From IMG/VR virus record IMGVR_UViG_3300008516_000145, positions 1-48,923 of that record: a stretch of 48,923 nt of DNA; one strand, given 5' to 3'. The position numbers and the translations under genes are program-made. Source of the DNA: a virus. This document shows, one piece after another, positions 1 to 48,923 of the stretch (the first letter of the stretch is position 1; the number at the start of each line of letters is the position of its first letter). Under the pieces are notes generated by a model, which worked only from the letters and a program-made list of their open reading frames with translations, had not been told where the DNA came from and ran no database searches.

Positions 1-165
1 GCATTATATTCCTTTTCTACTTGTTCCGGATTATTGAGATATTGACTTAAATTTTCTATTAATTCTTTTTTATTCTTCGCAACAAACTTGCCACAACCGA
101 CTTTGACGATAAAGCCCATATTCATTGAAGGCTCTATCTGAATATTGTATTTAATAGCTTTACCT
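1..165. repeat. Terminal direct repeat, left copy (imperfect)
   Basis: Bases 1-165 match 48759-48923 at 159 of 165 positions, with no gaps. The mismatches are at 11, 19, 20, 27, 46 and 99; the last 66 bases are identical. The repeat lies wholly inside a coding sequence, which argues for overlap of a circular or circularly permuted genome with strain polymorphism rather than a special terminal element. Confidence 0.85.
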
Positions 166-173
166 ATTTCCAT
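1..173 (-). CDS. Small phage protein, 3' end cut by window edge (left copy)
   Basis: Leftward ORF starting at the ATG at 173 behind a strong SD (GGAGGT at 181-186, 7-base spacing). It encodes about 57 residues before the window ends, beginning MEIGKAIKYN and containing the segment GFIVKVGCGKFVAKNKKEL. The same protein, with a few substitutions, is encoded at the other end of the window, so this is most likely the 5' part of a single gene of about 88 codons interrupted by the map ends. I recognise no domain. Its place in the circular map is in the early operon, just upstream of the SMC-like ATPase and RecT genes. Confidence 0.75.
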   Translation of the reverse strand, partial: MEIGKAIKYNIQIEPSMNMGFIVKVGCGKFVAKNKKELIENLSQYLNNPEQVEKEYN

Positions 174-386
174 CCTCTTTACCTCCTTTTTTAGATTTAC
201 ACACTTCGAGTAATATATTGCCCTTGCGACCCACCCTCTATGGTATTCCACACGTTGCAAGTTAAGCAATATTCCCCAATATATTGCAGGCAATTTTGGA
301 GACTGGCCTTAATAGGAATGCTCGCAGGGATGCTAAGAGCAATTAGCACTTGCCCCATATTACCGTTCAGGCCAGCCCTTTTCAAT
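174..386. other. Intergenic region without a supported gene
   Basis: Between the left-end gene and the tRNA-like element. A leftward 62-codon frame (197-385) is open but has no SD. An imperfect inverted repeat is visible (CTGGCCTTAA near 303-312 against TTCAGGCCAG near 367-376), with a smaller hairpin between its arms, so the stretch may be an RNA leader rather than a gene. Confidence 0.3.
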
Positions 387-509
387 GCTGGGAGTTGGCA
401 AGCAGGAGTTGAACCTGCACCCTATAACCACGTGCTGAGGGAAAATAACCGTGTCACGACTCAGGCTATTTCTGCATATCTTTTGTTGTATGCTATTGCC
501 ACTCCCAGC
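387..509 (-). ncRNA. tRNA-like structured RNA
   Basis: On the minus strand a perfect T-arm is visible (5-bp stem GCAGG/CCTGC around the loop TTCAACT, 402-418). The ends 387-400 and 497-509 pair as a 13-bp helix with one bulge. Inside are a D-arm-like hairpin (GCATA/TATGC) and a longer central hairpin (GAAATAGCC against GGTTATTTTC). The layout resembles a cloverleaf, but I find no D-loop GG and no clear 7-base anticodon loop, and at about 108-123 bases it is long for a tRNA. It could be a degenerate phage tRNA, a long-variable-arm tRNA I misfolded, or another structured RNA. It lies in the leftward early transcript. Confidence 0.4.
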
Positions 510-517
510 AAACCGTA

Positions 518-739
518 TTAAAATAAGTCTTTCTCAGCTTCAGTTATTTCTCTATAAGCTGTTTCAAAAGTTTCTTTCGGAGACCAACTCACATAACCAT
601 CAGGATAGATCACTTGATAGCCATGTTCGTTTTCTTCATCGGGCGGCACATACCTTGCCTGTCCTTTCAAAAAACTATGTCTATCGCAAGGAAATGCTCT
701 AATTATTTTTGCTCCAATATACAATAATTCTTCTGGCAT
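518..739 (-). CDS. Conserved small phage protein (GYxVxYPDGYxSWSPKxxFExAYR type)
   Basis: This 73-residue protein has the block GYQVIYPDGYVSWSPKETFE near its C-terminus and an N-terminal IGAKIIRAFPCDRHSF stretch. I recognise this arrangement from small accessory proteins of many tailed phages and prophages; their function is unknown to me. The start is set by an AGGAGG SD a few bases upstream of ATG 739. A 7-bp hairpin (750-756 with 767-773) sits just before the SD and could affect translation. It is the last gene before the tRNA-like element in the leftward operon. Confidence 0.75.
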   Translation of the reverse strand: MPEELLYIGAKIIRAFPCDRHSFLKGQARYVPPDEENEHGYQVIYPDGYVSWSPKETFETAYREITEAEKDLF

Positions 740-797
740 ACATCCTCCTGAGTTAAGGTTATCGTTTTAACTCCTGCCGTGTCCCCTATAACCAATG

Positions 798-846
798 TAG
801 TAATCCTTATTTTAAGGTACTTGTGAGGTTATGTTTGGGACTTTCA
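798..846. repeat. Degenerate attC-like hairpin
   Basis: An imperfect palindrome with ATAACC and GGTTAT ends and a central CCTTA-TTT-TAAGG hairpin. It has the ends of an attC site but weak inner arms. It lies between the attC at 876-935 and the 518-739 gene, so it may be a decayed cassette boundary. Confidence 0.3.
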
Positions 847-875
847 ACCACCCAGAGGCTATGCCAAGTGGGTAG

Positions 876-935
876 TAGATAACGCCGCCAGTAAGCCGCC
901 CACAGGGTCGGATGGAGCAGCTTGGTTATAATTCA
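876..935 (-). other. attC-like integron recombination site
   Basis: Read on the minus strand: core TTATAAC, arm CAAGCTG, a GCCGCCC-containing inner stem, arm CTGGCGGC and core GTTATC. The AAGC...GCCGAC/GGCGGCTT pattern is typical of short attC sites. It overlaps the stop codon of the 926-1120 gene, as expected for a gene cassette. Confidence 0.75.
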
Positions 936-1120
936 TCAAATTCACGATCTATCTCATAACCAAAGTTAAGAGCTATATCACAACATGCATTTATTAACTT
1001 TTTCCTTGCCTTTATTTCATCCTCATCCATTTCTTCATCAGGACTTTCATCCCATCTTTCTGCACAATCTGATAAATCCTTATAAGTGTTTCTAAATTTA
1101 CAATAACCCATAGTGCCCAT
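926..1120 (-). CDS. Cassette-borne acidic small protein
   Basis: A 64-residue protein, rich in Asp and Glu in the middle (DESPDEEMDEDEI), with several Cys. I recognise no family. An AAAAGGAG SD lies about 9 bases before ATG 1120; this SD is inside the cassette, just after the upstream attC core. The stop codon overlaps the R-box of the downstream attC. Gene plus attC form one compact cassette of about 260 bp, in the same direction as the phage early operon. Confidence 0.7.
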   Translation of the reverse strand: MGTMGYCKFRNTYKDLSDCAERWDESPDEEMDEDEIKARKKLINACCDIALNFGYEIDREFDEL

Positions 1121-1140
1121 TTCATTGTCTCCTTTTAGGA

Positions 1141-1264
1141 TTATAACGCAAAGTTAAGCTGGCGGCGGGATATATCCGCATCCAGTTTCACAAACACCCA
1201 TGATTAACGGCTTGCCACATTTGGGGCAACTATCCGCCGCTCTGCTTGAACGGTTTGTTAGGTG
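1141..1264 (-). other. Long attC-like site whose loop is coding
   Basis: On the minus strand: ACCTAACAAACCGTTCAAGC at one end and CCGCCAGCTTAACTTTGCGTTATAA (in two arms) at the other. These closely resemble classical attC arms. The roughly 70 bases between the arms are unusually long and encode the Cys-rich tail of the 1154-1387 gene. Confidence 0.8.
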
Positions 1265-1387
1265 ATTAACTTTTTTAAGAGCATTCAGAGCATCAATTAT
1301 TAAAACATGCTGTCCGCTCTTGTATTGCTTACCTAATTTTTTTAAATTGGTTTCGATGGTTGTTAGCGATTTATTTATTTCATCCAT
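1154..1387 (-). CDS. Cassette protein with attC-encoded zinc-ribbon tail
   Basis: A 77-residue protein. Residues 1-43 look helical (possible coiled coil). Then comes HLTNRSSRAA, the translation of the attC left arm, followed by SCPKCGKPLIMGVCETGCGY, a CxxC...CxxxC zinc-ribbon-like motif encoded inside the attC loop. The end, PPPA, comes from the right arm. There is no clear SD before ATG 1387; the ATG lies just after the upstream attC core (GCGTTAAATGACTTATGG), so translation may be coupled to the preceding cassette. Function unknown; metal binding is inferred from the Cys pattern. Confidence 0.7.
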   Translation of the reverse strand: MDEINKSLTTIETNLKKLGKQYKSGQHVLIIDALNALKKVNHLTNRSSRAADSCPKCGKPLIMGVCETGCGYIPPPA

Positions 1388-1391
1388 AAGT

Positions 1392-1516
1392 CATTTAACG
1401 CCATGAACTAACCAGCCTTTTCCTCACCATACTTTTCTTCACAGGTGCATGGGCGAGTACCGCACTTCAAACAAAAGCCAAGCTCCTCAAGGTCTGGTTC
1501 AGGGATTGGTTGGGAG
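1392..1516 (-). other. Long attC-like site whose loop is coding
   Basis: On the minus strand, arms CCCAACCAATCCCTGAAC and GGCTGGTTAGTTCATGGCGTTAAAT bracket about 80 coding bases. The same arm pair (AATCCCTGAAC / GTTAGTTCATG) occurs in the site at 7368-7438, which supports the assignment. Confidence 0.75.
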
Positions 1517-1632
1517 GCATTCTCACCATATAACTGCTTAGCTGCCTCCCATGCTGCCCTTGCTACATCTTTTTTGTTTTCTGGTGAATCATCTTGTTGT
1601 GATTCTAACCACCAGTACTCAAATAATTCCAT
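1408..1632 (-). CDS. Cassette protein with attC-encoded Cys-rich tail
   Basis: A 74-residue protein. The N-terminal part (MELFEYWWLESQQDDSPENK..AAWEAAKQLYG) resembles short phage proteins that precede Cys tails. The C-terminal part, GFCLKCGTRPCTCEEKYGEE, is a CxxC...CxC metal-binding-like motif encoded in the attC loop. The SD is GGGAGG at 1637-1642, part of the core (GTTGGGAGG) of the upstream attC. The recombination site therefore supplies the ribosome binding site. Function unknown. Confidence 0.75.
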   Translation of the reverse strand: MELFEYWWLESQQDDSPENKKDVARAAWEAAKQLYGENASQPIPEPDLEELGFCLKCGTRPCTCEEKYGEEKAG

Positions 1633-1636
1633 AAAA

Positions 1637-1697
1637 GCCTCCCAACGCCTCAGTTAAGCCGCCTGGACTCAGGTCGGCTGCAGAGCCTTGGTTATAT
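1637..1697 (-). other. attC-like integron recombination site
   Basis: On the minus strand: TATAACCAAGGCTCTGCAGCCGACC, a short loop, then GGCGGCTTAACTGAGGCGTTGGGAGG (written here as two arms). This is close to the classical attC arms of aadA-type cassettes. Its 3' core contains the SD of the 1408-1632 gene. Confidence 0.85.
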
Positions 1698-1814
1698 GCC
1701 AAATTTACATATTAAATAAATAATACCACCTATAACTGCACAAATAAGACCACCAATGAAGCCACTATATGGATTCCAAAAATGATACCAAGGTGGATGT
1801 CGATTAATTTTCAT
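1692..1814 (-). CDS. Cassette-borne 40-residue membrane peptide
   Basis: Short ORF from ATG 1814, with AAGGAGAAGATAA in front of the start (strong SD). The peptide begins MKINRHPPWYHFWNPYSG and has one hydrophobic helix (FIGGLICAVIGGIIYLI). It ends in the R-box of the attC at 1637-1697. This is a complete cassette of about 190 bp carrying a single-pass membrane peptide. No family is recognised. Confidence 0.65.
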   Translation of the reverse strand: MKINRHPPWYHFWNPYSGFIGGLICAVIGGIIYLICKFGI

Positions 1815-1837
1815 TTATCTTCTCCTTGTTTTTGGCA

Positions 1838-1966
1838 TTATAACGCTAAGTTAAGCTGGCGGCTCAAACATACAGTCACATGCTCCATCAAGAATAGGCT
1901 GATGGCAGACATCGCATCTACTTAATTCCGTAGCTATAGCCGCTCTGCTTGAACGACTTGTTAGGT
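1838..1966 (-). other. Long attC-like site whose loop is coding
   Basis: On the minus strand: CCTAACAAGTCGTTCAAGC, about 75 coding bases, then GCCGCCAGCTTAACTTAGCG and TTATAA. The arms are nearly the same as those at 1141-1264, but the loop sequence differs. Confidence 0.8.
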
Positions 1967-2114
1967 GACGTAATCGGTCTATTTCTTCTCTAGCCCTACG
2001 AGCAGCTTCCGCTATCATATCAGGATAACTTCGCTTTTCATCACAAAACTCTTCTAACCAAAGGTGTATTACTCTTGCCGCTTCTGCATATGTCTCAATC
2101 TTTCCTTGTGCCAT
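1851..2114 (-). CDS. Cassette protein with attC-encoded zinc-ribbon tail
   Basis: An 87-residue protein. The N-terminal half (AEAARVIHLWLEEFCDEKRS..ARRAREEIDRL) looks helical. HLTSRSSRAA is the translated attC arm. The tail, RCDVCHQPILDGACDCMF, has CxxC and CxC pairs encoded in the attC loop. There is no good SD; the start follows the upstream attC core directly (GCGTTAGGTGACTTATGG), matching the start context of the 1154-1387 gene. Function unknown. Confidence 0.7.
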   Translation of the reverse strand: MAQGKIETYAEAARVIHLWLEEFCDEKRSYPDMIAEAARRAREEIDRLRHLTSRSSRAAIATELSRCDVCHQPILDGACDCMFEPPA

Positions 2115-2118
2115 AAGT

Positions 2119-2170
2119 CACCTAACGCACAGTATTAACCAGAAATAAATCTGTATATTAGCGTATTACT
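2119..2170 (-). other. attC-like site, AATACGC subtype
   Basis: On the minus strand: GTAATACGCTAATATACAGA, a small loop, then CTGGTTAATACTGTGCGTTAGG. The same design, with a 4-base bulge beside ACGC/GCGT, is seen at 6731-6787 and 44303-44354. Confidence 0.6.
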
Positions 2171-2306
2171 CTTGCTTTTCTTTGATTTCATCCCAATCCC
2201 TTTTGAGTGCCTCTTCAAATATCATATCTATGACCTCATTGAGTTCATCTATATCCATGCTATCAAATAGAGCGTTAAGAGTATTTATTTGGATTTGGGT
2301 GAGCAT
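2166..2306 (-). CDS. Small acidic helical protein (46 residues)
   Basis: Starts at ATG 2306, 2 bases after the stop of the repeat protein gene, so it is probably translationally coupled. The sequence begins MLTQIQINTLNALFDSM and continues with acidic helices (DIDELNEVIDMIFEEAL). Its first codons share 21 bases with a truncated leader ORF at 2992-3039. The stop lies next to an attC-like site. Function unknown. Confidence 0.65.
   Translation of the reverse strand: MLTQIQINTLNALFDSMDIDELNEVIDMIFEEALKRDWDEIKEKQE
2280..2300. repeat. 21-bp direct repeat, copy 1
   Basis: Bases 2280-2300 are identical to 3010-3030. Both lie at the 5' end of a small leftward ORF that encodes LTQIQINTLN. The two copies flank the repeat protein gene. 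Confidence 0.85.
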
Positions 2307-2308
2307 GG

Positions 2309-2989
2309 TTATTTCCAAACTTCAATTCTATTGTTAGGATTAGAAAAAATATTCCAAAATGCAGATTGCCTTATCTTCTCATACTCAGCCCATGCAGGTT
2401 GCCTTATCTTCTCATACTCAGCCAATGCAGATTGCCTTATCTTCTCATACTCAGCCCATGCAGGTTGCCTTATCTTCTCATACTCAGCCCATGCAGGTTG
2501 CCTTATCTTCTCATACTCAGCCAATGCAGATTGCCTTATCTTCTTATACTCAGCCAATGCAGGTTGCCTTATCTTCTCATGCTCAGCCCATGCAGATTGC
2601 CTTATCTTCTCATACTCAGCCAATGCAGATTGCGTTATCTTCTTATACTCAGCCCATGCAGATTGCCTTATCTTCTCATACTCAGCCCATGCAGATTGCG
2701 TTAAAAGTTGTTCAGCAATTCCAATTTCACTAAACTCTCCTCTTTTTATCTTCTCTACAATTTCAGAAGGAAAATTATTAGGAGTAGAAAAATTAGTACA
2801 TTCATGGTCTATGCATTGTGAATGAGGTAGGCCAAAATATTCCTTGATAGCTCCATGTCCTTTAATTTCTTCAGAGAAATTATAGTCCAATTTCTTTCTA
2901 AGCTTTTTACCATTACGGGTATTGATCTCAAAATTAGTGAGGTAATAAAGCTTGCCTTTATATTCTGTCCAGCTAAGAAATTCGCACAT
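2309..2989 (-). CDS. Phage protein with eleven-residue tandem repeats
   Basis: 226 residues. Residues 1-90 form a unique domain (MCEFLSWTEYKGKLYYLTNFEINTR..) with CIDHECTNFSTP near residue 59. From about residue 97 an 11-residue unit, QSAWAEYEKIR, repeats about ten times plus a partial copy, giving a long charged helix, followed by a short end (FWNIFSNPNNRIEVWK). Similar AWAEYEKI-type repeats occur in uncharacterised phage early proteins. An AAAGGAGTC SD precedes ATG 2989 and lies inside a short leader ORF. This is the first large gene of the leftward early operon. Confidence 0.8.
   Translation of the reverse strand: MCEFLSWTEYKGKLYYLTNFEINTRNGKKLRKKLDYNFSEEIKGHGAIKEYFGLPHSQCIDHECTNFSTPNNFPSEIVEKIKRGEFSEIGIAEQLLTQSAWAEYEKIRQSAWAEYKKITQSALAEYEKIRQSAWAEHEKIRQPALAEYKKIRQSALAEYEKIRQPAWAEYEKIRQPAWAEYEKIRQSALAEYEKIRQPAWAEYEKIRQSAFWNIFSNPNNRIEVWK
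2359..2703. repeat. 33-bp tandem repeat array inside CDS
   Basis: Ten full 33-bp units and one partial. They vary at a few positions (His/Tyr, Ser/Pro, Ala/Trp codons). Because the unit length is a multiple of three and has few stops, all three rightward frames are also open here; these are shadows of the leftward gene. Confidence 0.95.
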
Positions 2990-2991
2990 GG

Positions 2992-3039
2992 TTAGACTCC
3001 TTTATTTAAAGTATTTATTTGGATTTGGGTTAGGGGCAT
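2992..3039 (-). CDS. Fifteen-residue leader peptide, truncated duplicate
   Basis: A short ORF (MPLTQIQINTLNKGV) with an AGGAGT SD before ATG 3039. Residues 3-12 repeat the start of the 2166-2306 protein, and the DNA shares a 21-bp identity with it. Its last codons contain the SD of the repeat protein gene, so it could couple translation of that gene. Either a relic of duplication or a true leader peptide. Confidence 0.45.
   Translation of the reverse strand: MPLTQIQINTLNKGV
3010..3030. repeat. 21-bp direct repeat, copy 2
   Basis: Identical to 2280-2300; see that copy. Lies in the leader ORF upstream of the repeat protein gene. Confidence 0.85.
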
Positions 3040-3068
3040 ATCTAACTCCTATTTCAAGGGTTATACCT

Positions 3069-3097
3069 ATACTATTTCCTATTTTGGAAGAAGTCAA
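3069..3097 (-). promoter_or_regulatory. Leftward early promoter with operator-like palindrome
   Basis: On the minus strand: TTGACT, 17-base spacer, TAGTAT. The start would be near 3062, upstream of the leader ORF and repeat protein. The spacer holds a palindrome (TTTCC-N6-GGAAG, about 3075-3090) placed where a repressor would block the promoter. It would drive the long leftward early operon. Confidence 0.65.
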
Positions 3098-3122
3098 GGA
3101 AAAAGTTTAGATTTTTTTTCTG

Positions 3123-3151
3123 TTGACAGAAGAAAATTAATTCTTTATACT
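3123..3151 (+). promoter_or_regulatory. Rightward promoter, predicted leaderless transcript
   Basis: TTGACA (3123-3128), 17-base spacer and TATACT (3146-3151). The expected start point, 6-8 bases after the -10 box, falls at 3157-3159, on the ATG of the next gene, which has no SD. This matches leaderless transcription, as known for lambda cI from PRM. CCTATA-containing motifs near both this promoter and the leftward one may be shared operators. Confidence 0.7.
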
Positions 3152-3158
3152 TATAGGC

Positions 3159-3566
3159 ATGGAAAAATTGAGGAAGAAAGAAAGGAAAGCCTTTTTACAA
3201 AAGATAACTGTCTATGCCTCTAAAAAACTACGCTATATGGTTGAAGTAGAAGAATGGCAATACAATGAGATTAGCAGGCAAACAAGCATTCCTTCAAACC
3301 GACTATCGGAGATAGTCAACTATAATAACTATAACCATATAGCTCTTAATGAGCGCAATTTAATGTTGCTAATTAAAGGAGAGGTAATTATGATTAAAGA
3401 CATCAAGGCCAATGTTAATCTTAATAAAAAGGAAAATGATTTTGTTGACACTTTCATTATATTTGAAAATGAACCGTTGAGAGAGCTTGTAAAGGAATGC
3501 AGTGAATATGGCCTTGATCCTGTTAAGATATTGTCAGCCGAACTTTCCAAAGTTAAAAAATCATAA
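3159..3566 (+). CDS. Predicted HTH regulator, leaderless; possible internal second start
   Basis: 135 residues. Residues 18-60 (ASKKLRYMVEVEEWQYNEIS, then RQTSIPSNRLSEIVNY) fit a helix-turn-helix fold. The C-terminal 58 residues are a separate charged region (LREL, KECSEYGLDPVKILSAEL). No SD precedes ATG 3159, but the promoter puts the RNA start almost on it. A very strong SD (AAAGGAGAGG) precedes an in-frame ATG at 3390, so a 58-residue product (MIKDIKANVNLN...) may also be made. By position, between divergent promoters and before the integrase, it is a candidate lysogeny regulator (inference). Confidence 0.65.
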   Translation: MEKLRKKERKAFLQKITVYASKKLRYMVEVEEWQYNEISRQTSIPSNRLSEIVNYNNYNHIALNERNLMLLIKGEVIMIKDIKANVNLNKKENDFVDTFIIFENEPLRELVKECSEYGLDPVKILSAELSKVKKS

Positions 3567-3611
3567 ACCGAATATATTTTTTCAATAAAAGTTCCATAAT
3601 AGGATACAATA

Positions 3612-3686
3612 ATGGAAAATGAAAACATCCTCCCATTATATAGTACAAACCAAAATCAAACACTATGCCCCAACAAAACAATTTGA
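3612..3686 (+). CDS. Possible 24-residue peptide overlapping the integrase leader
   Basis: ORF from ATG 3612 with a weak AGGA SD (MENENILPLYSTNQNQTLCP..). It ends upstream of the preferred integrase start. No family; it could be a leader for coupling, or chance. Confidence 0.25.
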   Translation: MENENILPLYSTNQNQTLCPNKTI

Positions 3687-3736
3687 CACCCCAACCTCAA
3701 AATAATATATCTCCTGCAAAGGAGGTGATTGGTAAA

Positions 3737-4807
3737 ATGGAAGGTTCAATACATCATGATAAGCATGGTTGGAAAGTCCATCTCAGGGGCAAATGGTTTA
3801 GGAGAGTCAAGATTAATGAAAAATGGGTATCATTTAAGCATAACAGGCAATCCGCTGAGGATGCACTGGTGTTGATGAATGGGGACATTATAAGGGGGAA
3901 TAAATATGATCCGAGAGATTGGACGAGTGATGAACCACTTAGTTTTAAGAATGTTACGGAGGAGTGGCTTGATTGTCGAAAAAAAGATGTACGGGCATAT
4001 CGTTTACTTTCCAATCATATTGAAAGAGCGAAAGATTTTTTTGGGAATAGAAATCTTAAAACAATCCGATTCAAAGAGTTGGATACTTTGGTTAAATCTC
4101 TGCCCGAAACCTTATCGGCAAAGACTAAACGTAATATCTTGGCGACTTTGCATTCGTTCTTCAAATGGGTAATAGACCAGGAATTAGATACTCCTAATCC
4201 GATGATAATGCCCCGATTTCCTAAGATCCCATATGAAAAGCCCCCTATGCCTAAAATACTTTCACCTGAGGACCAAGCTAAAGTCCTGGGCATACTTGCA
4301 CAGCAGAAACCCTACAAGATATACATAGCTGCCTTATGGTGCATTACCTATGGGCTGCGCTGGGAAGAAGTCAGGCAAATCAAGGGAAATGATTTTGACA
4401 ATGGCTATATGACCGTTTGGGATTGGAAGCAGAAACACTACAAACGCAAGAAGCTCCTAAAAGAAGATTGGGATACAGTCAAACGAGATAAGCTATTTGG
4501 CAATGAGTATTTCTTTAGGCATAATTCAGGCAGGCAGTATGGGAAAGATTTTCTCTATGAGAGGATCAGGAAGACTCTAAAGACATTAGGATTTTATGGT
4601 GTGAAGGCTTATGCAGTTATCCGGCATAGCACTATTACAGCATTGAGCGAGTTTTATACACCGGAAGAAATACAAAAATTATTTTCTCTGCACCTTAGTG
4701 ATTCAGTATGGCATTATCTACATTATGATGATGATAAGAAACAAGAGATGTACGCCAGGGCGCGGGGGAAGATAGGGGAGATAAAGGCAGAGAGTGTAAA
4801 TGATTAA
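3737..4807 (+). CDS. int: Tyrosine recombinase (phage integrase)
   Basis: 356 residues from ATG 3737, chosen because AAAGGAGGTGATT lies 11 bases upstream; an in-frame ATG at 3665 has no SD. The order is an N-terminal arm-type domain, a SAM-like core-binding domain (about 68-155) and the catalytic domain (about 175-340). Catalytic residues visible: R208 (LRWEE), R296-H297 (VIRHS) and H319 (LHLSD); the nucleophile is Tyr in WHYLHY (327 or 330). The usual HxxR His is replaced (AVIR). It lacks the extra domain of integron integrases, so it should integrate the phage rather than move cassettes (inference). Its stop overlaps the methyltransferase start. Confidence 0.85.
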   Translation: MEGSIHHDKHGWKVHLRGKWFRRVKINEKWVSFKHNRQSAEDALVLMNGDIIRGNKYDPRDWTSDEPLSFKNVTEEWLDCRKKDVRAYRLLSNHIERAKDFFGNRNLKTIRFKELDTLVKSLPETLSAKTKRNILATLHSFFKWVIDQELDTPNPMIMPRFPKIPYEKPPMPKILSPEDQAKVLGILAQQKPYKIYIAALWCITYGLRWEEVRQIKGNDFDNGYMTVWDWKQKHYKRKKLLKEDWDTVKRDKLFGNEYFFRHNSGRQYGKDFLYERIRKTLKTLGFYGVKAYAVIRHSTITALSEFYTPEEIQKLFSLHLSDSVWHYLHYDDDKKQEMYARARGKIGEIKAESVND

Positions 4808-6260
4808 ACCATACTATATTGATAACCTCATAACAGAATATAGCAGTCATACTCCCGCTGTATTACAGGAATTCCCCCCTGAATCTGTCCATTGTATTGT
4901 TACAAGCCCTCCATATTGGGGTTTACGGGATTATGGCCTTGAGCCTCAGATATGGGATGGGGATATAAATTGTGAACATGAGTGGGGGGAAGAATATACA
5001 GCAAAACAATCAGATGGTACAAATAATACATTTGCAGATAAAAAAGATTGGGATTTAGGTGAACGTTCTCAAGGTTCCTTCTGCCAAAAATGTGGTGCCT
5101 GGCGTGGCTCACTCGGTCTTGAACCCACACCTGAGCTCTACATACAACACATAGTCCAAATATGGAGAGAATTGAAACGAGTATTACGAAAGGATGGAAT
5201 ATGTTGGTTGAATTTGGGGGATAGTTATGCTTCTGGCAAAGGCTCATGTTTTAATCCTGGCGGCGGGGCGAATTCCCTCGAGGGACACGCAAAACTAAAG
5301 GAAGCTAAAGCCTATAAACTGAATCGCCCGAATGTTTCAGACCTCGAGGTAATGGGCCTCAAACCCAAAGACCTGTGCATGATACCTTCACGTGTTGCCC
5401 TTGCCTTGCAAGCAGATGGCTGGTGGTTACGGAGTGATATAATCTGGAATAAACCGAATCCCATGCCTGAGAGTGTTACCGATAGACCTACCAATAGTTA
5501 CGAGCATGTGTTTCTTTTAACAAAATCAGCTAAGTATTATTGGGATGCGGATGCGGTGAGGGAACCTGCACAGGATTGGGGAGTTAGGGACCGAACTAAT
5601 TGGAGTGCAAGAATTAATGCAGAGAAATATGGTCAAAAGCCTCATACTGGCGGTGAAAATGGTAATTATGCAGAGTCAGGCCGCAACCTCCGCAATGTCT
5701 GGACTATCGCAACCGAACCTACCCCGGAGGCCCACTTTGCTACATTCCCACAAGAGCTTGTAAAGAAATGTATCCTTGCAGGCACAAGTGAGAAAGGGTG
5801 TTGCCCGGAGTGTGGGGCACCATGGGTGAGGGTGGTTGATAAAGTTTCCACTGATAAAGTGCAAAAAATGGCTGATGGTTGGGATACCGGTCCCGGTGGA
5901 CACAACACAATACATAGACAAGGCAGAGAAAAAGGCGAATCAGGGAAACCAGTTATGGAATCCAAAACCATCGGCTGGAAACCCTCTTGTAAGTGTCCGG
6001 GTCTTGATGGAGATCATCCAGGAAGTGATTGTGCAGAGTTAGATAATTGGCCTAAAGTTCCCTGCACAGTCCTTGATCCCTTCTCAGGTAGTGGAAAGAC
6101 CCTTATCGTGGCAAAGAAATTTGGTCGTAAGGCCATAGGGATAGACCTTAAACAAGAGTATTTGGATATGCCATTACGGAAGGTAGCTCAGGAGGTTATA
6201 GAATTTGACAAAATAGTTGACAGTCCATTGACAACAGGGCAGGAAAACCACAACCAGTAA
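4800..6260 (+). CDS. DNA methyltransferase (N4-cytosine/N6-adenine class)
   Basis: 486 residues. Motif IV TSPPYW is at 35-40 and the SAM-binding motif DPFSGSGKT at about 425-433, the motif order of beta-class DNA methyltransferases. SPPY is more common in N4-cytosine enzymes, but the target base cannot be settled by eye. Two Cys-rich inserts (CQKCG near 97, CCPECGAPW near 337) may bind zinc. The start overlaps the integrase stop by 8 bases (one operon). No restriction partner is nearby, so it probably protects phage DNA or controls expression (inference). Confidence 0.9.
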   Translation: MIKPYYIDNLITEYSSHTPAVLQEFPPESVHCIVTSPPYWGLRDYGLEPQIWDGDINCEHEWGEEYTAKQSDGTNNTFADKKDWDLGERSQGSFCQKCGAWRGSLGLEPTPELYIQHIVQIWRELKRVLRKDGICWLNLGDSYASGKGSCFNPGGGANSLEGHAKLKEAKAYKLNRPNVSDLEVMGLKPKDLCMIPSRVALALQADGWWLRSDIIWNKPNPMPESVTDRPTNSYEHVFLLTKSAKYYWDADAVREPAQDWGVRDRTNWSARINAEKYGQKPHTGGENGNYAESGRNLRNVWTIATEPTPEAHFATFPQELVKKCILAGTSEKGCCPECGAPWVRVVDKVSTDKVQKMADGWDTGPGGHNTIHRQGREKGESGKPVMESKTIGWKPSCKCPGLDGDHPGSDCAELDNWPKVPCTVLDPFSGSGKTLIVAKKFGRKAIGIDLKQEYLDMPLRKVAQEVIEFDKIVDSPLTTGQENHNQ

Positions 6261-6265
6261 GGTCA

Positions 6266-6301
6266 AGGGGGAAGATAGGGGAGATAGGGGAGATAGGGAA
6301 G
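6266..6301. repeat. GGGGAGATA purine repeat
   Basis: Three near-copies of a 10-base purine-rich unit in tandem after the methyltransferase. A related run (GGGGGAAGATAGGGGAGATA) is at about 4766-4785, at the end of the integrase gene, so the methyltransferase is bracketed by direct repeats. Confidence 0.6.
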
Positions 6302-6318
6302 GTTAAGGAGGTGAAGTA

Positions 6319-6510
6319 ATGAAATGCGCATCTTGTGGAAAAGAGGCATGCTGTCTTGTAAATCCTGATCATCAAATAAATTTTGCACTTTGCGAAAGAT
6401 GTTTACGTGATCGGTTTATACCAGCCAAAAGAGGTTTTTGGCATATGTTTTCTTCACATGAAATAGAGACTGATGATTTATGGCAAAAGCATGTAAGTGA
6501 TGGAAAATAA
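6319..6510 (+). CDS. Small zinc-ribbon-like protein
   Basis: 63 residues with CASCGKEACC at the N-terminus and CERCL near residue 27, a two-pair Cys pattern that suggests one zinc site. A strong SD (AAGGAGGTGA) precedes ATG 6319. It is the last gene before the rightward terminator of the integrase-methyltransferase operon. Function unknown. Confidence 0.7.
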   Translation: MKCASCGKEACCLVNPDHQINFALCERCLRDRFIPAKRGFWHMFSSHEIETDDLWQKHVSDGK

Positions 6511-6584
6511 GTTGACAATCTATCCGGTAACTATCCAGTCGGAAAAATGCCCTTTGGAAATGTACGTTGGTTATGGCTCTCTCA

Positions 6585-6616
6585 AAAAAGGGAAGGTAAA
6601 TAACCTTCCCTTTTTA
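6585..6616 (+). terminator. Rho-independent terminator of the integrase operon
   Basis: GGGAAGG (6590-6596) pairs with CCTTCCC (6604-6610) around a 7-base loop, preceded by A5 and followed by T5. It is nearly symmetric and could act on both strands. It lies after the small zinc-ribbon gene. Confidence 0.85.
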
Positions 6617-6730
6617 TACATAAAAATGAGGATTCAGCAAGTAAAATCAACATATCGGAAGATCTTGAGAGCGAAAAAGTATTGACGGGAAGTTGACGGT
6701 GGAAAAAAGAGTGGGGGGGATCAAAGAAAA

Positions 6731-6787
6731 CTAAACGCAATACGTTATTATACAGAATTTTATCTGCTTAATAGTGTGCGTTATGTG
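6731..6787 (+). other. attC-like site, AATACGC subtype
   Basis: AAACGCAATACG, TTATTATACAGA, a loop, then CTGCTTAATAGTGTGCGTTATG. It matches the minus-strand sites at 2119-2170 and 44303-44354. It lies just upstream of the 6800 gene and begins the rightward cassette cluster. The stretch 6617-6730 before it holds no gene I can support. Confidence 0.6.
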
Positions 6788-6799
6788 TAAGGAGGAAAA

Positions 6800-7018
6800 A
6801 TGAGCGAATTAGAAGAATTACAAGACAAGATGCACAAAATTAAAACTTGGATTAATGCGTATCCGTTAAGCGTTTTCCCTGAGCCTGATTTTAAGAAAGC
6901 GCATAAAGTTTTGAAACAGCACGGCATGACCCTGGACTCAATTTCAGCAAGCAATATGAGGCATGTATTGAATGGTATTAAGGAAATAATTGAAACACCT
7001 AACCAATCACTTCACTAG
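6800..7018 (+). CDS. Cassette-borne conserved small protein
   Basis: 72 residues: MSELEELQDKMHKIKTWINA, then YPLSVFPEPDFKKAHKVLK and LDSISASNMRHVLNGIKEI. I recognise this as a recurring small protein of phages and integron cassettes with no known function. SD AAGGAGG precedes ATG 6800. The last residues (TPNQSLH) and the stop are encoded by the left arm of the attC that follows, typical of cassette genes. Confidence 0.75.
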   Translation: MSELEELQDKMHKIKTWINAYPLSVFPEPDFKKAHKVLKQHGMTLDSISASNMRHVLNGIKEIIETPNQSLH

Positions 7019-7067
7019 ACCTGTCAGGGCTTCGCCCTTCCAGGCTGGTGAGTTCAGGCGTTATAAT
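6997..7067 (+). other. attC-like integron recombination site
   Basis: CCTAACCAATCACTTCACTAGACC, an inner hairpin (AGGGCTTCGCCCT), then GGCTGGTGAGTTCAGGCGTTATAA. Arms CACTTCAC/GTGAGTT and cores CTAAC/GTTATAA follow the attC plan. Confidence 0.85.
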
Positions 7068-7190
7068 CTTTGTTTGCCATGAATAGCGTGGGGGAGGCAA
7101 ACGAAATATCTTATTAGACGAAGCTATGGTTTTACGATGCTAATAAGGATGTAGATAGACGGGGCGGACTATCCAAACAAAGATTATAAC
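7060..7190 (+). ncRNA. Gene-less cassette, predicted structured RNA
   Basis: The cassette between two attC sites carries no ORF longer than about 12 codons. Its ends form a perfect 17-bp inverted repeat (7060-7076 with 7174-7190), 10 bp beyond the attC cores. Inside are GTTTGCC/GGCAAAC (7072-7078 with 7096-7102), CTTATTAG/CTAATAAG (7110-7117 with 7140-7147) and GATAG/CTATC (7154-7158 with 7169-7173). Together they give a cloverleaf-like fold. Integron cassettes with small RNAs are known in principle; this sequence I do not recognise. Confidence 0.5.
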
Positions 7191-7237
7191 AAGGCTACTC
7201 CAGCCGACCTTGTGGGCGGCTGACCGCTGCGTTAGAA
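7183..7237 (+). other. attC-like integron recombination site
   Basis: ATTATAACAAGGCTACTCC, AGCCGACC, a short loop, GGGCGGCT, GACCGCTGCGTTAGAA. The GCCGAC...GGCGGC inner stem is the same as in sites of the other two clusters. Confidence 0.85.
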
Positions 7238-7375
7238 ACCCAATAGGGAAGGAGGTGATTGCTTATGATTTGGCTTTATAACACAAAGAATAGGACTTAA
7301 TTTATAGAAGTGGCCCGGAGTAGTACCCAGCTTGGTGGAGGGCTATCCCCAGCGAAGCTGAGCTGGGTTTCTAAC
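7231..7375 (+). ncRNA. Second gene-poor cassette with terminal inverted repeats
   Basis: Bases 7231-7242 and 7364-7375 form a perfect 12-bp inverted repeat (GTTAGAAACCCA). A second hairpin is CCCAGCT/AGCTGGG near the right end, which competes with it. The only reading frame with a good SD (AAGGAGGTGA) is 11 codons. The cassette may encode a structured RNA, a tiny peptide or both. Confidence 0.4.
7265..7300 (+). CDS. Possible 11-residue peptide in cassette
   Basis: ATG 7265 lies behind AAGGAGGTGATTGCTT, one of the strongest SDs in the window, and encodes MIWLYNTKNRT. So strong an SD on so short an ORF is odd. It could be a leader peptide, a remnant, or a start whose gene was truncated. Confidence 0.35.
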   Translation: MIWLYNTKNRT

Positions 7376-7438
7376 AAATCCCTGAACTCCGACCCTCAAT
7401 AGCAAGCTATTTCGGGCGGGTTAGTTCATGCGTTAGCC
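7368..7438 (+). other. attC-like integron recombination site
   Basis: TTTCTAACAAATCCCTGAACTCC, GACCC, an inner hairpin (ATAGCAAGCTAT), GGGCGGGTTAGTTCATGCGTTAGCC (as separate arms). Arms AATCCCTGAAC/GTTAGTTCATG recur at 1392-1516. Confidence 0.85.
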
Positions 7439-7440
7439 CT

Positions 7441-7641
7441 ATGAAAACAGACCTAAATAAATACTATTTTTTACGTAATATGGATGAAGCTCACGGGAAA
7501 ATTGACGGTTGGCTCGGGCATCGAAAAAATGGGAGCTTATATTCTAAACGGTTCCAGGGCGGTGCGGCTGAATTTAAAGGTGGCCCCAAACTTGATGTAG
7601 CACTACAAAAGCACGGAAATTTTAAAGCATACGAGGTCTAA
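7441..7641 (+). CDS. Cassette-borne small protein
   Basis: 66 residues: MKTDLNKYYFLRNMDEAHGK, then a Gly-rich middle (GWLGHRKNGSLYSKRFQGGAA) and KLDVALQKHGNFKAYEV. No SD; the ATG lies 3 bases after the attC core GTTAGCC. Its stop is in the R-box of the next attC. No family recognised. Confidence 0.6.
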   Translation: MKTDLNKYYFLRNMDEAHGKIDGWLGHRKNGSLYSKRFQGGAAEFKGGPKLDVALQKHGNFKAYEV

Positions 7642-7698
7642 CCAGTCGCTTCACGCTGATCCGCAAAAAGACGCGGCCAGGTGAGCTAATCGTTATTT
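7636..7698 (+). other. attC-like integron recombination site
   Basis: GTCTAACCAGTCGCTTCACG, CTGATCCGC, a small loop, GCGGCCAG, GTGAGCTAATCGTTATTT. Arms TCGCTTCAC/GTGAGC and cores TCTAAC/GTTATT fit attC. Confidence 0.8.
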
Positions 7699-7712
7699 CA
7701 TTTAAAGGTTAA

Positions 7713-7934
7713 ATGGCATTTGATATATTTATATGTCCTGTTTGCAATGCAGCAACTAAAAGATCTCCTATTGTGCTTGAACACATGACAATCATTGTAT
7801 GTCCATTTTGTAATTCAGAAATAATAATGGGACTTTTCACAATAAAGCAATGGCATGAAATAACAAGCAAATCCAGTGGACGAGATAATACTTTGCAGTA
7901 TTTAGAGATAGAACTCAATTTTGATGAATATTAA
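7713..7934 (+). CDS. Cassette-borne zinc-ribbon-like protein
   Basis: 73 residues with two CxxC pairs (FICPVCNAAT near 7-14 and VCPFCNSE near 29-36), the spacing of a zinc ribbon, followed by a tail without Cys. AAAGG is a weak SD before ATG 7713. It lies between a clear attC (7636-7698) and a decayed one (about 7930-7962). Function unknown. Confidence 0.65.
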   Translation: MAFDIFICPVCNAATKRSPIVLEHMTIIVCPFCNSEIIMGLFTIKQWHEITSKSSGRDNTLQYLEIELNFDEY

Positions 7935-7962
7935 TCTCGCCACTGATCTAATCGTTGGGAGG
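7930..7962 (+). other. Partial attC-like core (CTAATCGTTGGGAGG)
   Basis: Only the 3' half is convincing: GATCTAATCGTTGGGAGG has the same CTAATCGTT as the site at 7636-7698. The GGGAGG serves as SD of the next ORF (ATG 7969). The left arm seems lost. Confidence 0.4.
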
Positions 7963-7968
7963 CTAATT

Positions 7969-8073
7969 ATGAAAACCCTCTATTTCATATTTGAAACCAT
8001 CTGTAAGGCTATAGCCAGCCCTGTAGTATTTATCCTGGGGGGCATTCAGATGGTTATTAAGGTGTGGCGATGA
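7969..8073 (+). CDS. Small membrane peptide (34 residues)
   Basis: MKTLYFIFETICKAIASPVV, then FILGGIQMVIKVWR: mostly hydrophobic, probably one membrane helix. The SD (GGGAGG) is contributed by the attC core. Its stop overlaps the ATG of the next gene (ATGA), so the two are translationally coupled. Confidence 0.55.
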   Translation: MKTLYFIFETICKAIASPVVFILGGIQMVIKVWR

Positions 8074-8732
8074 GTAAACTTAAAAGCCAAATGTATCCAT
8101 GGGTTGATAAGACGGTCAATCCTATTCGTGGGCGTTGCCCTCATGACTGTAGTTACTGCTATGTCAAAACTTCTCGTGTCAAACATCTCTATCAAGGTAA
8201 ACCTTATCTTGTAGATTCATTCTTTGAGAAATCTTTAGGCAAAGGCAAAACAATATTTATGGGATCTTGCTTTGATCTGTTTGCGGATGGGATATCACGC
8301 TATTGGATACAGGCTATATTGTTGTATTGCAGGGCATATCCTACCAATACCTACCTCTTCCAATCAAAAAATCCTCTCAAAATGTCTCGATATAAAGATC
8401 ATTTTCCACCTAAAACCATTTTTGGAACTACGATTGAATCAAATAGAGACACTTATAATATATCAAAAGCTCCCCAGTGCAAAGATAGAGTGGCCTATAT
8501 AGCTCTCTTACCTTCACCAATGATCAGTCTTGAACCTCTGTTAGATTTTGACCTCAAGGAATTTGTTGAGGATTTGAAATACATTGAGCCCTCCTTCATC
8601 TCCATCGGTGCTGATTCCAAAAACCACCATCTCCCCGAGCCACCGGCAGGCAAAATTAAGGAGCTTATACAGGAGTTAGAGAAGTTTACAGCTGTTAAAA
8701 TCAAGCCTAATCTAAAGAGGTTGATGAAATGA
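8070..8732 (+). CDS. Radical-SAM-like phage protein (DUF5131-like)
   Basis: 220 residues from ATG 8070; a GTG at 8064 is possible. NPIRGRCPHDCSYCYV carries the C23-x3-C27-x2-C30 motif for a 4Fe-4S cluster. IFMGSCFDLF, SKNPLKM and TTIESNRDTY-like blocks follow, as in the phage-associated DUF5131 family, which is short for a radical SAM enzyme. Its reaction is unknown to me. It sits between the cassettes and rusA, and its stop overlaps the rusA ATG. Confidence 0.8.
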   Translation: MSKLKSQMYPWVDKTVNPIRGRCPHDCSYCYVKTSRVKHLYQGKPYLVDSFFEKSLGKGKTIFMGSCFDLFADGISRYWIQAILLYCRAYPTNTYLFQSKNPLKMSRYKDHFPPKTIFGTTIESNRDTYNISKAPQCKDRVAYIALLPSPMISLEPLLDFDLKEFVEDLKYIEPSFISIGADSKNHHLPEPPAGKIKELIQELEKFTAVKIKPNLKRLMK

Positions 8733-9163
8733 TTATATATCTAACCATCCCGGGAAAGCCAATTGCCAAAAAAAGACCACGCTTCTTTAGGCGAGGCAAC
8801 TTTGTTGGCACATATAATGACCAACAAACAGAAGAAGGCCGTTGGTTATGGGAAGCAAAACATCAATTACATGAGCAAGGGTTATTTACCGGACCTTTAA
8901 AGCTAATTGAAGGTCCAGTCATTTTAAAAGTTTCTTTTATTATGCCTATACCCAAAAATACCCCTAAAAGAGATATGAAAAAACTCGAAGATGGACAAGC
9001 TATGTGGCACGATAAACGACCCGATCTTGATAACCTTATCAAATTTGTAAAGGATTGTCTCAATAAATTCCTGTGGGAAGATGATTCGCAAGTCTGTCAT
9101 ATAGTAGCTATGAAAGTTTATGGTTTAGAGGCAGCAACTCAAGTTGAGATTGAGGAGATATGA
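8729..9163 (+). CDS. rusA: RusA-family Holliday junction resolvase
   Basis: 144 residues. GKPIAKKRPRF at the N-terminus and RPDLDNLIKFVKDCLNKFLW plus EDDSQV carry the conserved Asp residues of RusA endonucleases. RusA cuts four-way junctions; in phages it resolves recombination or replication intermediates before packaging. Length is normal for the family. The ATG overlaps the stop of the upstream gene and the stop overlaps the next small ORF. Confidence 0.9.
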   Translation: MIIYLTIPGKPIAKKRPRFFRRGNFVGTYNDQQTEEGRWLWEAKHQLHEQGLFTGPLKLIEGPVILKVSFIMPIPKNTPKRDMKKLEDGQAMWHDKRPDLDNLIKFVKDCLNKFLWEDDSQVCHIVAMKVYGLEAATQVEIEEI

Positions 9164-9219
9164 ACGAAATCTATAGTCCGATTACAAATGTAGAAGATAT
9201 TAAAAATTATTTTAAATGA
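9160..9219 (+). CDS. Nineteen-residue coupled peptide
   Basis: MNEIYSPITNVEDIKNYFK. The ATG overlaps the rusA stop (ATGA), and its own stop overlaps the ATG of the next gene in the same way. This double overlap suggests it is translated, at least to couple its neighbours. No known function. Confidence 0.4.
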   Translation: MNEIYSPITNVEDIKNYFK

Positions 9220-9425
9220 CTAAAATACTAAAAATCCATAATTGTCTTACCTGCCCCTACAAGGCTTCATCATGGCGAAGGGCTAGTGATGGATATGTAT
9301 GCACAAACCCTATTAATCAGGATGAGGATGGATATTGCCCGCAGATAGAAGACCTCAATACTATAGCAGATTTTTGTGAGATGGAGGATGATGGAAAAGG
9401 TCTAAAAGGCCAAGACCTGATTTAA
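9216..9425 (+). CDS. Cys-rich small phage protein
   Basis: 69 residues with HNCLTCPYK near the N-terminus, YVCTNP in the middle, YCPQIED and IADFCEM; five to six Cys spaced like a small metal-binding or 4-Cys fold. Proteins of this type are common in phage replication/recombination clusters and have no assigned role. The start overlaps the previous peptide's stop. Confidence 0.65.
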   Translation: MTKILKIHNCLTCPYKASSWRRASDGYVCTNPINQDEDGYCPQIEDLNTIADFCEMEDDGKGLKGQDLI

Positions 9426-9468
9426 ACAAAAGTTATGCACCTAAAATTAGGTGGCAAAAAGAACTTAG

Positions 9469-9642
9469 ATGAAAAAACTCTGTAATAACTGCGATCATTG
9501 CAGTGATAGACACCACGAGACAGACCCGCTTGGCGAATGGAAATGGTGTGAACTGCTTCAGAAAAATGTGCATGAGGATACGGAAGGGGAGACCTGTGAC
9601 TATTGGGTAGAAATGGAAGAAAGCGGGTGGGTACTGAGTTAA
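9469..9642 (+). CDS. Cys-rich small protein (57 residues)
   Basis: Encodes MKKLCNNCDHCSDRHHETDP, then LGEWKWCELLQKNVH and GETCDYWVEME. Five Cys in a CxxC...C...C pattern recall the preceding gene, and it may be a distant relative. The SD is weak. It is the last rightward gene before the terminator. Confidence 0.6.
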   Translation: MKKLCNNCDHCSDRHHETDPLGEWKWCELLQKNVHEDTEGETCDYWVEMEESGWVLS

Positions 9643-9724
9643 GAAGTAAAGTTCTTTGACAACTAAATATCGGTCTAAAATCTTCGTCTCGGTATAGATT
9701 AGACGGAGTGTGCAATGAGGACAA

Positions 9725-9753
9725 AACAAACCCCCAGGTGGGAGGCCTGGGGG
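9725..9753 (-). terminator. Terminator of the leftward 9.7-12.1 kb operon
   Basis: CCCCCAGG pairs with CCTGGGGG around a 7-base loop. On the minus strand it is followed by TTTGTTTTG, giving a good rho-independent terminator for genes ending at 9764. The same hairpin may also stop rightward transcription, but it lacks a T run on that side. Confidence 0.75.
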
Positions 9754-9763
9754 TGTTGGGGGA

Positions 9764-9955
9764 TTATTTAAAACATTGTTCAAAAGCTTGCATTACATCA
9801 AATGATTTTTTATTAAGGCAAGCTTTATCACAAATTATTTCAAACAACGTATTCCTATTTTCAGGATGAATTTTATAGTCTTTAAAAAACTCTTTTGGGG
9901 TTACACTTTGCATAATCTGACTGATTCCCTTGATAAATTTGGTATCTGTTTTCAT
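9764..9955 (-). CDS. Small hypothetical protein
   Basis: 63 residues: MKTDTKFIKGISQIMQSVTP, KEFFKDYKIHPENRNTLFEI and DKACLNKKSFDVMQAFEQ. SD AAAGGAG precedes ATG 9955. The start lies inside the 3' end of the neighbouring gene, a 74-base overlap in another frame. No family recognised; last gene of the leftward operon. Confidence 0.6.
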   Translation of the reverse strand: MKTDTKFIKGISQIMQSVTPKEFFKDYKIHPENRNTLFEIICDKACLNKKSFDVMQAFEQCFK

Positions 9956-10157
9956 CTTCTACTCCTTTCTTTCTACTTTGGCTTTCTTTAATAGGAAATA
10001 TACCTGCTCTATGTTTAACACAATCCTTCTGAGCTGATTTAGTACATTTTATATATCCTTTAATAGAATGAGGACGAAAAAAGGCACAATCCCCATTTTC
10101 TTCTCTCCATGGACAGAACAGAATTGCATCTCTTCCATTACCATCGTCATATTTCAT
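9882..10157 (-). CDS. Cys-containing hypothetical phage protein
   Basis: 91 residues from ATG 10157, chosen for the AAGGA SD and its position just after the upstream stop. Contains ILFCPWREENGDCAFFRP and YIKCTKSAQKDCVKH, a four-Cys pattern that may bind metal. The C-terminal 25 residues overlap the next gene and may be less constrained. Function unknown. Confidence 0.6.
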   Translation of the reverse strand: MKYDDGNGRDAILFCPWREENGDCAFFRPHSIKGYIKCTKSAQKDCVKHRAGIFPIKESQSRKKGVEDENRYQIYQGNQSDYAKCNPKRVF

Positions 10158-10161
10158 CACC

Positions 10162-10482
10162 CTATTCCTTTCTTTCTGCATGTGCAAGGGCTTGTTGCAA
10201 CTGGCTAAGAGTATTTGTTGCAGTACCTAACGAGAGCCTATCATTTACAATTACATTATAGGCCTTTTTACATGCCTCTAATAAATCATAATGTGAATTA
10301 CAGGCTTGGATTATGAATTCGGCATTAAACCTATATCCACATTTGGCGACTATTCCCTTTACTCCAGGAATATATGTGTTGCATTCAATCAAAAACCTAT
10401 CATATTGATCTTGTGCCTTACCGTCTTGTTTGTGATTTCTCTCCCTATATTCCCACGGTCCTGGCGTATGCTTATTTTTCAT
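10162..10482 (-). CDS. Phage protein of the KHTPGPW type
   Basis: 106 residues from ATG 10482, supported by AAAGGAGAAACC. It starts MKNKHTPGPWEYRERNHKQD, has NAEFIIQACNSHYDLLEACK and ends in a helix. The HTPGPW start with a later NAxxIxxAxxxxxLLEACK block recurs in many phage early genes of unknown role. An upstream in-frame start exists at 10509 but has no SD. Confidence 0.75.
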   Translation of the reverse strand: MKNKHTPGPWEYRERNHKQDGKAQDQYDRFLIECNTYIPGVKGIVAKCGYRFNAEFIIQACNSHYDLLEACKKAYNVIVNDRLSLGTATNTLSQLQQALAHAERKE

Positions 10483-10651
10483 TGGTTTCTCCTTTCTCCC
10501 TGCGCTCAAGGGCTTCTTCGAGGAGCGCTATTAAAAATTTATGGTATTGTACCCTATAATACTTATAGAGTTTGCTCTCTTTTTCAGCCTGGGCCTTAAG
10601 CCGACTAAGGAGTTCTTCCGGCACTTCTTTTATTGTTAGTGATTTTGGCAT
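10472..10651 (-). CDS. Ribbon-helix-helix DNA-binding protein
   Basis: 59 residues: MPKSLTIKEVPEELLSRLKA, QAEKES, then a KLYKYYRVQYHK stretch, then FLIALLEEALERR. The SLTIKEVPEELLSRLK strand-helix start matches Arc/FitA-like RHH antitoxins and repressors. The second helix appears lengthened. SD AAAGGAG precedes ATG 10651. No toxin partner is visible, so a phage regulator is more likely than an antitoxin (inference). Confidence 0.7.
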   Translation of the reverse strand: MPKSLTIKEVPEELLSRLKAQAEKESKLYKYYRVQYHKFLIALLEEALERREKGETNEK

Positions 10652-10816
10652 GGGGTCTCCTTTATTTGTTTAATATACCATTGTGGCAATGTTTCTTTCC
10701 AGTCAACTAACCCTCCCTTACAGCATAATTGGACACGGTAAGGCAGGGACTAAAAACTGTTGAAACTCATCTTCTGGCATTTCTTCTAATATTTTTAATA
10801 CAGCTTTGTTATTCAT
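10636..10816 (-). pseudogene. Small phage gene split by a frameshift
   Basis: From ATG 10816 the frame reads MNNKAVLKILEEMPEDEFQQ then FL, and stops at 10718. The next frame, from about 10750, reads SLPYRVQLCCKGGLVDWKET and LPQWYIKQIKE and stops at 10636. Both halves look like parts of one recurrent small phage protein (N-terminal acidic helix, then LPxRVxLC..GGLVDW). Joining them needs a +1 shift near 10750. I see no clear slippery site, so a real mutation or a sequencing error is likelier than programmed frameshifting. Confidence 0.6.
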
Positions 10817-10832
10817 GGTGTGACCTTCTTTT

Positions 10833-10982
10833 TTAGGGTTTACCTATCTTTAAGCATGGACAATTTTTACAATCATTTGAATTGCATTTGAATAGTATTT
10901 GACATTCTTTTAGTGTAAGTGGTGATCCTTTTGCCTGTTTAAAACCATTGTTTTGCATTATACAGTATAGCGAAGCTCTCAT
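10833..10982 (-). CDS. Cys-rich small protein (49 residues)
   Basis: Encodes MRASLYCIMQNNGFKQAKGS, PLTLKECQILFKCNSNDCKN and CPCLKIGKP. Seven Cys, several paired, suggest a metal-binding fold. GGGAGG lies about 8 bases before ATG 10982. Function unknown; part of the leftward operon of small genes. Confidence 0.6.
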   Translation of the reverse strand: MRASLYCIMQNNGFKQAKGSPLTLKECQILFKCNSNDCKNCPCLKIGKP

Positions 10983-11005
10983 CTCTAAGCCCTCCCTGTT
11001 AATGG

Positions 11006-11191
11006 TTAAACGTCGATCCTGATACTGTTTCTTTTTAATCTACCGGTTGAGGTAAGCTTTGCCCAAAAGGATTTACTCCGAATTGTAAAAGTAATCAATC
11101 CGGTATCACCAATAATTTTAATATTATCATCATGATTGCCATTGATTTTTAAACGCTGCATTTCTTTAGTAATTTGTGTTTGCAATGTCAT
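11006..11191 (-). CDS. Small hypothetical protein
   Basis: 61 residues: MTLQTQITKEMQRLKINGNH, DDNIKIIGDTGLITFTIRSK and SFWAKLTSTGRLKRNSIRI. A helix followed by alternating strands. An AGGAGGTAGGGAG SD precedes ATG 11191; nearly the same leader precedes the 11256-11477 gene, so the two share a repeated translation signal. Confidence 0.6.
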   Translation of the reverse strand: MTLQTQITKEMQRLKINGNHDDNIKIIGDTGLITFTIRSKSFWAKLTSTGRLKRNSIRIDV

Positions 11192-11255
11192 CTCCCTACC
11201 TCCTGTTAAAGTTAATCACCTTGCAGCCCTGCCTCTAAGCAGGGCCGGAGGATGG

Positions 11256-11477
11256 TTAATCCATTAATTCACGTCTAAGTTGATGGGTATTGAAGTCAAG
11301 GCTTAAGTCAACAGCTAAATCATGGAGAAGGTAATATATAGTATTTTGAGCTGTTCCTGCTGTAGTTCCTTTTTTTAGTTTGCAATTTGTATATCCACTT
11401 CCCATTTCTCCCTTTACTAATGGACTTTCAAAATCCGCTTTTGCTAATGCTTTAATTATTTTAGTTGATTCTCTCAT
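11256..11477 (-). CDS. Small hypothetical protein
   Basis: 73 residues: MRESTKIIKALAKADFESPL, a Gly/Thr-rich middle (GSGYTNCKLKKGTTAGTAQN), then TIYYLLHDLAVDLSLDFNTH. The middle resembles no motif I can name. SD AGGAGGTAAGGAG precedes ATG 11477. Function unknown. Confidence 0.6.
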   Translation of the reverse strand: MRESTKIIKALAKADFESPLVKGEMGSGYTNCKLKKGTTAGTAQNTIYYLLHDLAVDLSLDFNTHQLRRELMD

Positions 11478-11543
11478 CTCCTTACCTCCTGTTAAAGTTA
11501 GCTCTTGCCTATTCCCTGGAGAGGTCCAGGGTCAAGGTAAGGG

Positions 11544-11852
11544 TTAAGCTTCTGGGAAACTATTAGGCCACAGCTCTAATGCTTTACTGGGGCTAATTTT
11601 TGCCAGCCAATTTCGGGCCTCATCTTCTGTAACTTCCCACATTCGTTCAGAACCTGCAGTATTATTATTCCCTACATTTTCCGCATAATGACTCAAGGGG
11701 CCACCTTCACCATACATGAAATAATTGCCTTTTTTTGTCCGATAAAGAGTTTCGCTGTAATGATGAAAATCGTTTGGGTTGGAAAAACTGTCACAACCTA
11801 ATTCCTCTGCTGTTTCGGTGTTGTACACCATACCATTAATTATTCTTTTCAT
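11544..11852 (-). CDS. Conserved phage/plasmid small protein (MVYNTETA type)
   Basis: 102 residues. KRIINGMVYNTETAEELGCD, HHYSETLYRTKKGNYFMYGE and VTEDEARNWLAK. Proteins starting with NGxxYNTETAxxxA and containing LYRTKKGxYFLYGEGGxxS recur in phages and mobile elements; role unknown to me. The leader AACAAAGGGAGGATAAA is shared exactly with the next gene upstream. Confidence 0.75.
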   Translation of the reverse strand: MKRIINGMVYNTETAEELGCDSFSNPNDFHHYSETLYRTKKGNYFMYGEGGPLSHYAENVGNNNTAGSERMWEVTEDEARNWLAKISPSKALELWPNSFPEA

Positions 11853-11876
11853 TTTATCCTCCCTTTGTTAATTGTT
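11850..11876 (-). repeat. Repeated SD leader, copy 1
   Basis: The leader AACAATTAACAAAGGGAGG plus ATAAAATG lies directly before the 11544-11852 gene; the same sequence is at 12095-12121. Short leader duplication of this kind suggests cassette-like shuffling of genes with their ribosome binding sites. Confidence 0.75.
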
Positions 11877-11911
11877 AGTGTTTAACTCCTCTCTATATCT
11901 CCTTTTTACTT

Positions 11912-12097
11912 TTAAATTTGGCTGGCTCTTTGGATATATCTCACGGCTAACTTTATGCTGCTTTGCGCTTGTAGAGGATCTTTTTCAAGATTCTCCTCCG
12001 CGGAATCCAATAAATCTTTCGCAGCCTGGAGCTTGGGTTGATAGCTATTTGGCCACAATCTTTCGATCGTCTCTCGTAGTTCTTGTATTTTTTCCAT
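11912..12097 (-). CDS. Small helical protein, first gene of leftward operon
   Basis: 61 residues: MEKIQELRETIERLWPNSYQ, PKLQAAKDLLDSAEENLEKD and PLQAQSSIKLAVRYIQRA. Three amphipathic helices; no Cys, no known motif. It shares WPNS with the end of the 11544-11852 protein, perhaps by chance. SD GGGAGG. It lies nearest the promoter at 12242-12270. Confidence 0.6.
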   Translation of the reverse strand: MEKIQELRETIERLWPNSYQPKLQAAKDLLDSAEENLEKDPLQAQSSIKLAVRYIQRASQI

Positions 12098-12121
12098 TTT
12101 ATCCTCCCTTTGTTAATTGTT
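12095..12121 (-). repeat. Repeated SD leader, copy 2
   Basis: Same sequence as 11850-11876, before the 11912-12097 gene. Confidence 0.75.
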
Positions 12122-12241
12122 TTCATGTTACCCTAATATAAAGCAAACCTTGTGCCAACAATAGGGAAATCATTAGAATACCATATAACTATCTGAAATT
12201 ATTACAGTCTTTCTGTTGGAGGTAGTTTTATTGAGGTCCGG

Positions 12242-12270
12242 ATATTAACAATTCTGTTGTGTTTTTGCAA
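12242..12270 (-). promoter_or_regulatory. Leftward promoter overlapping a repeat
   Basis: On the minus strand: TTGCAA, 17-base spacer, TAATAT. The -35 box is inside the first TTGC-type repeat, so a protein bound there would compete with RNA polymerase. Would drive the 9.7-12.1 kb operon. Confidence 0.5.
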
Positions 12271-12372
12271 TAGATGTTGAAATAAATAGAAGGAATATAC
12301 AGGGATATCTATATCCAGTATAGGTTTAATCAATAATTGCATTTTTGCAATACTATTGCGTTTTTGCAATAG
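12257..12372. repeat. Three TTGCRTTTTTGCAATA operator/iteron repeats
   Basis: Copies at about 12257-12273, 12334-12352 and 12354-12372. The second and third are nearly complete palindromes (TTGCATTTTTGCAA, TATTGCGTTTTTGCAATA) set 20 bases apart, two helical turns. The first has a weaker left half. Confidence 0.75.
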
Positions 12373-12423
12373 CTTTTTGTCTCATTGCATGACCGATGTT
12401 TAGTGAAAGGAAAGGAATATAAT

Positions 12424-13194
12424 TTGGGTAAAGCACCGGCAAGTCAATTCTATTGGGGCGATTGGTTGAATGATGTAGAACTTCAATCAGCTTGTTCAGC
12501 ATCAAGGGGTATTTGGGCCAATGCCTTGGCTCGGATGTGGTATGCAAAAATCAGGGGTGAACTCACAGCAACAATAGAAAAGTATCCTTCTATTTTAAAC
12601 TGCACAATAGAGGAATTTAACGTGTTTTTATGTGAGGCCGAAACGTTACTTTTCTGTTACCTCTCACGAAATGGTAACGGCACAGTAACGCTACGCAATA
12701 GAAGGATGTATAGAGAGGATAAAGAAAGAGAAAACAGTAGGTTACGACAACAGAGATATAAAGAGAAACATGGCAGTAACGCCACAAGTAACGGTCAAGT
12801 AACGCACCCTTCTTCATCTTCTTCTTCATCTTCTTTAAAGAAAATATATAAAAGAAAGGTTTTATTACCTAAAGATTATAAACTAACAGAGGAGCATATT
12901 AAATACGCTGAGTTCAAAGGCATAGCTCAAGGCATACCAGATATATTTGAGGCATTTTGTCTACACCATAGAAAGAAAGGTAGTCAGTTTGTTGATTGGA
13001 ATGCAGCCTGGCAAACATGGATACGTAAAAAGATAGAGTTCGATAAAGATAAAGGTTATATTGCTCAAGCCCAGGAGCCGGATTTAAATGCACAAAAAGA
13101 GCGAGATGAGTATTTAGCACAGTTTACGCCTGAGCAGCGGGCAGAGAATATGGAAAAATTGAAAAAAATAGCCATGGGAATAGTAAAGAAATAA
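12424..13194 (+). CDS. Replication-module protein (DUF1376/replisome-organizer-like)
   Basis: 256 residues from TTG 12424, preferred because AAAGGAAAGGAATATAAT precedes it and the product then starts LGKAPASQFYWGDWLND; an ATG at 12385 lacks an SD. The N-terminal domain (FYWGDWLNDVELQSACSASR, GIWANALARMWYAK, NCTIEEFNVFL) matches phage winged-helix replication proteins. NRRMYREDKERENSRLRQQR and a Ser linker follow, then a C-terminal domain (FEAFCLHHRKKGSQFVDWNA, AWQTWIRKK) typical of DnaT/replisome organizers. Probably recruits host helicase at the origin (inference). Confidence 0.75.
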   Translation: MGKAPASQFYWGDWLNDVELQSACSASRGIWANALARMWYAKIRGELTATIEKYPSILNCTIEEFNVFLCEAETLLFCYLSRNGNGTVTLRNRRMYREDKERENSRLRQQRYKEKHGSNATSNGQVTHPSSSSSSSSLKKIYKRKVLLPKDYKLTEEHIKYAEFKGIAQGIPDIFEAFCLHHRKKGSQFVDWNAAWQTWIRKKIEFDKDKGYIAQAQEPDLNAQKERDEYLAQFTPEQRAENMEKLKKIAMGIVKK

Positions 13195-13199
13195 ATAAC

Positions 13200-13228
13200 T
13201 TGACATGAGATAATAAGAGGTATAGTAT
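13200..13228 (+). promoter_or_regulatory. Rightward promoter before the packaging genes
   Basis: TTGACA (13200-13205), 17-base spacer, TAGTAT (13223-13228). It begins 6 bases after the replication gene stop and about 65 bases before the 13294 start. Candidate promoter for the late region. Confidence 0.65.
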
Positions 13229-13293
13229 TACTTATTAGGATGATAAGAGTAGAGATAATACTAACTGAAATAGTTTGAGTAGGAAGTAGTTTA

Positions 13294-13719
13294 ATGGGTA
13301 ATATTAAGCAGAAATACACGAAAAAGCAACGAGCTTTGTTGAGAGAGGTTGAGAAGGATCCGGAGGCTAGTAATTATGAGATTGATAAGAAATTAAATAC
13401 ATTAGGTGTAACAAAGAGTAATAACTATTCTCAACAGCTGATACGTAGAAATACTGAAGTAGCCTCTAAAGTAGCTATTTTAAGAGAGAGATACGAGCTT
13501 CAAACAGTTAAATTATATCCCTCAGCCAAGAGAGTAGTGAAAGAGGCCCTTAAAGATAATAGCCTTGATGCCGCGAAGTTAGTATTCAAACATGCTCTAC
13601 CTGTTATAGATGAGGCTAAGCGACCGGTCAGGCAACCGGATATCCTTATCGACCAGATCCAAGCCATAACATACAATGTCCTAGAGGATAAAATCCAAAC
13701 TCTCCCAGATGATGAATAG
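13294..13719 (+). CDS. Putative small terminase subunit or HTH protein
   Basis: 141 residues. KQRALLREVEKDPEASNYEI, DKKLNTLGVTKSNNYSQQLI form an N-terminal HTH-like region; a helical middle (ASKVAILRERYELQTVKLYP, SAKRVVKEALKDNSLDAAKL) and a short tail follow. Size, HTH-plus-helices build and position at the head of the packaging module fit a small terminase, but three genes separate it from terL. Weak SD AGGAAG. Confidence 0.45.
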   Translation: MGNIKQKYTKKQRALLREVEKDPEASNYEIDKKLNTLGVTKSNNYSQQLIRRNTEVASKVAILRERYELQTVKLYPSAKRVVKEALKDNSLDAAKLVFKHALPVIDEAKRPVRQPDILIDQIQAITYNVLEDKIQTLPDDE

Positions 13720-13774
13720 CTACGATTTACTACGAAATGCTCGTGCATACTATGACACATATCATTATACTTAA
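13712..13774 (+). CDS. Possible 20-residue coupled peptide
   Basis: ATG 13712 overlaps the end of the preceding gene (GATGAATAG) and encodes MNSYDLLRNARAYYDTYHYT. Otherwise 13775-13914 holds no gene I can support. Confidence 0.25.
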   Translation: MNSYDLLRNARAYYDTYHYT

Positions 13775-13914
13775 TGGTATACAGTGATATAGGAGTGATA
13801 GGTTTTTGAAAGTAATATCAGGCATTTAAGACAATGAGAGGCAAGGAAAGATGGTTGTCATATTCTATATTATCAGACACAAATGTAATGATCTCAAGGA
13901 GTAGGAGATAAAGC

Positions 13915-14379
13915 ATGCTTATCCTGGTGACGGGGGGGCATGCGGAAGGCGGGGCTACCCTTGTATATAGTATATATACCGACACAAACTTTTCTGAAGT
14001 AAAATGCCCCTATATTTTCCAAGAACGGTTTGACCGTCACGCTCAATGTGATGCTGTCAAGAAAATAATATATTTGGCTACTGTTGATGGGAATGGAGAG
14101 AAGAAAGCCAAATCACATATATTGGTTAGCTTTATCCATGAAGTTCTCCATGCGATTGATATCCAAAGTGGACACAGTACTTTTGCAGGAGATGAAGGAG
14201 AAAACAAGATAGAAGGGCTTAGTGAAGGTATTTATCAAGTTCTTGTAGATAATGGATTTTTAAAGGAGGAGCAAGACGAATCTGAGGAAAAAAATCTCTC
14301 TTGGGTTACATCCCAAATAGAAAATCAAGACTATAAAGATCCACAAAAAGAATTTAATGAACGTGTTAAGGAGTCTTAA
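13915..14379 (+). CDS. Putative zinc metallopeptidase-like protein (HExxH)
   Basis: 154 residues. VSFIHEVLHAID at about 75-86 is an HExxH motif, and EGLSEGIYQVLVDNG downstream could give the third ligand, as in ImmA/SprT-like proteins. The N-terminal part is strand-rich (YSIYTDTNFSEVKCPYIFQE). Such HEVLHAID proteins lie next to phage terminases in several genomes; substrate unknown. SD AGGAG lies 7 bases before ATG 13915. Confidence 0.6.
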   Translation: MLILVTGGHAEGGATLVYSIYTDTNFSEVKCPYIFQERFDRHAQCDAVKKIIYLATVDGNGEKKAKSHILVSFIHEVLHAIDIQSGHSTFAGDEGENKIEGLSEGIYQVLVDNGFLKEEQDESEEKNLSWVTSQIENQDYKDPQKEFNERVKES

Positions 14380-14709
14380 ATGGGCAATACATTAACCTCG
14401 AATCCTATCTATGTCGATACGGCTGCCACTGCCTGGACAGGCAATAAAATGGTGCGCCTTATCCAATGGATAGACGATGCTGGTGATATAGCGGATGATG
14501 ATGACCTGAGTATTACAATAAACGGCGTAACAATCGCAGTAAAGGTTCAGATAGCTACAACTGGGGGCGGTGCGCCGGTTGAAGCTGTTACACCCGGTGT
14601 GGGGAATATTTGTCTGTGGCAAATAGGGCCGTTTAATCCCGGGATGTATATGAGTGATTTTGTCGTTAATACGATAGATCACGGTACTCTCTTGATATGG
14701 ATACAGTAA
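14380..14709 (+). CDS. Small phage protein, probably structural
   Basis: 109 residues, mostly beta: MGNTLTSNPIYVDTAATAWT, GNKMVRLIQWIDDAGDIADD, then Gly-rich ends and DHGTLLIWIQ. I know similar short beta proteins near phage head genes (a one-domain decoration or attachment protein). SD AAGGAG precedes ATG 14380, 1 base after the previous stop. It overlaps terL by 13 bases. Confidence 0.6.
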   Translation: MGNTLTSNPIYVDTAATAWTGNKMVRLIQWIDDAGDIADDDDLSITINGVTIAVKVQIATTGGGAPVEAVTPGVGNICLWQIGPFNPGMYMSDFVVNTIDHGTLLIWIQ

Positions 14710-16190
14710 ATAGCGACAAAAAGGAAAACAGTAGCCCGACAGTTCCAACAGATTGGCTGCCAATAATAGCATGGCCTAATTATTTTTACGATAAGCAGGC
14801 CAAATTCACAATGTCGGATGCCTGGCAGAGATGGTTTATAGCTGCTAATGGTACTGGAAAATCCTTACAGGTCTACTGGAATCCTCTAGCATATATGCTT
14901 GGTGTTCACCCCAAGCAGAAGCAGTTGGGCAAACCACCCATAAGGGTGCGAACGATAGTACCATCCTTTGATAATGTTGAGGATGTGGCTCTTCAGAAGT
15001 TGCTTTCTCCACAGACTATCACTCCTCAGGGCATTGAGTTGGGGCCGATGTTGCCCAAAAGTATGATTAAGAAAGGGTTTTCCAAAGATCATAGGCAAAT
15101 TACCCTGAAAAATGGCTCATTTATGGGGTGGGTAACATCCGAGCAGGGATGGCTGGCTATGAGAGGGGCGGAATATGATATTCTTGTGGTAGATGAAGAA
15201 TCGGATGAAAGGGTATTTGATGAATGTAAACGTGGATTAAGGAATGCTAAAGGCGGGGGGAAGATAATTGGCGGGCTTACACCTCCCTTTGAGGAAGGTA
15301 AGGGGCCTACCTGGACAAAAGAAAAGATTGTGGATGCAAGCATCGATGACCCTGATATTGAGGTTTTTAATGCTTGTATGGCCGATAATCCCGCCATTAC
15401 AAAGGAATTTATCAAGCGATTTTCTAAGGGTAAAAGTTTAGAGCAGATACAGGTACAGATATATGGTCAATATCCTTCCTGGGGTAAAACAGTACACCCA
15501 TTTCAGGATAGGATGTGGAATGAAGAGGAATGTGATGGTCATTTATTACCAATAGACACTGAAATGCCAAACAATCGTGATGTTGATTGGGTAATGGCAT
15601 TTGACTGGCATCAAAGTAAACCTTGTGCTGCTGTGTGGGGATATATCGATAGAGACAAAAATGTAATTATCTTTGATGAGCTTGATACGGTTATTGCAGA
15701 AGATAAGAGTATAAGTGATCTTGCGGAATTATTCAAAAAGATAGAAGGGGCACCATTTGACAGACGTAGATGGCGCAGACGACAAGATCCAAGTGCAAGG
15801 CATAAGTATAAGGGCATACATAAAGATTTCAATGCCTGGGATGAATTCAGAAGGCATGGCATAATAACAGGCGAAGGTAAGAATAGACAGCCTGAAATTG
15901 GTATCAGTATTGTAAATGACTATTTGCGAGGCAATACTAAAGACCATCCACGCCTGTTTATTAGAGAGAATTGTGTCAGGACACGCCAGTATATGAATAA
16001 TCATTACTGGAAAAGGTCGAGAGACAATCCAATGGGTAAGCCTGATCCAAAGTGGTCTGATTATCCTATTTGCATACGATATTTATTACAAGATCTTGGA
16101 AAAACCGAAAGAGAGGGAAAGAAGTGGCCTCTTGTGAGCTACCAGACAGAAGAGAAGAAGAATGTAGTAAACCTGGAAAGATTTTTTTAA
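14697..16190 (+). CDS. terL: Terminase large subunit
   Basis: 497 residues. Walker A variant AANGTGKS at 49-56, Walker B DILVVDEES at 161-169, a coupling/motif III stretch (GGLTPPFE, 192-199), then an RNase H-like nuclease domain starting at AFDWHQSK (D303). TerL is the ATP-driven packaging motor and cuts concatemers. Length is normal. The ATG overlaps the preceding gene. The nuclease type (headful or cos) cannot be told by eye. Confidence 0.9.
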   Translation: MDTVNSDKKENSSPTVPTDWLPIIAWPNYFYDKQAKFTMSDAWQRWFIAANGTGKSLQVYWNPLAYMLGVHPKQKQLGKPPIRVRTIVPSFDNVEDVALQKLLSPQTITPQGIELGPMLPKSMIKKGFSKDHRQITLKNGSFMGWVTSEQGWLAMRGAEYDILVVDEESDERVFDECKRGLRNAKGGGKIIGGLTPPFEEGKGPTWTKEKIVDASIDDPDIEVFNACMADNPAITKEFIKRFSKGKSLEQIQVQIYGQYPSWGKTVHPFQDRMWNEEECDGHLLPIDTEMPNNRDVDWVMAFDWHQSKPCAAVWGYIDRDKNVIIFDELDTVIAEDKSISDLAELFKKIEGAPFDRRRWRRRQDPSARHKYKGIHKDFNAWDEFRRHGIITGEGKNRQPEIGISIVNDYLRGNTKDHPRLFIRENCVRTRQYMNNHYWKRSRDNPMGKPDPKWSDYPICIRYLLQDLGKTEREGKKWPLVSYQTEEKKNVVNLERFF

Positions 16191-16287
16191 TTTCCTGGAA
16201 AGATTATAAATTTATATCGGAAGTTATTAAATTTATTCCATGGGTTGCTAATGAAGAACATAGTATTTTAAATTATAGGGAGGATTT

Positions 16288-16632
16288 ATGGCATTAAAAT
16301 TATATTGCAGGATATGTGGAGCTTATATTAAAGATGTATCAGTCGATAAAGCCTCAACCATAACCGGACAAGAGCTTTGTGTTATCTGTGCTGATAAAAT
16401 AAAATTGATACATGAAGAACTTGATCGATTTAAAAAAGATACGATTTTGAAAGTTACTGAGATATGGGACAAGGCAAGGGAAGAATTAAAACAAGTTGAG
16501 ACTTTCAGAACAAGAATGATTCACCGCTGCGAAGCACTTTTCAACCAAAAAGCGGCCGAAGCAGATACTATAATTCAAAACTTAATTGAAGGCAAAAAGA
16601 AGAAGAAAGAACCAAAAGAAGTCACAAAATAA
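16288..16632 (+). CDS. Zinc-ribbon coiled-coil protein
   Basis: 114 residues. CRICGAYI and CVICADK form a treble-clef or zinc-ribbon at 7-34; the rest is a charged coiled coil ending in KKKKKEPKEVTK. GGGAGG precedes ATG 16288. The same arrangement is found in phages near terL. Role unknown. The 98 bases between terL and this gene hold no convincing ORF. Confidence 0.65.
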   Translation: MALKLYCRICGAYIKDVSVDKASTITGQELCVICADKIKLIHEELDRFKKDTILKVTEIWDKAREELKQVETFRTRMIHRCEALFNQKAAEADTIIQNLIEGKKKKKEPKEVTK

Positions 16633-16644
16633 TTTTTAAAAATA

Positions 16645-16660
16645 TCTCCCGAGAGGGAGA
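16645..16660 (+). repeat. TCTCCC-GAGA-GGGAGA hairpin
   Basis: A perfect 6-bp stem with a GAGA tetraloop just after the zinc-ribbon gene and 16 bases before the terminator; it may stabilise the 3' end. Confidence 0.5.
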
Positions 16661-16675
16661 GAACAACATTGAAGT

Positions 16676-16708
16676 CCACCCCGTGCACGGACAGGGTGGG
16701 CTTTTTTG
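16676..16708 (+). terminator. Rho-independent terminator after the terL block
   Basis: CCACCC (16676-16681) pairs with GGGTGG (16694-16699), followed by GC and T6. In the middle of the late region, so it probably trims or attenuates the transcript. Confidence 0.75.
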
Positions 16709-16723
16709 TTGGGGAGAATAAAG

Positions 16724-16834
16724 ATGGGAAAAGCAAGAAGAGGTGTCAGGGACGGTAGTGGTCCTTATAGGGCTTCTCCAAGAAAAATAGGGAGAAGAAA
16801 GGCAAGAGGTATTAAATGCCCAAAAAAGAAGTAA
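16724..16834 (+). CDS. Very basic small phage protein (36 residues)
   Basis: MGKARRGVRDGSGPYRASPR, then KIGRRKARGIKCPKKK. More than one third Arg/Lys. The RRGVRDGxGPY start is shared with short basic proteins that sit beside phage head genes in many metagenomic phages. SD GGGGAG. Likely nucleic-acid binding (inference). It overlaps the next gene by 19 bases. Confidence 0.65.
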   Translation: MGKARRGVRDGSGPYRASPRKIGRRKARGIKCPKKK

Positions 16835-16977
16835 AAAGAAGAGGCGGTTCTATCCGGACTCGAACAGTCAAGATTGGTAAAAACAAATATATGCATTGTG
16901 AAATAGTTAGAAGAAAGGGGCCTCGTGGTGGAAGGACAGTATGTGGGCCTGTAAAAACTAAGAAGAATAAAAAATAA
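16816..16977 (+). CDS. Basic small phage protein (53 residues)
   Basis: MPKKEVKRRGGSIRTRTVKI, GKNKYMHCEIVRRKGPRGGR, TVCGPVKTKKNKK. Strongly basic with two Cys. It starts inside the previous ORF and its stop overlaps the ATG of the cupin gene (TAATG), so the three genes are coupled. Similar genes pair with the preceding one. Confidence 0.65.
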   Translation: MPKKEVKRRGGSIRTRTVKIGKNKYMHCEIVRRKGPRGGRTVCGPVKTKKNKK

Positions 16978-17306
16978 TGGAGCGTACATTAAAGATTTGG
17001 GGAGAACGTTGGCTGCTAAGACAAGATTCAACTCACGCGGTTAGCTATTTAAAACTAATAAAGGGAACTCGATGTAGTTGGCATTTTCATACACAGAAAT
17101 GGAATCTGTTTGTTGTGTTGCGGGGCAAGGTAGGGATTAAGACTACGCATGGAGAAACTATTCTCACAGAAGGACAGGAGTTTACCGTGGCACCCATGCT
17201 TTGGCATGAGTTTAGGGTGTATGAGAATAGCGATATGATAGAGGAAATGTATGTAAAATATGATGAGTCGGATATAGAGAGAAAGGATTTGGGGTCTGCA
17301 TTATGA
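16977..17306 (+). CDS. Cupin-domain protein
   Basis: 109 residues forming a single cupin: CSWHFHTQKWNLFVVLRGKV carries HFH and the first motif, and the second runs GQEFTVAPMLWHEFRVYENS with the expected His. HFH, a Lys/Asn where Glu is usual, and WHEF may bind a metal. Cupins include isomerases, dioxygenases and sugar-binding proteins; its substrate is unknown. An odd gene between TerL and portal. It overlaps the portal gene by 4 bases. Confidence 0.8.
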   Translation: MERTLKIWGERWLLRQDSTHAVSYLKLIKGTRCSWHFHTQKWNLFVVLRGKVGIKTTHGETILTEGQEFTVAPMLWHEFRVYENSDMIEEMYVKYDESDIERKDLGSAL

Positions 17307-19270
17307 TGAATAAAAAAGAGCAGGAAATATTCCGATACATAATGAAGTTATACAAGGATAATTGGGATAGAAACCAATATAACCGTACAAATTATGATGA
17401 AGACTTGGAATATTATCTTGGGTATAGAAATGAAGCGAAGTACCCCCTTGCATACAATGAGGTATTTAACAGGATTCTTCCTATTGTTTATCAACTTCTT
17501 TCTAAGTTTATGGATCAGCTTTATCAGACAGGCAATATCGTATCTGTAAAGCCACGAAAGAAACGGGACTTATACCGCTATAAGCAAGTGGAGGCTGTTC
17601 TTAATTTTCAACTTGAATCTTTGAATGACATAGACATGCAGGGCGGTTCATACCTTACCATGATGAAGTGGTTTTTCAATAACCTTACATTTGGCAAGGG
17701 CGTCATAAAGGCATATTGGAAAAAAGAAGAAAGAATTGCACCCAAAAGAATAGCTTTGCCAAAACCCAATTTTGATAGTTTTGGCAATTTTCAGGGTATG
17801 GACATCGTAGACTATATTAGCCAGGAAATGCAGACTATCTACGATGGACCCTATGTCGAGGTTTTACACAACAAAACTTTTCTACCACATCCTCAATATC
17901 GTTCTATCCAGCAAATGCCAGCCTGTTTTTTAATTTATAAGCGTAGTCTGGATTATCTTAAGCAACAGGAAGCAAAAGGTATTTATAAAAATATTAAAGA
18001 AGTCCCCTGGCAACCTGGAGGGGGCGCAGGGGTTTATGCTAAGGATTCAGATGAAGCATTTGTGAAGGGCTTAGAAATTGAGGGAGGATTACAACAGACA
18101 GAACTTGAAGATGAACGAAAAACACCAGAAGTTGACATAATTGAAGCATATACAAAATTAATCTTCGATGAACACCCTTATGAAGTTGGCTCAGGATATA
18201 AGATAAAAGGGCGTGAAGAAGAAGCCATTATCCACATAGCAAATTACAAGACAATAGTATCTATCCAGAAAAACGATCATGGCATACGTCCCTTGTTTGA
18301 CATTGGTTGTTATATGCACCCTGAGATGTATTGGGATTTGGGACTTGTTCGGTTATGCAAGGGTTTACAAGAGCAGATTAATACTCTTGGTAATCTCAGA
18401 ATGCAGAACGTAATGATGATGATTAACCAGATGTTGCGGGTAGATCCAGAGGCGGACATTGACCCTGAAGCTCTTGTATGGAAACCCTTTGGAATTATAC
18501 CTGCAATGAAGGATGAAGTAGAGCCGATAGTTATTCCCGATATGCACTCAAATCTTTTTATGGAGCAAGAGAATTTTTACGAACACACCATACAGGACTT
18601 AACAGGGCAGTATTCATATAATATGGGCCAAACTCCACAAAGGCAGGAAAGGGTAGGTGTGGTGCAATCAATTCAAAGCATGGGCGAGGCAAGAGCTAAA
18701 CTTATGCTTATGAGCATGGATTATCTTGGGATACGTCCCCTGTTAAAATATATGATGGTACTTAATACCTTCCATCTTCCAAGTGGTTTTGAATACAGGA
18801 TAATGGACAGGGAAGGCGGGCAGGATGGACAGTCTTTCGGGCAGATATTCGGAAGTGATATTCATCCTGATTTTGACTTTTCGGCACGGTATTCGGCAAT
18901 GGAGCCAGCATTAAGTAAGGGCGTGAGGGCACAACAGTTAGTGCAAATGGCTCAAATGTGGCAGCAAAACCCTTGGGTCAACCAGTACCAAATGCTGAAA
19001 ACCATTATGGAGTTAATGGATATACGGGAGGTTGATTTACTTTTAAAAGCACCTCAACAGATGATGCAGGAAATACAACAGCAGCAAAAAGCACAGATGA
19101 TGGCAGAACAAGCCGAACAACAGGGTAAGCAGAGATTAGAGCAATTAAAGACACAGGGCAAGTTGGCAATCAGCCAACAGGATTTCAAGGAAGACTCAGC
19201 TCTTGCACATCAGGAATTTGGATACGATATGGCACTCGAAGCCATTAAACAGGAGGCCATAGGAGAATAA
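17303..19270 (+). CDS. Portal protein
   Basis: 655 residues. ELL-YYLGYRNEAKYPLAYN, NRILPIVYQLLSKFMDQLY near the start and a long helical middle; the C-terminal 90 residues are Gln-rich (QQMMQEIQQQQKAQMMAEQA) and coiled, as in podovirus-type portals with a barrel. Portals form the dodecameric DNA gate. The position after terL and before scaffold fits. Confidence 0.8.
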   Translation: MMNKKEQEIFRYIMKLYKDNWDRNQYNRTNYDEDLEYYLGYRNEAKYPLAYNEVFNRILPIVYQLLSKFMDQLYQTGNIVSVKPRKKRDLYRYKQVEAVLNFQLESLNDIDMQGGSYLTMMKWFFNNLTFGKGVIKAYWKKEERIAPKRIALPKPNFDSFGNFQGMDIVDYISQEMQTIYDGPYVEVLHNKTFLPHPQYRSIQQMPACFLIYKRSLDYLKQQEAKGIYKNIKEVPWQPGGGAGVYAKDSDEAFVKGLEIEGGLQQTELEDERKTPEVDIIEAYTKLIFDEHPYEVGSGYKIKGREEEAIIHIANYKTIVSIQKNDHGIRPLFDIGCYMHPEMYWDLGLVRLCKGLQEQINTLGNLRMQNVMMMINQMLRVDPEADIDPEALVWKPFGIIPAMKDEVEPIVIPDMHSNLFMEQENFYEHTIQDLTGQYSYNMGQTPQRQERVGVVQSIQSMGEARAKLMLMSMDYLGIRPLLKYMMVLNTFHLPSGFEYRIMDREGGQDGQSFGQIFGSDIHPDFDFSARYSAMEPALSKGVRAQQLVQMAQMWQQNPWVNQYQMLKTIMELMDIREVDLLLKAPQQMMQEIQQQQKAQMMAEQAEQQGKQRLEQLKTQGKLAISQQDFKEDSALAHQEFGYDMALEAIKQEAIGE

Positions 19271-19273
19271 GAA

Positions 19274-19450
19274 ATGATGGATTTATTTACCTATATGAAT
19301 AGAGAAAACAATTTTCGCTCAAGCACTATAGGTGATGGCATGGATGGAGTATATTATCATGGTGTTAAACAGTTGAATGATGATCTTGATTTTGAAGAAA
19401 AATTGAAAAAAAAATTAGAAAAGGAGAAAGATTCTGAAAAATCTGCTTAA
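19274..19450 (+). CDS. Small phage protein (58 residues)
   Basis: MMDLFTYMNRENNFRSSTIG, DGMDGVYYHGVKQLNDDLDF, EEKLKKKLEKEKDSEKSA. Charged helical C-terminus. SD GGAGAA comes from the end of the portal gene. It contains the SD of the next gene in its last codons. No known function. Confidence 0.6.
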   Translation: MMDLFTYMNRENNFRSSTIGDGMDGVYYHGVKQLNDDLDFEEKLKKKLEKEKDSEKSA

Positions 19451-19778
19451 CCAATTCATAGAACTTTTTGACAAAGAAGAAGAATACCAGCGAAGGCTTG
19501 CAAACTATCAAAGGATATTAAAGACAGAAGAATGGCAATTTTTAAGGGATACCCTGATGACAATCAGGGGAACGATGGCAACCGATATGTTTTCACGGAA
19601 ACACACCGATCTTGGTATTCAAGAGAAAGATGTAATCCAGAGAACATATTATAACATAGACCAGATGATTGCATTTCTTTTAAATCCTTCCGGATGGATA
19701 AAGAAACGCAGCAAATGGCAAATTTTAACTAACCTAAAGGGTAAGGGTAAAACCAAACCAAAAAGGGAAGGAGAATAA
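19434..19778 (+). CDS. Small phage protein with probable CTG start
   Basis: 114 residues if the frame is read from CTG 19434, 7 bases after AAGGAG. The extension (KNLLNQFIELFDKEEEYQRR, LANYQRILKTEEWQFLRDTL) looks like real protein and matches a conserved phage gene between portal and scaffold. An ATT at 19431 is another choice. The first ATG (19557) would cut this region off and has no SD. Function unknown. Confidence 0.65.
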   Translation: MKNLLNQFIELFDKEEEYQRRLANYQRILKTEEWQFLRDTLMTIRGTMATDMFSRKHTDLGIQEKDVIQRTYYNIDQMIAFLLNPSGWIKKRSKWQILTNLKGKGKTKPKREGE

Positions 19779-19779
19779 G

Positions 19780-20556
19780 ATGGTAGAGGAAAAAGTAGTA
19801 ACCGAAGATCCGACTATACAGAAGGAAGGATCAGAGGCAGAGGCAGAGGCAAAAGTAGAGGCAAAAGTAGAAGATCCCACAACAGATATAGATGCATTAA
19901 TAACCGAACTTGAAAAGGCAGGGGTTACGAATACCGAGCAGTTGCAGGGTAAACTTACAGCAAGCAGGGAAGCGGGCAACCTGTCAAACCAGTTAGGTAA
20001 TGCAAGGCAAGAAATAGCCGAGCTAAAGATGCTTATATCAAACCCAAGACAAACAGGAAATGAGTTCAGCGAAAATGAGCAATCACCTGATTTAGAGAGT
20101 ATTATAGGAAAGGTACTCGATAAACATGATCAGAAGAAAGCTAAAGTTCAAGCTGAAATTCAAAAGACTGTAAATGATATGTGGAGTGAAATCCAAAATG
20201 ATGAGGATTATCACTTGGTGAAAGATATATGGGAAGAGAAATTAAAAGACTCTAACTTTATATTTCAGATACAGCAAGGGCAGGCTAATCCTGTAAAGTC
20301 TTACAATAATGTTGTGAGGACATATTATAAGGGTATTGCAAAGAGGTCGGTTGATACCATCAAGACATTGCAGGGGGGTACTAAAAATGGTGCACTCCAT
20401 GTTGAGGAAGCTGGTACACAGACTGTAAGCATACCTGGTGTTACAACTTTAGAAAACAAGACGGTTCTGAAGGAATTAAGAGAGAAACTCGATAAGGGTC
20501 AGCTTCTTACTGAAGCAGACGAAATGAAGGCTCTCGAAGCTACTCTTAAGGGATAA
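19780..20556 (+). CDS. Scaffolding protein (predicted)
   Basis: 258 residues, acidic and Glu/Lys-rich, with a low-complexity Ala-Glu start (EAEAEAKVEAKVED), coiled coils (GNLSNQLGNARQEIAELKML) and a C-terminal helix (LREKLDKGQLLTEADEMKAL). Composition and position directly before the capsid gene fit a scaffold that guides procapsid assembly. Protease-dependence cannot be judged. Confidence 0.75.
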   Translation: MVEEKVVTEDPTIQKEGSEAEAEAKVEAKVEDPTTDIDALITELEKAGVTNTEQLQGKLTASREAGNLSNQLGNARQEIAELKMLISNPRQTGNEFSENEQSPDLESIIGKVLDKHDQKKAKVQAEIQKTVNDMWSEIQNDEDYHLVKDIWEEKLKDSNFIFQIQQGQANPVKSYNNVVRTYYKGIAKRSVDTIKTLQGGTKNGALHVEEAGTQTVSIPGVTTLENKTVLKELREKLDKGQLLTEADEMKALEATLKG

Positions 20557-20593
20557 ATTTCTCTGAAAATATAAAAGAAAGGAGGAAAATCTA

Positions 20594-21802
20594 ATGGCTA
20601 TAGATTATTGGGGAATATCGGCTGCTACAGATCGTGGTGGCCTGAATGCGACTACTGACATAGTTAGTTTGACTGACAAGCGTGATGTATCCGATGTATT
20701 GGATCTGCTTGCTGTGATGGAAACTCCATTTGTGAATGCGATTGGATGGGGGCCGGAGTCAGGTGCTACTTCTATTGAGTGGATTACTGAGGATTTGGGA
20801 ACTGGCTACATCAAAGCCGTAGGTGCTGTAGGTTCTGCAGCTGTAAGTATTGTAGTTGCCAGCGTTGAGAATTTAACAAGCACAGAAGCCCTGAAACAGA
20901 TAGTAGAAGGAACAGTTATGTATCATTACGCTTCAGCAGATGGTGAGCATAATATTATAGGAGTTTTATCTGTAACAACTGCGACTGGCACGATTACTTT
21001 TGAAGTATTGTGCTGTGCAGGTGATTTAACGGATAAAACGTCTATTTCGACTGCTGATAAAATCTGGATTCTTGGGGCAGCGGCTGGTGAAGGGTCATTA
21101 CCAAGGCCAGGAACACCGAGAGCAAGAGCAGTAGTTTCTAATGCTATGATGATATTGAGACAGGATGTTCAGATCACCGGAAGTATGAAAAGTACTGATA
21201 TGTATGCAATCGGCAGAGAAGATCAACATCAAATTCTAATGCGGTTGAAAGAAATGCAGCGAGACCGGGAACGATTTACTCTTTATAATAGTGGAGTATT
21301 AACTCGTTCCTCAACTGTTGCTGGTTTGATGTCAGGTGTCTTTGGATTCTTGGGCGGACGATCAGGCGATTACATCGATACATCTACCACAACCCTTACT
21401 GAAACAGCGGTTAATAAAGTTGTTGGAGCCTGCTGGGAAAATGGTTCTGAGAATTTGACCTTTTTTGGTCATAAAGACCAGTGTGCGAAGTTTACACAAT
21501 GGGATAAGAACAGAATCAGGATGGCTCCCAGAGATGGCAGGGGTGGCGGTTATATATCCAAGTATATGACCGAAGTGAATGTTGAGATTGGTATTCAACC
21601 CATGAAAAGAGTTCCGAAGAATATGGCATTTGTAATTGATACGAGCAAATGTCAGCTTAGGGCAAAGAAAGGCCGGAAGGCTATCATGGAAAAACTTGGT
21701 AAGGCTGGGGATATGGATGACTGGCAGATTATCTCTGAGTTTACTTTTGAGATGAGGGGATATAGTAATGGCCAGCACGGGCTATTCACCAAATTATCCT
21801 GA
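20594..21802 (+). CDS. Major capsid protein (DUF5309-like)
   Basis: 402 residues. SLTDKRDVSDVLDLLAVMET, NAIGWGPESGATSIEWITED, RPGTPRARAVVSNAMMILRQ, QDVQITGSM and REDQHQILMRLKEMQRDRER follow the plan of the DUF5309 major head protein group (HK97-type fold). SD AAGGAGG precedes ATG 20594. It is followed by a hairpin (21819-21845), which may stop part of the transcript and give strong capsid expression. Confidence 0.85.
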   Translation: MAIDYWGISAATDRGGLNATTDIVSLTDKRDVSDVLDLLAVMETPFVNAIGWGPESGATSIEWITEDLGTGYIKAVGAVGSAAVSIVVASVENLTSTEALKQIVEGTVMYHYASADGEHNIIGVLSVTTATGTITFEVLCCAGDLTDKTSISTADKIWILGAAAGEGSLPRPGTPRARAVVSNAMMILRQDVQITGSMKSTDMYAIGREDQHQILMRLKEMQRDRERFTLYNSGVLTRSSTVAGLMSGVFGFLGGRSGDYIDTSTTTLTETAVNKVVGACWENGSENLTFFGHKDQCAKFTQWDKNRIRMAPRDGRGGGYISKYMTEVNVEIGIQPMKRVPKNMAFVIDTSKCQLRAKKGRKAIMEKLGKAGDMDDWQIISEFTFEMRGYSNGQHGLFTKLS

Positions 21803-21818
21803 TGTATTAACCTTAACC

Positions 21819-21845
21819 GTGAGGCGGCATTAAACCCCGCCTCAC
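21819..21845 (+). terminator. Hairpin after the capsid gene
   Basis: GTGAGGCGG (21819-21827) pairs perfectly with CCGCCTCAC (21837-21845). Only an AT-rich tail (ATATAAAATA) follows, no T run. A partial terminator or an RNA stabiliser. Confidence 0.6.
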
Positions 21846-21855
21846 ATATAAAATA

Positions 21856-23091
21856 ATGTCTAAAGCTAAAGAAAAATTAAAATACGAAAATGTTGTAAAA
21901 ATATGTCCTGAGTTTGATGGTGTAATTTCTAAATTCTCTTGGGATCATATAGGTCGTTCTAATGTAAAAACGACAGGTTGGTTAAAGAAATTATGGACTG
22001 CTAATATTGAGAAAAACATAAAAAATAAACTCTGGAAAAAGCATGGTTCTGTAAGGAAAGATTGTATTGGTCTTGGCAAAAATAAGGCATTAATAGGAGT
22101 AGGAGCAGGCCAGAGTTTCAACAAGAATAAAAATATACTTAAACAAGTAACTGATTTTGATGGAATAAAGAATTGGGAAGATAGAGATTTTATTATAGCA
22201 GCATCTAACCATATGTACAAACCGCTTCTTGCTATGGGAATTATTCCCGATTTTGTTTCTCTAGTAGATGGAAGTGATGTGGTTATGGATCAGCTAAATA
22301 CAGATATTCCACCTGAAGGACAGAACTCAATTTTATTAACAGGGCTTCATTGTTCACCAAAAGTTTTAAAGGAATGGTCAAAACAGGGTAGAGAAATACG
22401 ATTTTATATGCCAGCGACAGAAGGTCTTGATAAAGTATTTGAAAAAGCAACCAGAAAGAAAGCTATAAACCATGAAATACTGCAAGGCGGAAATGTATTG
22501 AATACCCTCTTTTCCATTGGTTTAAGATTTTTGCATACTACTACATTTATGGCATTGGGAAATGATCTTTCATATCCTATTCAGACAAAATTGGAAGATC
22601 AAAGAGAATCTTATTATGCCGATGGGGATTATACAAGTAATGCAAAAGGTACAGGTACAGGAAGAGATGAGGCCAGTGCCGGTAAAAAGTGGCTTGGGTT
22701 TAGTTTAATACCATCCCTGATTTATACAGGTGATCTTAACAGATATAACATAACATTGGATATAGTAGGAACTTCCCCTACACTGTGGGTTTACAAAACA
22801 TGGATTGAAGGGAATGTTCTTTTAAATGCAAAAAGCGAGGTTGCTTATCATTACTATAATTGCTCTGAAAGCGGTATTGCAGGTGTTATGAATAAGGATA
22901 TGAAATTTAGGGATAAGGAATTAAGAAAAGATGCAAATTGGTATCTTTATGATGAGGTTTGTCCGAGATGGCATACACGAATGTTTAAAGATGCAGTACA
23001 GGAATTTTTAAAAGCAAAGGAGGCTTTATGGCAACCAGAGGTAATGCTACCAGGTGTCCAGGCTGTGGGCGGTTTGGCTCTAAGGAATTAG
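21856..23091 (+). CDS. DUF115/MptE-like protein
   Basis: 411 residues. Core: ALIGVGAGQSFNKNKNIL (phosphate-loop-like), FIIAASNHMYKPLLAMGIIP, then PDFVSLVDGSD. These blocks match the DUF115 fold found in motility-associated and glycan-related proteins and in MptE-like pyrophosphokinases. In bacteria DUF115 proteins often take part in glycosylation. Inserted right after the capsid gene; no SD is seen before ATG 21856. Its 3' end overlaps the next gene by 64 bases. Substrate unknown. Confidence 0.7.
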   Translation: MSKAKEKLKYENVVKICPEFDGVISKFSWDHIGRSNVKTTGWLKKLWTANIEKNIKNKLWKKHGSVRKDCIGLGKNKALIGVGAGQSFNKNKNILKQVTDFDGIKNWEDRDFIIAASNHMYKPLLAMGIIPDFVSLVDGSDVVMDQLNTDIPPEGQNSILLTGLHCSPKVLKEWSKQGREIRFYMPATEGLDKVFEKATRKKAINHEILQGGNVLNTLFSIGLRFLHTTTFMALGNDLSYPIQTKLEDQRESYYADGDYTSNAKGTGTGRDEASAGKKWLGFSLIPSLIYTGDLNRYNITLDIVGTSPTLWVYKTWIEGNVLLNAKSEVAYHYYNCSESGIAGVMNKDMKFRDKELRKDANWYLYDEVCPRWHTRMFKDAVQEFLKAKEALWQPEVMLPGVQAVGGLALRN

Positions 23092-23384
23092 ACGGATACT
23101 GTAAGAAATGTTATCCGACTCATAAAGCAGAATTGGATTCCGCGCCAGTTCAGGAAGTATGTACTAAATGCGGTGAACCGGCCTTTAAGTTTTTGGATAA
23201 AAGTCCATATCATAGTTGGTATTGCGAAAAGCACTATAAGGAAAAATTAGAAGAATTTGAGGAAGAAAGAGAACATATTGTAAGAGATAATGTCAAAGCA
23301 ACTAACCCATTTTTTAAGGGTGAGTTTGTTCCTAAAGTTGATGAAGTGGGAATGATAACTAAAAAATACGGGTATGAAAGATAA
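23028..23384 (+). CDS. Double zinc-ribbon protein
   Basis: 118 residues with two Cys4 ribbons: RCPGCGRFG...YCKKCYP (9-39) and VCTKCGEPAF...WYCEKHY (44-73; the last ligand is perhaps His). The second half is a charged helix. SD AAAGGAGG precedes ATG 23028, inside the end of the DUF115 gene. Function unknown; part of the island after the capsid gene. Confidence 0.65.
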   Translation: MATRGNATRCPGCGRFGSKELDGYCKKCYPTHKAELDSAPVQEVCTKCGEPAFKFLDKSPYHSWYCEKHYKEKLEEFEEEREHIVRDNVKATNPFFKGEFVPKVDEVGMITKKYGYER

Positions 23385-23587
23385 TGGATGATCCACTAAC
23401 TCAAAGAAACTGTATAGGGTGCGGTGCTCCATTGGTTGGTTTAGATATACCACTGTGGGGTATGTGCACAGAGTGTATTGCAGGCACAAAAGTAAAACTG
23501 GCTATAATGAAGAAAAATAAAAAGTCAAATGAGAGAAGCCCCAGAAGATTTAAGATGTATATTCCACTGCTTGCGAGAAAGAAATGA
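23384..23587 (+). CDS. Zinc-ribbon small protein
   Basis: 67 residues with NCIGCGAPLVGLDIPLWGMC, TECIAG (two CxxC pairs) and a basic tail (KKNKKSNERSPRRFKMYI). The ATG overlaps the previous stop. The next gene starts before its stop. No SD of note; coupled translation likely. Confidence 0.6.
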   Translation: MDDPLTQRNCIGCGAPLVGLDIPLWGMCTECIAGTKVKLAIMKKNKKSNERSPRRFKMYIPLLARKK

Positions 23588-24366
23588 AATGTTATCTCTG
23601 TGGAAATGATAGATTTAAGCCAGTCTATTCTTACACAAAGCCGGATAAATACCTTGATGCTATTGGTTTAGCCATGAGCCATAGAACGTGGTGGCATTGT
23701 GAGCAATGCGGACTTTATTTTAACAATACGGGGCTAAAGCAAGATCAAATAGAAAATGCTTATTTGAAATATCGTGACAGCAATATGCGAGGCACAAGCG
23801 TAGCAGAAGAATTTGAAAGAATACAAGCTCTTCCAGTATCAGAAAATAGGCTTAGATGTATTTGGCTATCACACAACATAGCAGAGAAAAGACCACAGTC
23901 AATGTTGGATATAGGTAGTGGATTGGGTGTTTTTCCTTATGAGATGAGGAAAACTATTCCCACAGTATGTTGTATTGAACCTGAACGTAAATCAGCGACA
24001 TTTATAAACAATAAGCTGAACATTAATTGTTTTAATGGATTTTATAAAAAAGGAATGTTTGGAAATAGTGACCTTGTAACACTTGTTCATGTATTGGAAC
24101 ACTTTATAGATCCTATTGGAACATTGAAGGATATAAAAGAACATGATCTAAAAGATAACGGAACAGTATTTATTGAAGTGCCGGATGCAGATGAGTTTGA
24201 TTATTTGGATAAATCACATGATGAGTTTAACAGTCTGCACTTTTGGTTTTTTAAAGTGAGTACCCTTGACAGGATTGCAAGGAAGGCAGGATTCAATCCT
24301 TATTTGGTGAGAAGAGTTAAGTATGCAGAAAGAAATTTAAGCAGGATACAAATGCTATGCAGTTGA
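23584..24366 (+). CDS. Class I SAM methyltransferase with zinc-binding N-terminus
   Basis: 260 residues. Cys pairs C3/C6 and C39/C42 form an N-terminal zinc site. The Rossmann domain has motif I LDIGSGLGVFP (about 108), IEP (about 130), then LVHVLEHFIDPIGTL and GTVFIEVPDADEF (Methyltransf_23-like). Similar enzymes act on sugars or small molecules, not usually DNA. It lies between zinc-ribbon genes and the radical SAM gene and overlaps the latter by 10 bases. Confidence 0.8.
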   Translation: MKCYLCGNDRFKPVYSYTKPDKYLDAIGLAMSHRTWWHCEQCGLYFNNTGLKQDQIENAYLKYRDSNMRGTSVAEEFERIQALPVSENRLRCIWLSHNIAEKRPQSMLDIGSGLGVFPYEMRKTIPTVCCIEPERKSATFINNKLNINCFNGFYKKGMFGNSDLVTLVHVLEHFIDPIGTLKDIKEHDLKDNGTVFIEVPDADEFDYLDKSHDEFNSLHFWFFKVSTLDRIARKAGFNPYLVRRVKYAERNLSRIQMLCS

Positions 24367-25265
24367 TTAACCCTGAATGCAGAATCGAGACAACAAATAT
24401 TTGCAATGCCAGATGTGCCATGTGTGCTCATGATACCATGATCAGACCAAAGGGTATTATGGATACTAACTTTTTTAAGGAATTGGTGGATCAAGCAAAA
24501 GATACGGGTGCAGAACTTATCTCTCCCTTCGGGTTTGGTGAACCTTTACTCGATCTCGACTTAGAAGATAAGATACAATATTGCACAGATTTAGGGCTTG
24601 AAACGTTTATTACAACTAATGGTTCTCGATGTTTTTCCAGTAGGATGCATGATCTCTTTTATGCAGGTTTAACACATATACGATTTAGCATCCATGCAAT
24701 CAACAAAGAGAATTATGAAAAAGTTCATAGAAAACTTAACTGGAAAGTGACAACTGATAATCTTGAAGATACGAAAAGAATTAAAGATGAATTTTACCCT
24801 GATAGAAAAATATCTCTTACAGTAATACCGATGAACGGGGAAACAGTCCAGCAGGTACGGAATTATTGGGAAGGCATGGTTGATGATCTTGAAATATGGA
24901 GACCTCATAATTGGTCAACGCTTAAAAAATATAGGGAAAAAACATCTAACCATTTGCTCTCATGTGGCAGGCCAGAAAGGGGGCCAATTCAGATTCAATG
25001 GGATGGAAAAGTTATTCCTTGCTGTTTCATCACAGATGCGGAAATAGTATTAGGAGATGCTCATAAAGAGAGTTTAGAGAAAATCTTAAAAGGGGAGGCA
25101 TACAATGATCTAAGAGCACGGCATAGGATAGGTGATTTTGAGGGATTGCCTTGTGAGGATTGCGACCAGAGATTCATTTTAGATGAATCACCATTACTAT
25201 ATTCAAGTTGTGATCCACTAAGGTCTATAGATACAACAAGCAGTTTAAAATTTTATTTAAAGTAA
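24357..25265 (+). CDS. Radical SAM enzyme with SPASM-type C-terminus
   Basis: 302 residues. CNARCAMC at 16-23 is the CxxxCxxC cluster site; GFGEPLLDL is the GGEP-like motif. The C-terminus (LLSCGRPERGPIQIQWDGKV, IPCCFITDAEIVLGD, PCEDCDQRF) has the Cys set of a SPASM/twitch domain holding extra Fe-S clusters. SPASM enzymes modify peptides or proteins, which makes a virion protein as substrate attractive (inference). The two genes just downstream are tandem small proteins with a shared Cys. Confidence 0.85.
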   Translation: MQLINPECRIETTNICNARCAMCAHDTMIRPKGIMDTNFFKELVDQAKDTGAELISPFGFGEPLLDLDLEDKIQYCTDLGLETFITTNGSRCFSSRMHDLFYAGLTHIRFSIHAINKENYEKVHRKLNWKVTTDNLEDTKRIKDEFYPDRKISLTVIPMNGETVQQVRNYWEGMVDDLEIWRPHNWSTLKKYREKTSNHLLSCGRPERGPIQIQWDGKVIPCCFITDAEIVLGDAHKESLEKILKGEAYNDLRARHRIGDFEGLPCEDCDQRFILDESPLLYSSCDPLRSIDTTSSLKFYLK

Positions 25266-25279
25266 AGGAGGAAAGAAAG

Positions 25280-25561
25280 ATGGCATTAACAATAGTTGAA
25301 AAATCAAGACAAAGTATGGGTGGAAAAGCATTCAGGGCTTTTGAGATTACTACCGATACTTCAACCGCAGGCTCACTTACGGTAACAGCGGCAAGTTGCG
25401 GTATGAACAATTTCGATCATGTAATGGTCCAAGGAGCTACAATGACCAGTGCGGATATAGGTGATTTTTTCCTAAGTACAGTTTCGGGTGCTTACATTGA
25501 TATGAATGTTACCAGTCTTGACGCTAATGATCAGTTTGAACTATGGGCCATAGGCACATAA
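25280..25561 (+). CDS. Small virion-type protein, tandem copy 1
   Basis: 93 residues, beta-rich: MALTIVEKSRQSMGGKAFRA, then TVTAASCGMNNFDHVMVQGA and DQFELWAIGT. A strong SD (AAGGAGG) suggests high expression. It looks like a head decoration or fibre-base protein. One Cys lies in the conserved segment. It shares an exact 88-bp stretch with the next gene. Confidence 0.7.
   Translation: MALTIVEKSRQSMGGKAFRAFEITTDTSTAGSLTVTAASCGMNNFDHVMVQGATMTSADIGDFFLSTVSGAYIDMNVTSLDANDQFELWAIGT
25377..25464. repeat. 88-bp exact direct repeat, copy 1
   Basis: Identical to 25675-25762. It covers the segment TVTAASCGMNNFDHVMVQGA and a little more. The flanking coding DNA has diverged, which points to gene conversion. 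Confidence 0.95.
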
Positions 25562-25574
25562 GGAGGATAGAAAA

Positions 25575-25859
25575 ATGGCAATATTAACAATAAGTGAAAA
25601 GGCAAGAGGCCAAGTAGGTGGAAAAGCATTCAGAGCTTTTGAGATTACTGTAGCTTCAGCAGTAGCGGGAGGTATTACGGTAACAGCGGCAAGTTGCGGT
25701 ATGAACAATTTCGATCATGTAATGGTCCAAGGAGCTACAATGACCAGTGCGGATATAGGTGACTGGTTTTTAAGCACCTGTTCAGGCCCATACATTGATA
25801 TGCTTATTATAAGTGCAGATATTGGCGATCAATGTGAACTATGGGCCATAGGCACATAA
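25575..25859 (+). CDS. Small virion-type protein, tandem copy 2
   Basis: 94 residues, paralogue of the preceding gene: MAILTISEKARGQVGGKAFR, the same Cys-containing middle segment, and DQCELWAIGT. It has two extra Cys (STCSG, DQCEL). The ends (GAACTATGGGCCATAGGC..) and the following SD are also the same in both copies. Probably decoration proteins with subunit variation. Confidence 0.7.
   Translation: MAILTISEKARGQVGGKAFRAFEITVASAVAGGITVTAASCGMNNFDHVMVQGATMTSADIGDWFLSTCSGPYIDMLIISADIGDQCELWAIGT
25675..25762. repeat. 88-bp exact direct repeat, copy 2
   Basis: Second copy of the 25377-25464 sequence; see there. Confidence 0.95.
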
Positions 25860-25871
25860 GGAGGATAGGTT

Positions 25872-26618
25872 ATGTCAATTACTGACGCGACCACTTCGGT
25901 TTCAACAGCCTGGACTGAATTTCCTATCGTTAGTTTCACGGCAGGCACTCTTGCCAGTATCACCGAAATGGTAACTGAAATTGAAAGCAAGTTGAAACGT
26001 GGAACTTTATCTACATCCACAAGTCCAACATTGGCAAGCGTCCAGAGGTGGTGTATACGGGCTAAAGAAGAACTTATGCAGGTTAAATCTTATACATTCT
26101 CCCGCAGATTTGCTTATGCAACACTGTCTGCGGGAGATTACAGGCTATCTCTGCCTCCAGATTATACTGGTGGAGATGTTAGCATAAAAGATACTACAAA
26201 TGATAGAAAACTCAAGATATGGCCTTCTAATAAGTTTGACCTCAAATTTCCCGATGTTGATGAAGAAAGCAATAACGAACCCATCATTACCTGTATAAAG
26301 AATATGGAATTATGGCTCTGCCCGCCTGTAAACGGTACTCCCATTATTGAACTGGAATATGACAGGTCAGGAGATGATAATACCTCTACAGACTTTAGTT
26401 TCTTGCCTGAAGTAGAGAGATTCAGATGTTGTGATTATGCCATATATGAAGCCTGTGAATCGATTCAAGATTGGGAAAGGGCTAAGTGGTATAAATCCAA
26501 ATGGATTGATGGGTTAGGCAGGAGTATAAAGGTAGATGCACGGAGAAGGTGGAAAGAAAGAGGGTTTAGGGCAATTAGTATCTTTGAGGAAGCGTCTGCA
26601 AGAAGTAATCAAAATTAA
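25872..26618 (+). CDS. Head-tail adaptor-like protein
   Basis: 248 residues. After a Thr-rich start, TLASVQRWCIRAKEELMQVK begins the helical part; AYATLSAGDYRLSLPPDY and the later CCDYAIYEACESIQDWERAK, WYKSKWIDGLGRSIKVDARR follow the plan of podovirus adaptor (gatekeeper/tail tube A-like) proteins. It would sit below the portal. SD AGGAGG precedes ATG 25872. Confidence 0.65.
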   Translation: MSITDATTSVSTAWTEFPIVSFTAGTLASITEMVTEIESKLKRGTLSTSTSPTLASVQRWCIRAKEELMQVKSYTFSRRFAYATLSAGDYRLSLPPDYTGGDVSIKDTTNDRKLKIWPSNKFDLKFPDVDEESNNEPIITCIKNMELWLCPPVNGTPIIELEYDRSGDDNTSTDFSFLPEVERFRCCDYAIYEACESIQDWERAKWYKSKWIDGLGRSIKVDARRRWKERGFRAISIFEEASARSNQN

Positions 26619-26630
26619 GGAGAAAATAAT

Positions 26631-27254
26631 ATGACTTGGAACGCTGGAAAACCAGCATTAGCTAATGCCATAAGTGCTGATGTGCCTGATATTGAAGAAA
26701 ATTTTGATGTTTTAGGTAAATATAACACTATCTGGATTGGTGCTGGGGCAATGGTTCCTTTAAGCACTAATGGTGCAGAGGCAGGAATAAAGGAATATGC
26801 AACCAATGATGTTATGATACCCTATTATGCCTTTGATGGAGCTACAGAAGAATATATTTCTGTTAATCTTGTTATGCCAGAAAATTGGGATCTCTCAACA
26901 ATCTTAGCTAAATTCTATTGGGCTCCTGGGGATTCAGCATGTACTGCCGGAGATACAGTTGAATGGCAAATACAAGGGATTTCAATAACCGATGATGACG
27001 CCATTGATACTGCCTATACAGATGCAGGAGAGGTAATTTCTGATACAGTTTTGGCTGGCAAGGATGCAGATATACACGTTACAGCTAAAACCCCGGCAGT
27101 AACCATTAATGGAACTCCAGCGGCAGAGCATTTCATTAACCTAAAAATATCCCGCAACGTTTCTGGTACAGACGACATGACAGAAGATGCCTGGTTATTT
27201 GGTGTGGTTATTCAGTATGCCGCTTCTGTGGGCATAGAAACCGCTTGGAGTTAA
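26631..27254 (+). CDS. Conserved phage structural protein (WIGAGAMVP type)
   Basis: 207 residues, beta-rich: DIEENFDVLGKYNTIWIGAG, AMVPLSTNGAEAGIKEYATN, LVMPENWDLSTILAKFYWAP, then DMTEDAWLFGVVIQY. I know this recurrent sequence pattern from many phages and prophages, where it is a receptor-binding or collar-associated beta domain of unknown role. SD AAGGAG precedes ATG 26631. Confidence 0.75.
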   Translation: MTWNAGKPALANAISADVPDIEENFDVLGKYNTIWIGAGAMVPLSTNGAEAGIKEYATNDVMIPYYAFDGATEEYISVNLVMPENWDLSTILAKFYWAPGDSACTAGDTVEWQIQGISITDDDAIDTAYTDAGEVISDTVLAGKDADIHVTAKTPAVTINGTPAAEHFINLKISRNVSGTDDMTEDAWLFGVVIQYAASVGIETAWS

Positions 27255-27255
27255 T

Positions 27256-27993
27256 ATGATAATATCTTGGGATAGAAGTTCTGCAAGGGTAACTAATGAT
27301 AGCAGGGATTTATTGGTAAATCAAAAGCCAGTTCTACTATTGCATTGTAATGGTACAGATGCAGCCACATCCTTTCCTGACTCTTCACCAAGCAATCATA
27401 CAGTAACAGCGAATGGGAATGCACAGGTAGATACAGCCCAGAGTAAATGGGGAGGAGCTTCGGCATTATTTGATGGCACGGGAGATTATTTATCAATTCC
27501 TGATAGTATTGATTGGGATATTTCCACTGATTTTACAATAGATTTGTGGGTAAAGCATGACGATCATGTGGGGACAGAAAATTATATACGTCAAGTTGAA
27601 CCCGGTGGAAACCATGATAGGTGGGCATTAAGCCATTATCACGGCAATGGTATAAGGTTTTATGTAAGAGATGAAGGAGATTTTATATTAAACATAGACT
27701 ATGGCGGTGAAATTACCGATACTGATTGGCATCATGTTGCCATGTGTAAAGTAGGGAATGAATATGGCATATATAAAGATGGTACTCAGGTTGCACATAC
27801 ATCTGATGCGGATACAGCTACTTTTACTGGATCTTTATACATAGGTGGCGATGGGGTACATAATGACTATTATTTTGATGGTCATTTAGACGAAATAAGA
27901 ATTGTTAAAAGCAATCCCTTTGGAGCTGCTCCAGTAGTAGGTTTAACAGATAAAATAATAGTACCGACAAGACCTTACATTTCGTGGAGATAA
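27256..27993 (+). CDS. LamG-domain virion protein
   Basis: 245 residues. A LamG/concanavalin-type domain spans about 28-225: LLLHCNGTDAATSFPDSSPS, GGASALFDGTGDYLSIPDSI, FTIDLWVKHD, TDWHHVAMCKVGNEYGIYKD, HLDEIRIVKSNPF. LamG sandwiches bind glycans. It probably decorates the head or tail and binds the cell surface. Its 3' end overlaps the reverse-strand lipoprotein gene by 19 bases. Confidence 0.8.
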   Translation: MIISWDRSSARVTNDSRDLLVNQKPVLLLHCNGTDAATSFPDSSPSNHTVTANGNAQVDTAQSKWGGASALFDGTGDYLSIPDSIDWDISTDFTIDLWVKHDDHVGTENYIRQVEPGGNHDRWALSHYHGNGIRFYVRDEGDFILNIDYGGEITDTDWHHVAMCKVGNEYGIYKDGTQVAHTSDADTATFTGSLYIGGDGVHNDYYFDGHLDEIRIVKSNPFGAAPVVGLTDKIIVPTRPYISWR

Positions 27994-28277
27994 TAATCGC
28001 TTACATGAGACATATAAGTATCATAGGTATAAAACTCATTAGCTTGGAATTGCCACTTATCTTCAAATAAGTGACCAGAGAGAATTTTGAATGTATCATC
28101 ATTATAGAGCCATAATTGAACATGAAGGGTATCAGGCCATACAATGCCTTCTGCAAATATGAGATTGTTTTTGGTCTCTATTTGTTTGGCTGTATCAAGA
28201 GCCTCATCAAGACAGGTATAGGATGCACAGGAAAATAGAAAGGATAGAAAAATTAATAATAAAAATAATTTTTTCAT
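27975..28277 (-). CDS. Lipoprotein moron on the reverse strand
   Basis: 100 residues. MKKLFLLLIFLSFLFSCAS is a lipoprotein signal with lipobox LFSC (C17). The mature part is short and beta-like (NLIFAEGIVWPDTLHVQLWL, FKILSGHLF). It runs against the late operon and has its own SD (AAGGAGG) and its own sigma70 promoter (28301-28329). This is the classic pattern of a lysogenic-conversion moron: expression in the lysogen, perhaps altering the host envelope or excluding other phages (inference). Confidence 0.8.
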   Translation of the reverse strand: MKKLFLLLIFLSFLFSCASYTCLDEALDTAKQIETKNNLIFAEGIVWPDTLHVQLWLYNDDTFKILSGHLFEDKWQFQANEFYTYDTYMSHVSDYYLHEM

Positions 28278-28300
28278 TACATTACCTCCTTTTTTAGGAA

Positions 28301-28329
28301 AGGATACTTTATTTTAAAGCATTTGTCAA
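28301..28329 (-). promoter_or_regulatory. Promoter of the lipoprotein moron
   Basis: On the minus strand: TTGACA, 17-base spacer, TATCCT. It lies 24 bases upstream of the moron's ATG and ends 1 base before the ATG of the rightward gene at 28331. Confidence 0.75.
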
Positions 28330-28330
28330 C

Positions 28331-29905
28331 ATGAATTATCTCACGATTAAACCATTATTGGGAACAAAGAATAATTGCCCTATAGATAGCCCTACACTTT
28401 ATGAAGCAATAAGTGAAACTATTTTCTTGACCCATGATGTAGGAGGACAGAACTTTGACCTTAATAGGGAAAAGGATTCCTGTTCAAAGTCATTTGGCAG
28501 GGCGCAATGGAGTAATAGTGCAACCGCCCAGAAAACTAAATGTTTAGGATTGATGGAACTCTGGGATGGCACAAACAGAAACCATCTTTATTGGGATAAT
28601 GGTAAATTTTATGTTTATGGTGGAGCTACGGGCAGAGATCCGGTAGCAATAGAAGATGCAGGCACTACAACCTTTGCCACAGATGATGTTGATCTTTATT
28701 CCATAATTAATTTCGGTGGATATGCAATATTCGCTGATAGAGGAGAACACACACCTTATAAGTGGAAGCATGGAGATGCTAATACAACCAAACTTATTCT
28801 GTCAGGTACAGAATATAAATTTAGATATTTGATGCACCTTGCTAATATGATTATTGGTGTATATTCAGATCAGACAAATGGTAATCTGGATGTGAGATAT
28901 ACAGGAGCTTTACCTACATGGGCTACCTTGGAATTTGCAGCGGCCAATCAATTCTATAAACCCGAGGGTGACGCACCATTAACAGGATGTAACAAACTGG
29001 GGCATAACACGGGCTTTCTTTTTAGTGAAGAAGACATTACGCGGATGGACTATTACTCAGGCTCAACTCCTGTGTTTACTGCGGTAAGGATATTGAGGGG
29101 ATGGGGAAGTATTAATCATGCTTGCATAGTATCAGATGGAATTAACCTCTATGCCTTTGACAAAAACAGGGGGTTTTATAAATTTAACGGTGTGAATGAA
29201 CCTATCGTTATCTCAGATGATTATGAGGGCATGATAAACAGGATACCTGCCACATACTACAATTTAATAACTGGTAAACAAATTCCTTTTACCAATGAAA
29301 TAGCATGGAATATTCCGGTTGATAGCGACATCACTCCAAGCAAAATAATATTTTATAATACTAAGACAGGCCAATGGCGCCATGAAAATAAGGCAGCAAG
29401 ATGTTTGGATGTATGGCAATTAATGTCTACTTTGACATGGAATGATCTTATTATTCTAACTGATGATGTATGGCCTACACAGCATGCATGGGCATATTAT
29501 ATTAATGAATCTCCTTCTCTTGTTTTTGGCAACAGTAATGGACATTTATATTCCTCTACATCTGAAGGTGATAATGCTTCTGATTGGGATGGTTATAGAA
29601 TAGAGCCCATCATTCCTTTTGATACCAGATACTTCACCCGACTATTAGAAATATGGATAAGCATAGCTGAAAAGATTAATGCAAGCATAGACTTTTGGTG
29701 GCGTGGTGGAGATACGGTAGGTGAGCTTGAACAGGAAACATGGATTTCTCTTGGTTCAATCAGTATGAATAGTCCATCTGATCCTGTAATATATCCAGAT
29801 CAAACAGCACGATTACATCAAATTAAATGGGGTACTAATTTAAAGAGTGAGCCGTTCAGCGTGAATGATATTAAATTTGGCTATGTTACACAGGGGAAGT
29901 ATTAA
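28331..29905 (+). CDS. Tail tube/stabilisation-type protein (P22 gp10-like role)
   Basis: 524 residues, predominantly beta, with short repeats of a propeller-like design (LYWDNGKFYVYGGATGR, DVDLYSIINFGGYAIFADRG, LYAFDKNRGFYKFNGV). NHLYWD-type proteins between the adaptor and ejection genes are tail nozzle/stabilisation proteins in podoviruses. No SD lies before ATG 28331; the position is filled by the -35 box of the reverse-strand moron. Translation may rely on another start or coupling lost by moron insertion. Confidence 0.6.
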   Translation: MNYLTIKPLLGTKNNCPIDSPTLYEAISETIFLTHDVGGQNFDLNREKDSCSKSFGRAQWSNSATAQKTKCLGLMELWDGTNRNHLYWDNGKFYVYGGATGRDPVAIEDAGTTTFATDDVDLYSIINFGGYAIFADRGEHTPYKWKHGDANTTKLILSGTEYKFRYLMHLANMIIGVYSDQTNGNLDVRYTGALPTWATLEFAAANQFYKPEGDAPLTGCNKLGHNTGFLFSEEDITRMDYYSGSTPVFTAVRILRGWGSINHACIVSDGINLYAFDKNRGFYKFNGVNEPIVISDDYEGMINRIPATYYNLITGKQIPFTNEIAWNIPVDSDITPSKIIFYNTKTGQWRHENKAARCLDVWQLMSTLTWNDLIILTDDVWPTQHAWAYYINESPSLVFGNSNGHLYSSTSEGDNASDWDGYRIEPIIPFDTRYFTRLLEIWISIAEKINASIDFWWRGGDTVGELEQETWISLGSISMNSPSDPVIYPDQTARLHQIKWGTNLKSEPFSVNDIKFGYVTQGKY

Positions 29906-30243
29906 TGCAGATACAGCAACTACAAACCGATGATCCTAATTTGGCTGTATGGGCTGAGAGGTTAAAAGAACAACTCAATTTAAGTTATACAGGATCAGAC
30001 ACCTGGGATGCTGCCTCGATAGCAGATGGAGATGAAGAAGCCAAAGAAGTAACAGTTACCGGTGCAGCATTGGGAGATTTTGCAATAGCATCCCTCAGTA
30101 TAGATATTGTTGATTTAGTGCTTAATGCACAAGTCACAGCAGCAAATACCGTGACCTGTATTTTGGCAAATAATACAGGGGGAGCGATAGATTTAGCATC
30201 CTGTACAGTTTACGTTTTAGTTATAAGGAGAAATTATCTCTAA
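29905..30243 (+). CDS. Small structural protein
   Basis: 112 residues: LQTDDPNLAVWAERLKEQLN, then DTWDAASIADGDEEAKEVTV, TGAALGDFAIASLSIDIVDL, and NTVTCILANNTGGAIDLASC. The second half is a small beta domain common in phage tail-associated proteins. The ATG overlaps the previous stop; its stop overlaps the next ATG. Confidence 0.6.
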   Translation: MQIQQLQTDDPNLAVWAERLKEQLNLSYTGSDTWDAASIADGDEEAKEVTVTGAALGDFAIASLSIDIVDLVLNAQVTAANTVTCILANNTGGAIDLASCTVYVLVIRRNYL

Positions 30244-30695
30244 TGGAAAAGCAAATAGCCCTAGTGAATAATCCTGACTACCTCCAACAGCAAGTATGGC
30301 CTCTTGTTGTAGAGTTTGCTGATATACTCAAAACACCTGGAATGTCTGCTCATAGTTTAATGTCATATTTTATGTATAGCGGATGTGAAATATGGGGAGC
30401 TATTAAAGATGGGAAGTGTATAGGCATTATCAGCTTTCATATAGCAGCAGCACCATATTACTCTACGGGTGTATGGTCATTTGTTTATATGAAAGATAAG
30501 GATAAAGAGCTTATAACGCAATTATATGAGAAATTTCCAGAGTTTTTAGAAAAGAATAATCTTAAATACGCAATGTTTCATTCTCAAACAAAAAAGCTGG
30601 GTGAACATTTTAAAAATATATTAGACAGTTTGGGCATCAAAACAATTAAAAGTGAATATGTCCATTCATGTAAAAGAATTATAGGGGGAAGATAA
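30243..30695 (+). CDS. GNAT-like acetyltransferase-fold protein
   Basis: 150 residues. GCEIWGAIKDGKCIGIISFH is the beta4-beta5 start of a GNAT-like fold, followed by WSFVYMKDKDKELITQLYEK and the HSQTKKLGEHFKNILDSLGI ending. The canonical acetyl-CoA loop (Q/RxxGxG/A) is not clearly visible. Such proteins lie among phage virion genes; the reaction, if any, is unknown. Confidence 0.55.
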   Translation: MEKQIALVNNPDYLQQQVWPLVVEFADILKTPGMSAHSLMSYFMYSGCEIWGAIKDGKCIGIISFHIAAAPYYSTGVWSFVYMKDKDKELITQLYEKFPEFLEKNNLKYAMFHSQTKKLGEHFKNILDSLGIKTIKSEYVHSCKRIIGGR

Positions 30696-30697
30696 AA

Positions 30698-31432
30698 ATG
30701 GGATGGGGAACAGCAGCAGCAGCAGCACTAGCCTATTATCAGAGTAAGCAGCAAGCAAAAGCAGCAAAGGCAGCTTCGGCGCCTTTACCGTTATATTATA
30801 AAGAATATCAAGGCACCCAACAGAAAGCAATGTACGATATGATGCAGCCTATGGCCACAGAATTGTTTGGGGGGCAAATGCCAACACCTGCTCAACCAAC
30901 CATGCCTACTGCCGGATGGTATAGTGGACTTGATGAAAATGTAAGGGCGGGAATAGAAGAACCTTATAAGGCTAGTATGGCAATGGCAAGAGAAGGTCTT
31001 GCTGGACAGGGACAATTAGGAGCTATGGGTAGTGGAGAAACGCCAGCCTTTGGTGGTGGAGCGGCAGATGTGTTTGCTCAGTATGCGCAAAAGGCTGCCC
31101 CTGCAATGGCACAGACTGCATGGGGAATGATGCAACCAGGAATGTTAATGGCTCAAGAGCAAGCATGGGAGGGACAAAAACTGCCTTATCAAATGTTACC
31201 CTCTATGTTACCACTAACCTACTCTGATTTGCTCACAAGCACTGCTCCAACAATAAGCCCGGCAACGACAGGAACCGCGCAAACTGCACAAGCCAAGGCT
31301 TTACAAGCCCAAATAACTGCCTTACAAAATAAATATACTAAGTTTGCTGCCAAAGCGCCAGCAGCGGGTTATGAAACATATGGTGCTGACGCTACTAGTG
31401 GCTATGGCGGAGGGTATGATTTAGGAACATAA
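30698..31432 (+). CDS. Ala/Gln-rich internal virion protein
   Basis: 244 residues. MGWGTAAAAALAYYQSKQQA starts as a hydrophobic/Ala-rich helix; Gly/Ala/Met-rich low-complexity regions follow, with helices (TAQAKALQAQITALQNKYTK) near the end. The order (small, Ala-rich, then two larger charged proteins) matches podovirus ejection proteins. SD GGGGGA precedes ATG 30698. Confidence 0.55.
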   Translation: MGWGTAAAAALAYYQSKQQAKAAKAASAPLPLYYKEYQGTQQKAMYDMMQPMATELFGGQMPTPAQPTMPTAGWYSGLDENVRAGIEEPYKASMAMAREGLAGQGQLGAMGSGETPAFGGGAADVFAQYAQKAAPAMAQTAWGMMQPGMLMAQEQAWEGQKLPYQMLPSMLPLTYSDLLTSTAPTISPATTGTAQTAQAKALQAQITALQNKYTKFAAKAPAAGYETYGADATSGYGGGYDLGT

Positions 31433-31444
31433 AGGAGTTTAATT

Positions 31445-32338
31445 ATGACAGTATATAATTTTCCAACTGAATATCGTAGACCTGCTATGTCTACAATGGG
31501 CTATTTCGCTCAAAACCTACAACCTATTCTTAGCGCATACATACAACACAAGACGCAAGAAGAGTTGTTAAAGAAACATGTAGAAATTGATAAAATGAAA
31601 ATAAAGGCAGCAAACAAAGAATGGGATAGAAGGTTTAGAAAAACGCAAGAGGGGAAAAAAGCACCAGAACCATCACTCGGAAAAACCCTTTATGATGAAC
31701 ATGGTTTGGTTAAGATGGGTGAGAAGGGTTTTGCGAAAATTGGAAAAGATGGCAGAATTAGCATAATAAACTCATTCCAAGCTGACAACATTAAAAATGA
31801 GCAAATAGCCAAGTGGATAGCAGATAAGACATTGATTCCTGTTGACGCTAATTATCCTGCTGGTGATCCAAGTTTTAAGCTCCAGGATAAAAATTATTAC
31901 TTTAATCCTGAGAGGGGGAAAGAAAAGAAAGGATTATCAACATTAGAACAAGCAAGAAAAGCATTTGTTGAGAAGAAAGCAACACCAGAGCAGATAAAAT
32001 TGTTGGGTAAAGAACCTAAAGGTGAACCTCAAACCGCCAAAGAAACTATTATTCAAAACTATATTAACAAATTTAAGACTCCCCCAGGTGTTATGGGTGC
32101 TATTCAAACACTTGCTCCTGAAAAAAGACGGGCAAGATTACAGGGTCTTTTTCATACTATGAATATTGAAAGAAAGAAAAAGAGACTTGATAAAAACGAT
32201 ATAGCCCGGATTGAACAGACTGTAATGACAGATTTAGGTGTTGAAATAGAATTGCAACACGGAATTAAAGCAGCAAGAATGGCAGGTGCTACCACTAAAG
32301 AGTTAATTGAAATTATAAATGCTTATAAAGAAAAATAA
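31445..32338 (+). CDS. Putative ejection/internal virion protein
   Basis: 297 residues, charged and helical (HKTQEELLKKHVEIDKMKIK, RRFRKTQEGKK). A middle stretch (DEHGLVKMGEKGFAKIGKDG) has short beta hairpins. No enzyme motif. SD AAGGAG. It abuts the next gene and may form part of the same ejection complex (inference from position). Confidence 0.5.
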   Translation: MTVYNFPTEYRRPAMSTMGYFAQNLQPILSAYIQHKTQEELLKKHVEIDKMKIKAANKEWDRRFRKTQEGKKAPEPSLGKTLYDEHGLVKMGEKGFAKIGKDGRISIINSFQADNIKNEQIAKWIADKTLIPVDANYPAGDPSFKLQDKNYYFNPERGKEKKGLSTLEQARKAFVEKKATPEQIKLLGKEPKGEPQTAKETIIQNYINKFKTPPGVMGAIQTLAPEKRRARLQGLFHTMNIERKKKRLDKNDIARIEQTVMTDLGVEIELQHGIKAARMAGATTKELIEIINAYKEK

Positions 32339-35300
32339 TGCCAAGACTTGAAATACAACAAGCATTTGATAATGCTATTTCTCAATATAGAGAAAGAGAG
32401 CAAGCAGGATTTCCTTCTTTAGAATCTAAAACTGAGTGGGGAGCGAAGCCAGTTTTAGAGGTTGCTGAAGAAGCAAAGATAGGTGGTGGAACCTTACTCG
32501 GTAAGATGATAGACGTTCTCTCAAGGGGTGAATATGCCTCTGCTGCTTTGGCAAAGGACTACATGCTTGGCAAACCATTTGATGTAAAGTCTGCTATTAA
32601 GGGATTAAAGGGTGAAGAAAAAGGAACCTATGATGAATTGATGCCTGCCTTATTCCCTGAATGGGGTAAATGGAAACAAAAAGCTATGGGACTTTCTTTA
32701 GCCATATTTGCAGATCCAACAACTTATATACCAATGGGAGTTATTGCAAAGGGCACAGGCAAGGGCATTAAAGCCGTTAAAGCAACAAAAGCGGCTGAAA
32801 AGGCTATGGAAACAAAACTGGCAAAAGGTTTTATTCCAAGTGCAGGACTGCCAAAACCTTATTATGAGATGAAATACTATGCCAAAAAAGGATTAGAGGC
32901 AGAGCAAGAGAGAATCCTTGATGATATTAAATATTTAAGCAAGGGTTTAAATACAGATGATATGAAAAGACTCTCTTATTTCAGAGAGCATCCCGATAAA
33001 GTTGCTGATATGCCCTATAAATTGCAGACAAAACTTGAACAGATTGGAAGTAGATTTGATGGTCTTATAGATGAAGGAGTGGAAAAGAATATTATTACTG
33101 CTGATACTGCCGCTAAATGGAAACAAAAAGAAATTCCCTATATGGCTCATTATTACCCTGAACGTGGTATCAATATAGTATCTGGGAAACTCCCGCCTGG
33201 ATTATTTGATAAAGTTAAAAAACCTTCTTTCCTTAAACAACGCAAGTTTGAAACCCTTGAAGATGCTAAAGGATTAAGTGATGAATTTTTAGATATTTCA
33301 AAAGCCAAAACAATAGAAGAAGCTAATGAAAAGATAGCACAATATGGATTAACAGATGCCTTTGGTAAAGGACAAGTTACAGATTTTAAGGACTTAAAAA
33401 ATTATGCTAAGGCTCAAAGTGCAGTCTATAAGCCAGAAGAGAATATCTTAAAATCTCTCGGAATAAGAAGGTTAGAACAGGTCAATGTCATAGCAAAAAA
33501 ACAGTTTGTTGATAACGCACTAAGTGAATTTGGCATGAAGGTTAAGGCAGGAACTAAAGTTGTGCCCGAAGGACAGGGAATTTATCTGCCTAAAGGGGCG
33601 TTAAGGTTTTATGGTAAGGAGTATTTAGAACCAAATTTTGTCAGAAATCTTCGTGGATTAGCTGACAAATTACAAGACCTTAGAATTAAAACAGAGAAAA
33701 TATCTGAAGTTAAGAAAACTACTGAGACAACTATAACAGGTGGTGTTAAACTTGCTGAAAGCGGCCCAACTGCTAAACTTGAAGGTGTTATGCGTGATGC
33801 TCTTACAAATCGTGGCATGACTACTGGGGAAGCAGATGTCTATATATCTAAGTTAAAGGCTGGTGGTTCAAGTGCTGTTGACGATATTATCCGAGAGATA
33901 ACAGAAAAGTCAGAAATAACAAAGACATCATTATCAGAACAATTTTTGGAAAAAGACCTTATTGATGTTAGTTCTCTTAGTGAAGTTCAATTAAGGCGAA
34001 TGGTTGGTGTTAGTGGGAAGGTTCCAACGTATATGATGCCTGAATCAGTAGCAAGAGATATGAACAGAGCATCAGCTTTATTCTCTGGTGATCCTGCTAC
34101 AAGAGGATTCTGGAAATTATTTGATAAGGGTCAAAATGCATGGAAGGGCATGGCAACCGTTATGAGGTTGCCCTTTCATTTAAGAAATATGTACTCTAAC
34201 TGGTGGCAGGCATGGTTAGCGGGTGTTAATAATCCACAAAGATTTATCCAGGCTGCAGGTATACAATCAGGCGCTTTAAAAGAAATTAAACTGGGTAACA
34301 AAATTTTCAGCTATGGTGAGATTAAAAAAGCCATAGAGGATTTTGGCATACATGGGAAAGGGTGGGCTGGTGCTGACATTCCAGTAACTTATTTTAATGA
34401 ATTAGAATCTATTATAAATCATGGCAAATTACGACACCTTAATCCTATGAAACTTGGTAGGAAGTTTGGTGTAATGATAGAAGATAATTCTCGTATAGCT
34501 ACCTTTTTAGATCAGATTGCTAAGGGTAAAAGTTTTAAAGATGCTTCTCGGAGTGTCAGAAAATACCTTTTTGACTATACTGAATTGACTGATTTTGAAA
34601 AGAAAGTTATGAGAAGAGTATTTCCATTTTATACCTGGAGTCGTAAAAATATCCCTCTCCAGATTCAAAATGTTTTAAGCCAACCCCGAAAATATCAGGC
34701 TTATGCTAAAGGGACACGAGCTTTTCAAGAGCCAGAGACACAAGAGGAATTAAGATTAAAGCCAGATTACTTTCAAGAATTGCTTTATGTTCAATCGCCC
34801 TTTAAAACATCTAAGGGCAAGCCAATGTATATGTCTATAGATTTACCTCCACAGGAATTTAACAGACTTAGCAGCATAAGGCATTGGGTAAGTTCAATGT
34901 CTCCATACAAGCTATTAGCTGAGGTGGGTCTTAATATAAAGACATTCCCTGAAATCAGTAAAATCAAAGAATATCCTATGGATATGGGGACTGCCCCTTT
35001 TTGGGTAGCTTATCTGCCTAAAAAAATACAGAGCAAGCTGACTGATTGGCATATTGTTGATAAGATTATGAATAAAGAAACAGGTGAAATGATGTTAGGA
35101 ATGGATAAGAAATGGAGACACGCTTTCCAAACAGCTTTCCCATTCCTTAATGAATTGAACCGTATTTATGCACAGCCAATCACACTTGATGATGAACGAC
35201 CCGAAATGAAGTGGAGAGCATACTTATCGGGCATTGGTTTTTCTGCTTTAGATACAGTATTTCAGGAAAAGCAGGAAATATATGATAAAATGGGAGATAT

Positions 35301-35397
35301 TAAAAATATACAAAAGTTTGTTTCACAACATGGAAGAGAACCAAATAAAAAAGAAATGGAGATATTGGCACCTAATTTGCCAGAATTAAGAGAATAA
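32338..35397 (+). CDS. Large internal virion (ejection) protein, 1019 residues
   Basis: The largest gene in the window. Long helical segments, few Cys, and no tape-measure-like hydrophobic repeat. Blocks seen: KATKAAEKAMETKLAKGFIP; GDPATRGFWKLFDKGQNAWK; GMATVMRLPFHLRNMYSNWW; FPFYTWSRKNIPLQIQNVLS. Similar large proteins with the FPFxTWxRKNIP stretch are known in metagenomic phages as putative ejection proteins. No lytic transglycosylase motif is apparent. Ends 25 bases before a terminator. Confidence 0.65.
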   Translation: MPRLEIQQAFDNAISQYREREQAGFPSLESKTEWGAKPVLEVAEEAKIGGGTLLGKMIDVLSRGEYASAALAKDYMLGKPFDVKSAIKGLKGEEKGTYDELMPALFPEWGKWKQKAMGLSLAIFADPTTYIPMGVIAKGTGKGIKAVKATKAAEKAMETKLAKGFIPSAGLPKPYYEMKYYAKKGLEAEQERILDDIKYLSKGLNTDDMKRLSYFREHPDKVADMPYKLQTKLEQIGSRFDGLIDEGVEKNIITADTAAKWKQKEIPYMAHYYPERGINIVSGKLPPGLFDKVKKPSFLKQRKFETLEDAKGLSDEFLDISKAKTIEEANEKIAQYGLTDAFGKGQVTDFKDLKNYAKAQSAVYKPEENILKSLGIRRLEQVNVIAKKQFVDNALSEFGMKVKAGTKVVPEGQGIYLPKGALRFYGKEYLEPNFVRNLRGLADKLQDLRIKTEKISEVKKTTETTITGGVKLAESGPTAKLEGVMRDALTNRGMTTGEADVYISKLKAGGSSAVDDIIREITEKSEITKTSLSEQFLEKDLIDVSSLSEVQLRRMVGVSGKVPTYMMPESVARDMNRASALFSGDPATRGFWKLFDKGQNAWKGMATVMRLPFHLRNMYSNWWQAWLAGVNNPQRFIQAAGIQSGALKEIKLGNKIFSYGEIKKAIEDFGIHGKGWAGADIPVTYFNELESIINHGKLRHLNPMKLGRKFGVMIEDNSRIATFLDQIAKGKSFKDASRSVRKYLFDYTELTDFEKKVMRRVFPFYTWSRKNIPLQIQNVLSQPRKYQAYAKGTRAFQEPETQEELRLKPDYFQELLYVQSPFKTSKGKPMYMSIDLPPQEFNRLSSIRHWVSSMSPYKLLAEVGLNIKTFPEISKIKEYPMDMGTAPFWVAYLPKKIQSKLTDWHIVDKIMNKETGEMMLGMDKKWRHAFQTAFPFLNELNRIYAQPITLDDERPEMKWRAYLSGIGFSALDTVFQEKQEIYDKMGDIKNIQKFVSQHGREPNKKEMEILAPNLPELRE

Positions 35398-35422
35398 CCT
35401 AACCTAACATAGTTTTAACTTT

Positions 35423-35458
35423 AACCCATCCGTGCATTGGGCATGGATGGGTTTTTTA
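35423..35458 (+). terminator. Rho-independent terminator after the ejection genes
   Basis: AACCCATCC (35423-35431) pairs perfectly with GGATGGGTT (35445-35453), followed by T4ATT. A strong terminator at the end of the head/ejection block. Confidence 0.9.
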
Positions 35459-35471
35459 TTAGGAGGCAACA

Positions 35472-35816
35472 ATGCACAAAACAGTAATAAACGCAGAAAC
35501 AATAGTAGCGAGTGGGACTTATACAAGTCAGGGTATTGCCATACCGGAAGTACATTCTCATTTCTCATTATATTGGGATGTTTCAGGGGATGGTACGGCA
35601 AAGTTTGAGTATGAGAGTTCACCAGATGGAGAGCATTATGTACTTGATGACGGTACGGCTATAGCTTCTGGACAACTTAAAAATAGTGGGCCAGGGAGTG
35701 ATGGAATAGATATGGTTGATTTCTCCCCCTTACCTTGCGAATCCCTGAAAATCAAATGCTCAGAAACGGGTACATCAGACACTATAACTGTAACTGCTAT
35801 TCTGTGTAGCACATAA
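35472..35816 (+). CDS. Small beta-rich virion protein
   Basis: 114 residues: INAETIVASGTYTSQGIAIP, HFSLYWDVSGDGTAKFEYES, ESLKIKCSETGTSDTITVTA. One beta-sandwich of the type found beside tail fibre genes in many phages. SD AGGAGG lies after the terminator, so it needs its own promoter or read-through; no clear promoter was seen. Confidence 0.65.
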   Translation: MHKTVINAETIVASGTYTSQGIAIPEVHSHFSLYWDVSGDGTAKFEYESSPDGEHYVLDDGTAIASGQLKNSGPGSDGIDMVDFSPLPCESLKIKCSETGTSDTITVTAILCST

Positions 35817-35826
35817 GGAGATCAAC

Positions 35827-37983
35827 ATGAAAGGTTTAAATAAAGGAGTTCTGTTTGGATTCTTATTTATCCTATCTATTACATTATTTATGGGATTTAA
35901 AGGTGAAGGATGGAGAGGATCTAAAGAAGAAGTGCAAGATTGGGTTGGAGCCATGCTTGGGGGTACTGAAACAGGTGTTAGTGTTACCTATCAGGATGCA
36001 ACCAATGACATAGATTTTGTGGTAGATACTGACTTACAAACCTTGGCAGGCCCTACAGCCTGGAGAATGTTCTACTCAGATGCTGCAGATCCATTTATTC
36101 AACAGATAACTCTCGGGGCAAACGGCACTTTCCTTGAATCCAATGGTGCGAGCGCGGCTCCTGCTTTCAGGGCATTGGAAGACGGAGATATACCTACCAC
36201 TCTCACACTCGAAACCATTTCTGGTACACCTGCGATAACCAATGGGGTTGCAATAGGGACAGACCAGGATGCCAACAAGATTGATGATGCCACAAATGGA
36301 GCGGGCTCAACCCAACTCTGGATTGGTGATGAATACATTGTGGTCTCTGGCGATATAGGTGTAGCTGTCCAAGCCCAACACGCTGCTCTTGCCTCTATCG
36401 TAGGTCTTACTGAAGCAGATGTTTCTATTATTGCACAAACGGCAGCGGATACCTATGAAGTTGTTACCTCTGGTGGTAACTATTATATGCTTACCAGCGA
36501 TGATGATAATTCTGATTTGGCATTTGTGGCTCCTGCAACTGTGCGAAGCCAATTAGACCTCGAAGCTGGCACGGATTTTTACGATATAGCATCCGCAGAC
36601 GCAGCATTTGAGGGAGAATTAGACGACTCCGCTGGCTTGCTTGCTGCCCTTGATGACGAAACAGGTACAGGAGTAGCAGTATTTGGAACCGCACCCACCT
36701 TTACAACCAAAATTACTATAACTGGGGCAGATGCAACTCCAGGCGCAGCAGGTGAAATTCTATATGATACAACGGTTACGGGTTTAGCAGATGGAGCTTT
36801 GGTTTGGTACGATCAGGATGAGGCTCGATATATTGTGGATTTGGCTGTTTTGCCCTCAGTTGATGATTATATAGTAGCTTATGATGCTGACAACGATAAA
36901 TTCTATATGAAGGCTGACTCAGGTGCAACTGCATGGGATGACATAGGCAATCCAGATGCCAATAAAGCCTTTGATTTTACAGATTTTTATACCTCTATGG
37001 ATTTCGGTGATACCGATCACGATATGTTTACTATCGAACTCACAGGGGCATTTGCAGACGTATCAGGTCTTGTTATTGAGCAAAAGACAGGTAATCCCAC
37101 GGATGGAACTCTGCTTGAATTGAAATTGGCAGATGGCGAAACCGACCCTGATTTTGCGTCCTATAAAGTAGGTGCAGCCGAAGTATATAATGTCGATGCC
37201 GCAGGAAAAGTCACAGCATTAGGGGGAGTGGATACTGGTGGCTCAGCTACCCCCTCATTTATTCAAAGAGATTCCGATGCAGCGGGGGCAGCGGCAGCAG
37301 ATGAATATTCAATGACCCTTGAATCTGGTTTTTCCACCACAACAGAAGATGGAGAGATTAGTGATTTTGCCCTAACAGCATGGGGGGCTGGCACAGCAGG
37401 CACTCAATATACACATCTATTCTGGGATGGCTCTGATTCACATCTTTACATGGGTGTTTTAGCAGACTATACGGCTGCGAATCCCTCAGTTGCGCCTCTT
37501 GATTTAGCTACCTATGAATCTCTTGTGTGGGATTTTGATTATGGCACAGACACTGTTGGAGTATCAAGCCCTGTAAGTGGAACTACAACGGTTAATTGGA
37601 CTACTTTAAATCGTTATGGCACAGGTCTCCTTGCCGGAGGGGTAGTAACCAACTCAAAGGCAGCAGCATATACCATAGGTACAGATAATGCAATGGAAGC
37701 CTATGGTGGGGTTATCTACGTTACCGATGCTGCTGTTATTACCTATCCAGCAGTGGCCACGGGGATGCATTTCACCATCATTACAATTGGGGCTGTGGCG
37801 GTAAGTGGCGATCCGAACAACTCTGATAAACAGTATTTAGACGGAACATTGCTGGATGATGGAGATAAGGTCACAAATACATCCACGACAGGCGATCTTA
37901 TTGTTGTAACATATTTCTCTGCTGATGGTTGGTACACTATTTCAGGCTCTAATGATGGCGATCCGTGGACGGATGATAGCTAA
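35827..37983 (+). CDS. Large fibre-like protein with N-terminal membrane/signal segment
   Basis: 718 residues. Residues 8-24 (LFGFLFILSITLFMGFK) are hydrophobic and look like a Sec signal or anchor. VQDWVGAMLGGTETGVSVTY, QDATNDIDFVV is a phage tail-fibre N-terminal pattern; the rest is Gly/Ala/Asp/Thr-rich, beta-repeat-like. A signal on a virion fibre is unusual; it may be secreted, or the segment may be an anchor. SD AAGGAG. Confidence 0.65.
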   Translation: MKGLNKGVLFGFLFILSITLFMGFKGEGWRGSKEEVQDWVGAMLGGTETGVSVTYQDATNDIDFVVDTDLQTLAGPTAWRMFYSDAADPFIQQITLGANGTFLESNGASAAPAFRALEDGDIPTTLTLETISGTPAITNGVAIGTDQDANKIDDATNGAGSTQLWIGDEYIVVSGDIGVAVQAQHAALASIVGLTEADVSIIAQTAADTYEVVTSGGNYYMLTSDDDNSDLAFVAPATVRSQLDLEAGTDFYDIASADAAFEGELDDSAGLLAALDDETGTGVAVFGTAPTFTTKITITGADATPGAAGEILYDTTVTGLADGALVWYDQDEARYIVDLAVLPSVDDYIVAYDADNDKFYMKADSGATAWDDIGNPDANKAFDFTDFYTSMDFGDTDHDMFTIELTGAFADVSGLVIEQKTGNPTDGTLLELKLADGETDPDFASYKVGAAEVYNVDAAGKVTALGGVDTGGSATPSFIQRDSDAAGAAAADEYSMTLESGFSTTTEDGEISDFALTAWGAGTAGTQYTHLFWDGSDSHLYMGVLADYTAANPSVAPLDLATYESLVWDFDYGTDTVGVSSPVSGTTTVNWTTLNRYGTGLLAGGVVTNSKAAAYTIGTDNAMEAYGGVIYVTDAAVITYPAVATGMHFTIITIGAVAVSGDPNNSDKQYLDGTLLDDGDKVTNTSTTGDLIVVTYFSADGWYTISGSNDGDPWTDDS

Positions 37984-37997
37984 TGGAGATTAAAAAT

Positions 37998-38732
37998 ATG
38001 AAGAAGTGGATAGTATTATTTCTCATTGCTGTTTTACCTTTTATCTTTGGTTTTAGCATACAGCACTATCAAGCTCAAGTTATCAAGATGAAGAAGGCTG
38101 CTGGTGATGCTTCTTGCGACCCTCTTGGCACAGCCGAACTCTATTGGGATGGTGAACACACGACAAGCACGGTAACAGCCTGTGTTAGTGGTGGGACAAA
38201 AACAGGTACACTTAGCGGGGCAACCATTAGCCAAGCGCAAGCCCGTGATACTAATTCATTATTACTCAATGCAGATGACGATTATATGTCATTTCCTATA
38301 ACAACTAAGGATATATTTGATTCTGCCGCTGGGTCTGTTTCAGTTTGGATATATGCAGATGAAACAACAACATTCAAGCCCTTTTTTGAAGCATACCACG
38401 GTGCAAATGATATGGTACAAGCAAAAGTTAATATTGATAATACCATCTGGTTAAAACACAAGGGGGATGGCTCCTCTGTTGTTGTAGAGTCAACTGATAC
38501 CATATCCGATGATACATGGACTAATATTCAGATCCGATGGTCTGTTTCAGAGAATAAAATAGGAATCAAAGTGGCTGCTGGCGATTGGTTAGATGATAGT
38601 GACGGAGATGCAGTTACAGCACTTTCAACTGAACCAACAGTCATAAAACTTGGAGCGACTGAGATTGACGGTGGCATTAATGATTTTTTCGTTGATGATT
38701 TTTGGATATGGGTGACTTATGACCAGAGTTAA
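37998..38732 (+). CDS. Secreted LamG-like protein
   Basis: 244 residues from ATG 37998, chosen for the GGAG SD 9 bases upstream; the 37983 ATG has none. MKKWIVLFLIAVLPFIFGFS is a signal-like segment. The LamG-type domain follows: AELYWDGEHTTSTVTACVSG, LLLNADDDYMSFPIT, GSVSVWIYADETTTFKPFFE, DDFWIWVTYD. Probably glycan-binding. Its end overlaps the next gene by 14 bases. Confidence 0.7.
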   Translation: MKKWIVLFLIAVLPFIFGFSIQHYQAQVIKMKKAAGDASCDPLGTAELYWDGEHTTSTVTACVSGGTKTGTLSGATISQAQARDTNSLLLNADDDYMSFPITTKDIFDSAAGSVSVWIYADETTTFKPFFEAYHGANDMVQAKVNIDNTIWLKHKGDGSSVVVESTDTISDDTWTNIQIRWSVSENKIGIKVAAGDWLDDSDGDAVTALSTEPTVIKLGATEIDGGINDFFVDDFWIWVTYDQS

Positions 38733-39924
38733 AATAATAATATTATTAATAGTTTTTCTATTCTACCCGATTGTTACTTTCGGGGGGTCGTGTACTGAAA
38801 GCAATGGCTATCTCGTTTGTGAGGATTGGGATGCTGATACCCCACCCGATCCCTGGCCTACGAAAGATGGAGAAGAATGGCATAACTGGACACCTGCCGA
38901 TTATGGTAATTGTGATGATGGAGACATAACTACAGATCAAAAAAATAGTGGTACAAGAAGTTTAATGTTGCTTAAAGCAGATGGGAAAAAAAGCACAGTT
39001 GATTTAACTCATGCCATTGCTGGAAGCCCAGGCAAGGTCTATGTTAGATTTTATCTATATATCCCATCTGGTGAAACTACGAATGTTGGCAGTTTTTGCC
39101 ACTTAGTCTTTTTAAGTACCTCTCAATCTGCTGAAGTTGCTTTAGATTTCCGAAAATGTGGTGAATATGATGGCGGTTATTATGATTGTACCTCTGTGCT
39201 TGGTGGGAAGCATGTATTGGTAGCACACAGCTATAATCCAGAACAATGGATAGGAAATAACCAAGCTGCACGTGGAGGTAGCAGAACTTATTTTCCTATT
39301 GAAGATCATGAGGCTGAATGGATACTGGTTGAATGGATGGTAGATTTTGACAATGATAAAACATCACTTTGGATCAATGAAACTGCTCATGTAATAGATT
39401 ACGATATGGCTTGGAGCTATGCAACTACTGATATGGTTATGTTTTCCGGTTTTTCCTTAAATACTTCAGGAGCAATTCATTATTACTTTGATGATATTAT
39501 TGTTGATGAAACTTATGTCGGCCCCAGGGGTGGTGGTGGAGCACCTGAAATTACTGTTACTAATGGGTTTGATGCAGATTTAAGTATTGATTTTGGGACA
39601 GTTGCAATAGGCGAAACTATGGATTGTACCGTGACTGTGAAAAATGATGGTACTGACATTTTGGAAATAGAAACGCTAACTGGATTAGCTGCGCCATTCA
39701 GTTTAGTAGATGATAATTGTACGGATGCTGACCTGAACCCAACTGAAAGTTGTACTTGTGGAGTCCGATTTTCACCAACAAGTGCTGGCTCAGCCACACA
39801 AGATACTCTTATTATTCCATCAAATGACGATGATGAAAGTTCTGTAAGTGTTACCGCAGATGGAGCGGGCGCAAATCCCAATATTAATGTAGGGCTTGTT
39901 ATAACGGGTTGTGAGGTGCAATAA
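38719..39924 (+). CDS. Secreted lyase-like protein with choice-of-anchor domain
   Basis: 401 residues. Signal-like start (KIIILLIVFLFYPIVTFGGS). Middle domain (about 60-260) resembles polysaccharide lyase jelly rolls: VRFYLYIPSGETTN, EWILVEWMVDFDNDKTSLWI, HYYFDDIIVDETYVG. After GGGG, residues 275-385 are an ASH/choice-of-anchor D-like domain (DADLSIDFGTVAIGETMDCT, CTCGVRFSPTSAGSATQDTL). Could be a depolymerase acting at the cell surface. Active-site residues cannot be assigned. Confidence 0.65.
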   Translation: MTRVKIIILLIVFLFYPIVTFGGSCTESNGYLVCEDWDADTPPDPWPTKDGEEWHNWTPADYGNCDDGDITTDQKNSGTRSLMLLKADGKKSTVDLTHAIAGSPGKVYVRFYLYIPSGETTNVGSFCHLVFLSTSQSAEVALDFRKCGEYDGGYYDCTSVLGGKHVLVAHSYNPEQWIGNNQAARGGSRTYFPIEDHEAEWILVEWMVDFDNDKTSLWINETAHVIDYDMAWSYATTDMVMFSGFSLNTSGAIHYYFDDIIVDETYVGPRGGGGAPEITVTNGFDADLSIDFGTVAIGETMDCTVTVKNDGTDILEIETLTGLAAPFSLVDDNCTDADLNPTESCTCGVRFSPTSAGSATQDTLIIPSNDDDESSVSVTADGAGANPNINVGLVITGCEVQ

Positions 39925-39933
39925 GGAGATTAT

Positions 39934-40119
39934 ATGAACGGAATATCTGAAAAGATTTTAATTGGTCTTCCTATAGCATTAGTTGGCTGGTTTGAAGTCA
40001 GAATAAGAAGCAAGGTTAATAATAAACGGTTTGAGGATTATAAAGAATATATAAAAGAACGATTCGATGACCAAAAAGATCAATTAAATAGGATTGAAGA
40101 TCATTTAAATGGTAAGTAA
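39934..40119 (+). CDS. Small membrane protein (holin/spanin-type candidate)
   Basis: 61 residues. One hydrophobic helix (ILIGLPIALVGWFEV) then a charged helix (YKEYIKERFDDQKDQLNRIE, DHLNGK). The topology and place before the endolysin suggest a lysis accessory (holin-like or membrane anchor), not proven. SD AAGGAG precedes ATG 39934. Confidence 0.5.
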   Translation: MNGISEKILIGLPIALVGWFEVRIRSKVNNKRFEDYKEYIKERFDDQKDQLNRIEDHLNGK

Positions 40120-40148
40120 GATAATCTTACAATGTTATGTAAAATATC

Positions 40149-40177
40149 TTGACTTTGCCTGAACTTACATATATACT
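40149..40177 (+). promoter_or_regulatory. Promoter before the lysis genes
   Basis: TTGACT, 17-base spacer, TATACT in the 131-base gap after the membrane gene. A 29-codon frame starting at the same TTG (ends 40238) and a 14-codon ORF inside it are also open but not convincing. Confidence 0.55.
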
Positions 40178-40250
40178 TACAGATAAGCAAGAAATGTGCC
40201 AAGAGCAAAGGAAAATCATTGGCTACCTAAATAAATAATGGGGTTTTAAA

Positions 40251-40433
40251 ATGAGTGTGCTTAACGGGGATAACCTTATTCAACAAATATCTTCTATTAC
40301 TCTCCTTTATACAGATAAGGAGCTAATAAAACATTTTAGTCCGGATGCACCTAAAGTATTTAGAAAATGTGCGGACCGAATTGAGGAAGCATATAGAAGA
40401 CAAGCAAATGAGCCTAAGAAAAAGACAAAGTAA
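40251..40433 (+). CDS. Small hypothetical protein before the endolysin
   Basis: 60 residues: MSVLNGDNLIQQISSITLLY, TDKELIKHFSPDAPKVFRKC, ADRIEEAYRRQANEPKKKTK. Helical, basic at the end. Weak SD (GGGG). It overlaps the endolysin start by 26 bases. Confidence 0.5.
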   Translation: MSVLNGDNLIQQISSITLLYTDKELIKHFSPDAPKVFRKCADRIEEAYRRQANEPKKKTK

Positions 40434-40713
40434 ATTTGCCAGGATGGTAGGCCTACTTATCCTGTTCGCTTATGAGAAAGGGTATGAACTCACCTTCGCT
40501 GATGCTCAATCTTTTCCTTCTCACAAAAGACACAGAAGAGGCAGCTTTCATTTTAAAAGGTTGGCAATAGATTTGAACATTTTTAAAGATGGAAAATATC
40601 TTAGAAAAACTAAAGACCATGAACCTCTCGGCTTGTTTTGGGAATCGATAGGTGGGACTTGGGGAGGCCGATGGGATGATGGTAATCATTATAGTTTAGA
40701 TGAAGGAAGATAA
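40408..40713 (+). CDS. M15-type peptidase endolysin
   Basis: 101 residues from ATG 40408 (MSLRKRQSKFARMVGLLILF); an in-frame ATG at 40345 is not preferred. GSFHFKRLAIDLNIFKDGKY contains the HxxxxxxxD part of the zinc site of D-Ala-D-Ala carboxypeptidase/L-Ala-D-Glu peptidase enzymes, and RWDDGNHYSLDEGR the second His. It would cut the stem peptide of murein and release progeny. Confidence 0.8.
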   Translation: MSLRKRQSKFARMVGLLILFAYEKGYELTFADAQSFPSHKRHRRGSFHFKRLAIDLNIFKDGKYLRKTKDHEPLGLFWESIGGTWGGRWDDGNHYSLDEGR

Positions 40714-40737
40714 AAACAACTTTAACAGGAGGACAAG

Positions 40738-41562
40738 ATGAGAACATTAAAAAACAAATGGCGATCAAACTTGCTAGCTTTGGGAATTAGTTTTGCTTTG
40801 GTAGCCGTTATTGTCCTGAGTGTATTAGTGAGTATAGCGTTTGCTGATAATGACAGGACTCCAATAAAAGAAACTGTCACTACAGTATATAAAGAAAGTG
40901 CTAAAGAAGAGAAATCTATTTGCCCTAAAACTAAAATGGATAGTATTTGTATGACATGCCACACTAAGGATTGGCGGGTCAAAGAGGTGCCCTGGGATGC
41001 TCATATAACTTACCCAAATACCGATACTAAAATATATAAGGATGGAGATAAACAACATGGCTATTATAAGCTCACAAACATTAAAAGTGATGTGGTAAAG
41101 AAAGTATTGGATTTTTTTGCTGATCAAAATATTAACCATGCAATATTTGAAGTGCATAGTTTTGGTGGAAGTGGGTTTGAAATGTGGCGCATTGTTGGGC
41201 TAATGAATAAATGGAAATCCAATGGAAATATCATTGAGACAAAAAGCAATGGAATTGCTATATCCGCTGGTTTTGTCATTATGGCAAGTGGAAGCAAAGG
41301 ATATAGATCGGTTAATCCCCATGCTGAATTGATGTGGCACGAAGTACAGGCAATGGAATGGCCCGAGATTGGCACTCCATCTAACACTGAAGAAAGAGCA
41401 AAAATTTATAGACATCTTCAGGATACAGCACACACCTATCTTGCTTCAGTATCAAAAATGACGAAAGAGCAACTGGATGATAAAGTTAATTTTAGAGAAT
41501 TTTGGATGACAGGCAAGAAAGCTGTAGAATATGGCTTTGCAGACGGTTTCATAAAAGAGTAA
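40738..41562 (+). CDS. Secreted ClpP/SppA-like serine protease with CxxCH motif
   Basis: 274 residues. A membrane or signal helix (15-36) is followed by SICMTCHTKDWR, in which CMTCH at 71-75 is a c-type heme attachment motif. Then the ClpP/SppA-type fold: HAIFEVHSFGGSGFEMWRIV (137-152), catalytic Ser at AIS176AGFV, His at LMWH201EV, and a final GKKAVEYGFADGFI. It would act outside the cytoplasm. The combination of protease fold and CxxCH is unusual. SD AGGAGG. Confidence 0.75.
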   Translation: MRTLKNKWRSNLLALGISFALVAVIVLSVLVSIAFADNDRTPIKETVTTVYKESAKEEKSICPKTKMDSICMTCHTKDWRVKEVPWDAHITYPNTDTKIYKDGDKQHGYYKLTNIKSDVVKKVLDFFADQNINHAIFEVHSFGGSGFEMWRIVGLMNKWKSNGNIIETKSNGIAISAGFVIMASGSKGYRSVNPHAELMWHEVQAMEWPEIGTPSNTEERAKIYRHLQDTAHTYLASVSKMTKEQLDDKVNFREFWMTGKKAVEYGFADGFIKE

Positions 41563-41847
41563 ATGGATCAATCCATCAATCATCATCTTGGGCGTTTACG
41601 AGGTCATATTCTCTTGAGAATGCCATACAAGAGAGTTAATGGAATGCCTCTATTTTTCTATAAGGGCGATGAGATTAATACTGGATTGAAAAAATCATAT
41701 TTTAAATATTTAAGGTTTAAACTAGCTGATTGGATTTCTGGAGGAATGCTATCCGACACAACTGAATGGTATAATCAGTTATTAGAGTTATTAGCTGTTT
41801 TAACAAGGCGTGTTTTAAAGGAAAGATACGATTCGCAAAGAAAATGA
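41563..41847 (+). CDS. Hypothetical protein after the protease
   Basis: 94 residues: DQSINHHLGRLRGHILLRMP, YKRVNGMPLFFYKGDEINTG, FKYLRFKLADWISGGMLSDT, TEWYNQLLELLAVLTRRVLK. It starts directly after the protease stop with no SD, so coupled translation is likely. Basic, helical; no family known to me. Confidence 0.5.
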   Translation: MDQSINHHLGRLRGHILLRMPYKRVNGMPLFFYKGDEINTGLKKSYFKYLRFKLADWISGGMLSDTTEWYNQLLELLAVLTRRVLKERYDSQRK

Positions 41848-41869
41848 ATAAAAAGAAAGGAGGTAAATC

Positions 41870-42043
41870 ATGTTTATTATATTTGCACATTTAATGACTT
41901 TTTATAAGCTCTATAAAACTTTAAGAAGTGGTTATTCTAAATTGCGTCCTATTTTATTGGAATTGGTAAAAGACTCTGCAACCAAAATTGATGATAAGGC
42001 TGTGAATGTTTTAGATGGGATTTTCTTTCAGGATGATAAGTAA
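41870..42043 (+). CDS. Small helical protein (57 residues)
   Basis: MFIIFAHLMTFYKLYKTLRS, GYSKLRPILLELVKDSATKI, DDKAVNVLDGIFFQDDK. AAAGGAGGTAAATC gives a strong SD. The N-terminus is mildly hydrophobic. It is the last rightward gene before the convergent cassette region. Confidence 0.6.
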   Translation: MFIIFAHLMTFYKLYKTLRSGYSKLRPILLELVKDSATKIDDKAVNVLDGIFFQDDK

Positions 42044-42074
42044 TAATCCTCTACCAAGCGTAGAAGGATCTCTT

Positions 42075-42172
42075 TCGCTGCCCTTAATGATAAGGACAGC
42101 GATTGCTAAATGACTAAAGGCAATTGCCGAAAGAATCCCTCACGTCAAGCTCGGATTGAAGTGGGGGATTAT
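42075..42172. terminator. Two stem-loops between convergent operons
   Basis: Hairpin 1: CGCTGCCCTT...AAGGACAGCG (about 42075-42101). Hairpin 2: AATCCCTCAC...GTGGGGGATT (about 42136-42172, one mismatch). Neither has a clear T run, but placed between converging genes they may end transcription from both sides. No gene is supported in 42044-42194. Confidence 0.4.
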
Positions 42173-42181
42173 TCATTAATT

Positions 42182-42245
42182 GTTAACGCCCCTATCAGCC
42201 ACCTGATTTATCAGGTCGGCTGGATGGTGCTGATAGGGGTGCATC
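42182..42245 (-). other. attC-like hairpin, one core degenerate
   Basis: On the minus strand: CCCCTATCAGCACCATCCAGC, CGACCTGA, loop, TCAGGTGGCTGATAGGGGC, GTTAAC. The GCGTTAAC core is intact; the opposite core reads GCACCCC instead of ...AAC. Long perfect arms (CCCCTATCAGC/GCTGATAGGGG). Confidence 0.6.
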
Positions 42246-42392
42246 TGGCAAAGGACACCAAGCTGGAATTAAAATACATTTACCCATCTGTTCAATCTTT
42301 TCATTGGCGTTTTCACAATAACTATGATTTCCTGTCTGACGCAAATAAGTACAACTATCGCAAAAACCAATATTTAATTGTTTTATTATCAT
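42195..42392 (-). CDS. Cassette-borne Cys-rich protein
   Basis: 65 residues from ATG 42392 (MIIKQLNIGFCDSCTYLRQT): GFCDSCTYLRQTGNHSYCEN, then KCILIPAWCPLPDA. A frame further upstream (TTG 42464) is open but less likely. The CDSC...YC...C..WCPLPDA pattern recurs in small phage and plasmid proteins. The end, PLSAPSSRPDKSGG, is translated attC arm, typical of cassette proteins. Metal binding is likely. Confidence 0.65.
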   Translation of the reverse strand: MIIKQLNIGFCDSCTYLRQTGNHSYCENANEKIEQMGKCILIPAWCPLPDAPLSAPSSRPDKSGG

Positions 42393-42411
42393 AAGCACCC
42401 CATCGTGTGTA

Positions 42412-42489
42412 TCAGCCGTCCGAAGTTTTTTGAGGACCGGGTGTATCAGCTTGATATGTACCAATGGACTTCTTCAAAAATTCTGACAT
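42412..42489 (-). CDS. 25-residue cassette peptide
   Basis: MSEFLKKSIGTYQADTPGPQ, KTSDG. AGGGTAAGGG is a moderate SD before ATG 42489. Between two better-supported genes in the same cassette. Confidence 0.4.
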   Translation of the reverse strand: MSEFLKKSIGTYQADTPGPQKTSDG

Positions 42490-42497
42490 TTTTTCCC

Positions 42498-42830
42498 TTA
42501 CCCTCCATATCTTACTCTATAATACATTACCGTACCCTCAACTGTCCCTATGTTATGAGCTATTTCTTTAACGGATAACATGCCCCTTACATTCCGTGGG
42601 ATTGCCTTGAATTTATCTAATTTCGTGGGGTGTCGTTGCCCTTTTGGTTGTATATTAATGCCCTGCTGTCGTAGACGTGCTAATACAACCATGGCGCTCA
42701 CACCTAATATTTCTTCTATTTTTTGAGAACTGTATTTTGGATAGAGTTTTTTCCACATCTGTTTTTCAGTATATGGAGTGTGGTATTTGTCGTTATAACC
42801 TTCTGTTATGAATTGCCAGTTGATTGTCAT
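42498..42830 (-). CDS. HTH DNA-binding protein of the cassette region
   Basis: 110 residues. Two helix-turn-helix-like segments: KKLYPKYSSQKIEEILGVSA (about 28-47) and MLSVKEIAHNIGTVEGTVMY (about 84-103). It looks like an early phage regulator or gene-switch protein. ATG 42830 overlaps the upstream stop (ATGA). Confidence 0.7.
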   Translation of the reverse strand: MTINWQFITEGYNDKYHTPYTEKQMWKKLYPKYSSQKIEEILGVSAMVVLARLRQQGINIQPKGQRHPTKLDKFKAIPRNVRGMLSVKEIAHNIGTVEGTVMYYRVRYGG

Positions 42831-42889
42831 TCATTCTCCTCTGTTCTCTCCCTCTCCTTCATTACCCTCTCATTATGTTCTCGTATCAT
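42827..42889 (-). CDS. 20-residue charged peptide, coupled
   Basis: MIREHNERVMKERERTEENE. Its SD (AAAGGAG) lies in the preceding mini-ORF, and its stop overlaps the ATG of the HTH gene. Probably a coupling peptide. Confidence 0.4.
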   Translation of the reverse strand: MIREHNERVMKERERTEENE

Positions 42890-42952
42890 TCACACTCCTT
42901 TGCCAATGCTTATCCCTGCAGCTCTTATGACTCGCATGATGCCAATCACCAT
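42890..42952 (-). CDS. 20-residue peptide after an attC-like site
   Basis: MVIGIMRVIRAAGISIGKGV. The SD (AGGAGG) belongs to the core of the attC-like site (CATTAGGAGG). Short and basic-hydrophobic. Confidence 0.4.
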   Translation of the reverse strand: MVIGIMRVIRAAGISIGKGV

Positions 42953-42956
42953 AAAG

Positions 42957-43096
42957 CCTCCTAATGCCCTAATCAGCGGCGGGGATATCCGCAAAATTGA
43001 CAAAACTTATAATATTCATCAATATTATCGTGCACACCCCCACAATTCGGACAAGCCCAAGATCTATCCCCGTCTGCTGCATTTGGTTGTTGGGAG
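42957..43096 (-). other. Long attC-like site whose loop is coding
   Basis: On the minus strand: CAACAACCAAATGCAGCAGACGGGG (left arm) and CCCCGCCGCTGATTAGGGCATTAGG (right arm) around about 85 coding bases. CATTAGG may be a decayed GTTAGG core. The loop encodes the second half of the zinc-ribbon of the 42973-43224 gene. Confidence 0.6.
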
Positions 43097-43224
43097 ATAT
43101 CAACTAATGGTCTTTGAAATTTACAAATACCATCAAATGAGCACTCCCCTTGATTGCCCATACATAGATAATGACATGGTGGGCCAGCAGTACATAAAAT
43201 TATTGTTTTATCCTTCTTACTCAT
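42973..43224 (-). CDS. Cassette protein with attC-encoded zinc-ribbon tail
   Basis: 83 residues. Two Cys clusters: ILCTAGPPCHYLCMGNQGEC..CKF near the N-terminus, and WACPNCGGVHDNIDEYYKFC, QFCGYPRR at the end, a standard zinc ribbon encoded in the attC-like loop. SD GGGAGG (43233-43238) is part of the upstream attC core GTTGGGAGG, 8 bases from ATG 43224. Function unknown. Confidence 0.75.
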   Translation of the reverse strand: MSKKDKTIILCTAGPPCHYLCMGNQGECSFDGICKFQRPLVDISQQPNAADGDRSWACPNCGGVHDNIDEYYKFCQFCGYPRR

Positions 43225-43233
43225 TTTGTTTTC

Positions 43234-43288
43234 CTCCCAACGCCTAAACTCACCAACGGTTTACCGTCTGGTGAAGTGATTGGTTATG
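43234..43288 (-). other. attC-like integron recombination site
   Basis: On the minus strand: CATAACCAATCACTTCACC, AGACGG, loop, CCGTTGGTGAGTTTAGGCG, TTGGGAGG. Arms are close to the rightward site at 6997-7067 (CCAATCACTTCAC / GGTGAGTT.AGGCG). Confidence 0.85.
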
Positions 43289-43299
43289 GTAAATATTAA

Positions 43300-43509
43300 T
43301 CAATATCCTTTTGCCTTTAGTATGGTTAATCTCCAGCCAAATGGTAGTGGCAAATACCACCGAAATTTCCCCCTTTCGGAAAATAGTTTGGGAGTATGTT
43401 TTATAGCCAGACCCCATTTCAAACCAATTAAACGTACCCAAAGAAGATTTTGTGAGATATAACCATAGATGATAAAAAAATCAAAATTTCTACTATAAAA
43501 ATGTTTCAT
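43300..43509 (-). CDS. Cassette-borne small protein (phage type)
   Basis: 69 residues: YGYISQNLLWVRLIGLKWGL, AIKHTPKLFSERGKFRWYLP, LPFGWRLTILK. A recurring small phage protein with LLWxRLxGxxxxIK and LFSER; role unknown. SD is poor (only GGTGAAATTTC). It lies between two attC sites. An alternative frame (43250-43441) is rejected. Confidence 0.55.
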   Translation of the reverse strand: MKHFYSRNFDFFIIYGYISQNLLWVRLIGLKWGLAIKHTPKLFSERGKFRWYLPLPFGWRLTILKAKGY

Positions 43510-43518
43510 GAAATTTCA

Positions 43519-43578
43519 CCATAACGCCGCCGGTAAGCCGCTGCTTCTTAGTGGTCGGCTTCAGGGGCTTGGTTAGCT
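43519..43578 (-). other. attC-like integron recombination site
   Basis: On the minus strand: CTAACCAAGCCCCTGAAGCC, GACCAC, loop, AGCGGCTTACCGGCGGCGTT, ATG. The GCCGAC/CGGCTT inner arms are as in sites 876-935 and 1637-1697. Confidence 0.8.
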
Positions 43579-43724
43579 GCTTCCCATTTCTTTATCCACC
43601 AGAAACCATAGGCGACATAAAGTTCCCTCGTTGACCGGGTACAAGCCACCAAAAAATCCGAAAAAGGACATTTTGTATCAGGCTGTGATAATTCAAACCA
43701 ATCTTGAAAAAATAAATAAAACAT
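43548..43724 (-). CDS. Cassette-borne small protein (58 residues)
   Basis: Encodes MFYLFFQDWFELSQPDTKCP, FSDFLVACTRSTRELYVAYG, FWWIKKWEAANQAPEADH. Aromatic-rich. The final AANQAPEADH and the stop are encoded in the attC arm, as in cassette genes. AAAGGT is the SD before ATG 43724. No family known. Confidence 0.6.
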   Translation of the reverse strand: MFYLFFQDWFELSQPDTKCPFSDFLVACTRSTRELYVAYGFWWIKKWEAANQAPEADH

Positions 43725-43740
43725 TTGATTACCTTTTGGT

Positions 43741-43824
43741 GGCTAACGCCTCACATGAGCCGCTATTCTCTGCCTTCTGATTCCGCAGGGCTTTCTCTAG
43801 TCGGCTCAATGTGATTGTTAAACA
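43741..43824 (-). other. attC-like integron recombination site
   Basis: On the minus strand: GTTTAACAATCACATTGAGCCG, AC, a 30-base loop with an inner hairpin, CGGCTCATGTGAGGCGTTAGCC. One of the best copies: arms CACATTGAGCCG/CGGCTCATGTG match almost perfectly. Confidence 0.9.
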
Positions 43825-44030
43825 GAAAATTGCCAATTGTAGCCAGTTTTAGTTTTAAAAACCTTTGCTTCTCCACCAGGCAATTTATAAACCCCATCAA
43901 CAGGATTGATTCCATATTCTTCTAAAAATTTTATATACAACATAAACCACGATTTTTGTAATTCTGGCACTTGTTTTCCTTCTTTAAAGTGCATTGTATT
44001 TCCATTATCGAAGAATAAAACCTCAAACAT
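43818..44030 (-). CDS. Cassette-borne small protein
   Basis: 70 residues: MFEVLFFDNGNTMHFKEGKQ, VPELQKSWFMLYIKFLEEYG, INPVDGVYKLPGGEAKVFKT. An alpha/beta small domain, not recognised. Excellent SD (AGGAGGTAATA) before ATG 44030. The stop is in the R-box of the attC that follows. Confidence 0.65.
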   Translation of the reverse strand: MFEVLFFDNGNTMHFKEGKQVPELQKSWFMLYIKFLEEYGINPVDGVYKLPGGEAKVFKTKTGYNWQFSV

Positions 44031-44050
44031 TATTACCTCCTAAATTTTCT

Positions 44051-44107
44051 TTTTAACGCCGCTGGTCAGCCGCCCACAGGGTCGGCTGCAGTAGCTTGGT
44101 TATATGG
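44051..44107 (-). other. attC-like integron recombination site
   Basis: On the minus strand: TATAACCAAGCTACTGCAGCC, GACCCTGT, GGGCGGCTGACCAGCGGCG, TTAAA. Nearly the same as 876-935 and 7183-7237, so this type occurs in all three clusters. Confidence 0.85.
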
Positions 44108-44294
44108 ATATGACATTACCATCTTTCAATTGTTTAAATAGACTTGGATTGTCCTGTAGGAAAATAGATTCATCTTCAAAGTACGTTCCAAGTCCACCAC
44201 TTTTCCTGATTTTTAAAGCTCGGCCGTATTTCTTTTGCCGAACGAGGATTAAAGTAATTTGCTTGTCTACTGCCAAATAGCCTGTTGTCTGCAT
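44100..44294 (-). CDS. Cassette-borne small protein
   Basis: 64 residues: MQTTGYLAVDKQITLILVRQ, KKYGRALKIRKSGGLGTYFE, DESIFLQDNPSLFKQLKDGN. A small beta-alpha protein, not recognised. AAGGAT may act as SD. Start and stop lie next to attC cores on both sides. Confidence 0.6.
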   Translation of the reverse strand: MQTTGYLAVDKQITLILVRQKKYGRALKIRKSGGLGTYFEDESIFLQDNPSLFKQLKDGNVISI

Positions 44295-44302
44295 TTCTTA
44301 AT

Positions 44303-44354
44303 CCTTATAACGCATTGTATTAAGCAGGATAATTTCTGCCTAATAGCGTATTAC
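44303..44354 (-). other. attC-like site, AATACGC subtype
   Basis: On the minus strand: GTAATACGCTATTAGGCAGA, loop, CTGCTTAATACAATGCGTT, ATAAGG. ACGC/GCGT and TATTAGGCAG/CTGCTTAATA pair with a 4-base bulge. It contains the last codons of the metallo-hydrolase gene. Confidence 0.65.
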
Positions 44355-45069
44355 CGTTTTTCTTCTCCCCAATCTTTCTTAAACGTGTGGAATATACAGG
44401 TCTACCCGTAATCTCTTCTACGGTTTTTTTAAAGTAACCTTCGTCACTATTTTTGTCAGATAAATGCAATAGATAAATTTCTTTCACCTGACTCATATCG
44501 TTTACCCTGAAAAATTCTTTTGCTGTGTCAAGGCTCATATGGTTTCTCAACATTCTTTTTCCTACTTCAGGATTGACATATCCACAGGTAATATTATCCA
44601 CAAGAGTTTCAGTATCATAATTAACACCAAGCATAATATGAGTAAGCCTATTGAAATGATATGGAATATAGCTCGTATCATTTGCATATAGAATCCGATC
44701 CTTACCAATCGCCAAAAGGAAGCCAAGACAAGGGGCATCATGCACTAAGTTAAAAGCCTTTACTGTCCAAGCGCCGATTTTTATTTGCTGGCCATGTTTT
44801 ATGATATGTAGGCGATGACCGGAAAGCCCTATCTCGTTAGCAGTATCTTGTGAGCAATAACAATCAATTCCTGCTTTCATAATATCCTTTGCAGCGCAGG
44901 CATGATCACCGTGACTGTGTGAGATAAAACAGCCTGCGATACCGGACAGCTTATAATCCAAGTCTTTCTTAATCTGTTTTATCGGGACTCCAGCCTCTAT
45001 CAGGAGATTGTCAACCTGATAGAGATTACCAGAACTACCGCTATGATGGACCGTGATGTTCATTGTCAC
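44320..45069 (-). CDS. Metallo-beta-lactamase-fold hydrolase
   Basis: 249 residues from GTG 45069 (or ATG 45063). HSGSSGNLYQVDNLLIEAG, then ISHSHGDHACAAKDIMKAG with the HxHxDH motif, HDAPCLGF and NDTSYIP (metal-bridging Asp region), and HLSDKNSDEG (second His set). Belongs to YycJ/phage-type MBL-fold hydrolases, often nucleases. Next to RecT and the SMC-like ATPase, so a role in recombination or DNA end processing is plausible (inference). Its last residues, NTLLGRNYPA, lie in an attC-like site. Confidence 0.85.
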   Translation of the reverse strand: MTMNITVHHSGSSGNLYQVDNLLIEAGVPIKQIKKDLDYKLSGIAGCFISHSHGDHACAAKDIMKAGIDCYCSQDTANEIGLSGHRLHIIKHGQQIKIGAWTVKAFNLVHDAPCLGFLLAIGKDRILYANDTSYIPYHFNRLTHIMLGVNYDTETLVDNITCGYVNPEVGKRMLRNHMSLDTAKEFFRVNDMSQVKEIYLLHLSDKNSDEGYFKKTVEEITGRPVYSTRLRKIGEKKNGNTLLGRNYPA

Positions 45070-45452
45070 ATGGCATATTCTGATGATCGAAGCTTCTCAA
45101 TATGATCTTCGATTGTAGGATATCGCTCAGACAGCCTTCCTGTGCGACTATTGCGTTGATGAAATTGCATTCGCAAATACCCGGGACCACATCCACGAAT
45201 AGAAACCCGTATCATTTTATCATGGGCAAAAACGACTAAAGCGGTTAGATTACCAAAATCCACTGTGGAAAGATCGCCGTAATGTGTATATTCAATGCAG
45301 TATGTATCTGACCAGTTAACACGATTAAGTGCCTGTGATGACAAATGATAAATTCCTAAATAGATACGCCCTAAAAGATTTGCAACCGCTTCCCCTAATG
45401 GGGACATATCCTTTCTTAGACTTTTCTTTATCCATTCCGCTCCTGAATACAT
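45066..45452 (-). CDS. Conserved phage protein in the recombination operon
   Basis: 128 residues: LGEAVANLLGRIYLGIYHLS, VNWSDTYCIEYTHYGDLSTV, DFGNLTALVVFAHDKMIRVS, GYLRMQFHQRNSRTGRLSER, YPTIEDHIEKLRS. The LGRIYxGIYH...LVxxAHDxxIRVxI..L.MxFHxR layout recurs beside phage recombinases, with unknown role. SD AAGGAGG before ATG 45452. ATGTGA overlap with the hydrolase gene. Confidence 0.75.
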   Translation of the reverse strand: MYSGAEWIKKSLRKDMSPLGEAVANLLGRIYLGIYHLSSQALNRVNWSDTYCIEYTHYGDLSTVDFGNLTALVVFAHDKMIRVSIRGCGPGYLRMQFHQRNSRTGRLSERYPTIEDHIEKLRSSEYAM

Positions 45453-45487
45453 ATAGCCTCCTTAACTGTTGATTATCAGGATATCCA

Positions 45488-46693
45488 CTAAAACTCAGGC
45501 CCGCCGTCTGAAGCTGCCTTTTCTCCTGCCATCGCTTCTGCGATTTTATCTTGTGCAATTTTACAGGTTGGAAATTCCTCGCAGCTATTTTCACAAACCT
45601 CTATATTGATTCTGTGTTCTTTTGTTGGACAAAAGAACCAATGGTGGCCAGTTGATTCCTGATTGGTATGCTCTCCTTGGTTCTGTGTTTCTTCGGATTC
45701 CTTTGCTACCACTTCCAGCAGTTTCTCATGGGCCTCTCTTGGAAGTAATCCACTAATGTCGATCTTGCGTGCTGCACATTCTTCTTTTAGGATGTTTACT
45801 TTATCAGCTCCATAGCGTTTCTGAATTTCCGATTTATAGGGGTCCCATATAGGTTCAATTTTTTCGCTCGTCTGATCGTTTTCAATCTCATCATCATCAA
45901 TGTCGATAACTTCTTGATTGGCACCCTCCTCGATCTGTAAGAGGGCTTCTTCCTCAGCCTCTACCACTTCAGAACGCATAGCAGCTATTTTCAGGTGCTT
46001 GTCATCACTACTGTTGATAATAGGCTTGCAGGCATGGTTAATGACAGTCCTTCGGCACATATCAGCGGTAAAATCATCATGCACAGATCCGGCTTTAATA
46101 CTTCCGTCTTTTTCTACCGGGTGCATTTTGCTCTTTGTCCAAGCCTTCTTAATCTCCTCAAAGGTTAAGAGGTCAGTCTTTGTGATCTCGCCACCTATAC
46201 CTATCACCATGCAATAGGCGGCTTTAATTTTACCGACATTCACCGCCTCAAGGGTTTGCGTATGTTTGGTGATATTCTTTTTGCCTTTGACAATCTCATA
46301 TTCCAAGGTATCAGTCTCGTACACAGGCTCGGCTATGATGTCCTCGATTTTATCGTCAATCCTTTTTGCTAGGGCCATGCTGCCGAAATACGAACGCTGG
46401 AAAGCGAGTTGTTTTCCATAAGGGATGAAATATCCCTGCTTCTTGGCAGGATTCAGGCCGGTTATCACCATATCCATAAGAGAGTTTAAAATGCTGGCTT
46501 TTGTGCAGACCTCAAGAGCAAGGTTATTGTCTTTATCCCTCGTTTCCTGCAAGATCAACCATGCTGATTTTAATGCATTTTGTGGGCTGTAATCTGGTGG
46601 AAAATGGATCTCCCCGTTTGCCTCCAATGCCTTGATGCGTTTGCTTACGGCATCAAGCGTTTCTTCTTTGATTAAGGTTAGTTCTTTACTCAT
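45488..46693 (-). CDS. recT: RecT-family single-strand annealing protein
   Basis: 401 residues from ATG 46693 (GAGGAGGTATCAA SD); 46708 is an upstream in-frame ATG. The RecT core is in the first 270 residues: LNSLMDMVITGLNPAKKQGY, FIPYGKQLAFQRSYFGSMAL, AKRI. A variable acidic linker follows, then a Cys-rich end: FFCPTKEHRINIEVCENSCE, EFPTCKIAQ (4-5 Cys). The Cys tail is unusual for RecT and may bind zinc or a partner. RecT anneals ssDNA during phage recombination, usually with an exonuclease such as RecE/SbcC-like. Confidence 0.9.
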   Translation of the reverse strand: MSKELTLIKEETLDAVSKRIKALEANGEIHFPPDYSPQNALKSAWLILQETRDKDNNLALEVCTKASILNSLMDMVITGLNPAKKQGYFIPYGKQLAFQRSYFGSMALAKRIDDKIEDIIAEPVYETDTLEYEIVKGKKNITKHTQTLEAVNVGKIKAAYCMVIGIGGEITKTDLLTFEEIKKAWTKSKMHPVEKDGSIKAGSVHDDFTADMCRRTVINHACKPIINSSDDKHLKIAAMRSEVVEAEEEALLQIEEGANQEVIDIDDDEIENDQTSEKIEPIWDPYKSEIQKRYGADKVNILKEECAARKIDISGLLPREAHEKLLEVVAKESEETQNQGEHTNQESTGHHWFFCPTKEHRINIEVCENSCEEFPTCKIAQDKIAEAMAGEKAASDGGPEF

Positions 46694-46748
46694 TTGATAC
46701 CTCCTCATAAATTAGATGTTTTTAATGCTTCTTGCGGTTTTTCATTAA

Positions 46749-48608
46749 TCAATTCTCATTATTTACGGTTAGCTCTTGGCACTGTTCGTCTACTTTCAGT
46801 TTTATTGTTTGTGTGCCAGGATCTAAGATATCAGTTACGCTTTCGGAGTGGTCAATAAATACCGGTGCCTTAACTCCATAATGCTCGGAAAGCGTTTTCA
46901 CAATATCTAATCCCACATTTATTTCAGCCCCACTATTTAACCCATATCCATAAGGGACTCCATCATAGAGCGTGACACACGTTTCCGATATCACTCCATT
47001 TATTTGAGTTTCAAAGAGCTTAAATCGTGCAAGTTCAAACTTGCTGTTTATCTGCCCCTCAAGTAATCCCACTTTCGCAACCGTGAACTTTTCTAACAGT
47101 GATATTTGACGTTCAAGCTCTTCGTATTCAGCGGCCAACTTCTTTTCTTCTGCGCCTAACTCTGTAATCCGTTTCTTGGTCTTTCCGGTAGCTTCTACTT
47201 TGGCAATTTGAGCCTGCAATGCACTCCGCTTTGCTTCTAAAGAATATGTAGGCAGGTTATCTGCGATTTGCTTTTCAATCTCTTGGAGTTCAGTATTGAC
47301 CTTGAGAATTGCATCCATGTTAATTTCTGTATTAGTGGGCTTGAATTTCAATATTCCGATTTGCGACTCAAAATCCTTTTCTTTCTCTTCACCCTTTAAG
47401 CCCTGTGCTGTTAGCTTTTCAATTTCCTTTTCAAGTTCCTCGTTCTCCTTCTTTAATAGCTTCCCTGAGGTGTTGATATCAGCTAATTGGGTGGCTTGTC
47501 TCTTATTGTGCTTTTTGATAGCTTCCTGTACTTGATCTTCTGGGATGGCCTGTCCGCATGTTGGACAGGTGTTTTGCACATCGGCCTTTGTTGTGGCAAT
47601 TCGAGAATACTCATCCCGGAGATGGCCCATTCGATCTTTGTTATCCCTGATCTTCTGCTCTTTCCTTTTTATTTGGTCTTGTGCATCGGTGATAAGAGAC
47701 TGGTTTGCTCTCCATTCTTTTTCTAAGGCTACAATCTTATCGTCTATTTCTTTTTCAGCATTTGTGTCTGCCTTATGCTTGCCCGCTTCAAACTCAGATA
47801 ACTCTGCTTGTAAGTCTGCTTTCTGTTTACGCAATAAGGATGCTTTTGTATCATCCTTTAAGTCTTGAATTTCTTTATCAAGCGTGGTGATCTCTGCGGT
47901 GATAGCTTTGATGTCATATACTGATACATCGGCAAGGCTTTTATCGAGTTCATCGATCCTAGAGGGTATTTCTGTTAATCTTTGATTGATTTCTGCTTGC
48001 GTGGCCTTGATCACTTTTCGGTGAGCATCGATTGATTTGTTACCCAGGATTTCAGGCAATACAGCAAGCACCTTATCAGATATTATAACATCACTATCAG
48101 ATATATCTCCGCATACTTCCAGAAGGAGTGCCCTTCTTTTTTCCCAGTGTATAGAATTAAAGTAAGCGGGAGAGGTCAGGAGTTTGAAAGTTTCTTCATC
48201 TATAATGTTGGATATTCGCTGATCCCATTCTTTTTTTTGGACAGGTACACCGTCAATGTAAAAGTCAGTAGTATGCCCCGTAAAGTCAGCCCGGGATGAA
48301 CCCCGTTTTTTTGTATATTTTTCTTTAAGCACCTTTTTAAGCGTGATTATTTGGCCGTCAATATCAAAGACAACCTCAACAGTATGCTCAAGGTTAGGGA
48401 TCTCTTTGCCATCTTTGAGGGTTTTAATAGCAAAGTCCGCTTTGCCTTGGCTGTCTTTTCCAAACAAAAGCCAGAGAAAAGCATCCATAAGAGTTGTTTT
48501 ACCCGTAGCGTTTGCACCTCGTATCTGGCATTTATCCCTAGGCGCAAGCGTGAATTTCTTAATACCTTTGAAATTCTCAAGATTTAAAGTTTTGAGTTTT
48601 ATTATCAT
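46749..48608 (-). CDS. SbcC/Rad50-like SMC ATPase
   Basis: 619 residues. N-terminal LENFKGIKKFTLAPRDKCQI, RGANATGKTTLMDAFLW holds Walker A (GANATGKTT). Long coiled coils are interrupted by CPTCGQAIPEDQV, a zinc-hook-like CxxC, at about 345. C-terminal VFIDHSESVTDILD gives the D-loop region; Walker B is degenerate (PVFIDHSES). Shorter than SbcC/Rad50, as in phage versions. Together with RecT and the MBL-fold enzyme it may form the phage recombination/replication-repair set. SD GGAAGGATAAAGAG precedes ATG 48608. Confidence 0.85.
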   Translation of the reverse strand: MIIKLKTLNLENFKGIKKFTLAPRDKCQIRGANATGKTTLMDAFLWLLFGKDSQGKADFAIKTLKDGKEIPNLEHTVEVVFDIDGQIITLKKVLKEKYTKKRGSSRADFTGHTTDFYIDGVPVQKKEWDQRISNIIDEETFKLLTSPAYFNSIHWEKRRALLLEVCGDISDSDVIISDKVLAVLPEILGNKSIDAHRKVIKATQAEINQRLTEIPSRIDELDKSLADVSVYDIKAITAEITTLDKEIQDLKDDTKASLLRKQKADLQAELSEFEAGKHKADTNAEKEIDDKIVALEKEWRANQSLITDAQDQIKRKEQKIRDNKDRMGHLRDEYSRIATTKADVQNTCPTCGQAIPEDQVQEAIKKHNKRQATQLADINTSGKLLKKENEELEKEIEKLTAQGLKGEEKEKDFESQIGILKFKPTNTEINMDAILKVNTELQEIEKQIADNLPTYSLEAKRSALQAQIAKVEATGKTKKRITELGAEEKKLAAEYEELERQISLLEKFTVAKVGLLEGQINSKFELARFKLFETQINGVISETCVTLYDGVPYGYGLNSGAEINVGLDIVKTLSEHYGVKAPVFIDHSESVTDILDPGTQTIKLKVDEQCQELTVNNEN

Positions 48609-48626
48609 CTCTTTATCCTTCCCCCG

Positions 48627-48648
48627 CCCCTAGCTTCCACACTAGGGG
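48627..48648. repeat. CCCCTAG...CTAGGGG hairpin
   Basis: A 7-bp perfect stem with an 8-base loop between the right-end gene and the SMC gene. No T tract on either side; perhaps mRNA processing or attenuation. Confidence 0.55.
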
Positions 48649-48661
48649 CTGTTTAGAGGTT

Positions 48662-48923
48662 TTAGTTATGCGATCCGCTAGTTGTCATTCTTTCTGGTTG
48701 AGGTCTTCTTTCTGCGTTTTCTGGTGTAGGAACTTCAGCAATAGCATCAGTATTTACAGCATTATATTGCTTTTCTGTTTGTTCTGGATTATTGAGATAT
48801 TGAATTAAATTTTCTATTAATTCTTTTTTATTCTTCGCAACAAACTCGCCACAACCGACTTTGACGATAAAGCCCATATTCATTGAAGGCTCTATCTGAA
48901 TATTGTATTTAATAGCTTTACCT
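48662..48923 (-). CDS. Small phage protein, 5' end cut by window edge (right copy)
   Basis: About 87 codons are visible, starting just past GKAIKYN (the start codon lies a few bases beyond the end). Contains MNMGFIVKVGCGEFVAKNKK, ELIENLIQYLNNPEQTEKQY, then NAVNTDAIAEVPTPENAERR. The first part repeats the left-end gene with few changes. Joined over the map ends it gives one gene of about 89 codons, whose SD and start are at 173-186. Confidence 0.75.
   Translation of the reverse strand, partial: GKAIKYNIQIEPSMNMGFIVKVGCGEFVAKNKKELIENLIQYLNNPEQTEKQYNAVNTDAIAEVPTPENAERRPQPERMTTSGSHN
48759..48923. repeat. Terminal direct repeat, right copy (imperfect)
   Basis: Same length as bases 1-165, with 6 differences; the last 66 bases are identical. 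See left copy. Confidence 0.85.

Follow-up and report, generated by a model that had tools for sequence, protein, structure and literature searches.

Clusters of attC sites lacking integrase (CALINs) have been described in phages (Qi et al. 2023, PMC9892861); like the phage record analyzed here, they consist of attC clusters and small cassette genes and have no integron integrase. Some of their attC sites, which are other sites than those treated below, are recombined by IntI1 (PMC9892861). Neither a coding attC loop nor a Cys tail is described in that report, and the words zinc and VTS are absent from its text. Long-VTS attC sites, among them the VCR of Vibrio (PMC2727003) and the Lysobacterales sites collected for the present comparison, likewise measure 100-142 nt and have long terminal structures. 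For the majority of the collected Lysobacterales sites, unlike those of the phage, the gene ends no later than the R'' box and in-frame Cys pairs are lacking. In 2020, Nivina et al. reportedly placed engineered, synthetic attC sites inside coding sequences. Such sites likewise put a hairpin within an open reading frame (ORF), whereas the phage sites are natural and the loop itself appears to encode a C-terminal domain.

Cassette arrays of the phage record

The window, i.e. the whole stretch of 48,923 nt that was analyzed, is a 48.9-kb virus record (G000), a phage record that carries integron-like cassette arrays. In the whole window, we counted 15 attC-type sites, which are grouped into three small-gene arrays:

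0.9-2.1 kb, minus strand: array 1
6.7-8.0 kb, plus strand: array 2, opposite to the other two arrays
42.9-44.3 kb, minus strand: array 3

At least two attC sites lie within a few kb in the same orientation with a small gene between them, which is the arrangement of a CALIN or gene-cassette array, despite some attC-attC intervals without a called gene. In the plus-strand array at 6.7-8.0 kb, no called cassette gene was seen in the intervals preceding 7184-7237 and 7369-7438. No integron integrase gene (intI) was found beside the arrays in the window, and the locus is not a complete integron. A phage-type tyrosine recombinase is among the window proteins; the recombinase at 3665-4807 reached 31.8 bits compared with the TIGR02249 cut-off of 265 bits, and fits the phage integrase family phrog_1. 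The gene cassettes of the phage are of the integron type; as no integron integrase accompanies them, they form a CALIN. The window also encodes a large protein (14697-16190) taken as the terminase, whose match to a terminase profile is only weak, as well as a RecT-like annealing protein (45488-46708; phrog_148, E = 1.5e-59) and an SbcC-like protein.

To build an attC covariance model, we used 16 sites taken from the window, contig G002 and bacterial loci. This model found three sites in phage TJE1, which is reported to carry three attC sites (PMC9892861). In the window, the sites and their covariance-model scores were as follows:

877-931, minus strand: short attC; 35.8 bits, in training set; gene stop is the R'' TAA, offset 3
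1640-1697, minus strand: short attC; 37.1 bits, in training set; gene stop is the R'' TAA
6997-7066, plus strand: short attC; 47.7 bits, in training set; gene 6800-7018 stops in L''
7184-7237, plus strand: short attC; 28.3 bits, outside training set
7369-7438, plus strand: short attC; 38.7 bits, in training set
7636-7698, plus strand: short attC; 21.5 bits, in training set; gene stop is the R'' TAA
43235-43289, minus strand: short attC; 46.9 bits, in training set
43519-43578, minus strand: short attC; 33.4 bits, in training set
43741-43823, minus strand: attC with loop of ~32 nt; 48.6 bits, in training set; gene stop is the R'' TAA
44051-44105, minus strand: short attC; 38.4 bits, in training set; gene stop is the R'' TAA

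A 45-nt hairpin element (AATACGYTAWTA..CAG...CTGSTTAATANNNTGCGTTA) was observed at 2123-2167 (-), 6739-6783 (+) and 44308-44352 (-), directly before the first cassette gene of all three arrays, and appeared 0 times in 100 shuffles. Its R' side is attC-like (GCGTTA) and the R'' AAC is absent; the element resembles an attI-like or array-leader site. Across 30.8 kb, contig G001 matches the window at 99.99-100% identity; it ends at window position 42063, shortly before the cassette array at 42-44 kb, as would be expected from variable cassette content. Elsewhere in the record, gene 2309-2989 (-) contains a repeat in ~10 imperfect tandem copies, which encode units like QSAWAEYEKIRQ, and positions 25265-25868 hold a tandem duplication of ~310 bp with 81% identity. 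The record ends (1-165 and 48759-48923) are 96% identical copies of one gene start, and represent either an imperfect terminal repeat or a circular genome closed across strain variants.

Long attC sites

Five sites have long loops of about 53-100 nt. The preliminary description had located three long sites with in-frame Cys tails and a fourth case, and all four sets of coordinates were confirmed. Site 7858-7960 (+), which was absent from that description, is a counter-example in the same phage, with no Cys in its loop. The covariance model did not span the long loops, and we therefore wrote a two-arm profile with a free loop, whose training set excludes sites 1, 2, 3 and 7858-7960. The cassette sense is the minus strand at sites 1-4.

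1141-1263, minus strand: long attC site 1; coding loop of ~73 nt; R'' ACCTAAC, L'' CGTTCAAGCAGAGCGGCGG, L' CCGCCGCCAGCTTAAC, R' GTTATAA; profile score 44.6
1393-1515, minus strand: long attC site 2; loop of ~71 nt; arms AACCAATCCCTGAACCAGACC ... GGCTGGTTAGTTCATGGCGTT; profile score 41.0
1838-1966, minus strand: long attC site 3; loop of ~79 nt; arms nearly as in site 1; profile score 43.6
42957-43098, minus strand: long attC-type site 4; R' GTT lost (GCATTAG); profile score 24.5
7858-7960, plus strand: fifth long attC; coding loop without Cys; profile score 31.6

The maximum profile score in 20 block-shuffled windows, searched on both strands, was 22.9. The remaining long-loop scores, from the window and from related phages, were led by 57.9 (the known attC at 43741-43823), 41.2 (an attC in phage G003) and, next, 17.6. 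The score of site 4 compares with at most 2.4 in its own shuffles and 22.9 in the genome-wide shuffles; its R' box is without the conserved GTT, so that this site may be inactive. Sites 1, 2, 3 and 7858-7960 contain both the R'' AAC and the R' GTT, their outer R positions being complementary only in part. The L''/L' inverted repeat with one or more extrahelical bases on the L'' side is present throughout (profile scores 24.5-44.6). Rfam gave no match.

We folded the bottom strands using DNA parameters. Most arm pairs were kept in sites 1, 3, 4 and 7858-7960 (for site 4, 25.6 arm-arm pairs were expected), and site 2 had the weakest fold among the long sites of the minus-strand arrays. In the folding check proposed in the preliminary description, the arms of most long sites thus still paired, those of site 2 more weakly. 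The minimum free energy (MFE) was -11 to -21 kcal/mol for the phage long sites compared with about -35 kcal/mol for bacterial long sites, in which the loops of long VTS pair with themselves (~14 pairs). The long-loop hairpins may still be able to recombine.

Reading frames through the loops

In five ordinary cassettes of the phage, the gene stops at the R'' TAA (offset 3). At all five long sites, the cassette gene passes R'', L'' and the whole loop and stops in or just before L'; the stop offsets from the R'' start are 107, 105, 113 and 123 for sites 1-4 (in L') and 74 for site 7858-7960 (just before L').

1154-1387, minus strand: cassette gene 1, 77 aa; end ...CPKCGKPLIMGVCETGCGYIPPPA*; stop TAA in L'; predicted helical body, arm-encoded HLTNRSSRAA and loop-encoded C-terminal Cys4 tail
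1408-1632, minus strand: cassette gene 2, 74 aa; end ...CLKCGTRPCTCEEKYGEEKAG*; tail CLKCGTRPCTC; stop TAG in L'
1851-2114, minus strand: cassette gene 3, 87 aa; end ...CDVCHQPILDGACDCMFEPPA*; tail CDVCHQPILDGACDC; stop TAA in L'
42973-43224, minus strand: cassette gene 4, 83 aa; end ...CPNCGGVHDNIDEYYKFCQFCGYPRR*; C-terminal zinc-ribbon pattern CPNCG...CQFCG; stop TGA in L'
7713-7934, plus strand: fifth long-site gene, 73 aa; CxxC pairs in the body, none in the loop

The long loops look coding, and we infer that they are translated.

Four-Cys tails

The loop-encoded tails of sites 1-4 have the patterns CxxC...CxxxC, CxxC...CxC, CxxC...CxC and CxxC...CxxC, each with the two suitably spaced Cys pairs of a zinc ribbon or knuckle. 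We counted four-Cys motifs in the last 40 residues of the 55 small ORFs that a simple caller found in the window, and only the genes of sites 1, 2 and 3 contained one; gene 4 was missed by the caller, apparently because a longer ORF on the other strand overlaps it. With gene 4 included, four of the five long-loop genes ended in this motif compared with none of 51 other small ORFs (P = 1.4e-5, post hoc), and with the related sites 1 and 3 taken as one, three of four did so (P = 1.5e-4, likewise post hoc). The phage is rich in zinc-type small proteins overall, and a four-Cys motif stands at the end of ~3% of the small ORFs from the other phages examined.

Against Pfam, the tails matched zinc ribbons only below the curated cut-offs. 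The families were Zn_Ribbon_1, DZR and DUF7575, whose four-Cys knuckle patterns are like those of the tails; the phage tails differ from them in their weak scores and in being encoded within an attC hairpin. The gene 4 tail alone matched DUF7575 (E = 1.9e-4) and Zn_Ribbon_1 (E = 1.2e-3), both below cut-off; the best match to a curated domain, site 4 against DUF7575, reached 21.2 bits compared with a cut-off of 28.5. In gene 2, the arm-encoded linker and the tail together weakly matched the C-terminal part of phrog_5288 as one stretch (E = 0.0044). A low-confidence single-sequence structure model of cassette 1 (pLDDT 67) contained two helices plus a short strand within the tail. The four tails look metal-binding, and are probably zinc-binding. 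In phage G003, the gene at 8902-9199 (-) (L131), right after an attC-like site, carries an N-terminal motif (CGGCGFPIGMDGSCGC) with the same Cys pattern as the cassette 3 tail.

Occurrence in other genomes

For comparison, we used 332 long attC sites with class-1-like arms from GTDB genomes, mostly Lysobacterales. At these sites, 253 genes ended at or before R'' and 54 read through, so read-through by itself is not new. The proportion was nevertheless higher in the phage (5/5 versus 54/308 sites with a called gene, P = 2e-4), as was that of read-through loops with Cys (4/5 versus 1/54, P = 5e-5). A stricter GTDB subset of 204 loops of at least 40 nt gave 34 read-throughs and no CxxC. What stands out in the phage is that every long loop is read through and that most carry Cys tails. 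The expectation that Cys tails are a general property of long attC sites was not borne out, since only one of the 54 read-throughs among the 332 mostly Lysobacterales sites had an in-frame CxxC. This sole case (L028) is a bacterial attC-like site with a score of only 26.1, its loop being read as ...AACNSCGATPDVSVS.

A first GTDB pattern scan requiring a 3-nt L'-R' spacer gave zero matches; the spacer of sites 1 and 3 is 2 nt, so this zero is valid for classical spacing only. With a 2-nt spacer, none of 399 genomes from the L077 phylum contained the Cys pattern, and none of 299 genomes from the L036 family contained a site with a loop of any kind. Scanning viral contigs for class-1-like long sites returned L003-L005 only. 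In the same kind of contigs, no relatives of cassette 4 and no further copy of the arm pattern of sites 1 and 3 were found, and the tail pattern matched one locus (L007, see below) and two unrelated places without attC. Distant blastn and tblastn searches of phages and plasmids gave no convincing relatives. We found no description of coding attC loops, or of attC, integron and zinc ribbon together, in the open-access papers searched. The Cys tails in coding loops look both real and undescribed, and the phenomenon is so far local to one phage plus one partial parallel, L007.

Separate histories of body, arms and tail

We compared the parts of the cassettes individually, and found that body, arms and tail have separate histories. 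Between sites 1 and 3, the arms are identical at 26/28 and 25/26 nt (z about 9.5), whereas the bodies (z 0.9) and the loop DNA (z 0.7) are unrelated. The preliminary description had stated that the tails differ while the arms are similar, which applies to sites 1 and 3; the arms of sites 2 and 4 differ. Similar arms on unrelated cassette genes are usual within an integron, and this similarity alone is therefore no proof of tail exchange.

In another phage (contig G002), an unrelated protein of 119 residues (L007) carries the site-1 tail again: the tails are similar (z 7.3), but not the bodies (z 0.0) or the left arms (z 1.2). Within the 18 codons compared, 15 nt differ between the tails, 11 of them in third positions, and 15/18 residues are identical; when 15 changes were placed at random 20,000 times, no placement retained this number of residues. 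In this only comparable pair of tails, the third-position bias bears out the purifying selection for which the preliminary description had suggested looking. The L007 gene starts a few bases past a good attC (38.9 bits). A 10-bp stem, which has one extra base on its 5' side, encloses the tail; six such stems occur in 70 kb of strand. We had considered L007 as a second intact attC with a Cys loop, but downgraded it on account of its profile score (-3.3) and of its arms, which are unpaired in the predicted fold; its R'' is without AAC, and it is attC-like at most.

The cassette 3 body (residues 8-50) shares 72-76% identity with a 64-residue protein in phages G003 and G004. These copies have neither attC nor tail at that place, and the DNA homology with cassette 3 stops 11 nt before R''.

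DISCUSSION

We consider, with a probability of roughly 0.6, that the recombination-neutral loop of attC has here been put to use as coding space, and that the product under selection is a C-terminal mini-domain. This mini-domain, encoded by the loop in four cases, would have 20-30 residues with four Cys and would probably bind zinc. When the 65-nt VTS of the VCR was swapped for three bases, bottom-strand recombination changed only 1.6- to 2.4-fold (PMC2727003). The VTS is the part of attC whose change recombination tolerates, and is thus usable as coding space. A loop of ~70 nt would offer ~25 codons, which is room for a Cys4 knuckle but for few other folding units, and this small size could explain the bias toward Cys tails among coding loops without a special link between zinc and integrons. 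The sample is small: a single phage provides all four Cys tails, and sites 1 and 3, whose attC arms are related, are not independent.

An ordinary overlap might also produce such loops, if genes running into attC sites met by chance with the Cys-rich proteins of this phage and the coincidence was amplified by the kinship of sites 1 and 3. Read-through at 54 of the 332 GTDB sites, the loop at 7858-7960 that is read through without a Cys tail, and the four-Cys ends seen in ~3% of small ORFs from the other phages examined are all consistent with this explanation. However, it does not readily account for the contrasts of 4/5 versus 0/51 in the same phage and 4/5 versus 1/54 among read-through loops, for the several tail types that differ from each other, or for the third-position bias, and we regard it as unlikely, though deserving some weight.

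The order of events could instead have been the reverse, with body-plus-tail genes existing first and attC arms arising or being grafted round their 3' ends when they became cassettes. The cassette 3 body, tailless in G003 and G004 and losing DNA homology 11 nt before R'', argues against such an origin, as do the arms common to sites 1 and 3 despite their unrelated bodies; we find it doubtful, even though the weak match of gene 2 to phrog_5288 runs from linker through tail as one stretch (E 0.0044) and the arms of sites 2, 4 and L007 are mutually different. Selection of the loop DNA as a recombination or regulatory structure, with the frame and the Cys codons as by-products, appears very improbable: long bacterial VTS are structured in this way (~14 loop pairs, MFE about -35 kcal/mol), but the phage long sites fold far more weakly (-11 to -21), two homologous tails are conserved as protein (11/15 changes at third positions), and VTS replacement hardly affects recombination (PMC2727003).

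The integrase cut at R' falls past the stop codon, so body and tail move together and the tail alone is not swapped; loop exchange as standard integrase chemistry was rejected for this reason. The exchangeable tail envisaged in the preliminary description thus gains from the recurrence of the site-1 tail with another body and left arm, but loses from the joint movement of body and tail at the integrase cut. For tails to be exchanged, the DNA would have to recombine at R'' or within the arms, or by homologous recombination. The likeliest route of joining would be rare recombination at R'' or at short shared arms, possibly aided by the RecT-like protein. R''-box recombination has been recorded in mutated sites when the top strand was delivered (PMC2727003). 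Exchange of the tails is a plausible possibility. The more far-reaching idea, that in-frame attC hairpins whose loops encode a C-terminal zinc module are natural domain-swapping sites at which exchange at R'' or in the arms re-tags unrelated cassette proteins of phages with different tails in a manner resembling exon shuffling, is speculative and in our judgment unlikely.

An attC site is usually treated as a non-coding recombination hairpin behind the gene; here, its loop appears to be translated and under selection at the protein level. Annotation that ends cassette genes at R'' can consequently miss a C-terminal domain. The finding also bears on how cassettes acquire their attC sites and on whether integron sites may shuffle protein domains in addition to whole genes.
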